NCBI GenBank assembly: GCA_009838735.1
Contig: VXQZ01000053.1
Span: 35,691-80,837 of the forward strand
Reading direction: 5' to 3'
DNA: 45,147 nt
Origin: Chloroflexota bacterium
GTDB taxonomy: Bacteria > Chloroflexota > Dehalococcoidia > Bin125
Below, piece by piece: positions 1-45,147 of the stretch. Every line of letters begins with the position of its first letter. The first letter of the stretch is position 1. Under the pieces are notes generated by a model. It saw only the letters and a list, made by a program, of their open reading frames with translations. It was not told the origin of the DNA and did no database searches. The position numbers and the translations under genes are program-made.

Positions 1-120
1 TTATTTTTTTTTAATCCCCGGGGGGGGCCCTAATCTATTTTATTGGTTTGGCCCCACCCCGCGCGCCGGTCCGGGCGCGCGCGTCTGGGGCCCCCCCCCG
101 GAGATGTGCGTCGACTCGGA
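1..120. other. Homopolymer-rich window edge, probable assembly artefact
   Basis: The first 120 bases differ from everything that follows. A T-rich run is followed by a run of seven or more Gs, an AT-rich patch, then GC-only stretches and a run of nine or more Cs. No gene is visible. The sequence becomes ordinary high-GC coding DNA at 121, exactly at the stop codon of the binding-protein gene. This looks like an unreliable contig end rather than biology. Confidence 0.6.
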
Positions 121-2124
121 TTAGATCGGAGTCGCCGCCGGCGCCTGCCGGTCGGAGGCCGACGGATCGTCAAGGTCGAGGTAGTGCTCCATCGCCTGGA
201 GGCTGACCGCGAGGAAGTTCCAGCCTTCCTCGTCGGACTTCTTCTCGATCTTGTTGTAGTTGTAGCCAATCCACGGGTAGATGTAGTTGTAGCAAATGCT
301 GCGACCGAACTGCCCGCGCTCCATCACGTAATCCTGCACATCGCGGATCATCTGGAACGCGGTGTCGTAGTCCAGTTCCTGCTTGGCCGCGATCAGCGTC
401 TCGTCGATGTACGGATCCGAAACGTCCCAGTAGTTGGAGCCCGCGCCCGTGGTGAATGCGCCAATCATGTCGGCCCGCGCATCCGGGATCTCGATGTTCG
501 GGATCCAGCTGAAGAACGGGTCGAAGTCCTTGGCGATCCAGGACGGGATGATCTCCAGGTACGGCTTGGTGATGCCGTTGAACTGGTCCGTGTCGAAGGC
601 CTGGTTGAACATCTCGGCGATGATCCCCGGCGTCGCCGACCAGGCGGCGCGTGAGGCCCACAGCTCCGACGTCACCCAGTCGATCTGACCGAGCTCCGGC
701 CCGCCGGCGGCGTTCCAGAGCGCGCGGGCTTCTTCGATGTCGGCGTCCTTGTCGATCCGGTATCCGGGGATCGTCTCGAGGTCTTCCTGCGAGATCGTCC
801 AGGCTTCCTGCATCCACGAGACCGGACCCGAGACCTTGCCCAGCCCGTTGTGCAGCTGCTGAATCAGCTGACGCCGGTTGATCGCCAGGTCGATGGCGCG
901 CGTCAACCGCAGATCGTTCCAGGGCGCCTTGTTCGATGGCGTAAAGATCGCCACGGTATTGGCCACGCCCTGGAAGGTCAGGTACGTCTCGTCGATCAGA
1001 TCGTCGTGGATCGCGAAGATGGTGTTCGGATCCGGGTCGGTCATCGAATCGACCTGCTTCTGCTCGAACGCGATCCGATAGGCGTTCGGGTCCTGGAACG
1101 TCTGCACCCAGACCCAGCCGTCGAGATGCGGCTTGTCGGGTAGTCCGTAGAACGCGGGGTTCTGAACCGCCGAAATGCCCTCGCCCGGATCCCAGCGGGT
1201 CAGGATGTTTGGCCCGGTGCCGATCACCTTGGAGGCGTCAACCTCGGTGTACTGATCCTCCGTGCCGCCGACCAGTTCCGGCTGGTTAATCAGGTTGAAC
1301 TCGTTGGCGAAGCCCTGGACGAACGTCGCGTCCGGCTCAACCAGGTTGAGCGTGACGCTGTTGCCGGCCTGGTCGATCGTGGCGACGCCGCCCCAGTAGG
1401 CCGAGCGTCCGAAGTTGCCGGCCTCTTCGCCGCTCTCCAACAGCTTGTTGCGTTGGCGATCGATGTTCCAGACGATGTCTTGGGTGGTCAGCGCGCGACC
1501 AGGCGCGGCAGCCGGGTTGTTGGCCCCCGGACCCTCGCTATGCCAGTTCACACCCTCCCGAAGGTGCAGAACGACGGTCGTCGGGTCCGGTGTCTCCCAC
1601 GTCTCGGCCAGATCGCCGACCAGTTCGCCCGTATCGGGGTTGGAGAAGCGAAGCAGTTTCGACTGCACCCGAGCCAGAACCTGGAGCACCGGCGACGCAA
1701 CGGTCCGCTGCGCGTCATACGTCTCGTAGACGTTGGCCGACTGCTCGATCAGATATCCGCCGTACTTCTTGGTCGATGCGACCGCCGCCTGCTGTTGCGC
1801 AGCCTGCTGCTCGGCCTGTTCGTCTGCCGTCTGTTCCTGGGCCTCCTGCTGGGCGGCCTGTTGCGCAGCCTGCTGCTGATCCTGTTGCTGCATGGCCTGC
1901 TGCTGTTGCTGCTGCATGGCCTGCTGCTCGGCCTGCTGCTGCATAGCCTGCTGCTGTTGCTGCTGAACCTGCGCCGCGGCCTGCTGACTGTCGTCGTCAT
2001 CGTCGCCGCAACCGACCAGCGCCAGCCCGGCCGCGCCAACGCCGGCGCGAGCCGAGGCGCGCAGAATGCCACGCCGACTCATCCGTTTCCGGCCCATGCG
2101 CTGCCAGTAGGAACGCTCGCTCAT
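121..2124 (-). CDS. ABC transporter substrate-binding lipoprotein, family 5 (oligopeptide/nickel type), with Gln-rich linker
   Basis: Extracellular solute-binding protein of the peptide/nickel ABC class. It would capture a peptide-like or other organic solute at the membrane surface and hand it to a permease not in this window. The start at 2124 is chosen because an AGGAGG box lies seven bases upstream. From there the N-terminus has a twin-arginine motif SRRGIL (residues 16-21), a hydrophobic stretch and a lipobox LVGC (Cys39), followed by an acidic run. Residues about 46-115 are almost entirely Gln and Ala. The remainder, through about 667, is the SBP_bac_5 domain, with typical features such as GDLAETWE and DPTTVVLHLREGVNWH. 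The Tat plus lipobox start is common in Chloroflexota binding proteins. No permease or ATPase gene is adjacent, so the substrate cannot be inferred from context. Confidence 0.9.
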   Translation of the reverse strand: MSERSYWQRMGRKRMSRRGILRASARAGVGAAGLALVGCGDDDDDSQQAAAQVQQQQQQAMQQQAEQQAMQQQQQQAMQQQDQQQAAQQAAQQEAQEQTADEQAEQQAAQQQAAVASTKKYGGYLIEQSANVYETYDAQRTVASPVLQVLARVQSKLLRFSNPDTGELVGDLAETWETPDPTTVVLHLREGVNWHSEGPGANNPAAAPGRALTTQDIVWNIDRQRNKLLESGEEAGNFGRSAYWGGVATIDQAGNSVTLNLVEPDATFVQGFANEFNLINQPELVGGTEDQYTEVDASKVIGTGPNILTRWDPGEGISAVQNPAFYGLPDKPHLDGWVWVQTFQDPNAYRIAFEQKQVDSMTDPDPNTIFAIHDDLIDETYLTFQGVANTVAIFTPSNKAPWNDLRLTRAIDLAINRRQLIQQLHNGLGKVSGPVSWMQEAWTISQEDLETIPGYRIDKDADIEEARALWNAAGGPELGQIDWVTSELWASRAAWSATPGIIAEMFNQAFDTDQFNGITKPYLEIIPSWIAKDFDPFFSWIPNIEIPDARADMIGAFTTGAGSNYWDVSDPYIDETLIAAKQELDYDTAFQMIRDVQDYVMERGQFGRSICYNYIYPWIGYNYNKIEKKSDEEGWNFLAVSLQAMEHYLDLDDPSASDRQAPAATPI

Positions 2125-2242
2125 CGTTTTCCTCCTGTACTCAGCCTCCGCCCCGCCGACGGATTTGCTGGTATCGCGCAACGATACATGAGAAGCGGGC
2201 TACTGTAACTCAGTTGTCACGCGCGACCGAAGGATTGCTTGG

Positions 2243-2560
2243 ATGCCCAGAGCAGTGAGAGAACTGACCCTGCGAGCGGTGCCGATCTGGGTGTTGCGGC
2301 AGTACCTGGAACAGCTCGGCGCCGTGGATTCCAAGCCGCCGCCACCCGGCCCAACCGACCCCGACGCAGTCGTCACCCCGGACGGCGCCATGTCTGGCGA
2401 CGGCTGGACCGTCCTCTGGCGGACCGAACAGCGCCCCATGCACCCTCGCCTGCCGACCAAGATGGATGAGCACTACTTCGTCTTCACCGCCGAAACGGAG
2501 GAGGCGCTCGAAGCACTGATCGACCGCTTCATGCTCAAGGCCCAGCGCGGGGGCGGCTGA
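2243..2560 (+). CDS. Small conserved-looking protein of unknown function
   Basis: Protein of 105 aa, divergent from the binding-protein gene 118 bp away. It starts at an ATG with an AGGA-like box about ten bases upstream. The N-terminal segment (residues 1-30, VRELTLRAVPIWVLRQYLEQLG) looks like a strand followed by an amphipathic helix. A Pro-rich loop follows, then a GDGWTVLWR strand and a helix near the end (EEALEALIDRFML). This suggests a compact alpha/beta fold. I considered a DUF1952-like assignment but cannot support it without a profile search. There is no signal peptide or membrane segment. It is single-cistron because a repeat tract follows. Confidence 0.65.
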   Translation: MPRAVRELTLRAVPIWVLRQYLEQLGAVDSKPPPPGPTDPDAVVTPDGAMSGDGWTVLWRTEQRPMHPRLPTKMDEHYFVFTAETEEALEALIDRFMLKAQRGGG

Positions 2561-2690
2561 GCTGTGCACATCGCAACTCCTTCTCGAGGAGGGCGATCGG
2601 GTAACGTCAGAACATACGACCGAATATCGAGACAAGCCGCCCGCCCCATGCAACAGCACTCCGACACAATCCGACTCGCAGCCAGCCAAG

Positions 2691-2842
2691 TCCGCACAAC
2701 CCCGCACAACCCCGCCCACGATCGAACACAATCGTCCAAATCCGAACAGAATCGTCCAGAATCGAACAAATCCGAACGATGTCGGCGAACAAAATCGTGC
2801 CAAAATCGCACAAAACCGCACCAAAACTGTCCAAAACTGTCC
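2691..2842. repeat. 10-bp-periodic degenerate repeat with helically phased A-tracts
   Basis: Between the small gene ending at 2560 and the CaiB gene at 3039 there is no gene. From about 2691 to 2780 the sequence is a run of imperfect decamers with exact 10-bp spacing (examples: TCCGCACAAC, ATCGAACACA, ATCGTCCAAA, TCCGAACAGA, ATCGAACAAA). From 2791 four-A runs begin at 2791, 2802, 2812, 2823 and 2833, that is every 10 or 11 bases. The plus strand is strongly A/C biased. Related arrays lie at 20911-21020 (opposite orientation) and inside the gene at 30300-31217. The ORFs read through this stretch are low-complexity and not credible. Confidence 0.75.
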
Positions 2843-3038
2843 ACCCTCAAACCACGATCGCCTGCAAAACACTGGAGTTCATCCAAAATGCGCCGCCGCG
2901 AAAAAAAATTGCCCAAACCTCGCCAGATTCCCCACCCACGAGGTCGATAGCCACGATCGCTCCGATCCCAACCTCAACGGCCAAGCGGGTCTGCCAGACC
3001 TATCATGGCGCTGAACGCAACCGCCCCTGGAGGCCGAC

Positions 3039-4256
3039 ATGCCCGGACCGCTTGATGGTGTACGAGTCTTTGACCTGACCCTCTGGATGGTCGGCCCCTG
3101 GGCGTCCACGCAGCTCGGCGCCCTCGGCGCGGATGTGATCCACATCGAGCAGCCGTCGATCGATCCTCGCACCCTCGGAGCCGGCGTCCCGCCGACCATC
3201 AACGGCACTTCAATCGGCTACATGACCTGGAACCAGAACAAGCGCGGGCTGTTCCTCGATCTCAAGTCGGCCGCCGACCGGCAGACCGCCTACGAACTGC
3301 TGCAGACCTGCGACGTCTTCCTGATCAACATGCGACCGGGCGCAGCCGAGCGCATGGGCGTCGGCTACGAACAGGTCAAAGCCGTCAATCCCGACATCAT
3401 CTACACCGCCATCACCGGCTGGGGCGAGGTCGGGCCGATGCGCGACAAGCCCGGCGCCGACGTCCAGGCCCAGTACTTCACCGGCTTCTGGTCGGTCAGC
3501 GGAGCCGAGGGCGGTCGGCCCGAGGTCTACCGGCACATGGCCCAGATCGACGCGACCACCGGAAACGTCGCCGCCCAGGCCGTGCTCATGGGACTGCTGG
3601 CGCGCAAGCGGACCGGCAAGGGACAGCGCATCCACGTCGGCATGCTGCGCGCAGGCATGGCCCTGCAAAGCGGCCGGATCGCCGAGTACCTCAGCACGGG
3701 AGACCTGCATCAACCCCAGGGCTCGGCCGCCTTTGCCACCGCGCCCGATCAGGCCTTCCAGTGTCAGTGGGGCGACTGGATCGGTGTTTCCGTCACCAGC
3801 GAAGACGAATGGCAGCGCTTCGCCGCCGTGATGCGCGAGTCGGAGGCCGAGGTCGAAGGAATTGATGATCTGGCGACCGATCCGCGCTGGAGCACCAACC
3901 GAGACCGCGTCGCCCGGCGCACCGAGCTGGCAACCATGCTGCAGGCCGGATTCTTCCAGCGCCCCAGGCATTACTGGATGCTGAGGCTCAGCGCCGCAGG
4001 AGTTCCCTGTGGCTACCCGATCTCCTTCGAGACCCTGCAGCATCACGCCCAGGCCATAGAGAATCACTACCTGCGCGAGGTCGAGACCTCAGGCTGGGGC
4101 AACGTCTGGACCGGCGGCGCGCCCTGGGAATTCTCCCGCACGTCCGCTCGATGGTTCGGCGCCTGTCTGCCCGGCGAGCACACCGGCGAGATCCTCGACG
4201 AGCTGGCCGCACGAAGAGCGACCGCAGACGAACCCACACCGGTGATCGGCGATTAG
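3039..4256 (+). CDS. CaiB/BaiF (class III) CoA transferase, first of a tandem pair
   Basis: Class III CoA transferase of 405 aa, which would move CoA between acyl-CoA and a free carboxylic acid. The N-terminal signature is visible (LDGVRVFDLT, then LGALGADVIHIEQP at about 27-40). The likely nucleophile is Asp171 in HMAQIDATTGN, corresponding to the catalytic Asp of formyl-CoA transferase. The start ATG at 3039 has GGAGG six bases upstream. One base separates its stop from the GTG of the next CoA transferase, so the two are almost certainly co-translated. Family knowledge: some CaiB enzymes act as two-gene heteromers, for example BbsEF and the Chloroflexus succinyl-CoA:malate transferase. The acid substrate cannot be read from sequence. 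Confidence 0.9.
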   Translation: MPGPLDGVRVFDLTLWMVGPWASTQLGALGADVIHIEQPSIDPRTLGAGVPPTINGTSIGYMTWNQNKRGLFLDLKSAADRQTAYELLQTCDVFLINMRPGAAERMGVGYEQVKAVNPDIIYTAITGWGEVGPMRDKPGADVQAQYFTGFWSVSGAEGGRPEVYRHMAQIDATTGNVAAQAVLMGLLARKRTGKGQRIHVGMLRAGMALQSGRIAEYLSTGDLHQPQGSAAFATAPDQAFQCQWGDWIGVSVTSEDEWQRFAAVMRESEAEVEGIDDLATDPRWSTNRDRVARRTELATMLQAGFFQRPRHYWMLRLSAAGVPCGYPISFETLQHHAQAIENHYLREVETSGWGNVWTGGAPWEFSRTSARWFGACLPGEHTGEILDELAARRATADEPTPVIGD

Positions 4257-4257
4257 G

Positions 4258-5445
4258 GTGCCGGGACCGCTCGACGGATTTCGCGTCGTTGAAATCGCCG
4301 AGGGCGTCGCCGGGCCCTACACCGCCATGTCGCTGGGCGACGCTGGCTCGGACGTCATCAAGATCGAGCCGCCGCAGGGCGATCGTTCGAGAGGCTGGGC
4401 GCCATCCCTCGACAGCGCTTCACCAGTCTTCCGAACCCTCAATCGGAGCAAGCGCGGAATCGTGCTCGACTGGTCGTCCGAGCAAGACATCGAAACTGCC
4501 CGACGCCTGCTCGCGCAGGCGGACGTCGCCGTCGTCGACAAGTACGGCTTGCCGCCGGAACTGGGCTGGGAACGCCTCAATGCTCCCGGCCTCGTCTACT
4601 GCGCCATCTCCGGCTTCGGCCCGCAAGGACCCTGGGCCGACCGGCCCGCCTCGGAGTTAGGCACCCAGATGGCCAGCGAGGCGACATCGTCGCTCGGCAA
4701 CCTGGGCGAGCCGCCGGTTCGTCACGGCAGCGACATCGGATCCGTGTTCGCGGCGAACAACGCCATCCAGGCGATCTGCGCTGCGCTCTACGCCCGAGAC
4801 GACAGCGATCCGTCGAACCCCACCGGTGGACAACGGGTCGAGGTCTCGCTCTTCGGCAGCCTGATCGCGATGCGCTCAACCCTCTGGGTGGCGCTCTCCA
4901 ATCCCGACGAATGGTGGGGGTTCCATCTCGACAGCTACGTCAAGCCCCCCGATCACGGCTACCAGTGCCGCGACCTGCCAATCTACTTCTCCCTGGCCCG
5001 GATCCGAGGCGAGGCATTCGATTCCTTGATCGACGAACTGGGCATGGATTGGGCGCGCGAGCATCCCGACTACGAAAAACTGCGCACCGACGGAGCCGGT
5101 GGAGCAGGTCGCTACGCCGCCGAACTCAAGCCGCTCTGGGAACGAGGCTTCGCCAACTTCAACGCCGACCGGGTAATGGAGATCGTCGAGCGCCACGGAG
5201 GCTGGGCCTTCCCCATGCACGACTACGAACGCCTCAGCAACGATCCGCAAGTGGCGGCCGTCGGCGCAATCATCGACCTGGAACAGTCCGACGGTTCACT
5301 CATGAGTCAGATCGCGCCACCCTGGGACTTCGAAGGAACCCCCGTCCCAACCCCAACCCGCCCGGTGCCGAAGCTCGGTGAGCACCAGTCGGAGGTGCTG
5401 AGGGAGTTGTCACCGAATGCGACACCACCTAAAATCGGCACATAG
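4258..5445 (+). CDS. CaiB/BaiF (class III) CoA transferase, second of a tandem pair
   Basis: A 395-aa paralogue starting with GTG one base after the stop of the preceding CoA transferase. It begins MPGPLDGFRVVEIAEGVAGP and carries SDVIKIEPPQGD at 31-42. The likely catalytic Asp is Asp159 in RHGSDIGSVF. The first ten residues are nearly identical to those of its neighbour, but the rest diverges, so this is an old duplication. Both copies keep an Asp at the nucleophile position, whereas in BbsEF-type heteromers only one subunit is catalytic. They could form a heteromer or two enzymes with different substrates. No other catabolic gene is in the same transcription unit except possibly the tiny ORF just downstream. 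Confidence 0.88.
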   Translation: MPGPLDGFRVVEIAEGVAGPYTAMSLGDAGSDVIKIEPPQGDRSRGWAPSLDSASPVFRTLNRSKRGIVLDWSSEQDIETARRLLAQADVAVVDKYGLPPELGWERLNAPGLVYCAISGFGPQGPWADRPASELGTQMASEATSSLGNLGEPPVRHGSDIGSVFAANNAIQAICAALYARDDSDPSNPTGGQRVEVSLFGSLIAMRSTLWVALSNPDEWWGFHLDSYVKPPDHGYQCRDLPIYFSLARIRGEAFDSLIDELGMDWAREHPDYEKLRTDGAGGAGRYAAELKPLWERGFANFNADRVMEIVERHGGWAFPMHDYERLSNDPQVAAVGAIIDLEQSDGSLMSQIAPPWDFEGTPVPTPTRPVPKLGEHQSEVLRELSPNATPPKIGT

Positions 5446-5457
5446 GGAGTGTTGTTG

Positions 5458-5571
5458 ATGGCCTCAAACAAAGGTGCTGGAGTAAGTCCGAAGGAGGATC
5501 CGCCGAAATCTTCGGTTGGACGAAACGTGCCGCCGCCGCTGCCAAAGACTCCAACAAAGCGCGGCCCTTAG
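5458..5571 (+). CDS. Possible 37-aa basic, proline-rich small protein
   Basis: A short ORF starting ATG at 5458, 12 bp after the second CoA transferase, with GGGAG about nine bases upstream. It is 37 aa, rich in Pro, Lys and Gly, without Cys or hydrophobic segments, and probably disordered (MASNKGAGVSPKEDPP at the start). It ends at 5571, 37 bp before the convergent membrane-protein gene ends. Position and ribosome binding site support translation. Composition and length give no function. It could also be chance. Confidence 0.4.
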   Translation: MASNKGAGVSPKEDPPKSSVGRNVPPPLPKTPTKRGP

Positions 5572-5608
5572 CGCTCGTCACACCATCCGAGTCCCGCAGA
5601 TTGCCGAG

Positions 5609-6133
5609 TCAGAAGGCTCCTGCGACTATCGTGGCGACCAGCAGCGCGAGCTGAACTCCCAACATGAGAATGGAGCTTCTCAGCCAGCGGCTACGTTCGT
5701 TGATGACTCTCTGATTGTCTGAGAATCCATCGACGAGCGTCTCCAGCGCTGCATCCTGAAGTTGCTGCCGAGAGGATCCCGCATAGTCGAATGCCATCCT
5801 GACGACATTCACGCCGGTATCGATAGTGTTGCTTCGATATGCCCACCAGCACAAGCCCCATTCGATCACAGAGGCGGCGAATGCAATCAGTGTGAAAATG
5901 GCGACCGTCTCCACGGCGAACGCAACTTCGCCGATGATTCCCGTGGCGGAGACGATGAGAACGCTGACAGTGAACACGGTCGCAATGCGAACGTCCTGCG
6001 AGTCCATGAACTTGATTTGCTCTTGTACTCTTTGCCGCGCCTCTGTCAGCAGATACGATCTGGCTTCTTCATCGAAATGCGCCTCGGACCAACCGCGTTC
6101 GAGCTGCTGAAGCTCGCCGTTCATCTCGCTCAC
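5609..6133 (-). CDS. Small membrane protein with three predicted TM segments, Pycsar-effector/SLATT-like layout
   Basis: Protein of 174 aa (165 if the internal ATG at 6124 is used). The N-terminal amphipathic helix (about 15-45) is followed by two hydrophobic segments (about 50-70 and 72-95), a soluble helical stretch (100-150) and a C-terminal membrane helix (154-172). This order, and the motif FMDSQDVRIATVF just before TM1, resemble small bacterial membrane effectors such as SLATT or PycTM proteins. No nucleotide cyclase or CD-NTase is nearby, so a defence role is not established. The GTG start overlaps the stop of the DUF35 gene as GTGA, which places it at the end of that operon. Its GC content looks lower than that of neighbouring genes, hinting at a separate origin. 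Confidence 0.75.
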   Translation of the reverse strand: MSEMNGELQQLERGWSEAHFDEEARSYLLTEARQRVQEQIKFMDSQDVRIATVFTVSVLIVSATGIIGEVAFAVETVAIFTLIAFAASVIEWGLCWWAYRSNTIDTGVNVVRMAFDYAGSSRQQLQDAALETLVDGFSDNQRVINERSRWLRSSILMLGVQLALLVATIVAGAF

Positions 6134-6570
6134 GTCCGCGCCGGCCGAAAGACCGGCAGCGTGATCTCGTCGTTGACCTTGCGGAAATCGACCTCGACGG
6201 CGAGGTCGCAGCTGACGTCCTGGTCCTCAATCTCGACCAGGGTCGAGTACATATAGGGACCCTCTTCGAGCTTGATCAGCGCGACGGTGTAGGGGTACTC
6301 GTCGGGCGACCAGCCGGGGAAGTACTTCTGCCACATCCGGATCCACGACCAGACCGTTCCGTGACCGGAGATCGGCCGCCATTCCCAGTCATCTTGCAGG
6401 CATCTCGGACATGCCTCGGCCGGAGGGAACCAGGGCAGATCGCAAATGTTGCAGAACTGGATTTGAAGAATGCCCTCCCGGCAGCCGTCCCAAAACGGCT
6501 TGGTCAGTTCGAGCACCGGCGGCAGCGGCTTGTCGTAACTGAGTTCCGGAGCTTGCGATTCGGTGGCCAT
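6130..6570 (-). CDS. DUF35 zinc-ribbon/OB-fold protein, partner of the thiolase-like protein
   Basis: Protein of 146 aa with a rubredoxin-like zinc ribbon: Cys40, Cys43, Cys54 and Cys57 (CNIC...CPRC). An OB-fold with the typical GTVWSW and PYTVALIKLEEG strands follows. The start at 6570 is chosen because its ATG overlaps the stop of the upstream thiolase-like gene by one base (TGATG). Longer reading upstream is an Arg-rich shadow of that gene. DUF35 proteins form complexes with thiolase-fold proteins, for example ChsH2/Ltp2 in steroid side-chain cleavage or the archaeal HMG-CoA synthase complex. Here it would serve the adjacent gene, positioning acyl-CoA substrates. The exact reaction is unknown. 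Confidence 0.9.
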   Translation of the reverse strand: MATESQAPELSYDKPLPPVLELTKPFWDGCREGILQIQFCNICDLPWFPPAEACPRCLQDDWEWRPISGHGTVWSWIRMWQKYFPGWSPDEYPYTVALIKLEEGPYMYSTLVEIEDQDVSCDLAVEVDFRKVNDEITLPVFRPART

Positions 6571-7745
6571 CAGTTGTCTCGCTTCAGTATGTGTCCGGTC
6601 GCCAGAGGTGCGGCGCAGGCGTAGAGGCCATATTGCGCGTCGTTGACCTGGCGGTCGCCGCATTCCTGCCGCAGCTGCCGAACCGCTTCGACGTGCAGGG
6701 CCCAGCCCTGCATGTAGGACTCGCTGGTATGTCCGCCGCCTGTGTTGAGCGGCAGCTCGCCGTGCAGTCCGATCCGCTCAGGCGAAATCCAGTCGCCGCC
6801 TTCACCTGGTTCGCAGAAGCCCATGCCCTCGAGCGTGAACAGCATCGTCGGTGTGAAGTTGTCGTAGAGCTGCGCGAACGCCAGATCCTCGCGCTGCGCC
6901 TCTGAGTTCGCGAAGAGATCGTCGGCAATCTGCGACATCGGCTCATGCCAGAAGTCGTCGGCGACGTAGACCGGTGTGATGTCCGAGGCCTGGGAGGTCG
7001 CGTGGATCAGCACGGGAGTGTGCTTCAGATCGCGAGCGCGCTCGGCTGATGTGACGATGAAGCAGACGCCGCCATCATTGATCAGGCAGTAATCGAGGAG
7101 GCAAAGAGGCTCGGCGATGTAGCGCGCGCCGTGATAGTCATCCATCGTGATCGGTCGCTGCATGACGGCATTGGGATTGAGCGCTGCGTTGGCGCGGTTG
7201 GAGATGGCCAGATGGCCGAGCGGCTCGGTTGTGGTGCCGTAGCGGTACTGATGACGCCGGAACATCATCGACGTGACCGCGCCCGGAGAGGTCATTCCAT
7301 ACGGCGCTTCAAACATCGCCTGGGTGGAGATGCCTCGGCTCTCCCCGCCGTACTTCGCTCCGGCCGAACGCCCGTTGTTGCCGTAGATACAGGCCACCAC
7401 GTCGGCCATGCCGTTGGCGACGGCCAGCGCCGCGTACTGCAACGCAATCCCGGATTGCCGGCCCTCGCCCGGCAACACGTTGGCGAACCGAGGATGGCGC
7501 AGACCGATCATCTCGCACATGCGGCCATAGTGCGGCAGCCGTGAGACGATCACGCCGTCAACATCCGTGCGCTTGAGCCCGGCGTCTTTGAGCGCCTCGC
7601 GGAAGGCGATCAGGCCCAGTTCATAGGCCGATCGCTCGGGATCGAGGTCGCGGTAGATCGCGCCGAACTCAGTGGTGCCGACGCCAACGATCGCTGTCTT
7701 GTCCTGCAGATTGCGCAGCGCGCTGCGGTCAGGTTGATCGGTCAT
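6570..7745 (-). CDS. Thiolase-superfamily protein (SCP-x/Ltp2-like) lacking the nucleophilic Cys
   Basis: Protein of 391 aa with a thiolase fold: an N-terminal strand KTAIVGVGTTEFG and a C-terminal NTGGGHTSES loop with His339. The position where degradative thiolases carry the nucleophile Cys reads GEGRQSG (about 93-99), so the usual acyl-enzyme chemistry is unlikely. With DUF35 directly downstream and coupled by a one-base overlap, it matches the SCP-x/Ltp2 group. Characterised Ltp2 proteins in that group are retro-aldolases acting on CoA thioesters in steroid side-chain breakdown. Seventeen bases separate it from the upstream amidohydrolase, so all belong to one unit. Whether it cleaves or forms a C-C bond here is inference. 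Confidence 0.88.
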   Translation of the reverse strand: MTDQPDRSALRNLQDKTAIVGVGTTEFGAIYRDLDPERSAYELGLIAFREALKDAGLKRTDVDGVIVSRLPHYGRMCEMIGLRHPRFANVLPGEGRQSGIALQYAALAVANGMADVVACIYGNNGRSAGAKYGGESRGISTQAMFEAPYGMTSPGAVTSMMFRRHQYRYGTTTEPLGHLAISNRANAALNPNAVMQRPITMDDYHGARYIAEPLCLLDYCLINDGGVCFIVTSAERARDLKHTPVLIHATSQASDITPVYVADDFWHEPMSQIADDLFANSEAQREDLAFAQLYDNFTPTMLFTLEGMGFCEPGEGGDWISPERIGLHGELPLNTGGGHTSESYMQGWALHVEAVRQLRQECGDRQVNDAQYGLYACAAPLATGHILKRDN

Positions 7746-7762
7746 GCAGCGAGTCTAGGAGG

Positions 7763-8677
7763 TCAGTTGAGGCCGAGGACCGGTCGCGCGTTTTCGACGA
7801 GCACCTTGTCCAGCTCGGTGTCGGTCAGGCCACTGCGGAGAAGCTGAACGACCTGGGGTTGCTGATCCGCGCCCGGTGCGTCCGAGCCGAACAACACTCG
7901 CTCAACGCCCAGCGTCCGAATCAATCGCGCGGCATCCTCGAGGGCGCAGGCGCGGCGGCCGTCGCGACAGGTGAAGTGGCCGTCATCGAAGCCGCCGGCC
8001 GTATCGAATATCACCTGAGGGAAGCGCTTGGCGATGTCGATCCGCTGGTCCCAGTAGGCGCCGGGCATGTGCGCCATGATGAATTGCAGGCGGGGAAAGC
8101 GCTCAAACACCGGGATGAAGTGGTCGGGCATGCCATAGACGTCGTCGCCGGGACCGCCTCGCAGCGCGCCGGTGTCGCTGAGGATTGGCAGACCCAGCTC
8201 CTCGAGTCGCGCGTAGAGCGGCATCATCCGCTCATCCGAGGGGAAATAGCGTCCCAGGCCCGGATGCATCTTGACGCCGCGCGCCCCCATCGCGACCCCG
8301 CGCTCCAACTCTTCCATCAGCAGGTCAGTTTCGACCCAGGTGCCGATGTCACAACAGAGGAACGTTCGAATCCTGGGATCCTCCGCCTGCCGCCCCAGAG
8401 TCCATGAGTTGAAGCTGCGTACTCGGTCGTGGAGCATCGACAGGAGTTCTTCGCCCGACGCCTCAGGACGACGCTGCCGTTGCTGCTCGAACATCTCCGG
8501 CACGACCATGTAATTCAGCCCAACGATCGCCTCGACGTCATTGCGCGTCATGTAGTCGCCGCAGGAGTCGCCGTTGGCCCAACGCCACTCGAGCGGCAGA
8601 CCGCGTCGGGGAAACACGATCGCTTCCTGTTCGGGCGTTCGGCAGAGATGCACATGGACATCGATCACGGTCGGCAT
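7763..8677 (-). CDS. Amidohydrolase-2 family metal-dependent hydrolase/decarboxylase
   Basis: Protein of 304 aa with the TIM-barrel amidohydrolase pattern: HxH at His8/His10 (DVHVH), His138 in GVKMHPG, His203 in IMAHMPG and Asp266 in FGSDAPG. This is the metal-binding set of the PF04909 group, which includes ACMSD-type decarboxylases as well as hydrolases of lactone-like substrates. It lies nine bases downstream of the lutB-lutA fusion and 17 bases upstream of the thiolase-like gene, so it is probably co-transcribed. In that setting, decarboxylation or hydrolysis of a ring-fission or CoA-pathway intermediate is plausible. The substrate cannot be named. Confidence 0.88.
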   Translation of the reverse strand: MPTVIDVHVHLCRTPEQEAIVFPRRGLPLEWRWANGDSCGDYMTRNDVEAIVGLNYMVVPEMFEQQRQRRPEASGEELLSMLHDRVRSFNSWTLGRQAEDPRIRTFLCCDIGTWVETDLLMEELERGVAMGARGVKMHPGLGRYFPSDERMMPLYARLEELGLPILSDTGALRGGPGDDVYGMPDHFIPVFERFPRLQFIMAHMPGAYWDQRIDIAKRFPQVIFDTAGGFDDGHFTCRDGRRACALEDAARLIRTLGVERVLFGSDAPGADQQPQVVQLLRSGLTDTELDKVLVENARPVLGLN

Positions 8678-8686
8678 GGGATTACC

Positions 8687-10861
8687 TCAGGGATTCTTGG
8701 GTAGTCGGGCGGCGAGGAACTCGGCGTAATGGAGCGTCTCGTGGTGGGTGCCGCTCGCGTTCGCGCCGGCTCGGAGATGAATGACACAGCCGGGATTGTT
8801 GGTGATCAGCGTGTCGCATCCAGATTCGGCCACGCAAGCCAGCTTGCGCTCAAGGATGCCCTCGCCAACCTCAGGCGCGGCGAGCGACGTCAGCCCACCG
8901 AATCCGCAACAGACCTCCGGTTCCTCAAGCAGTTTCGCAGTCTCACCCGTCAGGCGTTCCACGAGCTGATCGATCCGAGCGCCAGCATCATTGCGATTCG
9001 ACGCCTGGCAGAATCGATGCGCAGTCCAGGATTTACTGCTGCCCTTGCTGAGGCAACCGTCGGGAAGTCGTCCGGGACCGTCGAGCCACTCGGCCAGGTC
9101 GTGGATGCGCTCGCTGACGGCGGCGGCTCGATCTCTCCATTCGGGATCGTGATCGAACAGGCGCGGCCAGTGATCCTGCATTGAAATCACGCAACTCGGC
9201 GCCGTCGTGACTATCTGACGCTCGCTGCCTTCCAGCGCTTCAATCGTGTGTTTCGCCATCCGCCGGGCGGTCTCCCAGTCGCCGGCGTCGAACGCGGGTA
9301 GACCGCAGCAGTGCTGCGATTGGGGCACGTTGACGGATGATCCGCCGGCCTCGATCAGCCGGGCGGCGGAATCCACGGCGGTCGGCAGCAGCCGGTCGGC
9401 GAGACATTGGGCAAACAGGTCGACGGTCTGGCCTGCGGATGAAGACTCCCACAGGTGGGACAGCGGTCGACGGCTCCTGATGAGCGTCTGTCCGCTACGC
9501 AGTGGCATAGCAGGCACCGATCGCCAACCAAGGCGTCTTGGCAGCGGCAGGCGGAGGTGGTCGCGCTGGACGAGGCCGATCAGCCTCGCCAGCCCCGACC
9601 CGGCTGCGGCGAGGCCCATCAGGTGGTGGAAGAGGCGCGGCCTGGCCCACAGACGCAGCGCAATCCGTTCCCAAAGCGGGGCATGTCCCCCTTCATGGGC
9701 ACGGTGGCGCACTTCGAGGATCTGCTGCGGCAACGGAATGTCGACTGGACAGACGGTCTGGCAAGCGCCGCAGGAAACACACAAACCCTGAGGCCCGGCT
9801 GCCTCCTCGACGCCGTGGTGGAAGGTGGTGTTCACCAGTCCAATGGCGCCGGTATAGATGTGGCCGAACGTGTGCCCACCGACAATCTGGTAGGGCGGGC
9901 AGACGTTGGCGCATGCGCCGCAGCGAATGCAGCGCAATGCGTCGCCGATGGTGTTGGTCTCCCGCATGGCGCGGCGGCCGTTGTCGAGCAGGATGATGTG
10001 CATCTCCTTGCCCGGTTGGGCGCCGGTGATGCAGGTGGTGTAGGTGCTCAGCGTCTGCGCGGTGGCCGAGCGAGGCAGTAATTGGAGCTGCCGCTCGGCG
10101 TCGGCCCATGAGGGAATCAGTTTCTCGATCCCGGCAGTGACGAAGTGAACATCGGGCAGCGATGTCGCCAGGCGCATGTTGCCCTCGTTGGTGACAACCA
10201 TGATGCTGCCGGTCTCGGCGACGAGGGCGTTGGCTCCCGTCAGTCCCGCGCCGGCCGAGAGGTAATGGCGGCGTAAGCCGTCACGGGCGCTCGCGACCAT
10301 CGCCGGGATGTCGTCCGGATCGAACTCACGGCCTAATTCCTCGCCCAGGATCTCAGCGACGTATTGCCGTTTCTGGTGGATCGCCGGCATGACCAGGTGA
10401 GAGGGTCGCTCTTCCGCAAGCTGCAGCAGCCATTCGCCGAGGTCGGTTTCAATCGCCGTGATCCCTCGTTGCTCCAGTTCGTGGTTGAGTTCTATCTCCT
10501 CGGAGACCATCGACTTGCTCTTGACGACGAGGTCGATGCCGCGCGACTTGCAGACGGCGGCGATGTAGTTGACCGCTTCTGCGGCTGTCGACAGCTCAAC
10601 GACGGTCGCGCCGGCGGCCTCGGCGTTGGCGCGAAACTCGGCGATGTAGTCGTCGAGTCGTTCAAGCGTCGAGTCCTTGACCGCGGCAAAGTCACGCCGC
10701 AACTCGTCGAACGATTGCTCAGTGCGCTGCTCCAGCCGCTGGACCTGCGCGTCGCGGCTCTCGCGCCAGGAGCGTTGGAAGTCGAGCAGTCGCGGTTTGA
10801 GATCCGGATCGCTCAGCGAGCGTCGGTATCGCGTCTTGAACGGAGCGGTCGACGCGCTCAC
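8687..10861 (-). CDS. LutB-LutA fusion: LUD domain, two 4Fe-4S motifs and CCG domains
   Basis: Protein of 724 aa that joins two subunits of the LutABC lactate oxidation complex. Residues about 60-300 are a LUD (DUF162) domain with AETGSIMVVTNEGN. Two ferredoxin motifs follow at 311-321 (CIRCGACANVCP) and 361-371 (CVSCGACQTVCP). The C-terminal half has two CCG-type motifs at about 518-520 (HCCGLP) and 650-655 (VCCGFGG), which in LutA/GlpC proteins hold a cofactor cluster. The GTG start overlaps the lutC-like stop as GTGA. The complex would oxidise lactate or another 2-hydroxy acid and pass electrons onward. The downstream genes suggest a broader acid-degradation pathway. Confidence 0.9.
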   Translation of the reverse strand: MSASTAPFKTRYRRSLSDPDLKPRLLDFQRSWRESRDAQVQRLEQRTEQSFDELRRDFAAVKDSTLERLDDYIAEFRANAEAAGATVVELSTAAEAVNYIAAVCKSRGIDLVVKSKSMVSEEIELNHELEQRGITAIETDLGEWLLQLAEERPSHLVMPAIHQKRQYVAEILGEELGREFDPDDIPAMVASARDGLRRHYLSAGAGLTGANALVAETGSIMVVTNEGNMRLATSLPDVHFVTAGIEKLIPSWADAERQLQLLPRSATAQTLSTYTTCITGAQPGKEMHIILLDNGRRAMRETNTIGDALRCIRCGACANVCPPYQIVGGHTFGHIYTGAIGLVNTTFHHGVEEAAGPQGLCVSCGACQTVCPVDIPLPQQILEVRHRAHEGGHAPLWERIALRLWARPRLFHHLMGLAAAGSGLARLIGLVQRDHLRLPLPRRLGWRSVPAMPLRSGQTLIRSRRPLSHLWESSSAGQTVDLFAQCLADRLLPTAVDSAARLIEAGGSSVNVPQSQHCCGLPAFDAGDWETARRMAKHTIEALEGSERQIVTTAPSCVISMQDHWPRLFDHDPEWRDRAAAVSERIHDLAEWLDGPGRLPDGCLSKGSSKSWTAHRFCQASNRNDAGARIDQLVERLTGETAKLLEEPEVCCGFGGLTSLAAPEVGEGILERKLACVAESGCDTLITNNPGCVIHLRAGANASGTHHETLHYAEFLAARLPKNP

Positions 10862-11367
10862 CCGAGCACCGCCACGGTCATACGGCTTGGGCCCTGAACG
10901 CCAATCGTGAGCGAGCGTTCGATGTCGGCGGTGCGAGACGGTCCGGTGACGAATGTGGCGTACGCGGCCGCTCGCGGCTGTTGCCCGAGCCAGAGGAACC
11001 CCTCGGCCAGGTCTTCAACGATGTCCTCTGCTGACACCGCAACAATCAGGTGCCTGGTCAGCAGCGAGATCGCCCGGTCTCTCGGAGTTGGCTCGATGAG
11101 TAGTACTGATCCAGTCTCAGCGACTGCCAAGGTAGCGACCGTGACGCCGACTGACCGATCGGCAATCGAACGTAACGGATCTGTATCATCCGGCAGCTCT
11201 CCGCGTTGTAACTGTTCATACGCAGCAGGAGAGACGACAGGCGTTTCGTCGCTGAGCGCGACGGCGTGCTCCCAGACGTCATCCCACGAGCTGCACTGAA
11301 CCAGTTCGCCCTGGGCCGCCTGCAGGCCGTCAGCGAACAGGGCGATCCGGTCGCTGAGCGTGATCAT
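10858..11367 (-). CDS. lutC: LutC-like LUD-domain protein
   Basis: Protein of 169 aa of the LutC/YkgG family. The conserved C-terminal hallmark is clear (FVTGPSRTADIERSLTIGVQG at about 138-158), as is ETGSVLL at about 84-90. Shorter than the more usual 200-240 aa, with a reduced N-terminal region. It is the first gene of the minus-strand cluster and is coupled to the lutB-lutA fusion by a GTGA overlap. Its 5' end faces the acyl-CoA dehydrogenase gene across 86 bp, which must hold both promoters. I see no clear operator there. Confidence 0.85.
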   Translation of the reverse strand: MITLSDRIALFADGLQAAQGELVQCSSWDDVWEHAVALSDETPVVSPAAYEQLQRGELPDDTDPLRSIADRSVGVTVATLAVAETGSVLLIEPTPRDRAISLLTRHLIVAVSAEDIVEDLAEGFLWLGQQPRAAAYATFVTGPSRTADIERSLTIGVQGPSRMTVAVLG

Positions 11368-11453
11368 GCGCAGAGTCTAGCAGCCGACCGGGCCTGGGAC
11401 TGTATGCTCAGGACGGTCCGACTGTGCGGACCGAGTGGGACGGAGCGTGAGCG

Positions 11454-12608
11454 ATGATTGAACTGTCCGAATCGCAACGGTTGATTCAACAGACAGTACG
11501 TGACTTCGCTCGCGCCGAGATTGATCCGATTGCCGATGATATTGATCGCGATGACAGATTTCCTCAACATCTCTGGCCGATGCTGGGCGATCTCGGGTTG
11601 CTAGGTGTGACGATTGACGAACAGTATGGGGGATCGAACGCCGGGTTGCTGGCTGGAGTCATTGCTACTGAAGAGATTGCGAGAGCCAGCGCGTCGATAG
11701 CATTATCATACGGAGCCCATGCCAACCTGTGCGCGAATAACATTGCAGCCAATGCGAGCGAGGCGCAGAAAGAACAGTATCTTCCCGGCCTGTGCGACGG
11801 CACCGAGATCGGCGCACTGGCGTTGACCGAGCCCGAGGCCGGATCGGATGCGATGGGCATCCGCACGACCGCAGTGCGCGACGGCGATGTCTACCGGCTC
11901 AATGGCTCGAAGATGTTCATTACCAACGGTTCGGTTGCCGACACCCTGGTGTTGTACGCCAAGACCGATGAGGATGCAGGTTCACGCGGCGTGACGGCGT
12001 TCATCGTTGAGTCGGCATTTGAGGGGTTCAGTGTCGGTCAAGCGCTGGACAAGGTCGGACATCGCGGATCGCCCACGGCGGAGCTGATCCTGGAGGACTG
12101 CATTGTGCCTGCCGCAAACGTGTTGCGCGGCGAAGGCGCGGGCGCGGGGGTGATGATGCAAGGTTTGGCGGTCGAGCGGTCGTTTCTGGCAGGAGAGCCA
12201 CTGGGTATTGCCCAGGCGGCGTTGGACGAAGCGGTCGAGTATGCCCGGTCGCGCAGGCAATTCGGACAGCGGATCGGTGACTTCCAGCTGATCCAGGCGA
12301 TGCTCGCCGACATGTACACCGAACTCGAGGCCGCACGATGGTTGGTGTATCGGACGGCGCATGTGGTCGAGGAGGCCGCCTCGCGCGGTATCCGCAGCAA
12401 CAAGGAGGCGGCCGCGGCCATCCTCTACTCGGCGGAAATGTCGAGCCGTGTGGCTGACAAGGCGGTGCAGATCCACGGCGGCTACGGCTACATGAACGAG
12501 AGTCGGGTGGCGCGCTACGTCAGGGACGCGAAGCTGCTGGAGATAGGCGCCGGGACCTCTGAGATTCGGCGGATGTTGATCGGCCGGGAGTTGGTCGGTC
12601 CGGAGTAG
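11454..12608 (+). CDS. Acyl-CoA dehydrogenase, isovaleryl-CoA dehydrogenase-like
   Basis: Flavoprotein of 384 aa that would introduce a 2,3 double bond into a short or branched acyl-CoA and pass electrons to ETF. The segment SYGAHANLC (85-93) and the LTEPEAGSDA loop (124-133) resemble isovaleryl-CoA dehydrogenase. The likely catalytic base is Glu241 in AVERSFLAGEPLG, the position of the active-site Glu in isovaleryl-CoA dehydrogenase rather than the one used by medium-chain enzymes. The C-terminal QIHGGYGYMNE and GTSEIRRMLIGREL motifs are complete. Transcribed divergently from the lut cluster. Leucine degradation is the obvious candidate, but no other leucine-pathway gene adjoins it. Confidence 0.92.
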   Translation: MIELSESQRLIQQTVRDFARAEIDPIADDIDRDDRFPQHLWPMLGDLGLLGVTIDEQYGGSNAGLLAGVIATEEIARASASIALSYGAHANLCANNIAANASEAQKEQYLPGLCDGTEIGALALTEPEAGSDAMGIRTTAVRDGDVYRLNGSKMFITNGSVADTLVLYAKTDEDAGSRGVTAFIVESAFEGFSVGQALDKVGHRGSPTAELILEDCIVPAANVLRGEGAGAGVMMQGLAVERSFLAGEPLGIAQAALDEAVEYARSRRQFGQRIGDFQLIQAMLADMYTELEAARWLVYRTAHVVEEAASRGIRSNKEAAAAILYSAEMSSRVADKAVQIHGGYGYMNESRVARYVRDAKLLEIGAGTSEIRRMLIGRELVGPE

Positions 12609-12636
12609 GATTCAACCGCTCTGATCCGCTGTGATC

Positions 12637-12651
12637 CCCTCTCCCAGAGGG
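12637..12651. terminator. Short GC hairpin between convergent genes
   Basis: CCCTCT, loop CCC, AGAGGG: a perfect six-bp stem in the 78-bp gap between the convergent acyl-CoA dehydrogenase and selenoprotein genes. It lacks a T-run on either strand, so it is a weak intrinsic terminator at best. Its sequence is a fragment of the CCCTCTCCC palindromes found at 27771-27862 and 43186-43276. Confidence 0.4.
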
Positions 12652-12686
12652 ACAGGGAGTACGGGCAGAAGATGTCGTCATCGACG

Positions 12687-13214
12687 TCAGGCGCCCAGGA
12701 GAATCAACCGGCCCTGTTGGTATGCGTCCATCGCTCTTGCCTGGAGGCCTTCGATGCCTGAGCTGCCGATCGGATGATCGACGAGGGCGTAGCGGAAGTC
12801 GGGCATGCCCAGGGTCTTGGCGATCATCCGGCCGGTTGGGTCGAACGGATGCGTGCAGAGGACGAGGCCGGGTTTGCCGTACTGCTCGAACGTGATCCCG
12901 TCGTGCACACTGCACGTCGAGCAGGAGCCTCAATCGCCAACCGCGGTGATCAGGAAGTCAACGTCGTTCGCAATCCGCTCGAGGACCTGGGGCTCGGCGA
13001 TCCGGCTGGCGTTGAGTTTGCCGGTATCAATGACGACGCTGCAGCTCGATTCTCTCTCGAACATCTCCGCGGTGTAACGCAGCAGCTTGTCGGCGTTGAC
13101 CTTGCCGTTGGAGAACAGGCCGATGCGCAGGCCATCGAGCGCGGTCAGTCTGGGCGCCGCCGAGAAGCCGGTCGGCGTTGGTTCGCCGGTAGGGTCCAGG
13201 AGTTCGAACGACAT
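12687..13214 (-). CDS. UGSC-family selenoprotein, Sec encoded by in-frame TGA at 12930-12932
   Basis: One 175-aa selenoprotein read through a TGA at codon 95. Both halves are in the same frame, and the residues around the TGA read AVGD-U-GSCSTCSVHDG, which is the UGSC motif that defines this family. The N-terminal half contains the family stretch LDGLRIGLFSNGKVNADKLL. The C-terminal half continues without disruption (EQYGKPGLVLCTHPFDPTGR). Cys98 and Cys101 follow the Sec, so a redox centre is likely. Start: ATG at 13214 with GGAG six bases upstream. A hairpin fitting a bacterial SECIS begins eight bases after the TGA. Standard gene calling would give a 94-aa and a 73-aa fragment. The activity of UGSC proteins is unknown to me. 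The upstream gene, 21 bp away, is its probable partner. Confidence 0.88.
12897..12921 (-). promoter_or_regulatory. Candidate bacterial SECIS element of the UGSC selenoprotein
   Basis: Reading the minus strand from just after the TGA (12930-12932), eight bases lead into CTCG, A, CGTGC, loop AGTGT, GCACG, A, CGGG. This gives five pairs closing a five-base loop, one A-A mismatch and four more pairs (one of them T-G). The apical loop starts 18 bases after the TGA and has G as its second base. Both features match the published description of bacterial SECIS elements (loop about 16-37 nt from UGA, G among its first two bases). Confidence 0.7.
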
Positions 13215-13235
13215 AGTTGGCTCCGATGTGGTGGG

Positions 13236-14309
13236 TCAGCAGTCGAGACAGACGCCAATCGCCTTGGTCTGAAAGAGCGAACCTCGGCCTCGGCTCCATG
13301 ATGGCAGGAACGCCGAATGGCCGCCGGCTTCGCCGCCCGCGACGACGATCAGGATGTCCTCGGGCTGGCGTCCGCGATGGAATCTCACGTCGTCGGTCCG
13401 CGTCGGCCCCCGTCCGTCGATCGCGGGCGCGAGCCCGTCCTGACTACGATCCGACGGCCACTTGCCGGCATCTCGCATATCCGAGCCCATTCGGTATGAG
13501 TGCTCGAACAGATACTCCTGCACATCCCGTTTGCTCATGCCACCGGAGGCGGCGATCTGCGCGTGCTCGGGCGACATCACGACCAGTGACTGGCCGTCCG
13601 TCAGCGCACCCAAGGAACCCATCGCGTCGGCGAAGGTGTCGAGCAAGCGCTCAGGATCGCTGGTGTAGTGATTCTCCACGTTGTAGAAGCCGGATGCGGC
13701 GAAGACGGTCGCGGTCGACACCTCGGACGGGAACCCGAGCGATTCATGCAGCGGCTCCCATGGGCTGTTAAGGATGTTCTCGGCGATGCAGCAGGAATAC
13801 TTGCCAGGCCAGCCGGTCGTCGAGCGATCGGAGATGCCGGGAATCATCTGGAAGATGTTCATGATCACGAGCCGGATCGCGCGGCCGATGGTTGCGTTGG
13901 CTCGGTTGCCGGATCCGAACACGTTGACGCTGGCGTTCATCCCGATTTCATCGCGGATGTCGCCGGAGACAATCACGGCCGGCGCCGAGCCGCCCGTGCT
14001 GGCGGTTGACCCATGGAAGTTGTACTCGTCCTCGTTCAGACCTTCCAACGCCGCGAGGACGGTTGGAAAGTACTGCGGGAGGCAGCCGGCCATCACCGCG
14101 TTTACGGCGGCAGACTGGACATTGCACTCGCGCCCCGTGGCCGGGTGGCGCGCAACGATCTCCTCGGGCGGGCGACCGGCGGCCATGAGGAAGCGTTCGA
14201 CGCGCTCGCGAGCCGGCGGAACAACCGGCAGTCCGTCCGTCCAGCCCTGTTCATAGCAGTAGTCGATGGCGGAGAGTTCGTCGGTGAGGGTGTGGGTCTC
14301 GGTGGTCAT
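13236..14309 (-). CDS. Conserved uncharacterised protein, probable partner of the UGSC selenoprotein
   Basis: Protein of 357 aa with no domain I can name. The start at 14309 (MTTETHTLTDELSAIDYCYE) is preferred because upstream residues are Arg-rich and include a repeat. No clear ribosome binding site precedes it, so it may be leaderless. Visible features: EQGWTDGLPVVPPARERVE near the N-terminus, TGRECNVQSAAVNAVMAGC, a Gly/Ser-rich STASTGGSAPAVIVSGD, paired Cys in KYSCCIAEN, and a terminal VCLDC. No membrane segment. It is followed after 21 bp, in the same frame, by the selenoprotein. Cys content and linkage suggest a redox or thiol-related function shared with it. This is inference. Confidence 0.8.
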   Translation of the reverse strand: MTTETHTLTDELSAIDYCYEQGWTDGLPVVPPARERVERFLMAAGRPPEEIVARHPATGRECNVQSAAVNAVMAGCLPQYFPTVLAALEGLNEDEYNFHGSTASTGGSAPAVIVSGDIRDEIGMNASVNVFGSGNRANATIGRAIRLVIMNIFQMIPGISDRSTTGWPGKYSCCIAENILNSPWEPLHESLGFPSEVSTATVFAASGFYNVENHYTSDPERLLDTFADAMGSLGALTDGQSLVVMSPEHAQIAASGGMSKRDVQEYLFEHSYRMGSDMRDAGKWPSDRSQDGLAPAIDGRGPTRTDDVRFHRGRQPEDILIVVAGGEAGGHSAFLPSWSRGRGSLFQTKAIGVCLDC

Positions 14310-14495
14310 GAGGGTGAGTCTAGGGGGTTGGATCAACCTATCTGCGTCATGCCCGTTCGCGCGGGAGTGACGCGACGCACCGGTGTCAAGGCAGGTCGAC
14401 AGCAACGCAGTTAGTTCGTCTGCACGAAGTGACCATCTAAACTGGGCCTGCGGCGTGTCCGGAACGGCTCCCGGCGGGATTCTGAAGAGGCGGCG

Positions 14496-16160
14496 ATGGC
14501 GGAGCGAAACGGCTCGGGCGCTCGTGGGGCCGGCGTTCGAGGGCCGAATGACGACCGACCGCTGGTCACCGGGCCGTCGCTCGGACCAGTTCCCTATCAC
14601 TGGGTCGCGGCAATCGTGGTGTGTGTCGGCACCTTCCTCGGTGTCATGGACAACACGATCACGAATATCGCCCTGCCGACCCTGAAGGACGAGTTCGATC
14701 GGTCGCTCGACGACGTGATCTGGGTGGCGCTCTCGTTCATCGTCGTCAGCACCGGGCTGTCGCTGACGATGGGGCGGCTGGGTGACCTGTACGGCCGCAA
14801 GAAACTCTATGCGTGGGGATTCGTCGTCTTCACGATTGCCACGTTCCTGTCATCGATTTCCGGATCGCTGGAAGAGCTGGTCGGCACCAGGGTGCTGCAG
14901 GCGATCGGCGCTTCGATGACGATGGCAAACGGCGCGGCGATTATCACCGCCGCGTTCCCACCCTCGCAGCGAGGAACGGGATTGGGACTCATCGTCTCCA
15001 CAGTCGGCGCCGGCGCTGCGGCTGGTCCGATTCTCGGCGGTGTGCTGATCGACCTGTTGGACTGGCGCGCAATTTTCTGGACGCGGGTGCCGTTCGGTCT
15101 GGTCGCCGCATTGCTCGCGTGGCGGCTGCTGACGGATGCGCCCAGCGAGCAGCGCCCGAAGGGTCTGGACATCCCCGGCGCGATCCTGCTATTCGGCATG
15201 CTGGCCTGTCTGACCTTCGGCATTAACCGTGCGCGGGACCTGGGCTTTACGTCAACGCTCGTGACGGCCGTGATCGCCGCCGGTCTGATCTTCACGGTCT
15301 GGTTCATCATTGTCGAGCGACGCTCACCGTCGCCGGTCGTCGATCTCGGGTTGTTCAAGGGACGCGGATTTTCGTTCGGCATCCTCGCGGCAATCATGCA
15401 GTTCTTCGGCTTGAGTTTCACCTTCTATCTGGTACCCACGCTGCTGCAAGACGGTCGCGGCTTCACAGCCACGGAGACGGCCCTGATGATGATGCCGCTG
15501 TCTCTGATGATGTTGGTCTGGTCGCCTGTCTCCGGGCGGTTATCCGACCGCTTCGGCTCGCGGCCGCTTACCACGGCTGGGATGATCATCGTCTGCGCGT
15601 CGCTGTTCCTGCTCTCGCGGACCACGGCCGACACTTCGCCGCTCGACTTCGCCATGCGAATGATGTTGCTTGGCATCGGTACGTCCACCTTCAGCTCCCC
15701 GAACACCTCCGTGATCATGTCGGCGGTGCCCCCGCAACGGCTGGGCACGGCATCGGCATCACAAACCACCGCTCGCACGTTCGGTAACGCATTCGGCACG
15801 TCGGTCGGCGTCGCGGTGATGACTTCAGTCGCGGCAAGCTTCGCCGTCAATCAGGGCGTCGCGGCCGAAAGCGGCGAGGCGGTCATGCAGGGTTTTCGCA
15901 CGGCGCTGCTGGTGGCGACTATCGCGGCTTCACCCGCCATCGTGCTCTCACTGCTGGGCGGACAGCGCGGCGTGCGCGTCGTCGCGGAGAAGGCTGCGGA
16001 GGGAGTGCAGGTCGTGCGTGAGGCGATCGAGGTTGAGATTTCGGCCATGGTGCCGCTGTTCCGTGGTCAGAAATCGATGCCGCAGCGCGACAATGGCCTG
16101 AACGGAATCCAGGAGCCGAGAGCAGCTGCTCCGGTCCCAATGGAGGAGGAGACTCGGTGA
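14496..16160 (+). CDS. MFS transporter, DHA2 (EmrB/QacA) 14-TM drug exporter type
   Basis: Inner-membrane protein of 554 aa. After a polar N-terminus of about 35 residues come many hydrophobic segments, the family signature FLGVMDNTITNIALPTLKDE (motif D1-like), GRLGDLYGRKKLY (motif A) and GAGAAAGPILGGVL (motif C of drug:H+ antiporters). The tail after about 500 is polar. The start ATG has AGAGG nearby. The last four bases form GTGA, the start of the downstream flavoprotein gene, so the two are translationally coupled. Such transporters usually export amphipathic compounds by proton antiport. Coupling to a TcuA-like dehydrogenase raises the possibility that it moves a carboxylate instead. Confidence 0.9.
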   Translation: MAERNGSGARGAGVRGPNDDRPLVTGPSLGPVPYHWVAAIVVCVGTFLGVMDNTITNIALPTLKDEFDRSLDDVIWVALSFIVVSTGLSLTMGRLGDLYGRKKLYAWGFVVFTIATFLSSISGSLEELVGTRVLQAIGASMTMANGAAIITAAFPPSQRGTGLGLIVSTVGAGAAAGPILGGVLIDLLDWRAIFWTRVPFGLVAALLAWRLLTDAPSEQRPKGLDIPGAILLFGMLACLTFGINRARDLGFTSTLVTAVIAAGLIFTVWFIIVERRSPSPVVDLGLFKGRGFSFGILAAIMQFFGLSFTFYLVPTLLQDGRGFTATETALMMMPLSLMMLVWSPVSGRLSDRFGSRPLTTAGMIIVCASLFLLSRTTADTSPLDFAMRMMLLGIGTSTFSSPNTSVIMSAVPPQRLGTASASQTTARTFGNAFGTSVGVAVMTSVAASFAVNQGVAAESGEAVMQGFRTALLVATIAASPAIVLSLLGGQRGVRVVAEKAAEGVQVVREAIEVEISAMVPLFRGQKSMPQRDNGLNGIQEPRAAAPVPMEEETR

Positions 16161-17635
16161 CCCATGTGATTGTCGTTGGAGCGGGAAACGCCGCCCTGTG
16201 CGCGGCGCTATCCGCGCGCGAGCAAGGAGCCGAAGTGACGGTCCTGGAGAAGGCTCCTGAAGGCGAGCGCGGCGGCAATACGTACTTCACCGGCGGCGGG
16301 TTTCGGTTTCCATACGAAGGCATGGACGACATTCTGCGGATCATTCCGGACCTGAGTGCTGCAGAGATCGAACGGGTTGATGTCGGAACGTATCCGGCCG
16401 CGCAGTTTCGCGACGACCTAGCGCGGGTGACCGACGGCCTGATCGACGACGGAATGGCATCAGCCCTGGTCCGCGAGGCGGCGCCGACGATCGAGTGGCT
16501 CCATGCTCAGGGCGTGAAGTTCACCTTGATGACCGGTCGGCAGGCGAACGAGGTTGACGGCAAGCTGGTCTTCTACGGCGGACTCACGGTTGAAGCGGTT
16601 GGCGCGGGCAAGGGATTGTCGGACCAGGAGTTTGAGGCCGCGCGGCGGGTTGGCGTCAATGTCCGATACGACGCCAAGGTCGTGAATCTGTTGCGGGACG
16701 GGCGGCGAATCTGCGGCGTTGAGCTGTGGACCGAGGACGAGGTCGAAAAGCTCGAGGCGGACGCCGTGGTGCTCGCAGCGGGAGGCTTTGAGGCGAACAT
16801 CGAGATGCGGACTCGGTATCTCGGTCCTGGCTGGGACATGGCCAAGGTTCGCGGTTCGAGATTCAACACGGGCGATGCCATCCAGGCGGCGATCGACGCC
16901 GGTGCTCAGCCGTTCGGCAACTGGTCGGGCGCGCACGCGGTTGCCTGGGACCTGAATGCGCCGCCGACGGGCAATCGCATCGTGGCGGATTTGTACCAGA
17001 AGCACTCGTATCCGTATGGATTGATCGTCAACCTGGATGGCGGGCGCTTCGTTGACGAAGGCGCCGACATTCGCAACTACACCTACGCCAAGTACGGCCG
17101 AGCGATCCTGTCGCAGCCGGAGCGGGCGGCGTTTCAGCTCTTCGATCAGCGCACGGCGCATCTGTTGCGGGACGAGTATCACGTCCGGCAGGTGACGATG
17201 GCCCAGGCCGACACGATCGAGGAACTGGCGGAGTCGCTGGGCGTCGATTCAGGCGGGTTGCAGCGGACGGTGGACGAGTACAACCAGTCGTGTCCCGAAC
17301 ACGGGATTGACGACTTCAACCCGTCGACCCTGGATGGCGTTGGTACTCGGGGCATCAGTCCACCCAAGTCGAACTGGGCCCTGCCGTTCGACTCACCGCC
17401 TTACCTGGGATACGCAGTGACATGCGGGATTACCTTCACCTTCGGCGGACTGAAGATCGAACCGCGCAGCGGCCAGGTACTGGACACTGAAGATCGGCCC
17501 ATGACAGGCCTCTACGCGGCCGGAGAACTAGTTGGTGGTCTCTTCTACAACAACTACGCCGGCGGCTCCGGACTGATGGCCGGCAGCGTCTTCGGTCGAA
17601 TCGCAGGACGGAGCGCGGCCGTTGCAAGTCGCTGA
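16157..17635 (+). CDS. FAD-dependent dehydrogenase, tricarballylate dehydrogenase (TcuA)/fumarate reductase-like
   Basis: Flavoprotein of 492 aa from the succinate dehydrogenase/fumarate reductase FAD superfamily. It begins at once with the dinucleotide-binding motif (VIVVGAGNAALCAALSA), then RGGNTYFTGGGFRFP as in TcuA. The C-terminal FAD contact is GLYAAGELVGG. The GTG start at 16157 is preceded by a strong GGAGGAGGA box and overlaps the MFS stop by four bases. TcuA oxidises tricarballylate to cis-aconitate in Salmonella with TcuB and a transporter. Here an MFS gene is adjacent but no TcuB, so the substrate may be another carboxylic acid or a ketosteroid-like compound. Confidence 0.88.
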   Translation: MTHVIVVGAGNAALCAALSAREQGAEVTVLEKAPEGERGGNTYFTGGGFRFPYEGMDDILRIIPDLSAAEIERVDVGTYPAAQFRDDLARVTDGLIDDGMASALVREAAPTIEWLHAQGVKFTLMTGRQANEVDGKLVFYGGLTVEAVGAGKGLSDQEFEAARRVGVNVRYDAKVVNLLRDGRRICGVELWTEDEVEKLEADAVVLAAGGFEANIEMRTRYLGPGWDMAKVRGSRFNTGDAIQAAIDAGAQPFGNWSGAHAVAWDLNAPPTGNRIVADLYQKHSYPYGLIVNLDGGRFVDEGADIRNYTYAKYGRAILSQPERAAFQLFDQRTAHLLRDEYHVRQVTMAQADTIEELAESLGVDSGGLQRTVDEYNQSCPEHGIDDFNPSTLDGVGTRGISPPKSNWALPFDSPPYLGYAVTCGITFTFGGLKIEPRSGQVLDTEDRPMTGLYAAGELVGGLFYNNYAGGSGLMAGSVFGRIAGRSAAVASR

Positions 17636-18362
17636 ACGTGCCGACTCCCTGTTGCGCGAGATTCTGGATTCGCCCGCGGTGCTGATGACGCCGGACTTGC
17701 GCCGGATCGCTCGCCGTGAAGCTCGGGAACTGAAGTCCGCTCCGGGCGAACGGGTGCTTGAGATCTGCAATCTGCTGGTCGAACACGGCGGCAGCGGCCG
17801 GGTGCGACGTCAGGAACACGGTCCGGCGTATGAATCTCGCATGGTCGCGTTCGATCTGGCCTGGATGCACAAGCCGGCCTTCGCGCTCCTGAACTGGGAG
17901 GAACTGGAGCGACTGGGGCGGACGCTCGACGGCTGGGCAAGTGTCGATCACTTTGCGCGCAAGCTGAGCGGTCCGGCCTGGCAGCGAGGACAGATCACCG
18001 ACGCCCGAGTCCGTCGCTGGGCGACATCGTCGGACTTCTGGTGGCGGCGGGCCGGTCTGGTCTCGACAATCGCGCTCAATGAGCGGCACCTGGGCAAGGG
18101 CGACGCCGGGCGGACCCTGGAGATATGCGAGTTGTTCGTCGACGATCGCGCAGACCTGCACGTCAAAGCCCTGAGCTGGGCGCTGCGTGAGTTGGCGATT
18201 CGCGATCCCGACGCCGTGATCGAGTACATCATCGATCGCGAAGAACGGTTGGCGCCCAGAATCCTCCGCGAAGTCCGCAACAAGATCGAGACCGGTCACA
18301 AGCAAGCCAAGCCCTCAGAGGCAATGGTGCGCCGGATGCGCGAGCGCCGCGCTAGGCGTTGA
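17622..18362 (+). CDS. AlkD-like DNA alkylation repair protein (HEAT-like repeats)
   Basis: Protein of 246 aa, all-helical, resembling AlkD DNA glycosylases. Diagnostic stretches are SSDFWWRRAGLVSTIALN (about 138-155) and HVKALSWALRELAIRDPDAV (about 184-203). The Asp in ASVDHFA and the Arg pair in WWRR are candidates for the lesion-contacting residues of the family. The TTG start overlaps the flavoprotein gene by 14 bp and has GGAG nine bases upstream. The 3' end overlaps the convergent retropepsin gene by 11 bp. It would excise alkylated bases. Why it is coupled to a transporter and dehydrogenase is unclear. Confidence 0.82.
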   Translation: MQVAERADSLLREILDSPAVLMTPDLRRIARREARELKSAPGERVLEICNLLVEHGGSGRVRRQEHGPAYESRMVAFDLAWMHKPAFALLNWEELERLGRTLDGWASVDHFARKLSGPAWQRGQITDARVRRWATSSDFWWRRAGLVSTIALNERHLGKGDAGRTLEICELFVDDRADLHVKALSWALRELAIRDPDAVIEYIIDREERLAPRILREVRNKIETGHKQAKPSEAMVRRMRERRARR

Positions 18363-18840
18363 GGGTGAGAGCCACGTTCGGCGGGTCGTAGGAGATGTGG
18401 AGGTCGAAGCGGCTGAGCACGTCCCGGCCAAGGAGCGAGGGAGTTCTCGTACGATTAGAGGTTGGTCTGTTTCTTGAGGATGGTCTTGGAACAAGAACGG
18501 CGACTGTCAGGATCAGTTCGTTTCCGAGTTCATCGATGAAGCTCAGTCCGGCAGGTTGGACGGCACACGTCAGTGGCGCGGGGCCTACACCACGAAGAAC
18601 GACGTCGTCACTTGAAGTCTCAGGAGCCACTTCGATGCCGGCAGCGCTCAGCAAGGGAAGTGCGGCATCAGGTTGCAAAATCGTGTAGTCAGCCCCGGTG
18701 TCGATCATGAAGGACTGACGGATCCGTTCTCGACCAATCAATACGTTTGTACTGAGAATCGGCCGGCCTGTTGACGAGAGCAACGGATGAGCCGGGGAAG
18801 GGGCCGATTGCGCGAACGCTCCTCGAAACGTGCGAGTCAC
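18352..18840 (-). CDS. Retropepsin-like aspartic protease domain protein
   Basis: Protein of 162 aa with a single retroviral-type protease fold. The active-site motif is FMIDTGADYTIL (Asp47-Thr48-Gly49). The second conserved element LLGRDVLSRFDL lies near the C-terminus, with the flap region between. Bacterial retropepsins act as dimers. No signal peptide or TM anchor is visible, so it is probably cytoplasmic. The GTG start overlaps the stop of the small upstream gene as GTGA, so the two are co-expressed. Its target is unknown. Confidence 0.82.
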   Translation of the reverse strand: MTRTFRGAFAQSAPSPAHPLLSSTGRPILSTNVLIGRERIRQSFMIDTGADYTILQPDAALPLLSAAGIEVAPETSSDDVVLRGVGPAPLTCAVQPAGLSFIDELGNELILTVAVLVPRPSSRNRPTSNRTRTPSLLGRDVLSRFDLHISYDPPNVALTLNA

Positions 18841-19142
18841 AGAGCCCAGGCCACGTCCGCGGACATATTGGTGCAGAAGACCACGGCGGACCGGTGAGGT
18901 TCTTCAAGCGAGGCGAGAAACTCTCCCACTGCGTGTGAGTCAGCGCAGTACTGCACGTTGCCTCCGCCATACACGATTGCGATCTCATTAGGGTGATCTT
19001 CAAAGATCTCCAGTTCATGAGCTTCGAAGTATTCCCAGTTTCTCTGAGACTCACGCAACATCGTCTGATGTTCCTCGTAGTGAGGATCAGAGGGATCCGT
19101 CGGGGGTGGCACGTACGGGAGAGAGTCAGTCGGTTGAGCCAT
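18837..19142 (-). CDS. Small acidic protein, DUF5678-like, coupled to the retropepsin gene
   Basis: Protein of 101 aa with a Pro/Asp-rich first 25 residues, a helix (about 28-50, SQRNWEYFEAHELEIFEDHP) and the strand NEIAIVYGGGNVQYC followed by a helix and a final strand. The pattern of a Trp-containing helix, a Pro and then an I-A-I-V strand resembles DUF5678 proteins, but this needs a profile check. CAGGAG lies six bases before the ATG. Co-translation with the retropepsin suggests it is its substrate, inhibitor or partner. Confidence 0.65.
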   Translation of the reverse strand: MAQPTDSLPYVPPPTDPSDPHYEEHQTMLRESQRNWEYFEAHELEIFEDHPNEIAIVYGGGNVQYCADSHAVGEFLASLEEPHRSAVVFCTNMSADVAWAL

Positions 19143-19172
19143 ATCGGTCTCCTGCGCTCCAGCCTACTGAGA

Positions 19173-20735
19173 TCACACGCAGGTCGGCCAGCTGGCGAGT
19201 TCTCTGGTCTCGCCTCGTCTGGGCGGCGTGACCGGGAATCGCTGGAGGCTCTCCAGCAGCCAGCGGCGGGTGTCGGCCGGGTCGATGATCTCATCGAGAT
19301 TCATGATCCCCGCGGCGCCCCACGGTTCGTGGCCGAGAGTCCATTCGTCAATCAGCCGCTGACGTTCAGCGTCCGGGTCGTTGGCCTGCGCGATGTCGCG
19401 AGCGTGCACAACGTTCACGCCGACGCCGGGATCCATGAATGAGATCTCGGCGCCGGGCCAGGCGGTGATCAGCGAGTTGTCCATGTTGTTGCCCGAGAGC
19501 GAGAAGTAGGCCAGGCCAAACGCCTTGCGCAGTACGACGGTCATCCTCGGAACGGTCATCAGTGCGAGCGACTCCATGAACATGATCGCCTTGTGCAACA
19601 GACGAGCGTGCTCGGGTTGCGAGCCGACAATGAATCCCGGCACGTCCTGCAGCCAGACCGTGGGAATGTTGAAGGCCTCGCACATGCAGACAAACTGGGT
19701 GCCCTTGTCGCACGTGTTGGGGTCGAGCGCTCCGGCATTGAACATCGGATTGCTGGCCATGATGCCGACCGAATGGCCGCCGATTCGGGCGAGCGCGGTA
19801 ATCAGCGATCGGCCGAACCTGGGCTTGAACTCGAGCATCTCGCCGTCGTCGACGATCCGCTCGATGACCCGGTGCATGTCGTAGGCGCGCTGGCGGCGGG
19901 TCGGGACCAGGTCGGCGATGGTTGGATCGTGTTCCGCGAAGTCGTAGCCCTCCTTGACGGGCGGCGTTTCCCAGCAGTTGGAGGGCATGTAGGAGAGGAA
20001 CTGCTTGATCAGCTGGACCGCCTCTTCCTCGGTCTCAGCCGGCTGATCGATCTGGCCCGTCAGGTCGAGATGAATGTCAACGCCGCCCAAGTCCTGCAGG
20101 CTGATCAGCTCGCCAGTTGCGATTTCAATGACTCTGGGCGAGGAAACGTTCAGCGCCGAGCCTCGAACCTGAACGGTGAAGTCGGAGTAGGCGCTGTGGA
20201 AGCTGGAGCCACCGAACGATTCGCCCACGATCGCGGTCGCCATGGGAATGCGCCGCCGCCGGCGGGCGGATTCGATCCCGGGCGGAATCTTGCTGAAGCC
20301 TTCGGAACCGAGCGCGTCGGGAAGCCGGGCGCCGCCGGTCTCGCCAAAGTAGACATGAGGCACGCCCTGCTTCAGCGATTGCTCGTAGATGCGCTTCATG
20401 CGCTTGCCGCCGACGACCGAGGAAGAGCCGTGCAGCACCGTGACGTCGTCGCCGACGGCAGTAGCGGGCCGGCCGTCGATCGTGCCCCAGCCGCCGATCT
20501 TGCCGTCGCCCGGTGTGCGGTCCCGCACGTCATGCATCTCGGAGTGAGCGAAGGTGCCGATTTCGCGAAAGCTGCCAGCGTCGAAGAGCTTGTCCAGGCG
20601 CTCCCTGATTGTTAGTCGTCCCTTGGCGTGCTGACGGGCGATCCGTTCGACCGATCCCATTTCTGACACGATCTTCTGACGGCGCATGAGCAGATCTTCG
20701 CGAATCTGCTGGGGGGTCAATGGGCTGGCGGCCAT
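19173..20735 (-). CDS. Acyl-CoA carboxylase carboxyltransferase (beta) subunit
   Basis: Protein of 520 aa made of two crotonase-fold carboxyltransferase domains. It would transfer carboxylate from carboxybiotin to propionyl-CoA, acetyl-CoA or methylcrotonyl-CoA. Landmarks are KGRLTIRERLDKLFDAGSF at the start, GETGGARLPD (about 130-139), and NPMFNAGALDPNTCDKGTQF and QDVPGFIVG in the second half. The start has CAGGAG six bases upstream. No biotin carboxylase or biotin-carrier gene lies in the window, so the partner subunit is elsewhere. The family contains many paralogues and the acyl-CoA is not certain. Confidence 0.9.
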   Translation of the reverse strand: MAASPLTPQQIREDLLMRRQKIVSEMGSVERIARQHAKGRLTIRERLDKLFDAGSFREIGTFAHSEMHDVRDRTPGDGKIGGWGTIDGRPATAVGDDVTVLHGSSSVVGGKRMKRIYEQSLKQGVPHVYFGETGGARLPDALGSEGFSKIPPGIESARRRRRIPMATAIVGESFGGSSFHSAYSDFTVQVRGSALNVSSPRVIEIATGELISLQDLGGVDIHLDLTGQIDQPAETEEEAVQLIKQFLSYMPSNCWETPPVKEGYDFAEHDPTIADLVPTRRQRAYDMHRVIERIVDDGEMLEFKPRFGRSLITALARIGGHSVGIMASNPMFNAGALDPNTCDKGTQFVCMCEAFNIPTVWLQDVPGFIVGSQPEHARLLHKAIMFMESLALMTVPRMTVVLRKAFGLAYFSLSGNNMDNSLITAWPGAEISFMDPGVGVNVVHARDIAQANDPDAERQRLIDEWTLGHEPWGAAGIMNLDEIIDPADTRRWLLESLQRFPVTPPRRGETRELASWPTCV

Positions 20736-20910
20736 ACGCGGCTCCTGCAGTGATCGAGGTGGTTGCTGATTGTCGGACTGACGATACCGGCTGCGACGAC
20801 TACGGCCTGTTCGGGCGTGATCGCAGCGGGATCACCGATCTTTTGGGGACGTCTGGCCGAGACTGTGCGGAATTGCAGTGTTTCTGCGGCGATCGGTCGT
20901 TCTGGAGCGT

Positions 20911-21020
20911 CCGTCTTGGACGATGTTGGACGATCTTGTTCGATTTTGGACGATTTTGGTCGGTTGTGGACGACGGTGGACGCGGTAGGGCGACGGTGTT
21001 CGAGTCTGTCCGGGCGGTTG
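20911..21020. repeat. Tandem 10-bp degenerate repeat array
   Basis: Eleven consecutive decamers in exact 10-bp register between the carboxylase gene (start 20735) and addA (end 21188). Examples are CCGTCTTGGA, CGATGTTGGA, CGATCTTGTT, CGATTTTGGA, CGATTTTGGT and CGGTTGTGGA. The reverse complement of the unit (TCCAANATCG) is the same word that dominates the tract at 2691-2842. T-runs recur once per helical turn. No gene is supported in the rest of 20736-21187. A longer minus-strand ORF here reads low-complexity sequence produced by the repeat. Confidence 0.8.
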
Positions 21021-21187
21021 GCAAGCGACATTGTGAGGGTCTTCCGGTGCGGAGGATTGACGAGGCTTGAGCGGGCAAGGTCATCGTAATGAGACATACG
21101 TTCTGCGGGGCCGACAGGGACGGAGCGGGGTGGTCAATGCAACAGACCTTGTGACCGTGCGACTGGGCATGGTTGCAGGAGCTGGCC

Positions 21188-24157
21188 TCAACCGACTGGC
21201 TCATGGTCGAGCGGCACTGCGATCGATTCGCCGCTGGACGTCAGCAGCAGGTGCGCTTCAGCCACGGTCACACCGGCGTTCCTGAGCATGGATGCGTAAA
21301 GCTGGACCTGGCGGAAGTAGTGAACGCGGCGATCCTCGGGGATGGACTGGTCCGACTTGTAGTCGACCAGTATCCAGCGCCCGTTCTCGCCAAACAGCAG
21401 GTCTGCGACGCCTTCGCTGATCGTTGTCTGTTCGCCTTGCGTGGTGATCGATGCCAGCGGCAACTCTCTGTGGACGATGTCGGACCGGGCAGCGCGACGG
21501 AGCAGGTCCGAGTTGAGCGCCCGCTCGACGTGGTCGATCGCGGATTCAGGATTGACATGGTGCTTGCGGCAAATGTGGGCTGCTCGTCTGAGCGTGCGCT
21601 CGAGGTCGTTGAAGTCGGCGGCCTCCAGCGCTTCATGGACGGCCTTGCCCAGGTCGAGTGGGTTGATGGACGACGTATCACGCTCGCTCTCATCGACGCT
21701 AAGGTCCGCTGACTTGCTGAGCTGCTGACGACCCATACTTGAAGGCGTCTGCGTGTTGGTATCTCGCCGACCACCGTCAATGGACTCGCGATGCTGCTCT
21801 TGCCAGGCGGCGTGAAGATTGTCGATCGGCGGAGTTCTGAGGGCGGACGGCTGAGCGGACACGGCATCGAACGCTCGCGGTGCAATGACCAGCGCGTCCG
21901 GATCGGAATCGGGGGTGAGCCAATGCGGCGCCGCGTCGTCCAGGTATGTGTGGAATGAGTCGTGGCGCGACAGGCTGTCGGCTGGAACGGAGGGCAGGAT
22001 CAACCAATCGCGAGCGCGAGTCGCGGCCACGTACAGCATCCGCCGCGCTTCCGCATCGCTGTAGGCGCGGTCGCGGCGGAGCGCGGCGAGGTAGCCGGGC
22101 GAGCGGAACGGCTCGCGGTCGTCGCCCAGTTTGAACTCGACCCGATCGTTCTGGCGGTCGACGATGAAGTCGGCGCCCGACGCCGGCTGGTCCTGGAGCT
22201 TGGGCACGATCACGATCGGGAACTCGAGCCCCTTGGCTTGATGGATCGTGAGCATGCTGACGGCGTCGTCGTCGGCTTCCGTTGTGGCCGACTCCGACTC
22301 GGGCAGGTTGCGGGCGCCGCGCTGTGACAGCCAGCGGACAAAGGGGCGCAGGCTGTCGTGGTCGTTGTCGGCGAAATGCGCGGCGCGCTGGACCAGCATG
22401 CGCAGGTTGGCCTGGCGTTGTCGCATGGTCGGCGGCCGAACGCCGACGGCCTGGGCCTGGAGCAGCCCGGACGATCGGATGACGTGATCGACCAACTCCG
22501 GCAGTCGGAATTGGTTCAGCTCGTTCCTGAGTTCGACCAGTGAGGAGATTGGCCCTCGCAGCCGGCCTGCGTAGGAGTCGGGAAGACTTGCGGGCGTGAG
22601 CGTGAGCGGCTGGTCGCCGAGGGCATCGCGGAGCTCGTACAACTCCGAGTCTGACGCTGAGGCGAACGGTGATTTGAGCAGCGCGATGGCGGCCGCTTCG
22701 TCCGATGGATCATCCAGCGCCTGCAGCAGGTGCGCCACGGCCCGGATCTCCGGTTGCTGGTAGAAGCCCTGACCACTGTCGAAGTGGTACGGAATCCCAG
22801 CGCGGTCGAGCGCGGCCGTGTACAGGTCCGCGGCGGTGCGAGTGCGCAGCAACACGGCGATATCGCGATACTCGGGCGTTCGCTCGCCGCCATCAGCCCC
22901 AACGGCGCCGAACTGTGAATCGGGTTCTCGCATGTGTGCGATCAGGTCGGCGACGAGTTCCGCTTCGGCGCCTCGCGCCTCCGGAGCCCGATCGAACTGC
23001 CGCTGACTGGGAATCACGATCACGGCCGGCCCGGCGTCCTGGCGGTGTGGGACGGTCGATTCCCATCGGGCCTGGGCTCGCGGGTAATCGTCGTCCGGCC
23101 TCAGCACCCGCTCGAGCACGCGGTTGTGCCAGCTGCAGAGTTGAGGCCGGGCGCGAAAATTGACCGTCAGACTGGCAACGCTGGATGTCTCGGGTGAGTC
23201 AGCGAAGATCTGCCTGACCTGTTCGTAGATGTCGATGTCAGCGCGGCGGAACCGGTAAATCGATTGCTTGGGGTCGCCAGCCAATACAAGCCGGCCTGGT
23301 CCGGGTCTGGCCTGAGTCCAGTCATCGGTATCCGGCTCGGCGGCCAGCAACAGGGCGATCTGGGCTTGCAGCGGATCGGTGTCCTGGAACTCGTCGATCA
23401 GGATCGCTCGGTAGCGGGCGCGAAGATCACGGCGAGCTTCCTCTGACCGAACCAGCAGATTGCGGGCTTCGAGCAACAGATCGTCATAGGTCAGGACCCC
23501 GTCACGCCGCCGCCGCGCCGCGTCATCTGCGATGAACTGACGCAACGCACCGGTCAACTCGGCCAGGGCGTCGTCTCGCTCGGTTTGGTCGTCGGAATGT
23601 GCTTCGGCCGTGCTGTCGACGGCGTAGCTGCCGATGAGATCACGATTGCGCGACAACTGCTCGGCGGCGAGCTGCAGGTGCGACAACTGCAATCCGAGAT
23701 CGAACGCACGCTGCAGCGCCTCCCGGGGCGCGTCGTCGCTCCAGAGCCAGGAGCGCCAGGACTGCGCGAACCGAAGGTCGGCCTGGAGCTGATCGAGCAC
23801 GCGGAATTCCGGGTCGAGGCCGGCATCGAGCGCGTGATCGCGGAGGATGCCGGCCGCAAACGCGTGAATCGTCTGGATCGGCGCGGCGTCGAGTTCGCGC
23901 AGCGCATCATGGATGCCTGATTGCGCGAGCTCGTCGCGGATCTTCTCTCGTAGCTCTCCGGCCGCCTTCTCCGTGAACGTGATCGCCACGATCTCGCGTA
24001 ACCGGCGGCCGTTTTGAACCAGGTTGACGACTCGGGCGACGATCACCGAGGTCTTGCCTGAGCCGGCGCCGGCCTCGAGAAAGAACGATCGGTCCAGCTC
24101 GTTGATGAACCGTTGTCGGACGGCGTGGTCTGCCGGCTGGCGTTCGTCGGCGGTCAC
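21188..24157 (-). CDS. addA: AddA-type helicase-nuclease subunit
   Basis: Protein of 989 aa: UvrD-family helicase followed by a RecB-type nuclease domain. Walker A is EAGAGSGKTS (28-37), Walker B AILIDEFQDTDPLQ, and later motifs include DDAVSMLTIHQAKGLEFP. The nuclease motif WILVDYKSDQ places Asp932 and Lys934 as catalytic residues, with an upstream SEGVADLL. With AddB it resects double-strand breaks for RecA loading. The GTG start overlaps the addB stop as GTGA. AddA proteins are often about 1,150-1,250 aa, so this one is on the short side. Confidence 0.92.
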   Translation of the reverse strand: MTADERQPADHAVRQRFINELDRSFFLEAGAGSGKTSVIVARVVNLVQNGRRLREIVAITFTEKAAGELREKIRDELAQSGIHDALRELDAAPIQTIHAFAAGILRDHALDAGLDPEFRVLDQLQADLRFAQSWRSWLWSDDAPREALQRAFDLGLQLSHLQLAAEQLSRNRDLIGSYAVDSTAEAHSDDQTERDDALAELTGALRQFIADDAARRRRDGVLTYDDLLLEARNLLVRSEEARRDLRARYRAILIDEFQDTDPLQAQIALLLAAEPDTDDWTQARPGPGRLVLAGDPKQSIYRFRRADIDIYEQVRQIFADSPETSSVASLTVNFRARPQLCSWHNRVLERVLRPDDDYPRAQARWESTVPHRQDAGPAVIVIPSQRQFDRAPEARGAEAELVADLIAHMREPDSQFGAVGADGGERTPEYRDIAVLLRTRTAADLYTAALDRAGIPYHFDSGQGFYQQPEIRAVAHLLQALDDPSDEAAAIALLKSPFASASDSELYELRDALGDQPLTLTPASLPDSYAGRLRGPISSLVELRNELNQFRLPELVDHVIRSSGLLQAQAVGVRPPTMRQRQANLRMLVQRAAHFADNDHDSLRPFVRWLSQRGARNLPESESATTEADDDAVSMLTIHQAKGLEFPIVIVPKLQDQPASGADFIVDRQNDRVEFKLGDDREPFRSPGYLAALRRDRAYSDAEARRMLYVAATRARDWLILPSVPADSLSRHDSFHTYLDDAAPHWLTPDSDPDALVIAPRAFDAVSAQPSALRTPPIDNLHAAWQEQHRESIDGGRRDTNTQTPSSMGRQQLSKSADLSVDESERDTSSINPLDLGKAVHEALEAADFNDLERTLRRAAHICRKHHVNPESAIDHVERALNSDLLRRAARSDIVHRELPLASITTQGEQTTISEGVADLLFGENGRWILVDYKSDQSIPEDRRVHYFRQVQLYASMLRNAGVTVAEAHLLLTSSGESIAVPLDHEPVG

Positions 24158-27100
24158 AAACGTCGCCTGCGAAGTGACTCAAGGTCGCGGATCACATCCT
24201 GATCCTGGCGCGCCTTGTGCTCATATCTTCGGCCAACGTCGGCCGTGCATGACGACTCGTATGGGCAGCTCGCGCAGTTTGGGCGATTGCGAGCGGGATG
24301 ACCCGGGTAGGGAGTGAAGTTCCCCGATTCCAGCTGGTCGGCAATCGCGGCGAGCGTGTCGCGCAGCCGTTCGCCGTCGCTGGGCGCGGAGCGGCTGCCC
24401 CTCGATGTCAGCGATTCACCCGTGAGCAGCTGTGATTCAAACTTGCCGTGCTCCGTGATCGAGCGATGCTCCACTTCCGAATCGGCGATCGGCACGTCAC
24501 GCTGCGTGAGGCCTGCCAGACTCGCTACTGAGAGCAGCGACGAACCGTTGACGAATCCCCGGACGTCGGGCAGAGACGCTCCGGTGACATAAGTGATCGC
24601 TCGTTGGCGTCCGCTCGCGTGCTGGTCGATCCGGTCGATCAGTCCGTGCAGATGCAACGATCGTCCACCCGCGACCCGAATCGGTGCTTCTCGGACGGCC
24701 ACGTTGACTTCCAGAGGTCGCCAGCCGTTTCGCGCTTCTGTCGCCTCGCGCCGCCGCGCGCGATCGAGGTCGCGTAGCAGGCTTCGCCGCGTCGCCGCCA
24801 CAGCGGCCGGAGGTCCGAGCGTTCCTGCGCGTTCAGCGGCGTCGAGCATGCGCCTGGCCACGTTGTTCATGTGAGTGGGAATGTCGACGTATTCAAACCA
24901 GGTGTGGTCCTCCTTGAACCGGTCATACTCACGCACCCAGCTCGAGAGGATGCGGCGCATAAGCCGGCCCTGCGCGCGCCGTTGGCCTCGGTCGGGTCTG
25001 TGCTCCACCGGTTCTCCACGGGCGCCGATGACGTGGCGCAGAAAAAATCGGTAGGGGCAGGTGACATACGTCTCGAGCGCGGCCGCCGACCAGGATCGAT
25101 CCAGTGGCTGCCAGTCGTCCGACAGGGTTGCCGCATCGATCAGGCCGTCGAACTCGGTGAACGTTGCCGCATTGCGCCGGCGCCGCGCCAGGCTGACAGA
25201 TTCAGCATCGGGCCAGATCTGCGGGATCACGGCTGACGTATCGACGTCGGTGGCTCCCAGCAATGCGAGCTCGAAGCTGCGCTGATCGGGGGCATCGAGC
25301 GCGTCGGACCAATCCTCAGCCTCCACTTCAGCCGAGTCCGAGGTCGACGGCGCAAATGACGTGCTGATTCGTTCGATCTGTCCACGGTCAGTGGTCGTCG
25401 ACCCGGTCCTCTCGGATTGTCCGTCGGCGACGGACTCTAGGATCAGCGACGACGGGCGAGCCGGTCCGCCGACGGCGCTGCTGCGCCGGCTCCAACTGGC
25501 AGTGAACGCCCGTCCCGCAGCGCGCCGGGCCAGCGCCCAGGCGTGCCGATCGCTGTCAGCGCGATCCCGCTGCAGCGCGAGTGCCTGGGGAACGCGGTCG
25601 TTAATGGCCGCCCGTTCGTCGTCCGTCAGCAGCGGATCCTGCCGGCCAACCGCCGGGAAGACCCGCTCAGCCACACCGGCGACGAACACTGCCTCGTAGC
25701 GAATCCCCCGAGCCGGACCGGTCACCGCCCCCACGTTGACGCCGCCGATTAGCCGTCGCGGATCGCGAACAACCCGTGAACCGAAGGCTCGGCGGAGCAT
25801 CGTCAGAGCCTCGCTAGGTGACCAGGCATCGCCGAGCGCAACGATCGAACCCATCTGCTCGATCGTGTCCAACACCGCAACCCACAATGCCTCCTCGGCC
25901 AATCGTGCATCGAAGTAGGCCTCGAACGCTTGCTGAAGCAACGCCGCCCCTGAGGTCCAGGAATCGGATTCCTCGAGCGCCCGGCTGCGCGCCGACAGGT
26001 CGGCGGCCAGCGCAGCCAGGTCCTTCGCTGCTTCGGACTCCGCCGATTCCGACCAGGCGTCCAGACGTTGCCGCATCTCATGCAGTCCCGTCGTGAGACC
26101 GGCGTCAAGCGCCTGCTGCTCCCAACGCGCGGCGCGCCGCACGACGCCCAACGGCCGCTCGTGCAACGCCCGATGCGACAACAGATCGAGCAGGGCGCTG
26201 CGCTCGACGGCATCGGGATCGAGCAGGAGCTGGATCAGACTCAGGACAGCGTGTCCGAGCGGCGTCTGGTCCAGCGCCCGTCCGCCGAGCCGCCACGACG
26301 GGACCTCCGCCCGCTCCAGCGCGGCGCTGATTCGGTCGTCGGCCGGCGCTCCCTGTTGATGGAGCACCGCAATCCGGTTGAACGCCACGCCTTCGCGTCC
26401 CAGCCTCAGGATGCGGGCAGCAATCTCGTCCGCCTCGGCCGTCGGATCACCGACGCTGAAGTAGGAGTCGGGAGCGAGCGGCGCCGCGGCGAGGTCCGAC
26501 TCGATCACCGTGGCGTTCAGCTCGCGGCGCAATGCACTCAGCGTCCGTCTCGGCGGAGACCCGGGTTCGTCCGATGGGGCGACCAGCAACATGCGCACGT
26601 CAACGGCCTCGGCAAATCGAGCCAGCAGGAGTCGCTGGACGCGGGTCATGTCGTAGATGCCGGAGACAACGAGCGGGGCATCTCCGAGCGCGTGGCGAAA
26701 TGCGGATTCCGGCGTGGCCGGATTGATCGCATCCTCATACCGCGAGGTGCGATCGGCAGCGGTCGATACCGCCTCGAGCCAGGAACGGTGGATGGTCCTG
26801 AGGTCGCCGTCGGGCAAATCGTCGGGTGAGAGCGCCGCCTCCCGCAGATCCGTCAGGGTGCGCAACAGGGCCGAGGAAACTCCGGGCGCCTCAGGATCGA
26901 GCCGTCTAAGAGCAATGGAGCCGAGCACAGCCTGCAGCGTCGCCAGATCGGCCCCGGGCGGCCAGGTCTGGCGCTGCGGAGCATCGCCAAGCTGCGCCGC
27001 CGACTGAGCGAGATCGACCGGAGTGAATCCATAGACCGCGGCCAGCGCCCCGCCATTGGCCTCCGCCAGCATGCGCTGAGTGGCCAGCCGTTGCAGCGCA

Positions 27101-27213
27101 GACCCGTGGAGGATGTTGAGCCGCTCCAGCGGCGACCTGCGTTCGGCCGCAAGTTGGGTCAGTCGCAGGTCGTTGGCGGCCGGATCGGGCAGCACTTCAA
27201 TCGTCAGGGACAT
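24154..27213 (-). CDS. addB: AddB-like helicase-nuclease subunit with Fe-S cysteines but altered nuclease motif
   Basis: Protein of 1,019 aa encoded upstream of and coupled to addA. The four iron-sulfur cysteines of AddB-type nucleases are present: Cys719 (YVTCPYRFF) and Cys980, Cys983 and Cys989 (CASCPYESSC). The nuclease domain has GLIDRIDQ at about 855-862, but the catalytic DYK motif is replaced by TYV (874-876), so the nuclease is probably inactive. The N-terminus shows no Walker A sequence. A structural and Chi-recognition-like role remains possible. No ribosome binding site is seen before the ATG at 27213; the sequence immediately upstream is CCTCCTT, the opposite of one. Confidence 0.85.
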   Translation of the reverse strand: MSLTIEVLPDPAANDLRLTQLAAERRSPLERLNILHGSALQRLATQRMLAEANGGALAAVYGFTPVDLAQSAAQLGDAPQRQTWPPGADLATLQAVLGSIALRRLDPEAPGVSSALLRTLTDLREAALSPDDLPDGDLRTIHRSWLEAVSTAADRTSRYEDAINPATPESAFRHALGDAPLVVSGIYDMTRVQRLLLARFAEAVDVRMLLVAPSDEPGSPPRRTLSALRRELNATVIESDLAAAPLAPDSYFSVGDPTAEADEIAARILRLGREGVAFNRIAVLHQQGAPADDRISAALERAEVPSWRLGGRALDQTPLGHAVLSLIQLLLDPDAVERSALLDLLSHRALHERPLGVVRRAARWEQQALDAGLTTGLHEMRQRLDAWSESAESEAAKDLAALAADLSARSRALEESDSWTSGAALLQQAFEAYFDARLAEEALWVAVLDTIEQMGSIVALGDAWSPSEALTMLRRAFGSRVVRDPRRLIGGVNVGAVTGPARGIRYEAVFVAGVAERVFPAVGRQDPLLTDDERAAINDRVPQALALQRDRADSDRHAWALARRAAGRAFTASWSRRSSAVGGPARPSSLILESVADGQSERTGSTTTDRGQIERISTSFAPSTSDSAEVEAEDWSDALDAPDQRSFELALLGATDVDTSAVIPQIWPDAESVSLARRRRNAATFTEFDGLIDAATLSDDWQPLDRSWSAAALETYVTCPYRFFLRHVIGARGEPVEHRPDRGQRRAQGRLMRRILSSWVREYDRFKEDHTWFEYVDIPTHMNNVARRMLDAAERAGTLGPPAAVAATRRSLLRDLDRARRREATEARNGWRPLEVNVAVREAPIRVAGGRSLHLHGLIDRIDQHASGRQRAITYVTGASLPDVRGFVNGSSLLSVASLAGLTQRDVPIADSEVEHRSITEHGKFESQLLTGESLTSRGSRSAPSDGERLRDTLAAIADQLESGNFTPYPGHPARNRPNCASCPYESSCTADVGRRYEHKARQDQDVIRDLESLRRRRL

Positions 27214-27240
27214 AAGGAGGTCAGGGTAGACCGCAACACA

Positions 27241-27273
27241 CCTCCCCCTGTGGGGGAGGTGTCACAAAGTGAC
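27241..27273. repeat. Pair of small palindromes, intergenic repeat unit
   Basis: CCTCCCCC-TGT-GGGGGAGG forms a perfect eight-bp hairpin (27241-27259), followed at once by GTCAC-AAA-GTGAC (27261-27273). This double hairpin lies upstream of addB. From memory, similar sequences recur between genes in several high-GC bacteria, so it is likely a dispersed repeat. Confidence 0.5.
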
Positions 27274-27301
27274 GGAGGGGGCTCCGACCTGAACGCATGA
27301 A

Positions 27302-27331
27302 GCGGGGGCGGCTCCAGAGAGCTGCCCCCGC
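27302..27331. terminator. Strong GC hairpin between addB and the P-II gene
   Basis: GCGGGGGC at 27302-27309 pairs with GCCCCCGC at 27324-27331. The stem extends inward through a G-T pair and GCT/AGC, giving about 12 pairs around a six-base loop. It lies downstream of the P-II gene on the minus strand. No T-run follows on either strand. It may stop transcription or belong to the repeat cluster at 27241-27403. Confidence 0.4.
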
Positions 27332-27372
27332 CCCAACCGGTCCCCGCGGAGGGGGATGGGCCGTCGGTCCGC

Positions 27373-27403
27373 CGCCTGCCCGCTATTCGAGCAGCGGCAG
27401 GCG
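27373..27403 (-). terminator. Hairpin immediately after the P-II gene
   Basis: CGCCTGCC (27373-27380) pairs with GGCAGGCG (27396-27403); three further pairs (GCT/AGC) follow across a one-base bulge. It lies directly next to the P-II stop codon at 27405, the usual place for a terminator of the amt/P-II unit, but no U-tract follows. Confidence 0.45.
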
Positions 27404-27404
27404 C

Positions 27405-27743
27405 TTAGACGGCGGCCGGTCCCCGTTCGCGGGTGCGCACGCGGACAGCGTCCTCGACGTCCAGCACGAAGATCTTGCCGTCGCCGATCTGGCCGCTGGC
27501 CGCGTTCTCGACAATCGCGTCAATCACGTCGTCCAGCGGCGTCGTGTTGATCACGATTTCGATCTTGATCTTGGGCAGGTAGTCCACCTGCACCTGCTGT
27601 CCGCGAAACTCCTGCACCACGCCCTTCTGAGCGCCGCGTCCGCGGACTTCCGAGATGGTCATCGAGACGATCCCGATGGACTCGAGCGCCGTGCGAACGA
27701 CGGAGAGTCGTTCGGGGCGGATGATGGCGATCACCATTTTCAT
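27405..27743 (-). CDS. glnK: P-II family nitrogen regulatory protein (GlnK/GlnB type) lacking Tyr51
   Basis: Protein of 112 aa, the normal P-II length, starting MKMVIAIIRPERL with AGGAAAGG about nine bases upstream. The T-loop and flanks are clear (RGRGAQKGVVQEFRGQQVQV), as are VDYLPKIKIEIV and the C-terminal signature GQIGDGKIFVLDVEDAVRVR. The T-loop residue at position 51, the uridylylation Tyr of E. coli GlnB, is Val, and position 46 is Phe, so uridylylation cannot occur. P-II proteins bind ATP/ADP and 2-oxoglutarate and close Amt channels. The amt gene is 143 bp upstream in the same direction. The long ORF extending upstream is an Arg-rich shadow. Confidence 0.93.
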   Translation of the reverse strand: MKMVIAIIRPERLSVVRTALESIGIVSMTISEVRGRGAQKGVVQEFRGQQVQVDYLPKIKIEIVINTTPLDDVIDAIVENAASGQIGDGKIFVLDVEDAVRVRTRERGPAAV

Positions 27744-27770
27744 GATCGTTTGCCTTTCCTGGTTCTGTTC

Positions 27771-27862
27771 CCCTCTCCCTGGGAGAGAGGGCTGGGGTGA
27801 GGCCCCTCCGGTCCCCTCTCCCTGAGGGAGAGGGTTGGAGCCTGCCCCCGCGAAGGCGGGGG
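27771..27862. repeat. Composite CCCTCTCCC-type palindromic repeat between amt and the P-II gene
   Basis: Three hairpins in a row: a CCCTCTCCC/GGGAGAGAGGG palindrome at 27771-27791, a near-identical one at 27814-27834, and CCCCCGC-GAAG-GCGGGGG at 27845-27862. The outer parts carry GGGGTGAGG-like words that recur in the element at 43186-43276. It lies between the two genes of one unit, so it may attenuate or process the transcript. Confidence 0.65.
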
Positions 27863-27886
27863 GTGAGGGCCTCACAGTAGATCGCC

Positions 27887-29395
27887 TCAGTCGCCGCCAC
27901 CGGCGCCTCCGCCGCCGCCACCGGCCGAGCCGGCAGCAGGCAGTTCCTCGCCCGCCGAGACCTCTACGGCCACGCCAGGCGCAACCGTCGGGAACTCGGG
28001 GTAGGCGCCGATGCCGTGCTCCTGCACGTCGAGTCCGGCCAGCTCCTCGTTCTCCGGGACGCGGAGTCCGATGGTGTGCTTGATGACGAAGAAGAGGATG
28101 CCTGCGGTCACGGTGACCCAGCCAAGGATGGCGAGGACGCCGATCAGCTGCTCGAGCAAGGCGCGGAAGCCGCCGCCCATGAACAGGCCGTGGCCGGGCG
28201 CGCCCCAGGCCTCGGCTGCTCCGGCGGTCGCGAAGAGGCCGACAGCCAACGTGCCCCAGACGCCGCAGGTGCCGTGCACGGAGATCGCACCGACGGGGTC
28301 GTCGACCCTGACCTTGTCGAAGAACTCGACCGAGAACACGACGAGCGCGCCGCCGATGGCGCCGATGATCAGCGCAGCCCACGGCTCGACGAAGCCGCAG
28401 CCTGCGGTGATCGAGACGAGTCCGGCGAGCGCCCCGTTGAGCGTCAGACCGAGGTCGGCCTTGCCGTAGCGCAACTTCGCGACCGTCACGGCGACGATGG
28501 CGCCGGCGCCGGCGGAGAGCGTGGTGTTGATCGCGATCCAGGCGGCCTCGGTCGCGAGTCCGCCGGAGAGTCCCAGGGTCGAGCCCGGGTTGAATCCGTA
28601 CCAGCCGAACCAGAGGATGAACATGCCTAGCGTGGCCAGGGTCATGTTGTGGCCGGGGATGGCGCGGATTTCCGAGCCGACGTACTTGCCAATTCTCGGA
28701 CCGACCAGGATGGCGCCCATCAGTCCGGCCCATGCGCCGACGGAGTGGACCAGCGTCGATCCGGCGTAGTCCATGAAGCCGCGGTCGCCGAGCCACCCGC
28801 CGCCCCAGCCCCAGTGGATCACGATCGGGTAGATGATCCCGGTCACGAACACCGTGTAGAACAGGTAGGCGGAGAACTTGGTGCGCTCGGCCAGCGCGCC
28901 GGAGACGATGGTCGCGGCGGTTGCGGCGAAGGCCCACTGGAAGAAGAAGACGGCCGCCTCGGAGACGCCATCGGTCTCGGTCAGTCCGCCGAGCGCGGGG
29001 AAGAACGAGTCGCCGCCGATGAAGCCGCCCTGCGAGCCGCCGAAGGCGAAGCCGAAGCCGACCGCCCACCAGACGACTGCGCCGAGCGACGCGTCGAGCA
29101 CGTTCTTCATCAGGATGTTCGCCGTGTTCTTGACCCGCACGAACCCGGCCTCGAGCAATCCGAAGCCGGCCTGCATGAAGAACACCAGGATGCCGGCGAT
29201 CACGAACCAGATCGTGTCGACGGCCAGGATGATGTCGGCCAGCGCGGCGGCGTTCTCTTCAACGCTCTGCCCATACGCAATGCCGAACGTGGCCAACAGG
29301 CCGGTGAGGATACCGAGGAACAACCCCAGTCCAGGTTTGCGGACCGCGCCGACAGAGAATCTGGGCGTCGTCCTGACCAATCGGGCAACTGTCAT
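27887..29395 (-). CDS. amt: Ammonium transporter (Amt)
   Basis: Membrane protein of 502 aa. The first 42 residues include a hydrophobic signal-like segment ending about GIAYGQS. The following 11-TM Amt body has FFMQAGFGLLEAGFVR, the pore twin histidines His217 (STLVHSVGAW) and His374 (ISVHGTCG), and GWYGFNPGST. The C-terminal cytoplasmic tail contains the conserved GLDVQEHGIGAYPE, followed by an unusual Gly-rich end (about 15 residues, mostly Gly and Ala). GGGAAGGGAG precedes the ATG. It conducts ammonium or ammonia and would be regulated by the P-II protein encoded downstream. Confidence 0.95.
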   Translation of the reverse strand: MTVARLVRTTPRFSVGAVRKPGLGLFLGILTGLLATFGIAYGQSVEENAAALADIILAVDTIWFVIAGILVFFMQAGFGLLEAGFVRVKNTANILMKNVLDASLGAVVWWAVGFGFAFGGSQGGFIGGDSFFPALGGLTETDGVSEAAVFFFQWAFAATAATIVSGALAERTKFSAYLFYTVFVTGIIYPIVIHWGWGGGWLGDRGFMDYAGSTLVHSVGAWAGLMGAILVGPRIGKYVGSEIRAIPGHNMTLATLGMFILWFGWYGFNPGSTLGLSGGLATEAAWIAINTTLSAGAGAIVAVTVAKLRYGKADLGLTLNGALAGLVSITAGCGFVEPWAALIIGAIGGALVVFSVEFFDKVRVDDPVGAISVHGTCGVWGTLAVGLFATAGAAEAWGAPGHGLFMGGGFRALLEQLIGVLAILGWVTVTAGILFFVIKHTIGLRVPENEELAGLDVQEHGIGAYPEFPTVAPGVAVEVSAGEELPAAGSAGGGGGGAGGGD

Positions 29396-29533
29396 ACAAG
29401 TCTCCCTTCCCGAGTTCCGGTCTGTTCAGAACCTACGAACGGAAAGGGAGTGAATGGTTTCACAAGCGTTGCGCCCATGTGTCCATTCGGTTGCGCGCAC
29501 ATTTCCGCGATGTTTCGTCGCCAATTCACCGTC

Positions 29534-29556
29534 ATACCCGCGCTTGCCGCGGGTAT
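29534..29556. repeat. REP-like palindrome, copy A
   Basis: ATACCCGCG-CTTGC-CGCGGGTAT, a perfect nine-bp stem with GTC before and CTCG after. It lies in the 29396-29801 gap, which holds no gene that I can support. The same flanks and stem recur at 37179-37201, a related inverted copy lies at 37245-37270, and a degenerate copy at about 14346-14370. Confidence 0.7.
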
Positions 29557-29615
29557 CTCGCCCGTCGGAGTTGGCCGGGTCCCCGGTCCCTCAGGCGACA
29601 TACGCATCAACCAAC

Positions 29616-29663
29616 CAAAGTCGGCCCCGCGCCAAACAAAGTCGGCCCCGCGCAGGCGGGGCC
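29616..29663. repeat. Direct repeat of 17 bp with terminal hairpin
   Basis: CAAAGTCGGCCCCGCGC occurs at 29616-29632 and again at 29637-29653. The second copy runs into GGCCCCGC-GCAG-GCGGGGCC (29644-29663), a perfect eight-bp hairpin. It is part of the gene-free stretch between amt and the HEPN-like gene. Confidence 0.6.
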
Positions 29664-29801
29664 TGCCGGCCAAACTGAACCCGACTCACCTCACAGATGG
29701 AGGACCTGGCAAGTCACACACTGCTGGCATACCCGCCTCACATCGACGCGTCCTCAAACCACCCGTCTGCGGTCTCGCTCTCTAATGGGAACAGGGCCTG
29801 G

Positions 29802-30161
29802 TTACACCAACGCTCGCAGCTTCTCCACCAACCGTTCCACGTCCCCCAGGAACTCCGCCACCTCTTCGGCATCCAGCATGTCCTCGTAGTAGTTCCCGTG
29901 CAGCGATTCCGCGTGCGAGAAGAGGCTCCTGAGTTCGGCGTCGTCGGTCTCCCGCACCAGAACTCGGATCGTCTGCCACAAATGCCGATGCTTCTCGTGA
30001 GCCACCTCCCGCGACTCCGCCGCCGCCTTCACCAGCACCGACGCCGCCCCCCAGCCCTTCTCCGACGCCTGGGTCAGGTCGCCCTCGGCCAACAGCGACC
30101 GCGCGTGACGCAGGTACTCCGCACTCAACTCCTGGTAGTGAACAACCTGTTCAATTGTCAT
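29802..30161 (-). CDS. HEPN/PaREP1-like helical protein
   Basis: Protein of 119 aa, all-helical. Its core (HYQELSAEYLRHARSLLAE, then TQASEKGWGAASVLVKAAAE) matches the layout of PaREP1/HEPN small proteins. The start at 30161 is preferred over a GTG two codons upstream because AGGA lies at a proper distance from it. The RxxxxH motif of HEPN RNases is not obvious. HEPN proteins often pair with MNT nucleotidyltransferases in toxin-antitoxin loci, but none is adjacent. Divergently transcribed from the HTH gene. Confidence 0.7.
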   Translation of the reverse strand: MTIEQVVHYQELSAEYLRHARSLLAEGDLTQASEKGWGAASVLVKAAAESREVAHEKHRHLWQTIRVLVRETDDAELRSLFSHAESLHGNYYEDMLDAEEVAEFLGDVERLVEKLRALV

Positions 30162-30299
30162 GCTCACATCCTAAGCGCACTCAGCTCTGCGCACTCAGCT
30201 CTGCCAAGCACAACACGCAGGTGACAGGTGAAACTCTCTTACTTTCATGTAGAACGTATGTACTCTGCAAGAAACGCCACCCCAGACTCAGGAGGTCAC

Positions 30300-31217
30300 A
30301 TGTCGTTCCCCAACTATCCGGACCCTGCCCAGCGAGCCCTCATGCTCCAGGCCTACGTGCTTCGACAGCAAGGTCTCACCTACCGCCAGATCGGCGAGCG
30401 CATGGACCGATCCGTGTCCACCGTCCACGGCTACCTACGCGACTACGAACTGTTCCGCTCCGACATCATCGCCGAACTCGCCGCCGATCAAATCGTTAGC
30501 CACCTGGTCCAACTCGCCGATCTCGACGACCCGCATCACGACCGCCGCCTCGCCGACATCCGCGAGCTGCGCCTGCTGCTCTCTTCGCTCCCCGCCTTCC
30601 GCTCCGGTGAGATCGAACGTACGGGTGACATCCTGCAGCCCGGCGTCGCCATCGACCGCTACGGCAACCGCTTCCTCAAGCCCGATCGCGCGCACCCGCC
30701 CACTCCCGAGGAAATCGCCGAAGTCGAACGGGCCGAACAAGCTCAATCCGCAGCCCACCTCAACCCCGACCAACCGCTCGCGTACTGTCCCGAACCCGCC
30801 CGAACACAGCAGAACGGAGCCGAACAGGAAGCACCCACATTCCCACGTCTCGATGCCCCGCGCCCCAACCCGGGACCCAGTCCACACAGCGAACCTGCTC
30901 GAACACAGCCGAACGCACCCGAACAGAAAACGCCCGCGATCTCACGCCTCGATGCCCCGCGGCCCGACGCGGGGCCCAGTCCGCACAACGAACCCGACCG
31001 AACACAGCCGAACGGAACCGAACACCAGCACGGTCCAAACCCGGTCCTGAACGGGAGATCGTCCAAACAGGACCGGAATTCCGCCCCGTCCGAACCGCTC
31101 GACGACCTGATCAGCGAAACCCTCGAACTGTTTCCTCATCTGAAAGGCCAGTCGGACCGCCAGATCCTCAACGCGCTGGAACAGTTCACCGAGCCAGTCA
31201 TGGCGCGTCCCCGCTAG
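30300..31217 (+). CDS. Helix-turn-helix protein with repeat-derived C-terminal tail
   Basis: Protein of 305 aa. The start at 30300 follows AGGAGG. Residues about 10-50 form an HTH domain (RQQGLTYRQIGERM, DRSVSTVHGYLRDYE), like those of resolvases or sigma region 4. A helical segment (to about 110) follows, then a YGNRFLKPDR strand region. From about residue 163 the protein is low-complexity: two 33-residue repeats and a partial third, encoded by 99-bp DNA repeats, each containing EPARTQPN-like and RLDAPRPDAGPSPHN-like parts. The last 45 residues are again ordinary (DDLISETLELFPHLKGQSD). It probably binds DNA. The tail looks like repeat DNA taken into the reading frame. Its target is unknown. 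Confidence 0.75.
   Translation: MSFPNYPDPAQRALMLQAYVLRQQGLTYRQIGERMDRSVSTVHGYLRDYELFRSDIIAELAADQIVSHLVQLADLDDPHHDRRLADIRELRLLLSSLPAFRSGEIERTGDILQPGVAIDRYGNRFLKPDRAHPPTPEEIAEVERAEQAQSAAHLNPDQPLAYCPEPARTQQNGAEQEAPTFPRLDAPRPNPGPSPHSEPARTQPNAPEQKTPAISRLDAPRPDAGPSPHNEPDRTQPNGTEHQHGPNPVLNGRSSKQDRNSAPSEPLDDLISETLELFPHLKGQSDRQILNALEQFTEPVMARPR
30792..31029. repeat. Two 99-bp tandem repeats and a partial third, inside the HTH gene
   Basis: Units start at 30792, 30891 and 30990. Each opens with four decamers in 10-bp register (second unit: GAACCTGCTC, GAACACAGCC, GAACGCACCC, GAACAGAAAA). Each full unit then has a GC-rich core; in unit two it is a perfect hairpin GCCCCGCG-GCCCGA-CGCGGGGC at 30954-30975. 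The 99-bp length keeps the reading frame. The third unit stops after its decamers. Confidence 0.85.
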
Positions 31218-31226
31218 ACTTCGACC

Positions 31227-31640
31227 ATGGGACCGCGACTGATCAAGGCACTGACCCGCTTCCAGCAGCCGATCTTCACATTGATGCGGGGCCGAATGCA
31301 GGGGCCGCCGACGCTCCGGCTCTGGACGACGGGTCGGAAGTCGGGGCGCGAGCGGTCGGTGTTGTTGCTCTATCTGGATGACGGCCCGCGGGTCATCGTG
31401 GTCGCGTCGTTCGGCGGACACTCGGAACATCCCGAGTGGTGGAAGAACCTCACCGCAGAGCCGAACTGCCGCATCTGGTCGGCGAAGCGCGGCACGGAGA
31501 CGATGGTCGCCTCGGAGCTGGAGGGCGACGAGCGGGAAGCGGTCTGGGAGCGCCTGATCTCGCTGTACTCGCCGTACGTGGGATACCAGGAGAAGACCAC
31601 CCGCAGGATTCCGTTGGTGGCCCTGAGCCCGGCCGAGTGA
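31227..31640 (+). CDS. Deazaflavin (F420)-dependent nitroreductase family protein
   Basis: Protein of 137 aa of the small split-barrel nitroreductase/quinone-reductase family related to mycobacterial Ddn. The diagnostic core is LRLWTTGRKSGRERSVLLLY (about 30-49), VIVVASFGGHSEHPEWWKNL (about 56-75) and a C-terminal RRIPLVAL strand. Members use F420H2 or bind flavin or heme. The gene starts nine bases after the HTH gene ends, with no clear ribosome binding site. An LLM oxidoreductase at 35166 would be consistent with F420 use in this organism. Confidence 0.85.
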   Translation: MGPRLIKALTRFQQPIFTLMRGRMQGPPTLRLWTTGRKSGRERSVLLLYLDDGPRVIVVASFGGHSEHPEWWKNLTAEPNCRIWSAKRGTETMVASELEGDEREAVWERLISLYSPYVGYQEKTTRRIPLVALSPAE

Positions 31641-31697
31641 GCGCGGCTGATACGCTTGTCATAACTGCGGACTGGAGCTGCGCCGACGGCGCATAGG

Positions 31698-33236
31698 GTG
31701 GTGGACCGTTTGAGTTTCTTTCGGCGCTTGTTGGGCAACCCTTCGGAATCAACGAACACCGACGTCCAGCCTTCTCCACCCCCATCTCCATCGCCTGCCC
31801 CATCACCGTCTTCGACCTCGTCCAGCGGCCCCAATGGCACGGTGCCGGCTGACGGCCGGCCACAGCGACGGCGACGAAAACGGAAACCTCGCTCTGCGAG
31901 CGGGTCGCCAGCGCCAAGCGCGGCAACGTCGAATCACGCACCTGCCCACGAAGCCCCTCGACCGCGAAAGCGGCGTCGCAATCGGCGCAAGCGCTCTGGT
32001 TCTGGTGGAGGCGGACCGCCCGCTCCGCAAAGCGCGACGCAGAAGGCGTTGCTCTCGGGTGGGTACAGGCTGCCCGCTCTGGATGAGCTTGACCTGGTGG
32101 CATCCGAGGACTGGCCGCTGGCCTTCTCAGCCCTGGGACTCTCGGATCGCATGCTCTCCGCCCTGACGGCGCTCAAATTCGAGGAGCCGACGCCGATCCA
32201 GGAACAGTCGATTCCCATGCTGATGAACGGCCACGACGTGGTCGGACAGGCGCAGACCGGCACCGGCAAGACCGTCGCGTTCGGCTTGCCGGCGGTCGAG
32301 GTGTGCGATCCCGATCTGGGAGAGTGCCAGGCGATTGTGCTCACGCCAACCAGGGAGTTGGCTCAACAGGTCGGTTCGGTGCTCGACTTCTTCGCTCGGG
32401 CCGCGGGGCTCGAGGCGACCGTGTTGATGGGCGGGCGACGGCTGTCCGACGATTTTGCCAATCTCGAGCGCCGGCCGCAGATCGTGGTCGGAACCCCGGG
32501 CCGGATCATCGATCATCTCGAGCGGCGCACGCTACGCCTCAACCGGGTGCGCATGGCCGTGCTCGACGAGGCCGACCGGATGCTCGATATCGGCTTCTAT
32601 CCCGACATGCGCCGCATCCTCCGCCGCTGCCCCGACGACCGTCAGACGACACTCTTCTCAGCCACGATCCCGACGCCGATCAAGTCCCTGATCCATCAGT
32701 TCATGCACGACCCGGAGCACGTTCACATCGCGCCCGAGGTCGCAACGGCTGAAGGCATCTACCAGCGCTACTACGAGGTCGCCGACCGCGACAAGATCCG
32801 CGCCGTGGAGGAGTTGCTGCCCGAGTTGTCGGGTCGAACCCTGGTCTTCTGCAACATGAAGGTCACCGTCGACCGCCTCGTCCGTCGGCTCCTGGACCGA
32901 GGCCTCAACGCCGACGCGATCCACGGAGACCGCGATCAGCGCAAGCGCGACCGGGTCATGGGCCAGTTCCGCTCAGGCGACCTGCAGTTCCTGATCGCCA
33001 CCGACGTCGCCGCCCGTGGACTCGACATTCCCGATGTTCAGCACGTCGTCAACTTCGACCTTCCGCAGACCGCCGAGGACTACGTCCACAGGGTCGGCCG
33101 CACGGGCCGCGCCGGAGCCGAAGGCTCCGCCATCTCCTTCGTCGGCGAATGGGACTTCGATCAGTTGGAAAAGATCCTCAAGCTCGTCGGCGACGACCTC
33201 CGGCGAGGCGAACTTGAGCTCTACTCGTCCGGCTAG
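31698..33236 (+). CDS. DEAD-box RNA helicase (RhlE-like) with basic disordered N-terminus
   Basis: Protein of 512 aa starting at a GTG. Residues 20-115 are Pro/Ser-rich and then Arg/Lys-rich (GRPQRRRRKRKPRS, PRPRKRRRNRRKRS). This makes a disordered, RNA-binding-type extension placed N-terminally, where bacterial helicases more often have it at the C-terminus. The helicase core is complete: the Q motif (FEEPTPIQEQ), AQTGTGKT (185-192), PTRELAQQ, TPGR, VLDEADRML, SATIP, and the C-terminal VAARGLDIPDVQHVVNFD and HRVGRTGRAG. It remodels RNA, probably in ribosome assembly or cold adaptation. Its stop codon shares a CTAG palindrome with the convergent gene. Confidence 0.92.
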   Translation: MVDRLSFFRRLLGNPSESTNTDVQPSPPPSPSPAPSPSSTSSSGPNGTVPADGRPQRRRRKRKPRSASGSPAPSAATSNHAPAHEAPRPRKRRRNRRKRSGSGGGGPPAPQSATQKALLSGGYRLPALDELDLVASEDWPLAFSALGLSDRMLSALTALKFEEPTPIQEQSIPMLMNGHDVVGQAQTGTGKTVAFGLPAVEVCDPDLGECQAIVLTPTRELAQQVGSVLDFFARAAGLEATVLMGGRRLSDDFANLERRPQIVVGTPGRIIDHLERRTLRLNRVRMAVLDEADRMLDIGFYPDMRRILRRCPDDRQTTLFSATIPTPIKSLIHQFMHDPEHVHIAPEVATAEGIYQRYYEVADRDKIRAVEELLPELSGRTLVFCNMKVTVDRLVRRLLDRGLNADAIHGDRDQRKRDRVMGQFRSGDLQFLIATDVAARGLDIPDVQHVVNFDLPQTAEDYVHRVGRTGRAGAEGSAISFVGEWDFDQLEKILKLVGDDLRRGELELYSSG

Positions 33237-33901
33237 TGGATCTGCCAGCCCGAGTTCTGCCACATCCGGCGAGCCTCTCCGTGGATGTTCGAACGAGCCG
33301 CAATCAAACCCCTGACCGACGGTTCCGCCTGATTGAACTGCAGCGGCTTCCCATCGATATCTGTCACGGTCGCCCCGGCGGCGCCGAGCAGCGCCGCCCC
33401 GGCGGCCAGATCCCATTCGCTGCGGCGACCCGGCGTGAAGACCAGGCAGCCCTTGCCCGTCGCCAGCAGCGCCATCCGATACGCGATCGAGCCGACCGGC
33501 ATCACCTTCGTCCCGTCCGGCACCGGCGGCAGGTCGCCATAGTGCCACTCACCGCGCCCGACCAGCATGTAGCTCTCCGACAGGGCCGCTGCCTCTTCGA
33601 GGCTGAATCGGTCGTCGTCGGAGTCAACCGTGGCCGCGTACATCTCGTCGGCGTCCGGGTTGTAAACCACGCCCATGACCGCCTGCCCGTTGAGCGCCAG
33701 CGCAATCGAAACGGCATACTCTGGCACACCTTGAAGGAACTCACGCGTGCCGTCGAGCGGATCCACGATCCAGACACGCCGGTGCAGCAATCGCTCGCGG
33801 TCGTCGTGGGCCTCTTCGGACAGCCAGGCGTCCTCAGGGAAGGCGCCGAGCAGCGTCTCGCGGAGCGCCGCGTCGACTTCGACATCGGCCTCCGAGACCA
33901 C
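33233..33901 (-). CDS. Inositol-monophosphatase-family phosphatase, 5' end uncertain
   Basis: Mg-dependent phosphatase of the IMPase/histidinol-phosphatase/CysQ group. The metal motifs are LSEEAHDD, WIVDPLDGTREFL and EWDLAAGAALLGAAG. The coordinates use the first standard start codon (GTG). The reading frame stays open upstream to at least 34045 and encodes typical family N-terminal sequence (ELEAAQEAARRGGAILQRF, then VVSEAD), so about 45-50 residues are missing from this call. No ATG, GTG or TTG occurs there; a CTG at 34045 is the best candidate. Substrate (inositol phosphate, histidinol phosphate or PAP) is undetermined. Confidence 0.85.
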   Translation of the reverse strand: MVSEADVEVDAALRETLLGAFPEDAWLSEEAHDDRERLLHRRVWIVDPLDGTREFLQGVPEYAVSIALALNGQAVMGVVYNPDADEMYAATVDSDDDRFSLEEAAALSESYMLVGRGEWHYGDLPPVPDGTKVMPVGSIAYRMALLATGKGCLVFTPGRRSEWDLAAGAALLGAAGATVTDIDGKPLQFNQAEPSVRGLIAARSNIHGEARRMWQNSGWQIH

Positions 33902-34065
33902 CTCGTAGCTGAACCCTCGCCCGCTCCAGGGCTGGCGGTCGCTGCTCTGCTTCCAGCCATAGCGGGCGCCCGACTGCTGGAAGCGCTGCAGGATCGCGCC
34001 GCCGCGCCGGGCAGCCTCCTGGGCCGCCTCCAGCTCCGCAGTCAGGTCGGGAAGTGATGAAACGA

Positions 34066-35034
34066 TTAGAAGCCCGCCTGCTTGTCGACTTCGCCGACGA
34101 GTTCTCGGTTGCCTCGGTATCGACGCAGGTTCTCGCAGAAACGCTCGAGGTTGCGGCCCGCTCGCAGTTGCGAAGCGCCGGCGGTGTGCGGCGTCATCAC
34201 GATGTTCTCGATCTCGAAGACTCGGTGGTCCTGCGGCAGCGGTTCGCCCTCGACGACGTCAAGCGCCGCCCCGCGCAGGTGTCCCGATTCAACGGCGTCA
34301 ATCAACGCCTCCAGCTCAATGATCTCACCCCGCGTGACGTTCACAATCACCGATCCCGACTTCATCTTGGCGAACGTCTCGGCGTTGAACAGATGACGAG
34401 TCTCCTCGGTCAGGGGCGTGCAGACGGCGACGACGTCGGACTTCTCCAGCAGCGTGTCGAGCTGGTTCATGTGTCCCACCACCGGAACGATCGGCGTGCC
34501 GCGCACGGCGACCGCGTCGACCGCGCGGACGTTCATGCCGAAGCCATTGGCGCGCTCGGAGATGGCGCGTCCGGTGCCGCCGAAGCCGACGATCCCCATG
34601 GTCAGGCCGGAGAGCTCGAACGCGGCGCGCCGCATCGGCACGCGGCCGCCCCAGGCCTCGCCCTTGAGCGTCATTGCCGACTTCAGCGAGCGAGCCAGCG
34701 CCAGCAGGAGCGCGAAGGCGTGGTCCGCGAGGTGGGGTCCGACCAGGCCTTTCTCTCCGGTCAACGGGATCTCGGCGTTCTTGAAGTCGTCGAACAGGTA
34801 GCCGTCGACGCCGGAGGCGGTGGCATGGACCCACTTCAGCTCTTTCGCCTCAGCGAACAGGTCCGGGGTGAGATATCCGAGCAGCACTTCGGCGTCGGCG
34901 ATCATCTCCATCGCGTCCTCGCGGTTGTTGGCCACGACGACATCGGCCTCGGGTCCGGCGGCGGCGCGAATCATCTCGAGTTGCGCTTCGGAAACTTCAG
35001 GCAGGGTCAGTCCGGGCATCACGAGTACGCGCAT
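34066..35034 (-). CDS. D-2-hydroxyacid dehydrogenase (NAD-dependent)
   Basis: Protein of 322 aa of the D-isomer-specific 2-hydroxyacid dehydrogenase family. The Rossmann motif is GFGGTG (150-155). The catalytic triad is Arg235 (NVTRGEII), Glu264 (VEGEPLP) and His283 (TPHTAGAS). It interconverts 2-keto acids and D-2-hydroxy acids. The substrate loop does not identify it as phosphoglycerate or lactate specific. AGGAG lies 11 bases upstream of the ATG. It lies directly upstream of the phosphatase gene in the same direction. Confidence 0.9.
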   Translation of the reverse strand: MRVLVMPGLTLPEVSEAQLEMIRAAAGPEADVVVANNREDAMEMIADAEVLLGYLTPDLFAEAKELKWVHATASGVDGYLFDDFKNAEIPLTGEKGLVGPHLADHAFALLLALARSLKSAMTLKGEAWGGRVPMRRAAFELSGLTMGIVGFGGTGRAISERANGFGMNVRAVDAVAVRGTPIVPVVGHMNQLDTLLEKSDVVAVCTPLTEETRHLFNAETFAKMKSGSVIVNVTRGEIIELEALIDAVESGHLRGAALDVVEGEPLPQDHRVFEIENIVMTPHTAGASQLRAGRNLERFCENLRRYRGNRELVGEVDKQAGF

Positions 35035-35165
35035 GGTGGTGTTCGCTCCTGTGTCCAGCTGGGGCGCGACCGGTGAGCGCCAGCGGTCAGACTACCACCG
35101 CAGGTAAACCGTCACGCCCGCCGTAGACTGGCTCTCGAACCCACATGGTGAAGTGAGGAGCGAAC

Positions 35166-36098
35166 ATGGCTGACGTGCAATTCGGGGCGCAGGTCTCGGC
35201 GTATCTGACATCGTGGGACGAGATTCGCGCCGTCGCACAGACGATGGACGCCGGCCGCTATGACTCAATCTGGTTTGCCGATCACTTCGTCCCGCCGAAT
35301 CGGGGCAAGGAAGTCGAGGACCGCGAGGCATTCGAAGCGTTCTCGCTTGCTGCTGCAGTGGGCGTGGCCACGGAGACGCTGCGAATCGGTCACCTGGTGC
35401 TGGGCAATACGTACCGGAACCCGGGTCTGGTGGCGAAGATCGCCGGTTCGGTCGATCACATCTCGCACGGACGCTTCACGCTCGGCATCGGCGCCTCGTG
35501 GTTCCTGCGCGAGCACCAGGCGTACGGCTGGGGCTTCCCACCGATGAAGGAACGCCAGGACCGCTTCGAAGAAGCGTGTAAGATGCTGCGCGGCATCATC
35601 CATAACGACGGCGCCAGAGTGACATTTGAGGGTCAATACTATTCGCTCGACGACGCTCCCCTGTCGCCGGGAAGCTACAACAATCCGATACCGATCCTCG
35701 TTGGCGGCACCGGACCGAAGCGAACGTTAAGAACACTTGCCTTGTACGGTGACATTCTGAATCTCGACGGCTGGGCCGGCCGTGGAATGTCAGTGGAATT
35801 ACTGAAGGAGAAGGTTGACATACTCCACGCCCATTGCGAGGACGTCGGCAGGGATCCGTCAGAGATTAAGATCACTGCGTTGATGCCGTGCCTGCTGACC
35901 GACGATGAGGATGCGGCGAGGGAGTGGGAGGAGCGCATCGGCCCTGGAACGTTAAACGGCTCTGCGGACAAGATTACGCAGCGCATCGGTGAGTTCATCG
36001 ACTACGGTATCGACGAGATCATGTTCGGCAGACGCGGCGACAACAATCCCGAGTACTTCCAGCGCCTGGACGATGAAGTGATTGCTCAGTTTCGATAG
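35166..36098 (+). CDS. LLM-class flavin/F420-dependent oxidoreductase
   Basis: Protein of 310 aa of the luciferase-like TIM-barrel family. Features: DSIWFADHF near residue 33, RIGHLVLGNTYRNPGLVAK (about 74-92), DHISHGRFTLGIGASW and PILVGGTGPKRTLR. These match F420- or FMN-dependent members that oxidise alcohols or attack C-S and C-C bonds. GAGGAG lies six bases before the ATG. The downstream aldo/keto reductase follows after 49 bp on the same strand. Second-half codon use appears more AT-rich than the first. Confidence 0.9.
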   Translation: MADVQFGAQVSAYLTSWDEIRAVAQTMDAGRYDSIWFADHFVPPNRGKEVEDREAFEAFSLAAAVGVATETLRIGHLVLGNTYRNPGLVAKIAGSVDHISHGRFTLGIGASWFLREHQAYGWGFPPMKERQDRFEEACKMLRGIIHNDGARVTFEGQYYSLDDAPLSPGSYNNPIPILVGGTGPKRTLRTLALYGDILNLDGWAGRGMSVELLKEKVDILHAHCEDVGRDPSEIKITALMPCLLTDDEDAAREWEERIGPGTLNGSADKITQRIGEFIDYGIDEIMFGRRGDNNPEYFQRLDDEVIAQFR

Positions 36099-36147
36099 GA
36101 GCGATGAACAGTTGTAACTGACAAACTACAAATCGAAAGAGACGACA

Positions 36148-37149
36148 ATGAAGGTTCGCCGTATGGGTCGTACCGGCTTGCGAGTGTCGGAGATCTGCCT
36201 GGGAACGATGACCTTCGGCTTTCAAACCGAGGCCGATGAAGCATTCCAGATCATGGACGCCGCCTTTGAAGGCGGCGTCAACTTCATTGACACCGCGGAC
36301 GTATATCCGCTTGGCTCCGATGATGTTGGTACAACTGAGTCAATCGTCGGTCGCTGGCTGGCGGGTAGGCCTCGCGATCAAGTCGTCCTGGCGACCAAGT
36401 GCGTCGGCGCGATGGGTCCGTCGCCGAACCAACGCGGAGCGTCGCGCCAACACATTCTGTCGGCCGTGGACGAGTCCTTGCGCCGATTGGGCACCGACTA
36501 CATCGACCTCTACCAATTGCACTCTCCCGATTGGTCGGTGCCGGTGGAGGAGACGATGCAGGCGCTTGACGACCTCGTGCGCTGGGGCAAGGTTCGCTAC
36601 GTCGGGTCATCGAACTACCGTGCCTGGCAACTGGCGCTGTCATTGGGCGCTTCGGACAGGGCAGGCATCACGCGGTTCGACTGCGACCAGCCGCGCTACA
36701 ACATCCTCTGGCGCGACATCGAGTCCGACCTGCTCCCGCTCTGCCGCGACCAGGGCGTGGGGATCATCGCTTACAACCCGCTCGCCGGCGGCTTCCTGAC
36801 CGGCAAGTACCGGAACACCGAGGACCTGCGCGACGACACCCGTTTCACCCTCGGCAGCGCCGGTCCCAGGTATCGTGCCCGCTATTGGCACGACATCCAG
36901 TTCGAGCAGGTCGCCCGCCTGCAGACCTACTTCGCCGAGCGAGACGTCAGCATCACCCACGCCGCCATCGCCTGGGTCCTCGCCCAGAAAGGCATCACGT
37001 CGGCGATCGTCGGAGCCTCCCGAGCCGAGCAAATCGTGGATTCGCTGAAGTACTCCGAGATCGAGCTGGGCGAGGACGATCTGCAGTTCTGCGATCAACC
37101 GTGGTACGAGATTCCGCGTCCAACGGACCCTGAAGTTGCGACGCGGTAA
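36148..37149 (+). CDS. Aldo/keto reductase
   Basis: Protein of 333 aa with an AKR TIM barrel. The catalytic tetrad is complete: Asp48, Tyr53 (DTADVYPLG), Lys84 (ATKCVG) and His125 (YQLHSPD). The NADPH-binding end is AIVGASRAEQIVDSL. It belongs to the large YhdN/Tas-like group that reduces aldehydes or ketones. The REP-like repeat pair lies directly downstream. Co-direction with the LLM gene suggests a joint unit, though the substrate is unknown. Confidence 0.9.
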   Translation: MKVRRMGRTGLRVSEICLGTMTFGFQTEADEAFQIMDAAFEGGVNFIDTADVYPLGSDDVGTTESIVGRWLAGRPRDQVVLATKCVGAMGPSPNQRGASRQHILSAVDESLRRLGTDYIDLYQLHSPDWSVPVEETMQALDDLVRWGKVRYVGSSNYRAWQLALSLGASDRAGITRFDCDQPRYNILWRDIESDLLPLCRDQGVGIIAYNPLAGGFLTGKYRNTEDLRDDTRFTLGSAGPRYRARYWHDIQFEQVARLQTYFAERDVSITHAAIAWVLAQKGITSAIVGASRAEQIVDSLKYSEIELGEDDLQFCDQPWYEIPRPTDPEVATR

Positions 37150-37175
37150 TGCATAGCACTCCTCCGACAAGTCTC

Positions 37176-37272
37176 GTCATACCCGCGCTCGTCGCGGGTA
37201 TCTCGCTGAACTGAGCGAGGATGCCTTCTGCCGTATGCAGCGAAATTGCCGCGGCAAGCGCGGCAATGACGA
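37176..37272. repeat. Inverted pair of REP-like palindromes
   Basis: The left part contains ATACCCGCG-CTCGT-CGCGGGTAT at 37179-37201, matching copy A at 29534 including the GTC and CTCG flanks. The right part, read on the minus strand from 37270, is GTCATTGCCGCGCTTGCC and pairs similarly. The two face each other between convergent genes, as in bacterial interspersed mosaic elements. Confidence 0.7.
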
Positions 37273-37281
37273 CGGCGTTGG

Positions 37282-38676
37282 TTACAACCACACCGCCTCA
37301 TGCGACCCTGGCTTCACCGTCCGACCCCATCTCGGCTTGATGTCGCTGAACTGGATCGGGAAACTCAGCCTCGTCAGCGTCCCGTAGTCCGACTCGACGT
37401 CTTCGCTGTACTTGTCGGCGAGGCGCCAGCCCTCGTCGGGATCGGCGTCCGATATCTGGTGGGGCGTTCCCAGTCGGAGGAACCAGGATGCCGTCTGGCC
37501 CAGGGCGACCCTGACGTGCCAGCTGCCTCCCTCGATGGAACGTCTTCGCAGCGCTTCGAGCGCCCCGTAGGCGCCCCAGTATCCGGTGCCGTAGTCGTTG
37601 AGCGCGATGGCCGGGCCGACGCCCATCATGCTGGTCATGTCCTTCTGCTGAACATGATGAATGCCCGACGCAGCCTGCACGTTGCCGTCGAAGCCCCGCT
37701 TCTCCTGCCAGGGACCGAACTGTCCGTAGGCGTTCTCGGAGATGTAGATGATCCCGGGGCAACGCTCGGCCAGGGCTTCGGGGCTGAGGCCTCGTCGAGC
37801 CAGCGACTTGGCGCGATACGACTGGCTGAAGATGTCGGCGTCCTCGAGCAGACTCCAGAGGGTGTCGCGCCCCTCCGCAGTGTCGAAATCGACGTGGGCC
37901 CGGCGTTTGCCGTGTCCGGTATCGGCCTGGGCCGCCTGGATGTCGGCGACATTGGGCGCGCCAATGTGCAGCGCATCCGCGCCGAGCGCCGCGAGCGTGC
38001 GTGAGATGGTTGGTCCGGCCAGCACTTTCGTGTTGTCGATCACCCGGACGCCGTTGAGCGGTAGTTCGCCGCCCGGGACTGGTTTCGCAGGCGCGTCGCC
38101 GATCCGTTCGATGATCACAGCAGGGGAGTCGGCCAGCAGCTTGCCTTGGGGGTGAGCATTCCACTCCTCCGGCGACTTGACGACAACGCCGGGAAGTTGC
38201 GCCGCATTGAGCCGGGCTTCCATTTCGTCCGCATCGTGCGCCACCACATACTCAGCGATGTTGTCGTACGAACAGCCGAGGACTTCCAGTGTGCGCTCGG
38301 CGATGTGCGGGAATCCGCTCAACAGGTACAGATAGCGACCGTCGCTGGTCGGGAAGATTCCCTGTCCGGGCGCCATGGAGTCGGGCATCGACTCCAACGC
38401 GTTCTGACCATCGATCTTCAGCACCCACATCGAGGAGATGCCGACTGCGGCTTGTCCCATGTTGATTTCGGCCGACTGGCGCTGGCCCGTCTGCTGGCAG
38501 CGGATGTCGTCAACGACGCCGGCGATATTGCCCAGGATTGACGCGACACCTGAGGCGAGTCGCAGCGGCGACGGATAGATGGGATCGCCGTCGCCGACGA
38601 AGCGGATGTCGGAGTCGGTCGGCTCGACGCCTGCCGCCCGCGTGATGGCCTCGAAGTCGGCTCGTTGCATGGACAT
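37282..38676 (-). CDS. CaiB/BaiF-like CoA transferase with rearranged halves
   Basis: Protein of 464 aa in which the usual N-terminal signature of class III CoA transferases lies in the middle (LNGVRVIDNTKVLAGPTISR, about 208-227, then LGADALHIGAP). The first 200 residues instead resemble the C-terminal part of the family (SGVASILGNIAGVVDDIRCQ). The nucleophile would be Asp361 in IALNDYGTGYWG. So the order is C-half, N-half, or a shortened fused pair. Possibly it pairs with a conventional subunit, as known for tandem CaiB systems. AGGAA lies nine bases upstream of the ATG. Confidence 0.85.
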   Translation of the reverse strand: MSMQRADFEAITRAAGVEPTDSDIRFVGDGDPIYPSPLRLASGVASILGNIAGVVDDIRCQQTGQRQSAEINMGQAAVGISSMWVLKIDGQNALESMPDSMAPGQGIFPTSDGRYLYLLSGFPHIAERTLEVLGCSYDNIAEYVVAHDADEMEARLNAAQLPGVVVKSPEEWNAHPQGKLLADSPAVIIERIGDAPAKPVPGGELPLNGVRVIDNTKVLAGPTISRTLAALGADALHIGAPNVADIQAAQADTGHGKRRAHVDFDTAEGRDTLWSLLEDADIFSQSYRAKSLARRGLSPEALAERCPGIIYISENAYGQFGPWQEKRGFDGNVQAASGIHHVQQKDMTSMMGVGPAIALNDYGTGYWGAYGALEALRRRSIEGGSWHVRVALGQTASWFLRLGTPHQISDADPDEGWRLADKYSEDVESDYGTLTRLSFPIQFSDIKPRWGRTVKPGSHEAVWL

Positions 38677-38760
38677 GGTCTGTTCCTGTCACATCTGGTG
38701 GTCGCGAGTCAGGCTAGCGAGTCATGCTCCATATGCTGACGGTCATCAGGCTAGGTAGAG

Positions 38761-40014
38761 GTGAAGTTCGTGGCTCAACAGACGAGACCTGGAGCCGATG
38801 ATCCGCTGTGGCGTTGGGCCAGCAGTCGCGGGCTCAGTCGGCGTCGATTTCTGACCCTGCTGTTGGTCGGAGGGACGGCCGCCGTGCTGGCGGCCTGCGG
38901 CGACGCGATCCCTGAGTGGTCGGGCGGCGCCGACCAGTCTGTTGCTTCCGTCGAACCTCCGTTGGTCTTCAAGGATCCGACGCCGTTCATCGATCATGGA
39001 CAGGCAGGACTGGAAGCTCGCCTGGAGTTGCAGACTGGCTCGATTACTTCCAACAAACAGTTCTTCGTACGCAACAACTCGCGCAGCGTGGACCTGGACA
39101 TCGAGCGCTGGTCGCTGGTGATTGAAGGCGATGCCGTTGACGAAGGAACAGAGCTGAGATTCGACGACATCCTCCGGTTGCCCCAACGCAGGATGACCTC
39201 CTACCTGGAGTGCGCCGGCAACCATCGGGTGATGTTTGATTTGCTGCAGGGCCGCGCTGCCAGCGGCACCCAGTGGGGACGTGGGGCGATCGGCAATGCC
39301 GAGTGGACCGGGGTCTCGTTAGCGGATGTGCTGACGCTCGCCGGCGTGACCGACGATGCCGTCAGCGTCTTGCTCATCGGTCTGGATCCAGAGTCTCCGG
39401 AAGGGGGATTCCGCCGCGTGATGACGATCGAGAAGGCCATGCATCCCGACACCCTGCTGGTCCATCGAATGAACGGCGAGGCGCTGCCGAGGGACCATGG
39501 ATTCCCCCTACGGGCGATCGTGCCGGGATGGGTCGGCTCGTCGCAAATCAAGTGGTTGGGGCGAATCGCCGTTTCTGCTGAGCCACAGTGGACTCGCAAC
39601 AACACGACCTCCTATGTGTTGATCGGTGATGAGTACGAGCCGGACGGCGAGGCCGACGGCCGTGTCGTGACGCTTCAGTCGATCAAAAGCGCCCTGGCAT
39701 TGCCCTGGCCGGCTCGGCTGAGTGCCACTCGTCACCAGTTGGCGGGATACGCGCACTCGCCATATGGCGAGATTGCTTCGGTGGAGTGGAGCGACGACGC
39801 CGGGACAACCTGGCATCGTGCTCGGCTCGCGAGTCGGCAGGTCGAATACGGTTGGGTTCAGTTTGCATTCGAGTGGAATGCCTCGGTTGGCGAACACACG
39901 ATCAGGACTCGAGCAACTGACATGGACGGGAACACGCAGCCGGAATCAGTGCCCTTCAATGAGAAGGGGTACCTGTTCAATCAGCCGCTGCCGCATCCGA
40001 TTTCGGTCGCCTGA
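38761..40014 (+). CDS. Exported sulfite-oxidase-like molybdopterin oxidoreductase (Tat lipoprotein)
   Basis: Protein of 417 aa (414 from an alternative GTG at 38770, which has the better-placed AGAGG box). Tat motif SRRRFL (26-31), hydrophobic stretch and lipobox LAAC (Cys46) indicate folded export and lipid anchoring. The molybdenum ligand is Cys151 in SYLECAGNHRV, the conserved Cys of the sulfite oxidase family. The C-terminal third is the Mo-co dimerisation domain (about 290-410). No heme-binding motif. It would oxidise sulfite or reduce oxidised sulfur or other substrates at the outer face. The electron partner is not encoded nearby. Confidence 0.9.
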   Translation: MKFVAQQTRPGADDPLWRWASSRGLSRRRFLTLLLVGGTAAVLAACGDAIPEWSGGADQSVASVEPPLVFKDPTPFIDHGQAGLEARLELQTGSITSNKQFFVRNNSRSVDLDIERWSLVIEGDAVDEGTELRFDDILRLPQRRMTSYLECAGNHRVMFDLLQGRAASGTQWGRGAIGNAEWTGVSLADVLTLAGVTDDAVSVLLIGLDPESPEGGFRRVMTIEKAMHPDTLLVHRMNGEALPRDHGFPLRAIVPGWVGSSQIKWLGRIAVSAEPQWTRNNTTSYVLIGDEYEPDGEADGRVVTLQSIKSALALPWPARLSATRHQLAGYAHSPYGEIASVEWSDDAGTTWHRARLASRQVEYGWVQFAFEWNASVGEHTIRTRATDMDGNTQPESVPFNEKGYLFNQPLPHPISVA

Positions 40015-40069
40015 GGCCCGCCCGTCTACGTTACCCTTGGCCGAACTTCAAACCCTGGGAGGGACTGCG

Positions 40070-41164
40070 ATGCGCGCTGCCGTACTTGAGGCTCCGAATA
40101 CTCCGTTGTTGGTCAAGGACTTGGTCCAGGACGAGCCGCAATATGGCGAAGTGCGGGTGAGGATGGGCGCAGCCGGGATCTGCGCCTCGGACCATCACAT
40201 CATGGAGGGCACGGCCGCATTCCCGCTGCCCTCGGTGCTGGGACACGAGGGCGCCGGCACGATCGAAGAAGTCGGACCGGGCGTCATCAGCCTGAAGCCG
40301 GGCGACCGCTGCATTCTCTCGTTCGTCACCCCCTGCGGGCAGTGCCCGACCTGCCGCCGCGGACAGCCCCAGCTCTGTGACCTGCACCAGGCGACCGGCT
40401 CGCGGCTGCTCGACGGCACCGTGCGGCTGCACGACGATTCCGGACGCGAGATCTATCAAATGGGCAAGCTCGGCGTCTTCGGCGAGCATGTCGTCACCGC
40501 CCAGCAGGCCTGCTTCCCGATTCCGGATCAGGTGCCGATGGAAGTCGCGGCACTGATTGGTTGCTCCGTCACGACCGGCGTCGGCGCCGTGATCAATCAG
40601 CCGACGGCTCGGGCCGGGATGACGGTGGCCGTGATCGGCGCCGGCGGCGTCGGACTGAATGCGATCCAGGGCGCGAAGATGCTCAACGCGAGCAAGATCA
40701 TCGCCGTCGACATTCACGACCACAAACTCGAGTTTGCCAGGAAGTTCGGCGCGACCGACACGGTCAACGCACGCAACGTCAACGCTGCCGCCGCGGTGGT
40801 GGAGCTCTCCAATGGCGGCGTCGACTTCGCCTTCGACACGTTCGGCTCCGACGTCACCGCCAACCAGGTCTTCGAGTCGCTGGGCAAGGGCGGCACGGGC
40901 GTGATCGTCGGGCTGGCGCCGACCGAGGCAGTCGGATCGTTCGACCTCGTCGACATGGTGCGCAAGCAGAAGACGATGGTCGGTTCGTACTACGGGTCAG
41001 CCTCGCCGCATCGGACCTTCGAGGTCCTGGTCGACGCCTACGTCAACGGCCGAATCCAGATCGATCACATCGTCCAGCGCAAGTATCCGCTGGACGAAAT
41101 CAACGAAGCCTTCCAGGCCCTCGAGCGCGGCGAGGATGGCCGCGGCGTGATTGTGTACGATTGA
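40070..41164 (+). CDS. Zinc-dependent alcohol dehydrogenase (MDR, class III-like)
   Basis: Protein of 364 aa. The start at 40070 follows GGGAGGG; upstream in-frame sequence overlaps the previous gene and is a shadow. Catalytic zinc ligands are Cys38 (GICASDHH), His59 and Glu60 (LGHEGAG), with Cys in ALIGCSVTTG. Structural zinc cysteines are 89, 92, 95 and 103 (CGQCPTCRRGQPQLC). The NAD motif is GAGGVG. The layout is that of glutathione/mycothiol/NDMA-type class III dehydrogenases. It would oxidise an alcohol or a thiol-aldehyde adduct. It follows the molybdoenzyme by 55 bp. Confidence 0.92.
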   Translation: MRAAVLEAPNTPLLVKDLVQDEPQYGEVRVRMGAAGICASDHHIMEGTAAFPLPSVLGHEGAGTIEEVGPGVISLKPGDRCILSFVTPCGQCPTCRRGQPQLCDLHQATGSRLLDGTVRLHDDSGREIYQMGKLGVFGEHVVTAQQACFPIPDQVPMEVAALIGCSVTTGVGAVINQPTARAGMTVAVIGAGGVGLNAIQGAKMLNASKIIAVDIHDHKLEFARKFGATDTVNARNVNAAAAVVELSNGGVDFAFDTFGSDVTANQVFESLGKGGTGVIVGLAPTEAVGSFDLVDMVRKQKTMVGSYYGSASPHRTFEVLVDAYVNGRIQIDHIVQRKYPLDEINEAFQALERGEDGRGVIVYD

Positions 41165-41192
41165 TACAGGCAAATCAGAAAGCGAACTGCTG

Positions 41193-41786
41193 ATGCCGGT
41201 TCCGAGTGTCATTGAGGTCAAACCGCTTGACGGTCAGCGAATCTGGCTGCGCTTTGCTGACGGGTGCGCTGGAGATATCGACCTCTCAGTCGGTGGTTTC
41301 CTCGATGACCAGCCTGAGTTGAAGGAACTGTTGCAAGACCGTGAGTTCTTCTCGAAGATCGCGTGGCTGGAGGACTCTTATCTCGGCTGGTCCCCGCACC
41401 AGTGGGTGGACACCACCGGGCTGTATGCCTCTCTCAATGGTCGCACGATGCAGGAGCAAGTGGCCATGCTTGACGCTGCGCGCGTTCCGTCGGAGCGGCC
41501 TTTGCGACTCTTAGAGGCGGAGCCCCTGACGGGGTACCGTCTCCGGTTGAAGTACTCAGATGGTGTCTGCGGAATCGTTGATATGTCTCATCTGGTTGGT
41601 AGCGGAGTGTTTGCGCTTTGGAGCGATCCTGCTTCGTTCCAACGGGCACGAGTGGATGGGTGGGGTGACTACGTCTATTGGAACGACCAGGTCGATTCCT
41701 GCGCCTTGGATCTCTACGAGCGGATCACCGGAATCGACGCTCACGGCTTCAGAGCGGCGGGTACTCCAATCCGTAGCCCAGACTAG
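41193..41786 (+). CDS. Tandem DUF2442 protein
   Basis: Protein of 197 aa containing the DUF2442 fold twice. Repeat one (about 5-85) has VIEVKPLDGQRIWLRFADGC and a later VDTTGLYA. Repeat two (about 108-190) has LLEAEPLTGYRLRLKYSDGV and SCALDLYERITG. DUF2442 is normally single and about 80 aa. The start chosen is ATG at 41193, 28 bp after the dehydrogenase stop. A three-base gap leads into the DUF4160 gene. DUF2442/DUF4160 pairs are frequent and suspected to be toxin-antitoxin-like, but no activity is established. Confidence 0.82.
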   Translation: MPVPSVIEVKPLDGQRIWLRFADGCAGDIDLSVGGFLDDQPELKELLQDREFFSKIAWLEDSYLGWSPHQWVDTTGLYASLNGRTMQEQVAMLDAARVPSERPLRLLEAEPLTGYRLRLKYSDGVCGIVDMSHLVGSGVFALWSDPASFQRARVDGWGDYVYWNDQVDSCALDLYERITGIDAHGFRAAGTPIRSPD

Positions 41787-41789
41787 CCA

Positions 41790-42056
41790 GTGCCCGAGAT
41801 CTGCCGCTTCGGCGGCATCAAGATTCTCATGTATTACGACGACCACAACTGGCCCCATGTGCATGTTCGATGCGCGGAAGACGAGGCGTCATTTGATTTG
41901 ACAATCATGGCCTTCACAACGGGTCAGTTGCCGAAATCGAAGGAACAAGACTTCCTCGATTGGGCGATGGATAGTGAACAGGAATTGCTTGAGGCCTGGA
42001 AGAGAGCGGAGCGTAAAGAACCAATCGGCAAGATCGCCTCGCTCCGGCAACAATAG
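41790..42056 (+). CDS. DUF4160 small protein
   Basis: Protein of 88 aa starting with GTG three bases after the DUF2442 gene. The signature is MPEICRFGGIKILMYYDDHN followed by WPHVHVRC, the usual His-containing DUF4160 core. The C-terminal helix includes DWAMDSEQELLEAWKRAERK. It would be co-translated with its neighbour. It ends three bases before the convergent enolase-superfamily gene. Role unknown; possibly the partner in a two-gene regulatory or toxin-antitoxin-like module. Confidence 0.85.
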   Translation: MPEICRFGGIKILMYYDDHNWPHVHVRCAEDEASFDLTIMAFTTGQLPKSKEQDFLDWAMDSEQELLEAWKRAERKEPIGKIASLRQQ

Positions 42057-42059
42057 GAC

Positions 42060-43151
42060 CTACTCCAGCGTGGCGACGTGCTGGCTCTTGACCAGGTCCC
42101 AGTCGATGTCGAAGCCGAGGCCGGGCCTGGTCGGCGCTGAGACCGTTCCTCCGGACATGTCGATGTCTTCGACCAGGCCGTAGAGGAAGCCTCCGGTGCT
42201 GGGGAAGTACTCGAAGAACTCGCAGTTGGGCACGGCCATCGTGACGTGCAGGTTGGCGACGTTGTTAAGACTGTTGCCGCCGTGGTGGATCTCGCACTTC
42301 ATCCCGAAGCCCTCGGCCAGGTGGCAGAGCCGGACCAGCGGCGTGATCCCGCCGGTCACCGCGACGTCGCCGCGCAGGATGTCGGTCGCGTACTGCGTGA
42401 TCCACTGGGTCATGCCGTAGTAGCGACCGGGCGCGTACTCGGTCGACATGATCGGTATGTCGAGCTTCTGGTGCAGCTTGACGTAGCTGTACAGGTCATT
42501 CTCGTCCAGCGGGTCCTCGTACCAGTAGAAGTCCAGATCTTCGATCGCCCGGCCGACGCGCACCGCGTCCTCGTACTGGTATGACCACATGCTGTCCAGC
42601 ATCAGGATCATCTCGTCGCCGACGGCCTCGCGGACCGCCTCGCAAATCCTGATGTCCGCCTTGGCCTCGCCGTGCGGGTGGAGCTTGTGCGCGATCCAGC
42701 CGTCCGACTGAAACTCCAGCGCCTCCTGGACGTACTCCTCCGGCGACTCCCACCATGCGGTCGAGGAATAGACCGGGACCTCGTCCTTACACGTCCCAAG
42801 GAGGCGGTGGATCGGCTGGTCGGCCAGCTTCCCGTTGATGTCCCACAGCGCGATGTCGATCGCGCCAATCGCGGCATGCGAGACCCCCCGATTCTGCTTG
42901 TAACAGTCCGCCCAGATCCGCCCGATGTCCTGTGCATCCTTGCCCATTACCCGAGGCTTGAGCAGATCGATCAGCGGCTGCGCGTGGTACTCCGGACGCG
43001 ACAGAAACGCATCACCGGTGACGCCGGCGTCGGTCTCGATGCTCACAACCGACAGCTGATTGCGCCCGCCAAAACGCATCCCCGATCCGACCCGCCAGTT
43101 GGGCGTCTCCCAGTCGAACACATCGACCTTGACGTTGGTAATTGTGACCAT
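42060..43151 (-). CDS. Enolase-superfamily acid sugar dehydratase/racemase (mandelate racemase subgroup)
   Basis: Protein of 363 aa starting MVTITNVKVDVFDW; a TTG nine codons upstream is less likely. Metal ligands are Asp186 (LDSMW), Glu212 (YEDPL) and Glu238 (STEYAPG). The acid/base positions are Lys156-Leu-His158 on the second barrel strand, a KxH instead of KxK, plus Asp262 and His289/His290 (EIHHGGNSLNN). Members dehydrate sugar acids or racemise hydroxy acids. KxH suggests one-base chemistry and so a dehydratase, but the substrate is not evident. SAR202-type genomes carry many such paralogues (known from the literature). Confidence 0.9.
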   Translation of the reverse strand: MVTITNVKVDVFDWETPNWRVGSGMRFGGRNQLSVVSIETDAGVTGDAFLSRPEYHAQPLIDLLKPRVMGKDAQDIGRIWADCYKQNRGVSHAAIGAIDIALWDINGKLADQPIHRLLGTCKDEVPVYSSTAWWESPEEYVQEALEFQSDGWIAHKLHPHGEAKADIRICEAVREAVGDEMILMLDSMWSYQYEDAVRVGRAIEDLDFYWYEDPLDENDLYSYVKLHQKLDIPIMSTEYAPGRYYGMTQWITQYATDILRGDVAVTGGITPLVRLCHLAEGFGMKCEIHHGGNSLNNVANLHVTMAVPNCEFFEYFPSTGGFLYGLVEDIDMSGGTVSAPTRPGLGFDIDWDLVKSQHVATLE

Positions 43152-43185
43152 TGGTTGCTCGCTTCCCTCTATCGACAATCTGCGA

Positions 43186-43276
43186 CCCTCACCCTAGCCC
43201 TTTCCCTCAGGGAGAGGGAACCAGAGAAGCGTCCCTTCCGGCTCCCTCTCCCCGAGGGAGAGGGTCGGGGTGAGGG
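43186..43276. repeat. Composite CCCTCTCCC-type element with inverted ends
   Basis: About 91 bp beginning CCCTCACCCTAGCCC and ending GGTCGGGGTGAGGG, which are imperfect inverted repeats. Inside are two palindromes of the TCCCTC-GAGGGA type. The same words build the element at 27771-27862. It lies upstream of the enolase-superfamily gene. The remaining stretch to 43400 holds nothing I can recognise. The size and inverted ends resemble a MITE-like dispersed repeat. Confidence 0.7.
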
Positions 43277-43400
43277 CCATCGGTCGCTTGCAAATCAACT
43301 ACGATGACCACTCGGCAGGCGACCGTCGCGCGGGGGAGCCTGGTGCCGCGACGGACGTCCATGCGCGGGCCGCTAACCCGCGCGCCCCGTTTCTCCCTGA

Positions 43401-44213
43401 CTACCGACCCCGAAACTCCGCTGGACGCTTCTCCAGGAAACTGTCGATCCCTTCCTGACGATCCTCCGAATCCCCCGTCACTCCCAGACCCCAGGCTTCC
43501 CGCTCGACCTGCATGTCGAACGTCGACGCCTGATTGTTGACCAGACGCTTGGTCAGCTCGATCGCCAGCGACGGACCGCGCGCGATCTTCTCCGCCAGCG
43601 CGATCGACTCCTCCACCAGCGACTCCGGATCCAGCACCCGATTCACCAACCCGTAGCGCTCCGCGTCCGACGCGTTCAGCGGCTCGCCCGTGTACATCAG
43701 CTCCAGCGCCCGACCCTTGCCCAGCATCTGCGGCAGGTAGTAGGTGCTGCCCGTGTCCGGCGTGATCGCACGATGCACGAACGCCGAAATGAACCGCGCG
43801 TTCGTCGACGCCAGCCGGATGTCGCAGGCCAGCGCCAGCGACATCCCCGCGCCCGCCGCCGCGCCATTGACGGCCGCCACAATCGGCTTCGGATAGTCGT
43901 TCAGCGTCGAGAACAGCACGCCGTAATGCCCGATCGGCGCCTCCTTGTGACGCCGATACCCGCTCGCCTCGTCCAGTTCGTCCGACAGCTTGCGCATCGC
44001 CGCCCCGCCCGTCACATCCGCGCCTGCGCAGAAGCCGCGACCCGCCCCCGTAATCACCATCGACTTGACCTCGTCGTCATGCCGAGTCGACTCCAGCACA
44101 TCCAGCAGCTCAAACACCAGACGAGGCCCCATCGCATTCATCTTCTCGGGACGATTCAGCGTCACAATCGCGACATGGTTCTGAATCTCAAGAGTCAGGT
44201 CTTCGTAGGTCAT
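43401..44213 (-). CDS. Enoyl-CoA hydratase/isomerase family protein, PaaG-like
   Basis: Crotonase-fold protein of 270 aa. The oxyanion-hole elements are GRGFCAGADV (58-67) and NGAAAGAGMSLALACD (116-131). At the catalytic region it reads AITPDTGSTYYLPQ, with Asp153 where hydratases have Glu. This matches the PaaG isomerase/dienoyl-CoA type rather than a classical hydratase. Strong GGAGGGG precedes the ATG at 44213. It could act in aromatic or unsaturated fatty-acid CoA degradation. Adjacent to an SDR gene in the same orientation. Confidence 0.9.
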   Translation of the reverse strand: MTYEDLTLEIQNHVAIVTLNRPEKMNAMGPRLVFELLDVLESTRHDDEVKSMVITGAGRGFCAGADVTGGAAMRKLSDELDEASGYRRHKEAPIGHYGVLFSTLNDYPKPIVAAVNGAAAGAGMSLALACDIRLASTNARFISAFVHRAITPDTGSTYYLPQMLGKGRALELMYTGEPLNASDAERYGLVNRVLDPESLVEESIALAEKIARGPSLAIELTKRLVNNQASTFDMQVEREAWGLGVTGDSEDRQEGIDSFLEKRPAEFRGR

Positions 44214-44327
44214 GGTGAGCCCCCTCCGGTACTCAATAGTGCGCTACGCGTCATGCTATTCCGCTGATACACTGGCTCATAGGGCAGGGGGAACGGCACA
44301 GATCAGTGGACAATGCCATTCCCCCCT

Positions 44328-44361
44328 AGCCCCGCAGCGTCTCTCAACCGCTCGCGGGGCT
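44328..44361 (-). terminator. Long-stem hairpin downstream of the SDR gene
   Basis: AGCCCCGC-AGCG pairs with CGCT-(C)-GCGGGGCT: 12 pairs with one bulged base around a nine-base loop. It lies 24 bp after the SDR stop codon. There is no T-run on the minus strand, so Rho-independent function is only possible. It is the clearest structure in the 172-bp gap between the SDR and the PaaG-like gene. Confidence 0.5.
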
Positions 44362-44385
44362 CGCCCAAACTTACCACCGGTGCAA

Positions 44386-45147
44386 TCACACCTTGTACCC
44401 ACCATCCACCGAGATCACCTGACCCGTAATCCCCGCCGACTCCGGCGACGCCAGCAGCGCCGCCATCGGACCCAGCTCCTCCGGCTCCAGCACCCGATTC
44501 TGCAGATTCTCCGACGCCCGCCAGGCGTGCGCCTCCTCCGCCGACATCCCCGCCGCCTTGCCCATCGCCTCCCAGTCGACCAGCGCCGTGTTCGTCCAGC
44601 CCGGACACAGGCAGTTCACGGTAATCCCGTAGGCCGCCGTATCGTGCGCCAGCGCCCGCGTGAACCCGATTAAGCCGTGCTTCGCCGTTGAGTAGGCCAG
44701 CGCCCCGCCCGACCGCTTCGCGTAGCCCGAGCCAATCGTCAGGATCCGCCCGTAGCCCGACTCCCGCATGTGCGGCAGCGCCTCCCGAGTCGTCCAGTAC
44801 GCCGAGGTCAGGTTCAGCGCCAGGTTCGCCTCGAACACGTCGTCGTCGTGCGTGAACGGATCCTGCGACCCCCGCATCGGCGCGCCGCCGCCCACATTGT
44901 TGACCAGGATGTCGCAGGACCCGAACTCCGCCAGCGCCCGCCGCACCGGCTCCTTCGACTGCTCCCGATCCAGCGCATCCGCAATCACCGCCAGTCCCCG
45001 CGTCCCGATCGCCTCGACCTCCCCCACCACCGCATCCAGCTGCCCCTGAGTCCGCGACGACACGACAATATCCGCCCCCTGCCGAGCCATCTCCAGAGCC
45101 GGTCTGGTATGAACATCTCCGCGCCCAAGCGCCCGGACTAGCTCAAG
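44386..45147 (-). CDS. Short-chain dehydrogenase/reductase (SDR), 5' end incomplete or corrupted
   Basis: The body of an SDR is clear: ILVNNVGGG, the catalytic Ser in ILTIGSGYA, Tyr and Lys in AYSTAKHGLIGF, then the NCLCPGWTNTALVDWE loop and a C-terminal GQVISVDGGYKV. It therefore oxidises or reduces a hydroxyl or keto group with NAD(P). Upstream of the internal ATG at 45090 the frame is open to the window edge. However, the expected TGxxxGxG cofactor motif is absent; the residues just before PALEMARQGAD do not look like an SDR. The gene either continues beyond the window after a corrupted stretch or the final 50 bases are misassembled. Confidence 0.85.
   Translation of the reverse strand, partial: LELVRALGRGDVHTRPALEMARQGADIVVSSRTQGQLDAVVGEVEAIGTRGLAVIADALDREQSKEPVRRALAEFGSCDILVNNVGGGAPMRGSQDPFTHDDDVFEANLALNLTSAYWTTREALPHMRESGYGRILTIGSGYAKRSGGALAYSTAKHGLIGFTRALAHDTAAYGITVNCLCPGWTNTALVDWEAMGKAAGMSAEEAHAWRASENLQNRVLEPEELGPMAALLASPESAGITGQVISVDGGYKV

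Follow-up and report, generated by a model that had tools for sequence, protein, structure and literature searches.

A UGSC-family selenoprotein gene of a Chloroflexota bacterium and its conserved partner gene, with a predicted distant relation to the GrdB/PrdB selenocysteine region

The UGSC selenoproteins (PF24696, NF041046) are a family already known since about 2008, from the GOS selenoproteome (PMC2398784); the accessible part of that ocean survey suggests a thioredoxin-like fold for the family and reports UGSC fused to a conserved domain, 'Unknown_1'. In Geodermatophilaceae, the selenocysteine (Sec) of UGSC proteins is encoded by UAG and served by a CUA tRNA-Sec (PMC5330540). Distantly similar in their Sec region, by profile comparison, are the GrdB/PrdB proteins (PF07355, TIGR01917, NF040794) of the glycine, sarcosine, betaine and D-proline reductases, which carry the motif U-G-T in GrdB and U-x-x-C in PrdB-like members. 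The Grd family employs substrate-specific B proteins for glycine, sarcosine, betaine and proline, with a proposed further version that cleaves fluoroacetate (PMC10838667); owing to this variety of substrates, the type of bond attacked is not predictable from the Sec site alone. Here, we analysed a Chloroflexota window, meaning the whole stretch of 45,147 nucleotides, and compared one of its genes with these systems. Its product matches the whole UGSC domain with Sec in U-G-S-C encoded by an in-frame UGA, and belongs to the same family as the UAG-encoded proteins of Geodermatophilaceae, the codon here being UGA and the tRNA-Sec UCA.

The preliminary description had joined two same-frame ORFs separated by a TGA into a single protein of 175 aa, and the translation confirmed both the joining and the coordinates, with the addition of the strand, which is the minus strand and had not been given. 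With the TGA read as Sec, the gene encodes MSFELLDPTGEP...VGD-U-GSCSTC...LLGA followed by the terminal TGA, and the frame is broken by one TGA only, within VGD-U-GSC (Table 1). Without recoding, ORF calling with table 11 stops at this TGA and gives a 94-aa ORF (12930-13214) and a same-frame remnant, which is the two-fragment appearance anticipated for standard annotation. A profile search of the merged protein returned the Pfam UGSC model PF24696 with 153.1 bits (E 1e-44; curated cut-off 25 bits) over residues 4-167. As this match lies on both sides of the TGA, a chance read-through is excluded, and the earlier assignment of the TGA to the U of a UGSC motif, VGD-U-GSCSTC, is borne out. The NCBIfam model NF041046, scored with Cys substituted for Sec, gave 118.1 bits (E 3e-34), slightly under its 125-bit equivalog cut-off, which is a naming threshold and not the definition of the family; this cut-off was reached by one of the four UGSC paralogues of the source genome (153.8). 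When 129 members were compared for the U/C-G-S-C motif, the window's protein was found to carry it as U95-G-S-C98, and nothing essential distinguishes this copy from the rest of the family. Together with the family codons, the Sec machinery and the RNA structure described below, these results show that the gene is a genuine UGSC-family selenoprotein gene needing read-through of one UGA.

Table 1. Positions of the UGSC gene, its recoding elements and the partner gene in the window.
Feature	Position	Strand	Description	Basis
UGSC-family selenoprotein gene	12687..13214	-	175 aa; stop TGA 12687-12689	Translation, PF24696 match, AlphaFold model
In-frame TGA read as selenocysteine 95 of the UGSC motif	12930..12932	-		Translation, family codons, Sec machinery
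Putative bacterial SECIS hairpin	12897..12921	-	Stems CUCG/CGGG and CGUGCA/UGCACG; loop GUG 12908-12910	Fold, recodings, orthologue identity
Partner gene	13236..14309	-	357 aa (MTTETHTLTD...GVCLDC); 21 bp upstream of UGSC gene	Co-occurrence, model pLDDT 88

The codon at the Sec position was compared among 129 non-redundant UGSC genes, and TGA was found in 120, a Cys codon in eight and TAG in one, with Trp never observed. The Cys homologues that the preliminary description had proposed to look for at the TGA are thus present, and a homologue with neither Sec nor Cys, which it had named as a contrary sign, was not encountered among the 129 apart from the single TAG, itself a UAG-Sec codon. The latter gene belongs to Geodermatophilus ruber (L163:7462-7971), in which the TAG is an independent sign that Sec itself is kept. 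Among the 120 Sec forms, U and the Gly after it were invariant, as was Cys(+3) (120/120), and Cys(+6) was found in 61. Both Cys are present in the window's protein, but the conserved part of the suggested multi-thiol site is U and Cys(+3) only, Cys(+6) being an optional element. The UGSC gene and its upstream partner both use TGA as the terminal stop, so TGA is not a Trp sense codon here.

Sec machinery was searched family by family in the source assembly (3.15 Mb, 96.6% complete), and the genes predicted to lie elsewhere in the organism were all found: selA (524 bits), selB (350 bits), selD (353 bits) and a tRNA-Sec (selC) with the anticodon TCA (UCA; 68 bits). The selD gene has its own in-frame TGA of the Sec type (CGGU-GSK). 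At least ten selenoproteins are predicted in this genome, including Sec-SelD, the window's UGSC protein and three further ones, whose genes contain exactly one TGA each, and five short proteins resembling the C-terminal half of GrdB/PrdB (PF07355) on contigs C10, C17, C19 and C23 (L231-L234), whose genes carry one in-frame TGA each in U-x-x-C. The Pfam GRDB model (PF07355) was observed at loci L078-L097 to end just before the Sec codon, evidently from truncated entries, and consequently searches show no internal stop in true selenoprotein genes. The possibility that PF07355 matches are Cys forms was ruled out, since the genes carry a TGA just past the model end.

A hairpin that the preliminary description had placed eight bases past the TGA, with G in its loop, exists as described: an 8-nt spacer is followed by CUCG-A-CGUGCA, the loop GUG and UGCACG-A-CGGG, with C12921-G12897 as the outer pair. 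In plain dinucleotide shuffles, the stability of the region after the TGA was not unusual (z -0.5 to 0), because the GC-rich coding background hides a signal, and synonymous recoding was used instead. Compared with synonymous recodings of the same peptide, the window's gene was more stable (z -1.9), and over 120 genes the 48 nt after the TGA were likewise more stable, with a mean z of -0.91 ± 0.09, versus -0.05 ± 0.10 for a control stretch 60 nt downstream. Furthermore, most apical loops in the family start with G, and the hairpin core of ~20 nt was identical in six aligned orthologues. An Rfam scan of the window gave no match, including none to the generic bacterial SECIS. The excess over synonymous recodings and the invariant core support the proposed folding, and with it a putative SECIS signal 3′ of the UGA. 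All the checks put forward in the preliminary description thereby turned out in its favour.

More informative than these elements is the adjoining partner gene, which the preliminary description did not mention. The listed 454-aa ORF has an over-extended start and was replaced by the 357-aa frame. Its product matched no family in Pfam or NCBIfam, and its relatives are annotated as 'hypothetical protein' in plasmid records. In loci picked by UGSC alone, irrespective of the partner, a partner homologue was found within 700 bp of 71 of 77 UGSC genes, all on the same strand. Reciprocally, a scan of GTDB genomes with the partner gave at least 582 matches, from Chloroflexota, Pseudomonadota, Rokubacteria, Actinomycetota, Binatia and others, and UGSC adjoins 72 of the best 80 of these partner-only matches. 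Both gene orders occurred, with a median gap of 82 bp, and in the source genome, where four UGSC genes and six partner genes were counted, every UGSC gene adjoins a partner. A natural partner-UGSC fusion with an in-frame TGA was identified at locus L072 and probably a second real one at L073; the other 'long fusion frames' of 400-630 aa were discarded as out-of-frame extensions in GC-rich DNA. These results demonstrated that the UGSC gene and the upstream 357-aa partner gene are a conserved two-gene module. The near-constant, always same-strand and sometimes fused arrangement suggests that the two products are parts of a single selenium-dependent enzyme, UGSC probably being one half of it. As far as the accessible part of the 2008 survey goes, its 'Unknown_1' is probably the partner domain found here.

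Near-invariant residues of the partner are DGLP, AGC(76), NATIGRA, Cys174, E177 and P183-W184. Among the matches listed in the GTDB scan, its nearest relative was 82% identical and came from Chloroflexi bacterium SB0664_bin_15, a bin that we take to be sponge-derived, and the next closest was from Dehalococcoidia. A comparison with the PDB returned nothing at E<=0.001, and the best structural match (Z 6.3 over ~80 residues of a chorismate mutase-like part) was too weak to read. Several variant arrangements were observed. One annotated gene on a Sporomusa termitida plasmid (L183:7335-8975) comprises a strongly degenerate UGSC-like part, with Met at the Sec position (GDMGTS), and a partner domain, and is possibly a non-selenol derivative. 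Partner homologues with no adjoining UGSC were seen at L158, L166 and L175 (Poribacteria) and at L122 (Bacillota), the poribacterial ones matching only the first ~280 positions of the 347-position profile. On the Paracoccus ferrooxidans plasmid pFER4 (L184:7399-14143), a Sec-type UGSC gene and its partner lie ~3.4 kb from a plasmid-borne selB, which suggests that Sec use and the module can travel together.

The AlphaFold model of the UGSC protein (mean pLDDT 95.5) consists of five beta-alpha units in a doubly wound order, with Sec opening the helix after the third strand, and its structural neighbours, taken from a ranked list in which absence is no exclusion, were Rossmann/flavodoxin-like with Z up to 10.5. 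This predicted order is unlike the thioredoxin-like fold suggested earlier and argues against it. In a profile-profile comparison, UGSC matched the GrdB/PrdB-like Sec region with a probability of 93% (E 2.4e-7) and with the two Sec residues aligned, compared with at most 27% for 34 further families taken from the same neighbourhoods and 2% for the thioredoxin cluster. Weak independent matches to the same stretch were given by TIGR01917 and the sarcosine GrdF. The UGSC protein scored 11 bits with TIGR01917 and did not reach the cut-off of 602, nor was it reported by PF07355 at the threshold of E<=1; a sequence search of the PDB for a GrdB structure found none. Common to UGSC and GrdB/PrdB are a helix after Sec with a conserved Glu and Gly, an HP-G segment, the expansion into paralogues and the presence of thioredoxin genes in some operons. 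UGSC differs as a single 175-aa domain without the N-terminal part of GrdB, the partner has no detected similarity to GrdB, so that the likeness is limited to the Sec half, and no GrdA/C/D-like genes are prominent among the recurrent UGSC neighbours. Judged from these profile alignments, the Sec half of UGSC appears to be a distant relative of the GrdB/PrdB Sec region. The near-constant partner gene, this relation and the non-thioredoxin model are additions to what the accessible parts of the literature on the family were found to contain.

The commonest neighbours of UGSC loci, whose clusters were named by recognition of sequences and annotated relatives and not by per-cluster profile search, are SDR proteins, CoA-transferase III, flavin monooxygenases, ABC and TTT uptake proteins, acyl-CoA dehydrogenases and amidohydrolases. 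The window itself holds LutB/LUD proteins, an amidohydrolase, a thiolase-like protein, an acyl-CoA dehydrogenase, an MFS transporter and a TcuA-like flavoprotein near the module; in genomes related to this one, the LUD/LutB-like iron-sulphur proteins (169 and 724 aa) and the amidohydrolase at 8687-11367 are syntenic with the module. None of the LutB-type scores reached its curated cut-off, and lactate may therefore not be the substrate. Neighbours differ between loci, and no third constant gene was found beside the pair. The gene trxB was present within 4 kb at 6 of 147 loci versus ~0.55 expected, the latter being an estimate from copies per genome, with the order trxB-trxA-partner-UGSC on an Arthrobacter plasmid and UGSC-trxB in Roseovarius. 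In the source genome trxB is not near the module, and for the window's class the trxB-UGSC associations among the matches listed were of about chance number. Two candidates were dropped: a recurrent ~400-aa neighbour family, which proved antisense to the partner gene, and a co-location with phosphosulfolactate synthase on two plasmids, which was not repeated in a sequence search of other loci. Several genomes contain 12-16 or more UGSC copies.

The reading we lean towards, with moderate confidence, is that the module encodes a Sec reductase of two components, which is fed by dithiols and acts on small substrates of catabolism. The selenolate would come from UGSC, modelled as one beta-alpha domain in which a helix behind a central strand begins with Sec95, in a site predicted to be related to that of GrdB/PrdB, and the partner would most likely bind and present the small substrate. 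An electrophilic bond of the partner-bound substrate, such as C-N, C-S, C-halogen or a similar one, would then be attacked or reduced by Sec. The invariant Cys98 would resolve the resulting Sec adduct by forming a selenenyl sulphide, from which a dithiol donor, for example thioredoxin with thioredoxin reductase, would restore the Sec site. Where one genome has several paralogous modules, these would differ in their substrates. The dithiol donor is proposed on the basis of trxB/trxA beside some modules, such as those of Arthrobacter and Roseovarius, and the confinement of the trxB link to a minority of loci counts against it. The catabolic setting is proposed from the commonest neighbours, namely the CoA-transferase III, acyl-CoA dehydrogenase, flavin monooxygenase, SDR, amidohydrolase and uptake genes.

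We consider it unlikely, though worth weighing, that UGSC is instead a thiol/selenol oxidoreductase of a general kind with a thioredoxin-like fold, engaged in peroxidase or disulphide exchange chemistry, with the partner as an electron-transfer or substrate protein. Such a function would suit the UxxC motif, the trxA/trxB genes adjoining some modules and the fold suggested in the accessible part of PMC2398784, but the high-confidence (beta-alpha)5 model lacks the thioredoxin arrangement, which includes an antiparallel beta-hairpin, Rossmann/flavodoxin-like proteins are its best structural matches, the thioredoxin cluster fell far below GrdB/PrdB in the profile comparison, and up to at least 16 paralogues per genome with varied catabolic neighbours fit substrate-specific enzymes better. 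Still less probable is selenol-based binding or detoxification of a metal or metalloid. Sec and Cys98 could chelate a soft metal, as a U-x-x-C site is able to, and other orphan selenoproteins are thought to act in this way (PMC13188914); yet there is one such site only, no metal-resistance family occurs among the recurrent neighbours, and the strict partner and catabolic neighbours would be left unexplained. That no Sec is made at all, the TGA being a real stop of a pseudogene or read as Trp, has a vanishingly small probability, because beyond the two fragments of a standard annotation, the sole point in its favour, it faces a TGA kept at the exact codon in 120 relatives with Cys and never Trp in others, a protein conserved on either side, TGA as the terminal stop of both genes, a complete Sec machinery and a selected RNA structure 3′ of the TGA.

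Gene callers end UGSC-type genes prematurely at the UGA, and the partner stays annotated as a hypothetical protein. It is a tentative but serious possibility that UGSC and its unnamed partner represent a widespread class of two-subunit Sec enzymes, in which a free-standing derivative of the GrdB/PrdB Sec domain is combined with an unrelated substrate-binding protein, and of which many substrate-specific copies in Chloroflexota, Pseudomonadota, Rokubacteria and Actinomycetota, and in haloarchaea as Cys forms, would degrade environmental organic compounds. Cys-type pairs occur in cultivable hosts (Arthrobacter, Natrinema, Halalkalicoccus and Roseovarius), in which the obstacle of selenium expression is gone. 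Collectively, the near-constant partner and a Sec site linked to that of the glycine/proline reductases turn an 'orphan redox protein' into a concrete and testable enzyme hypothesis.
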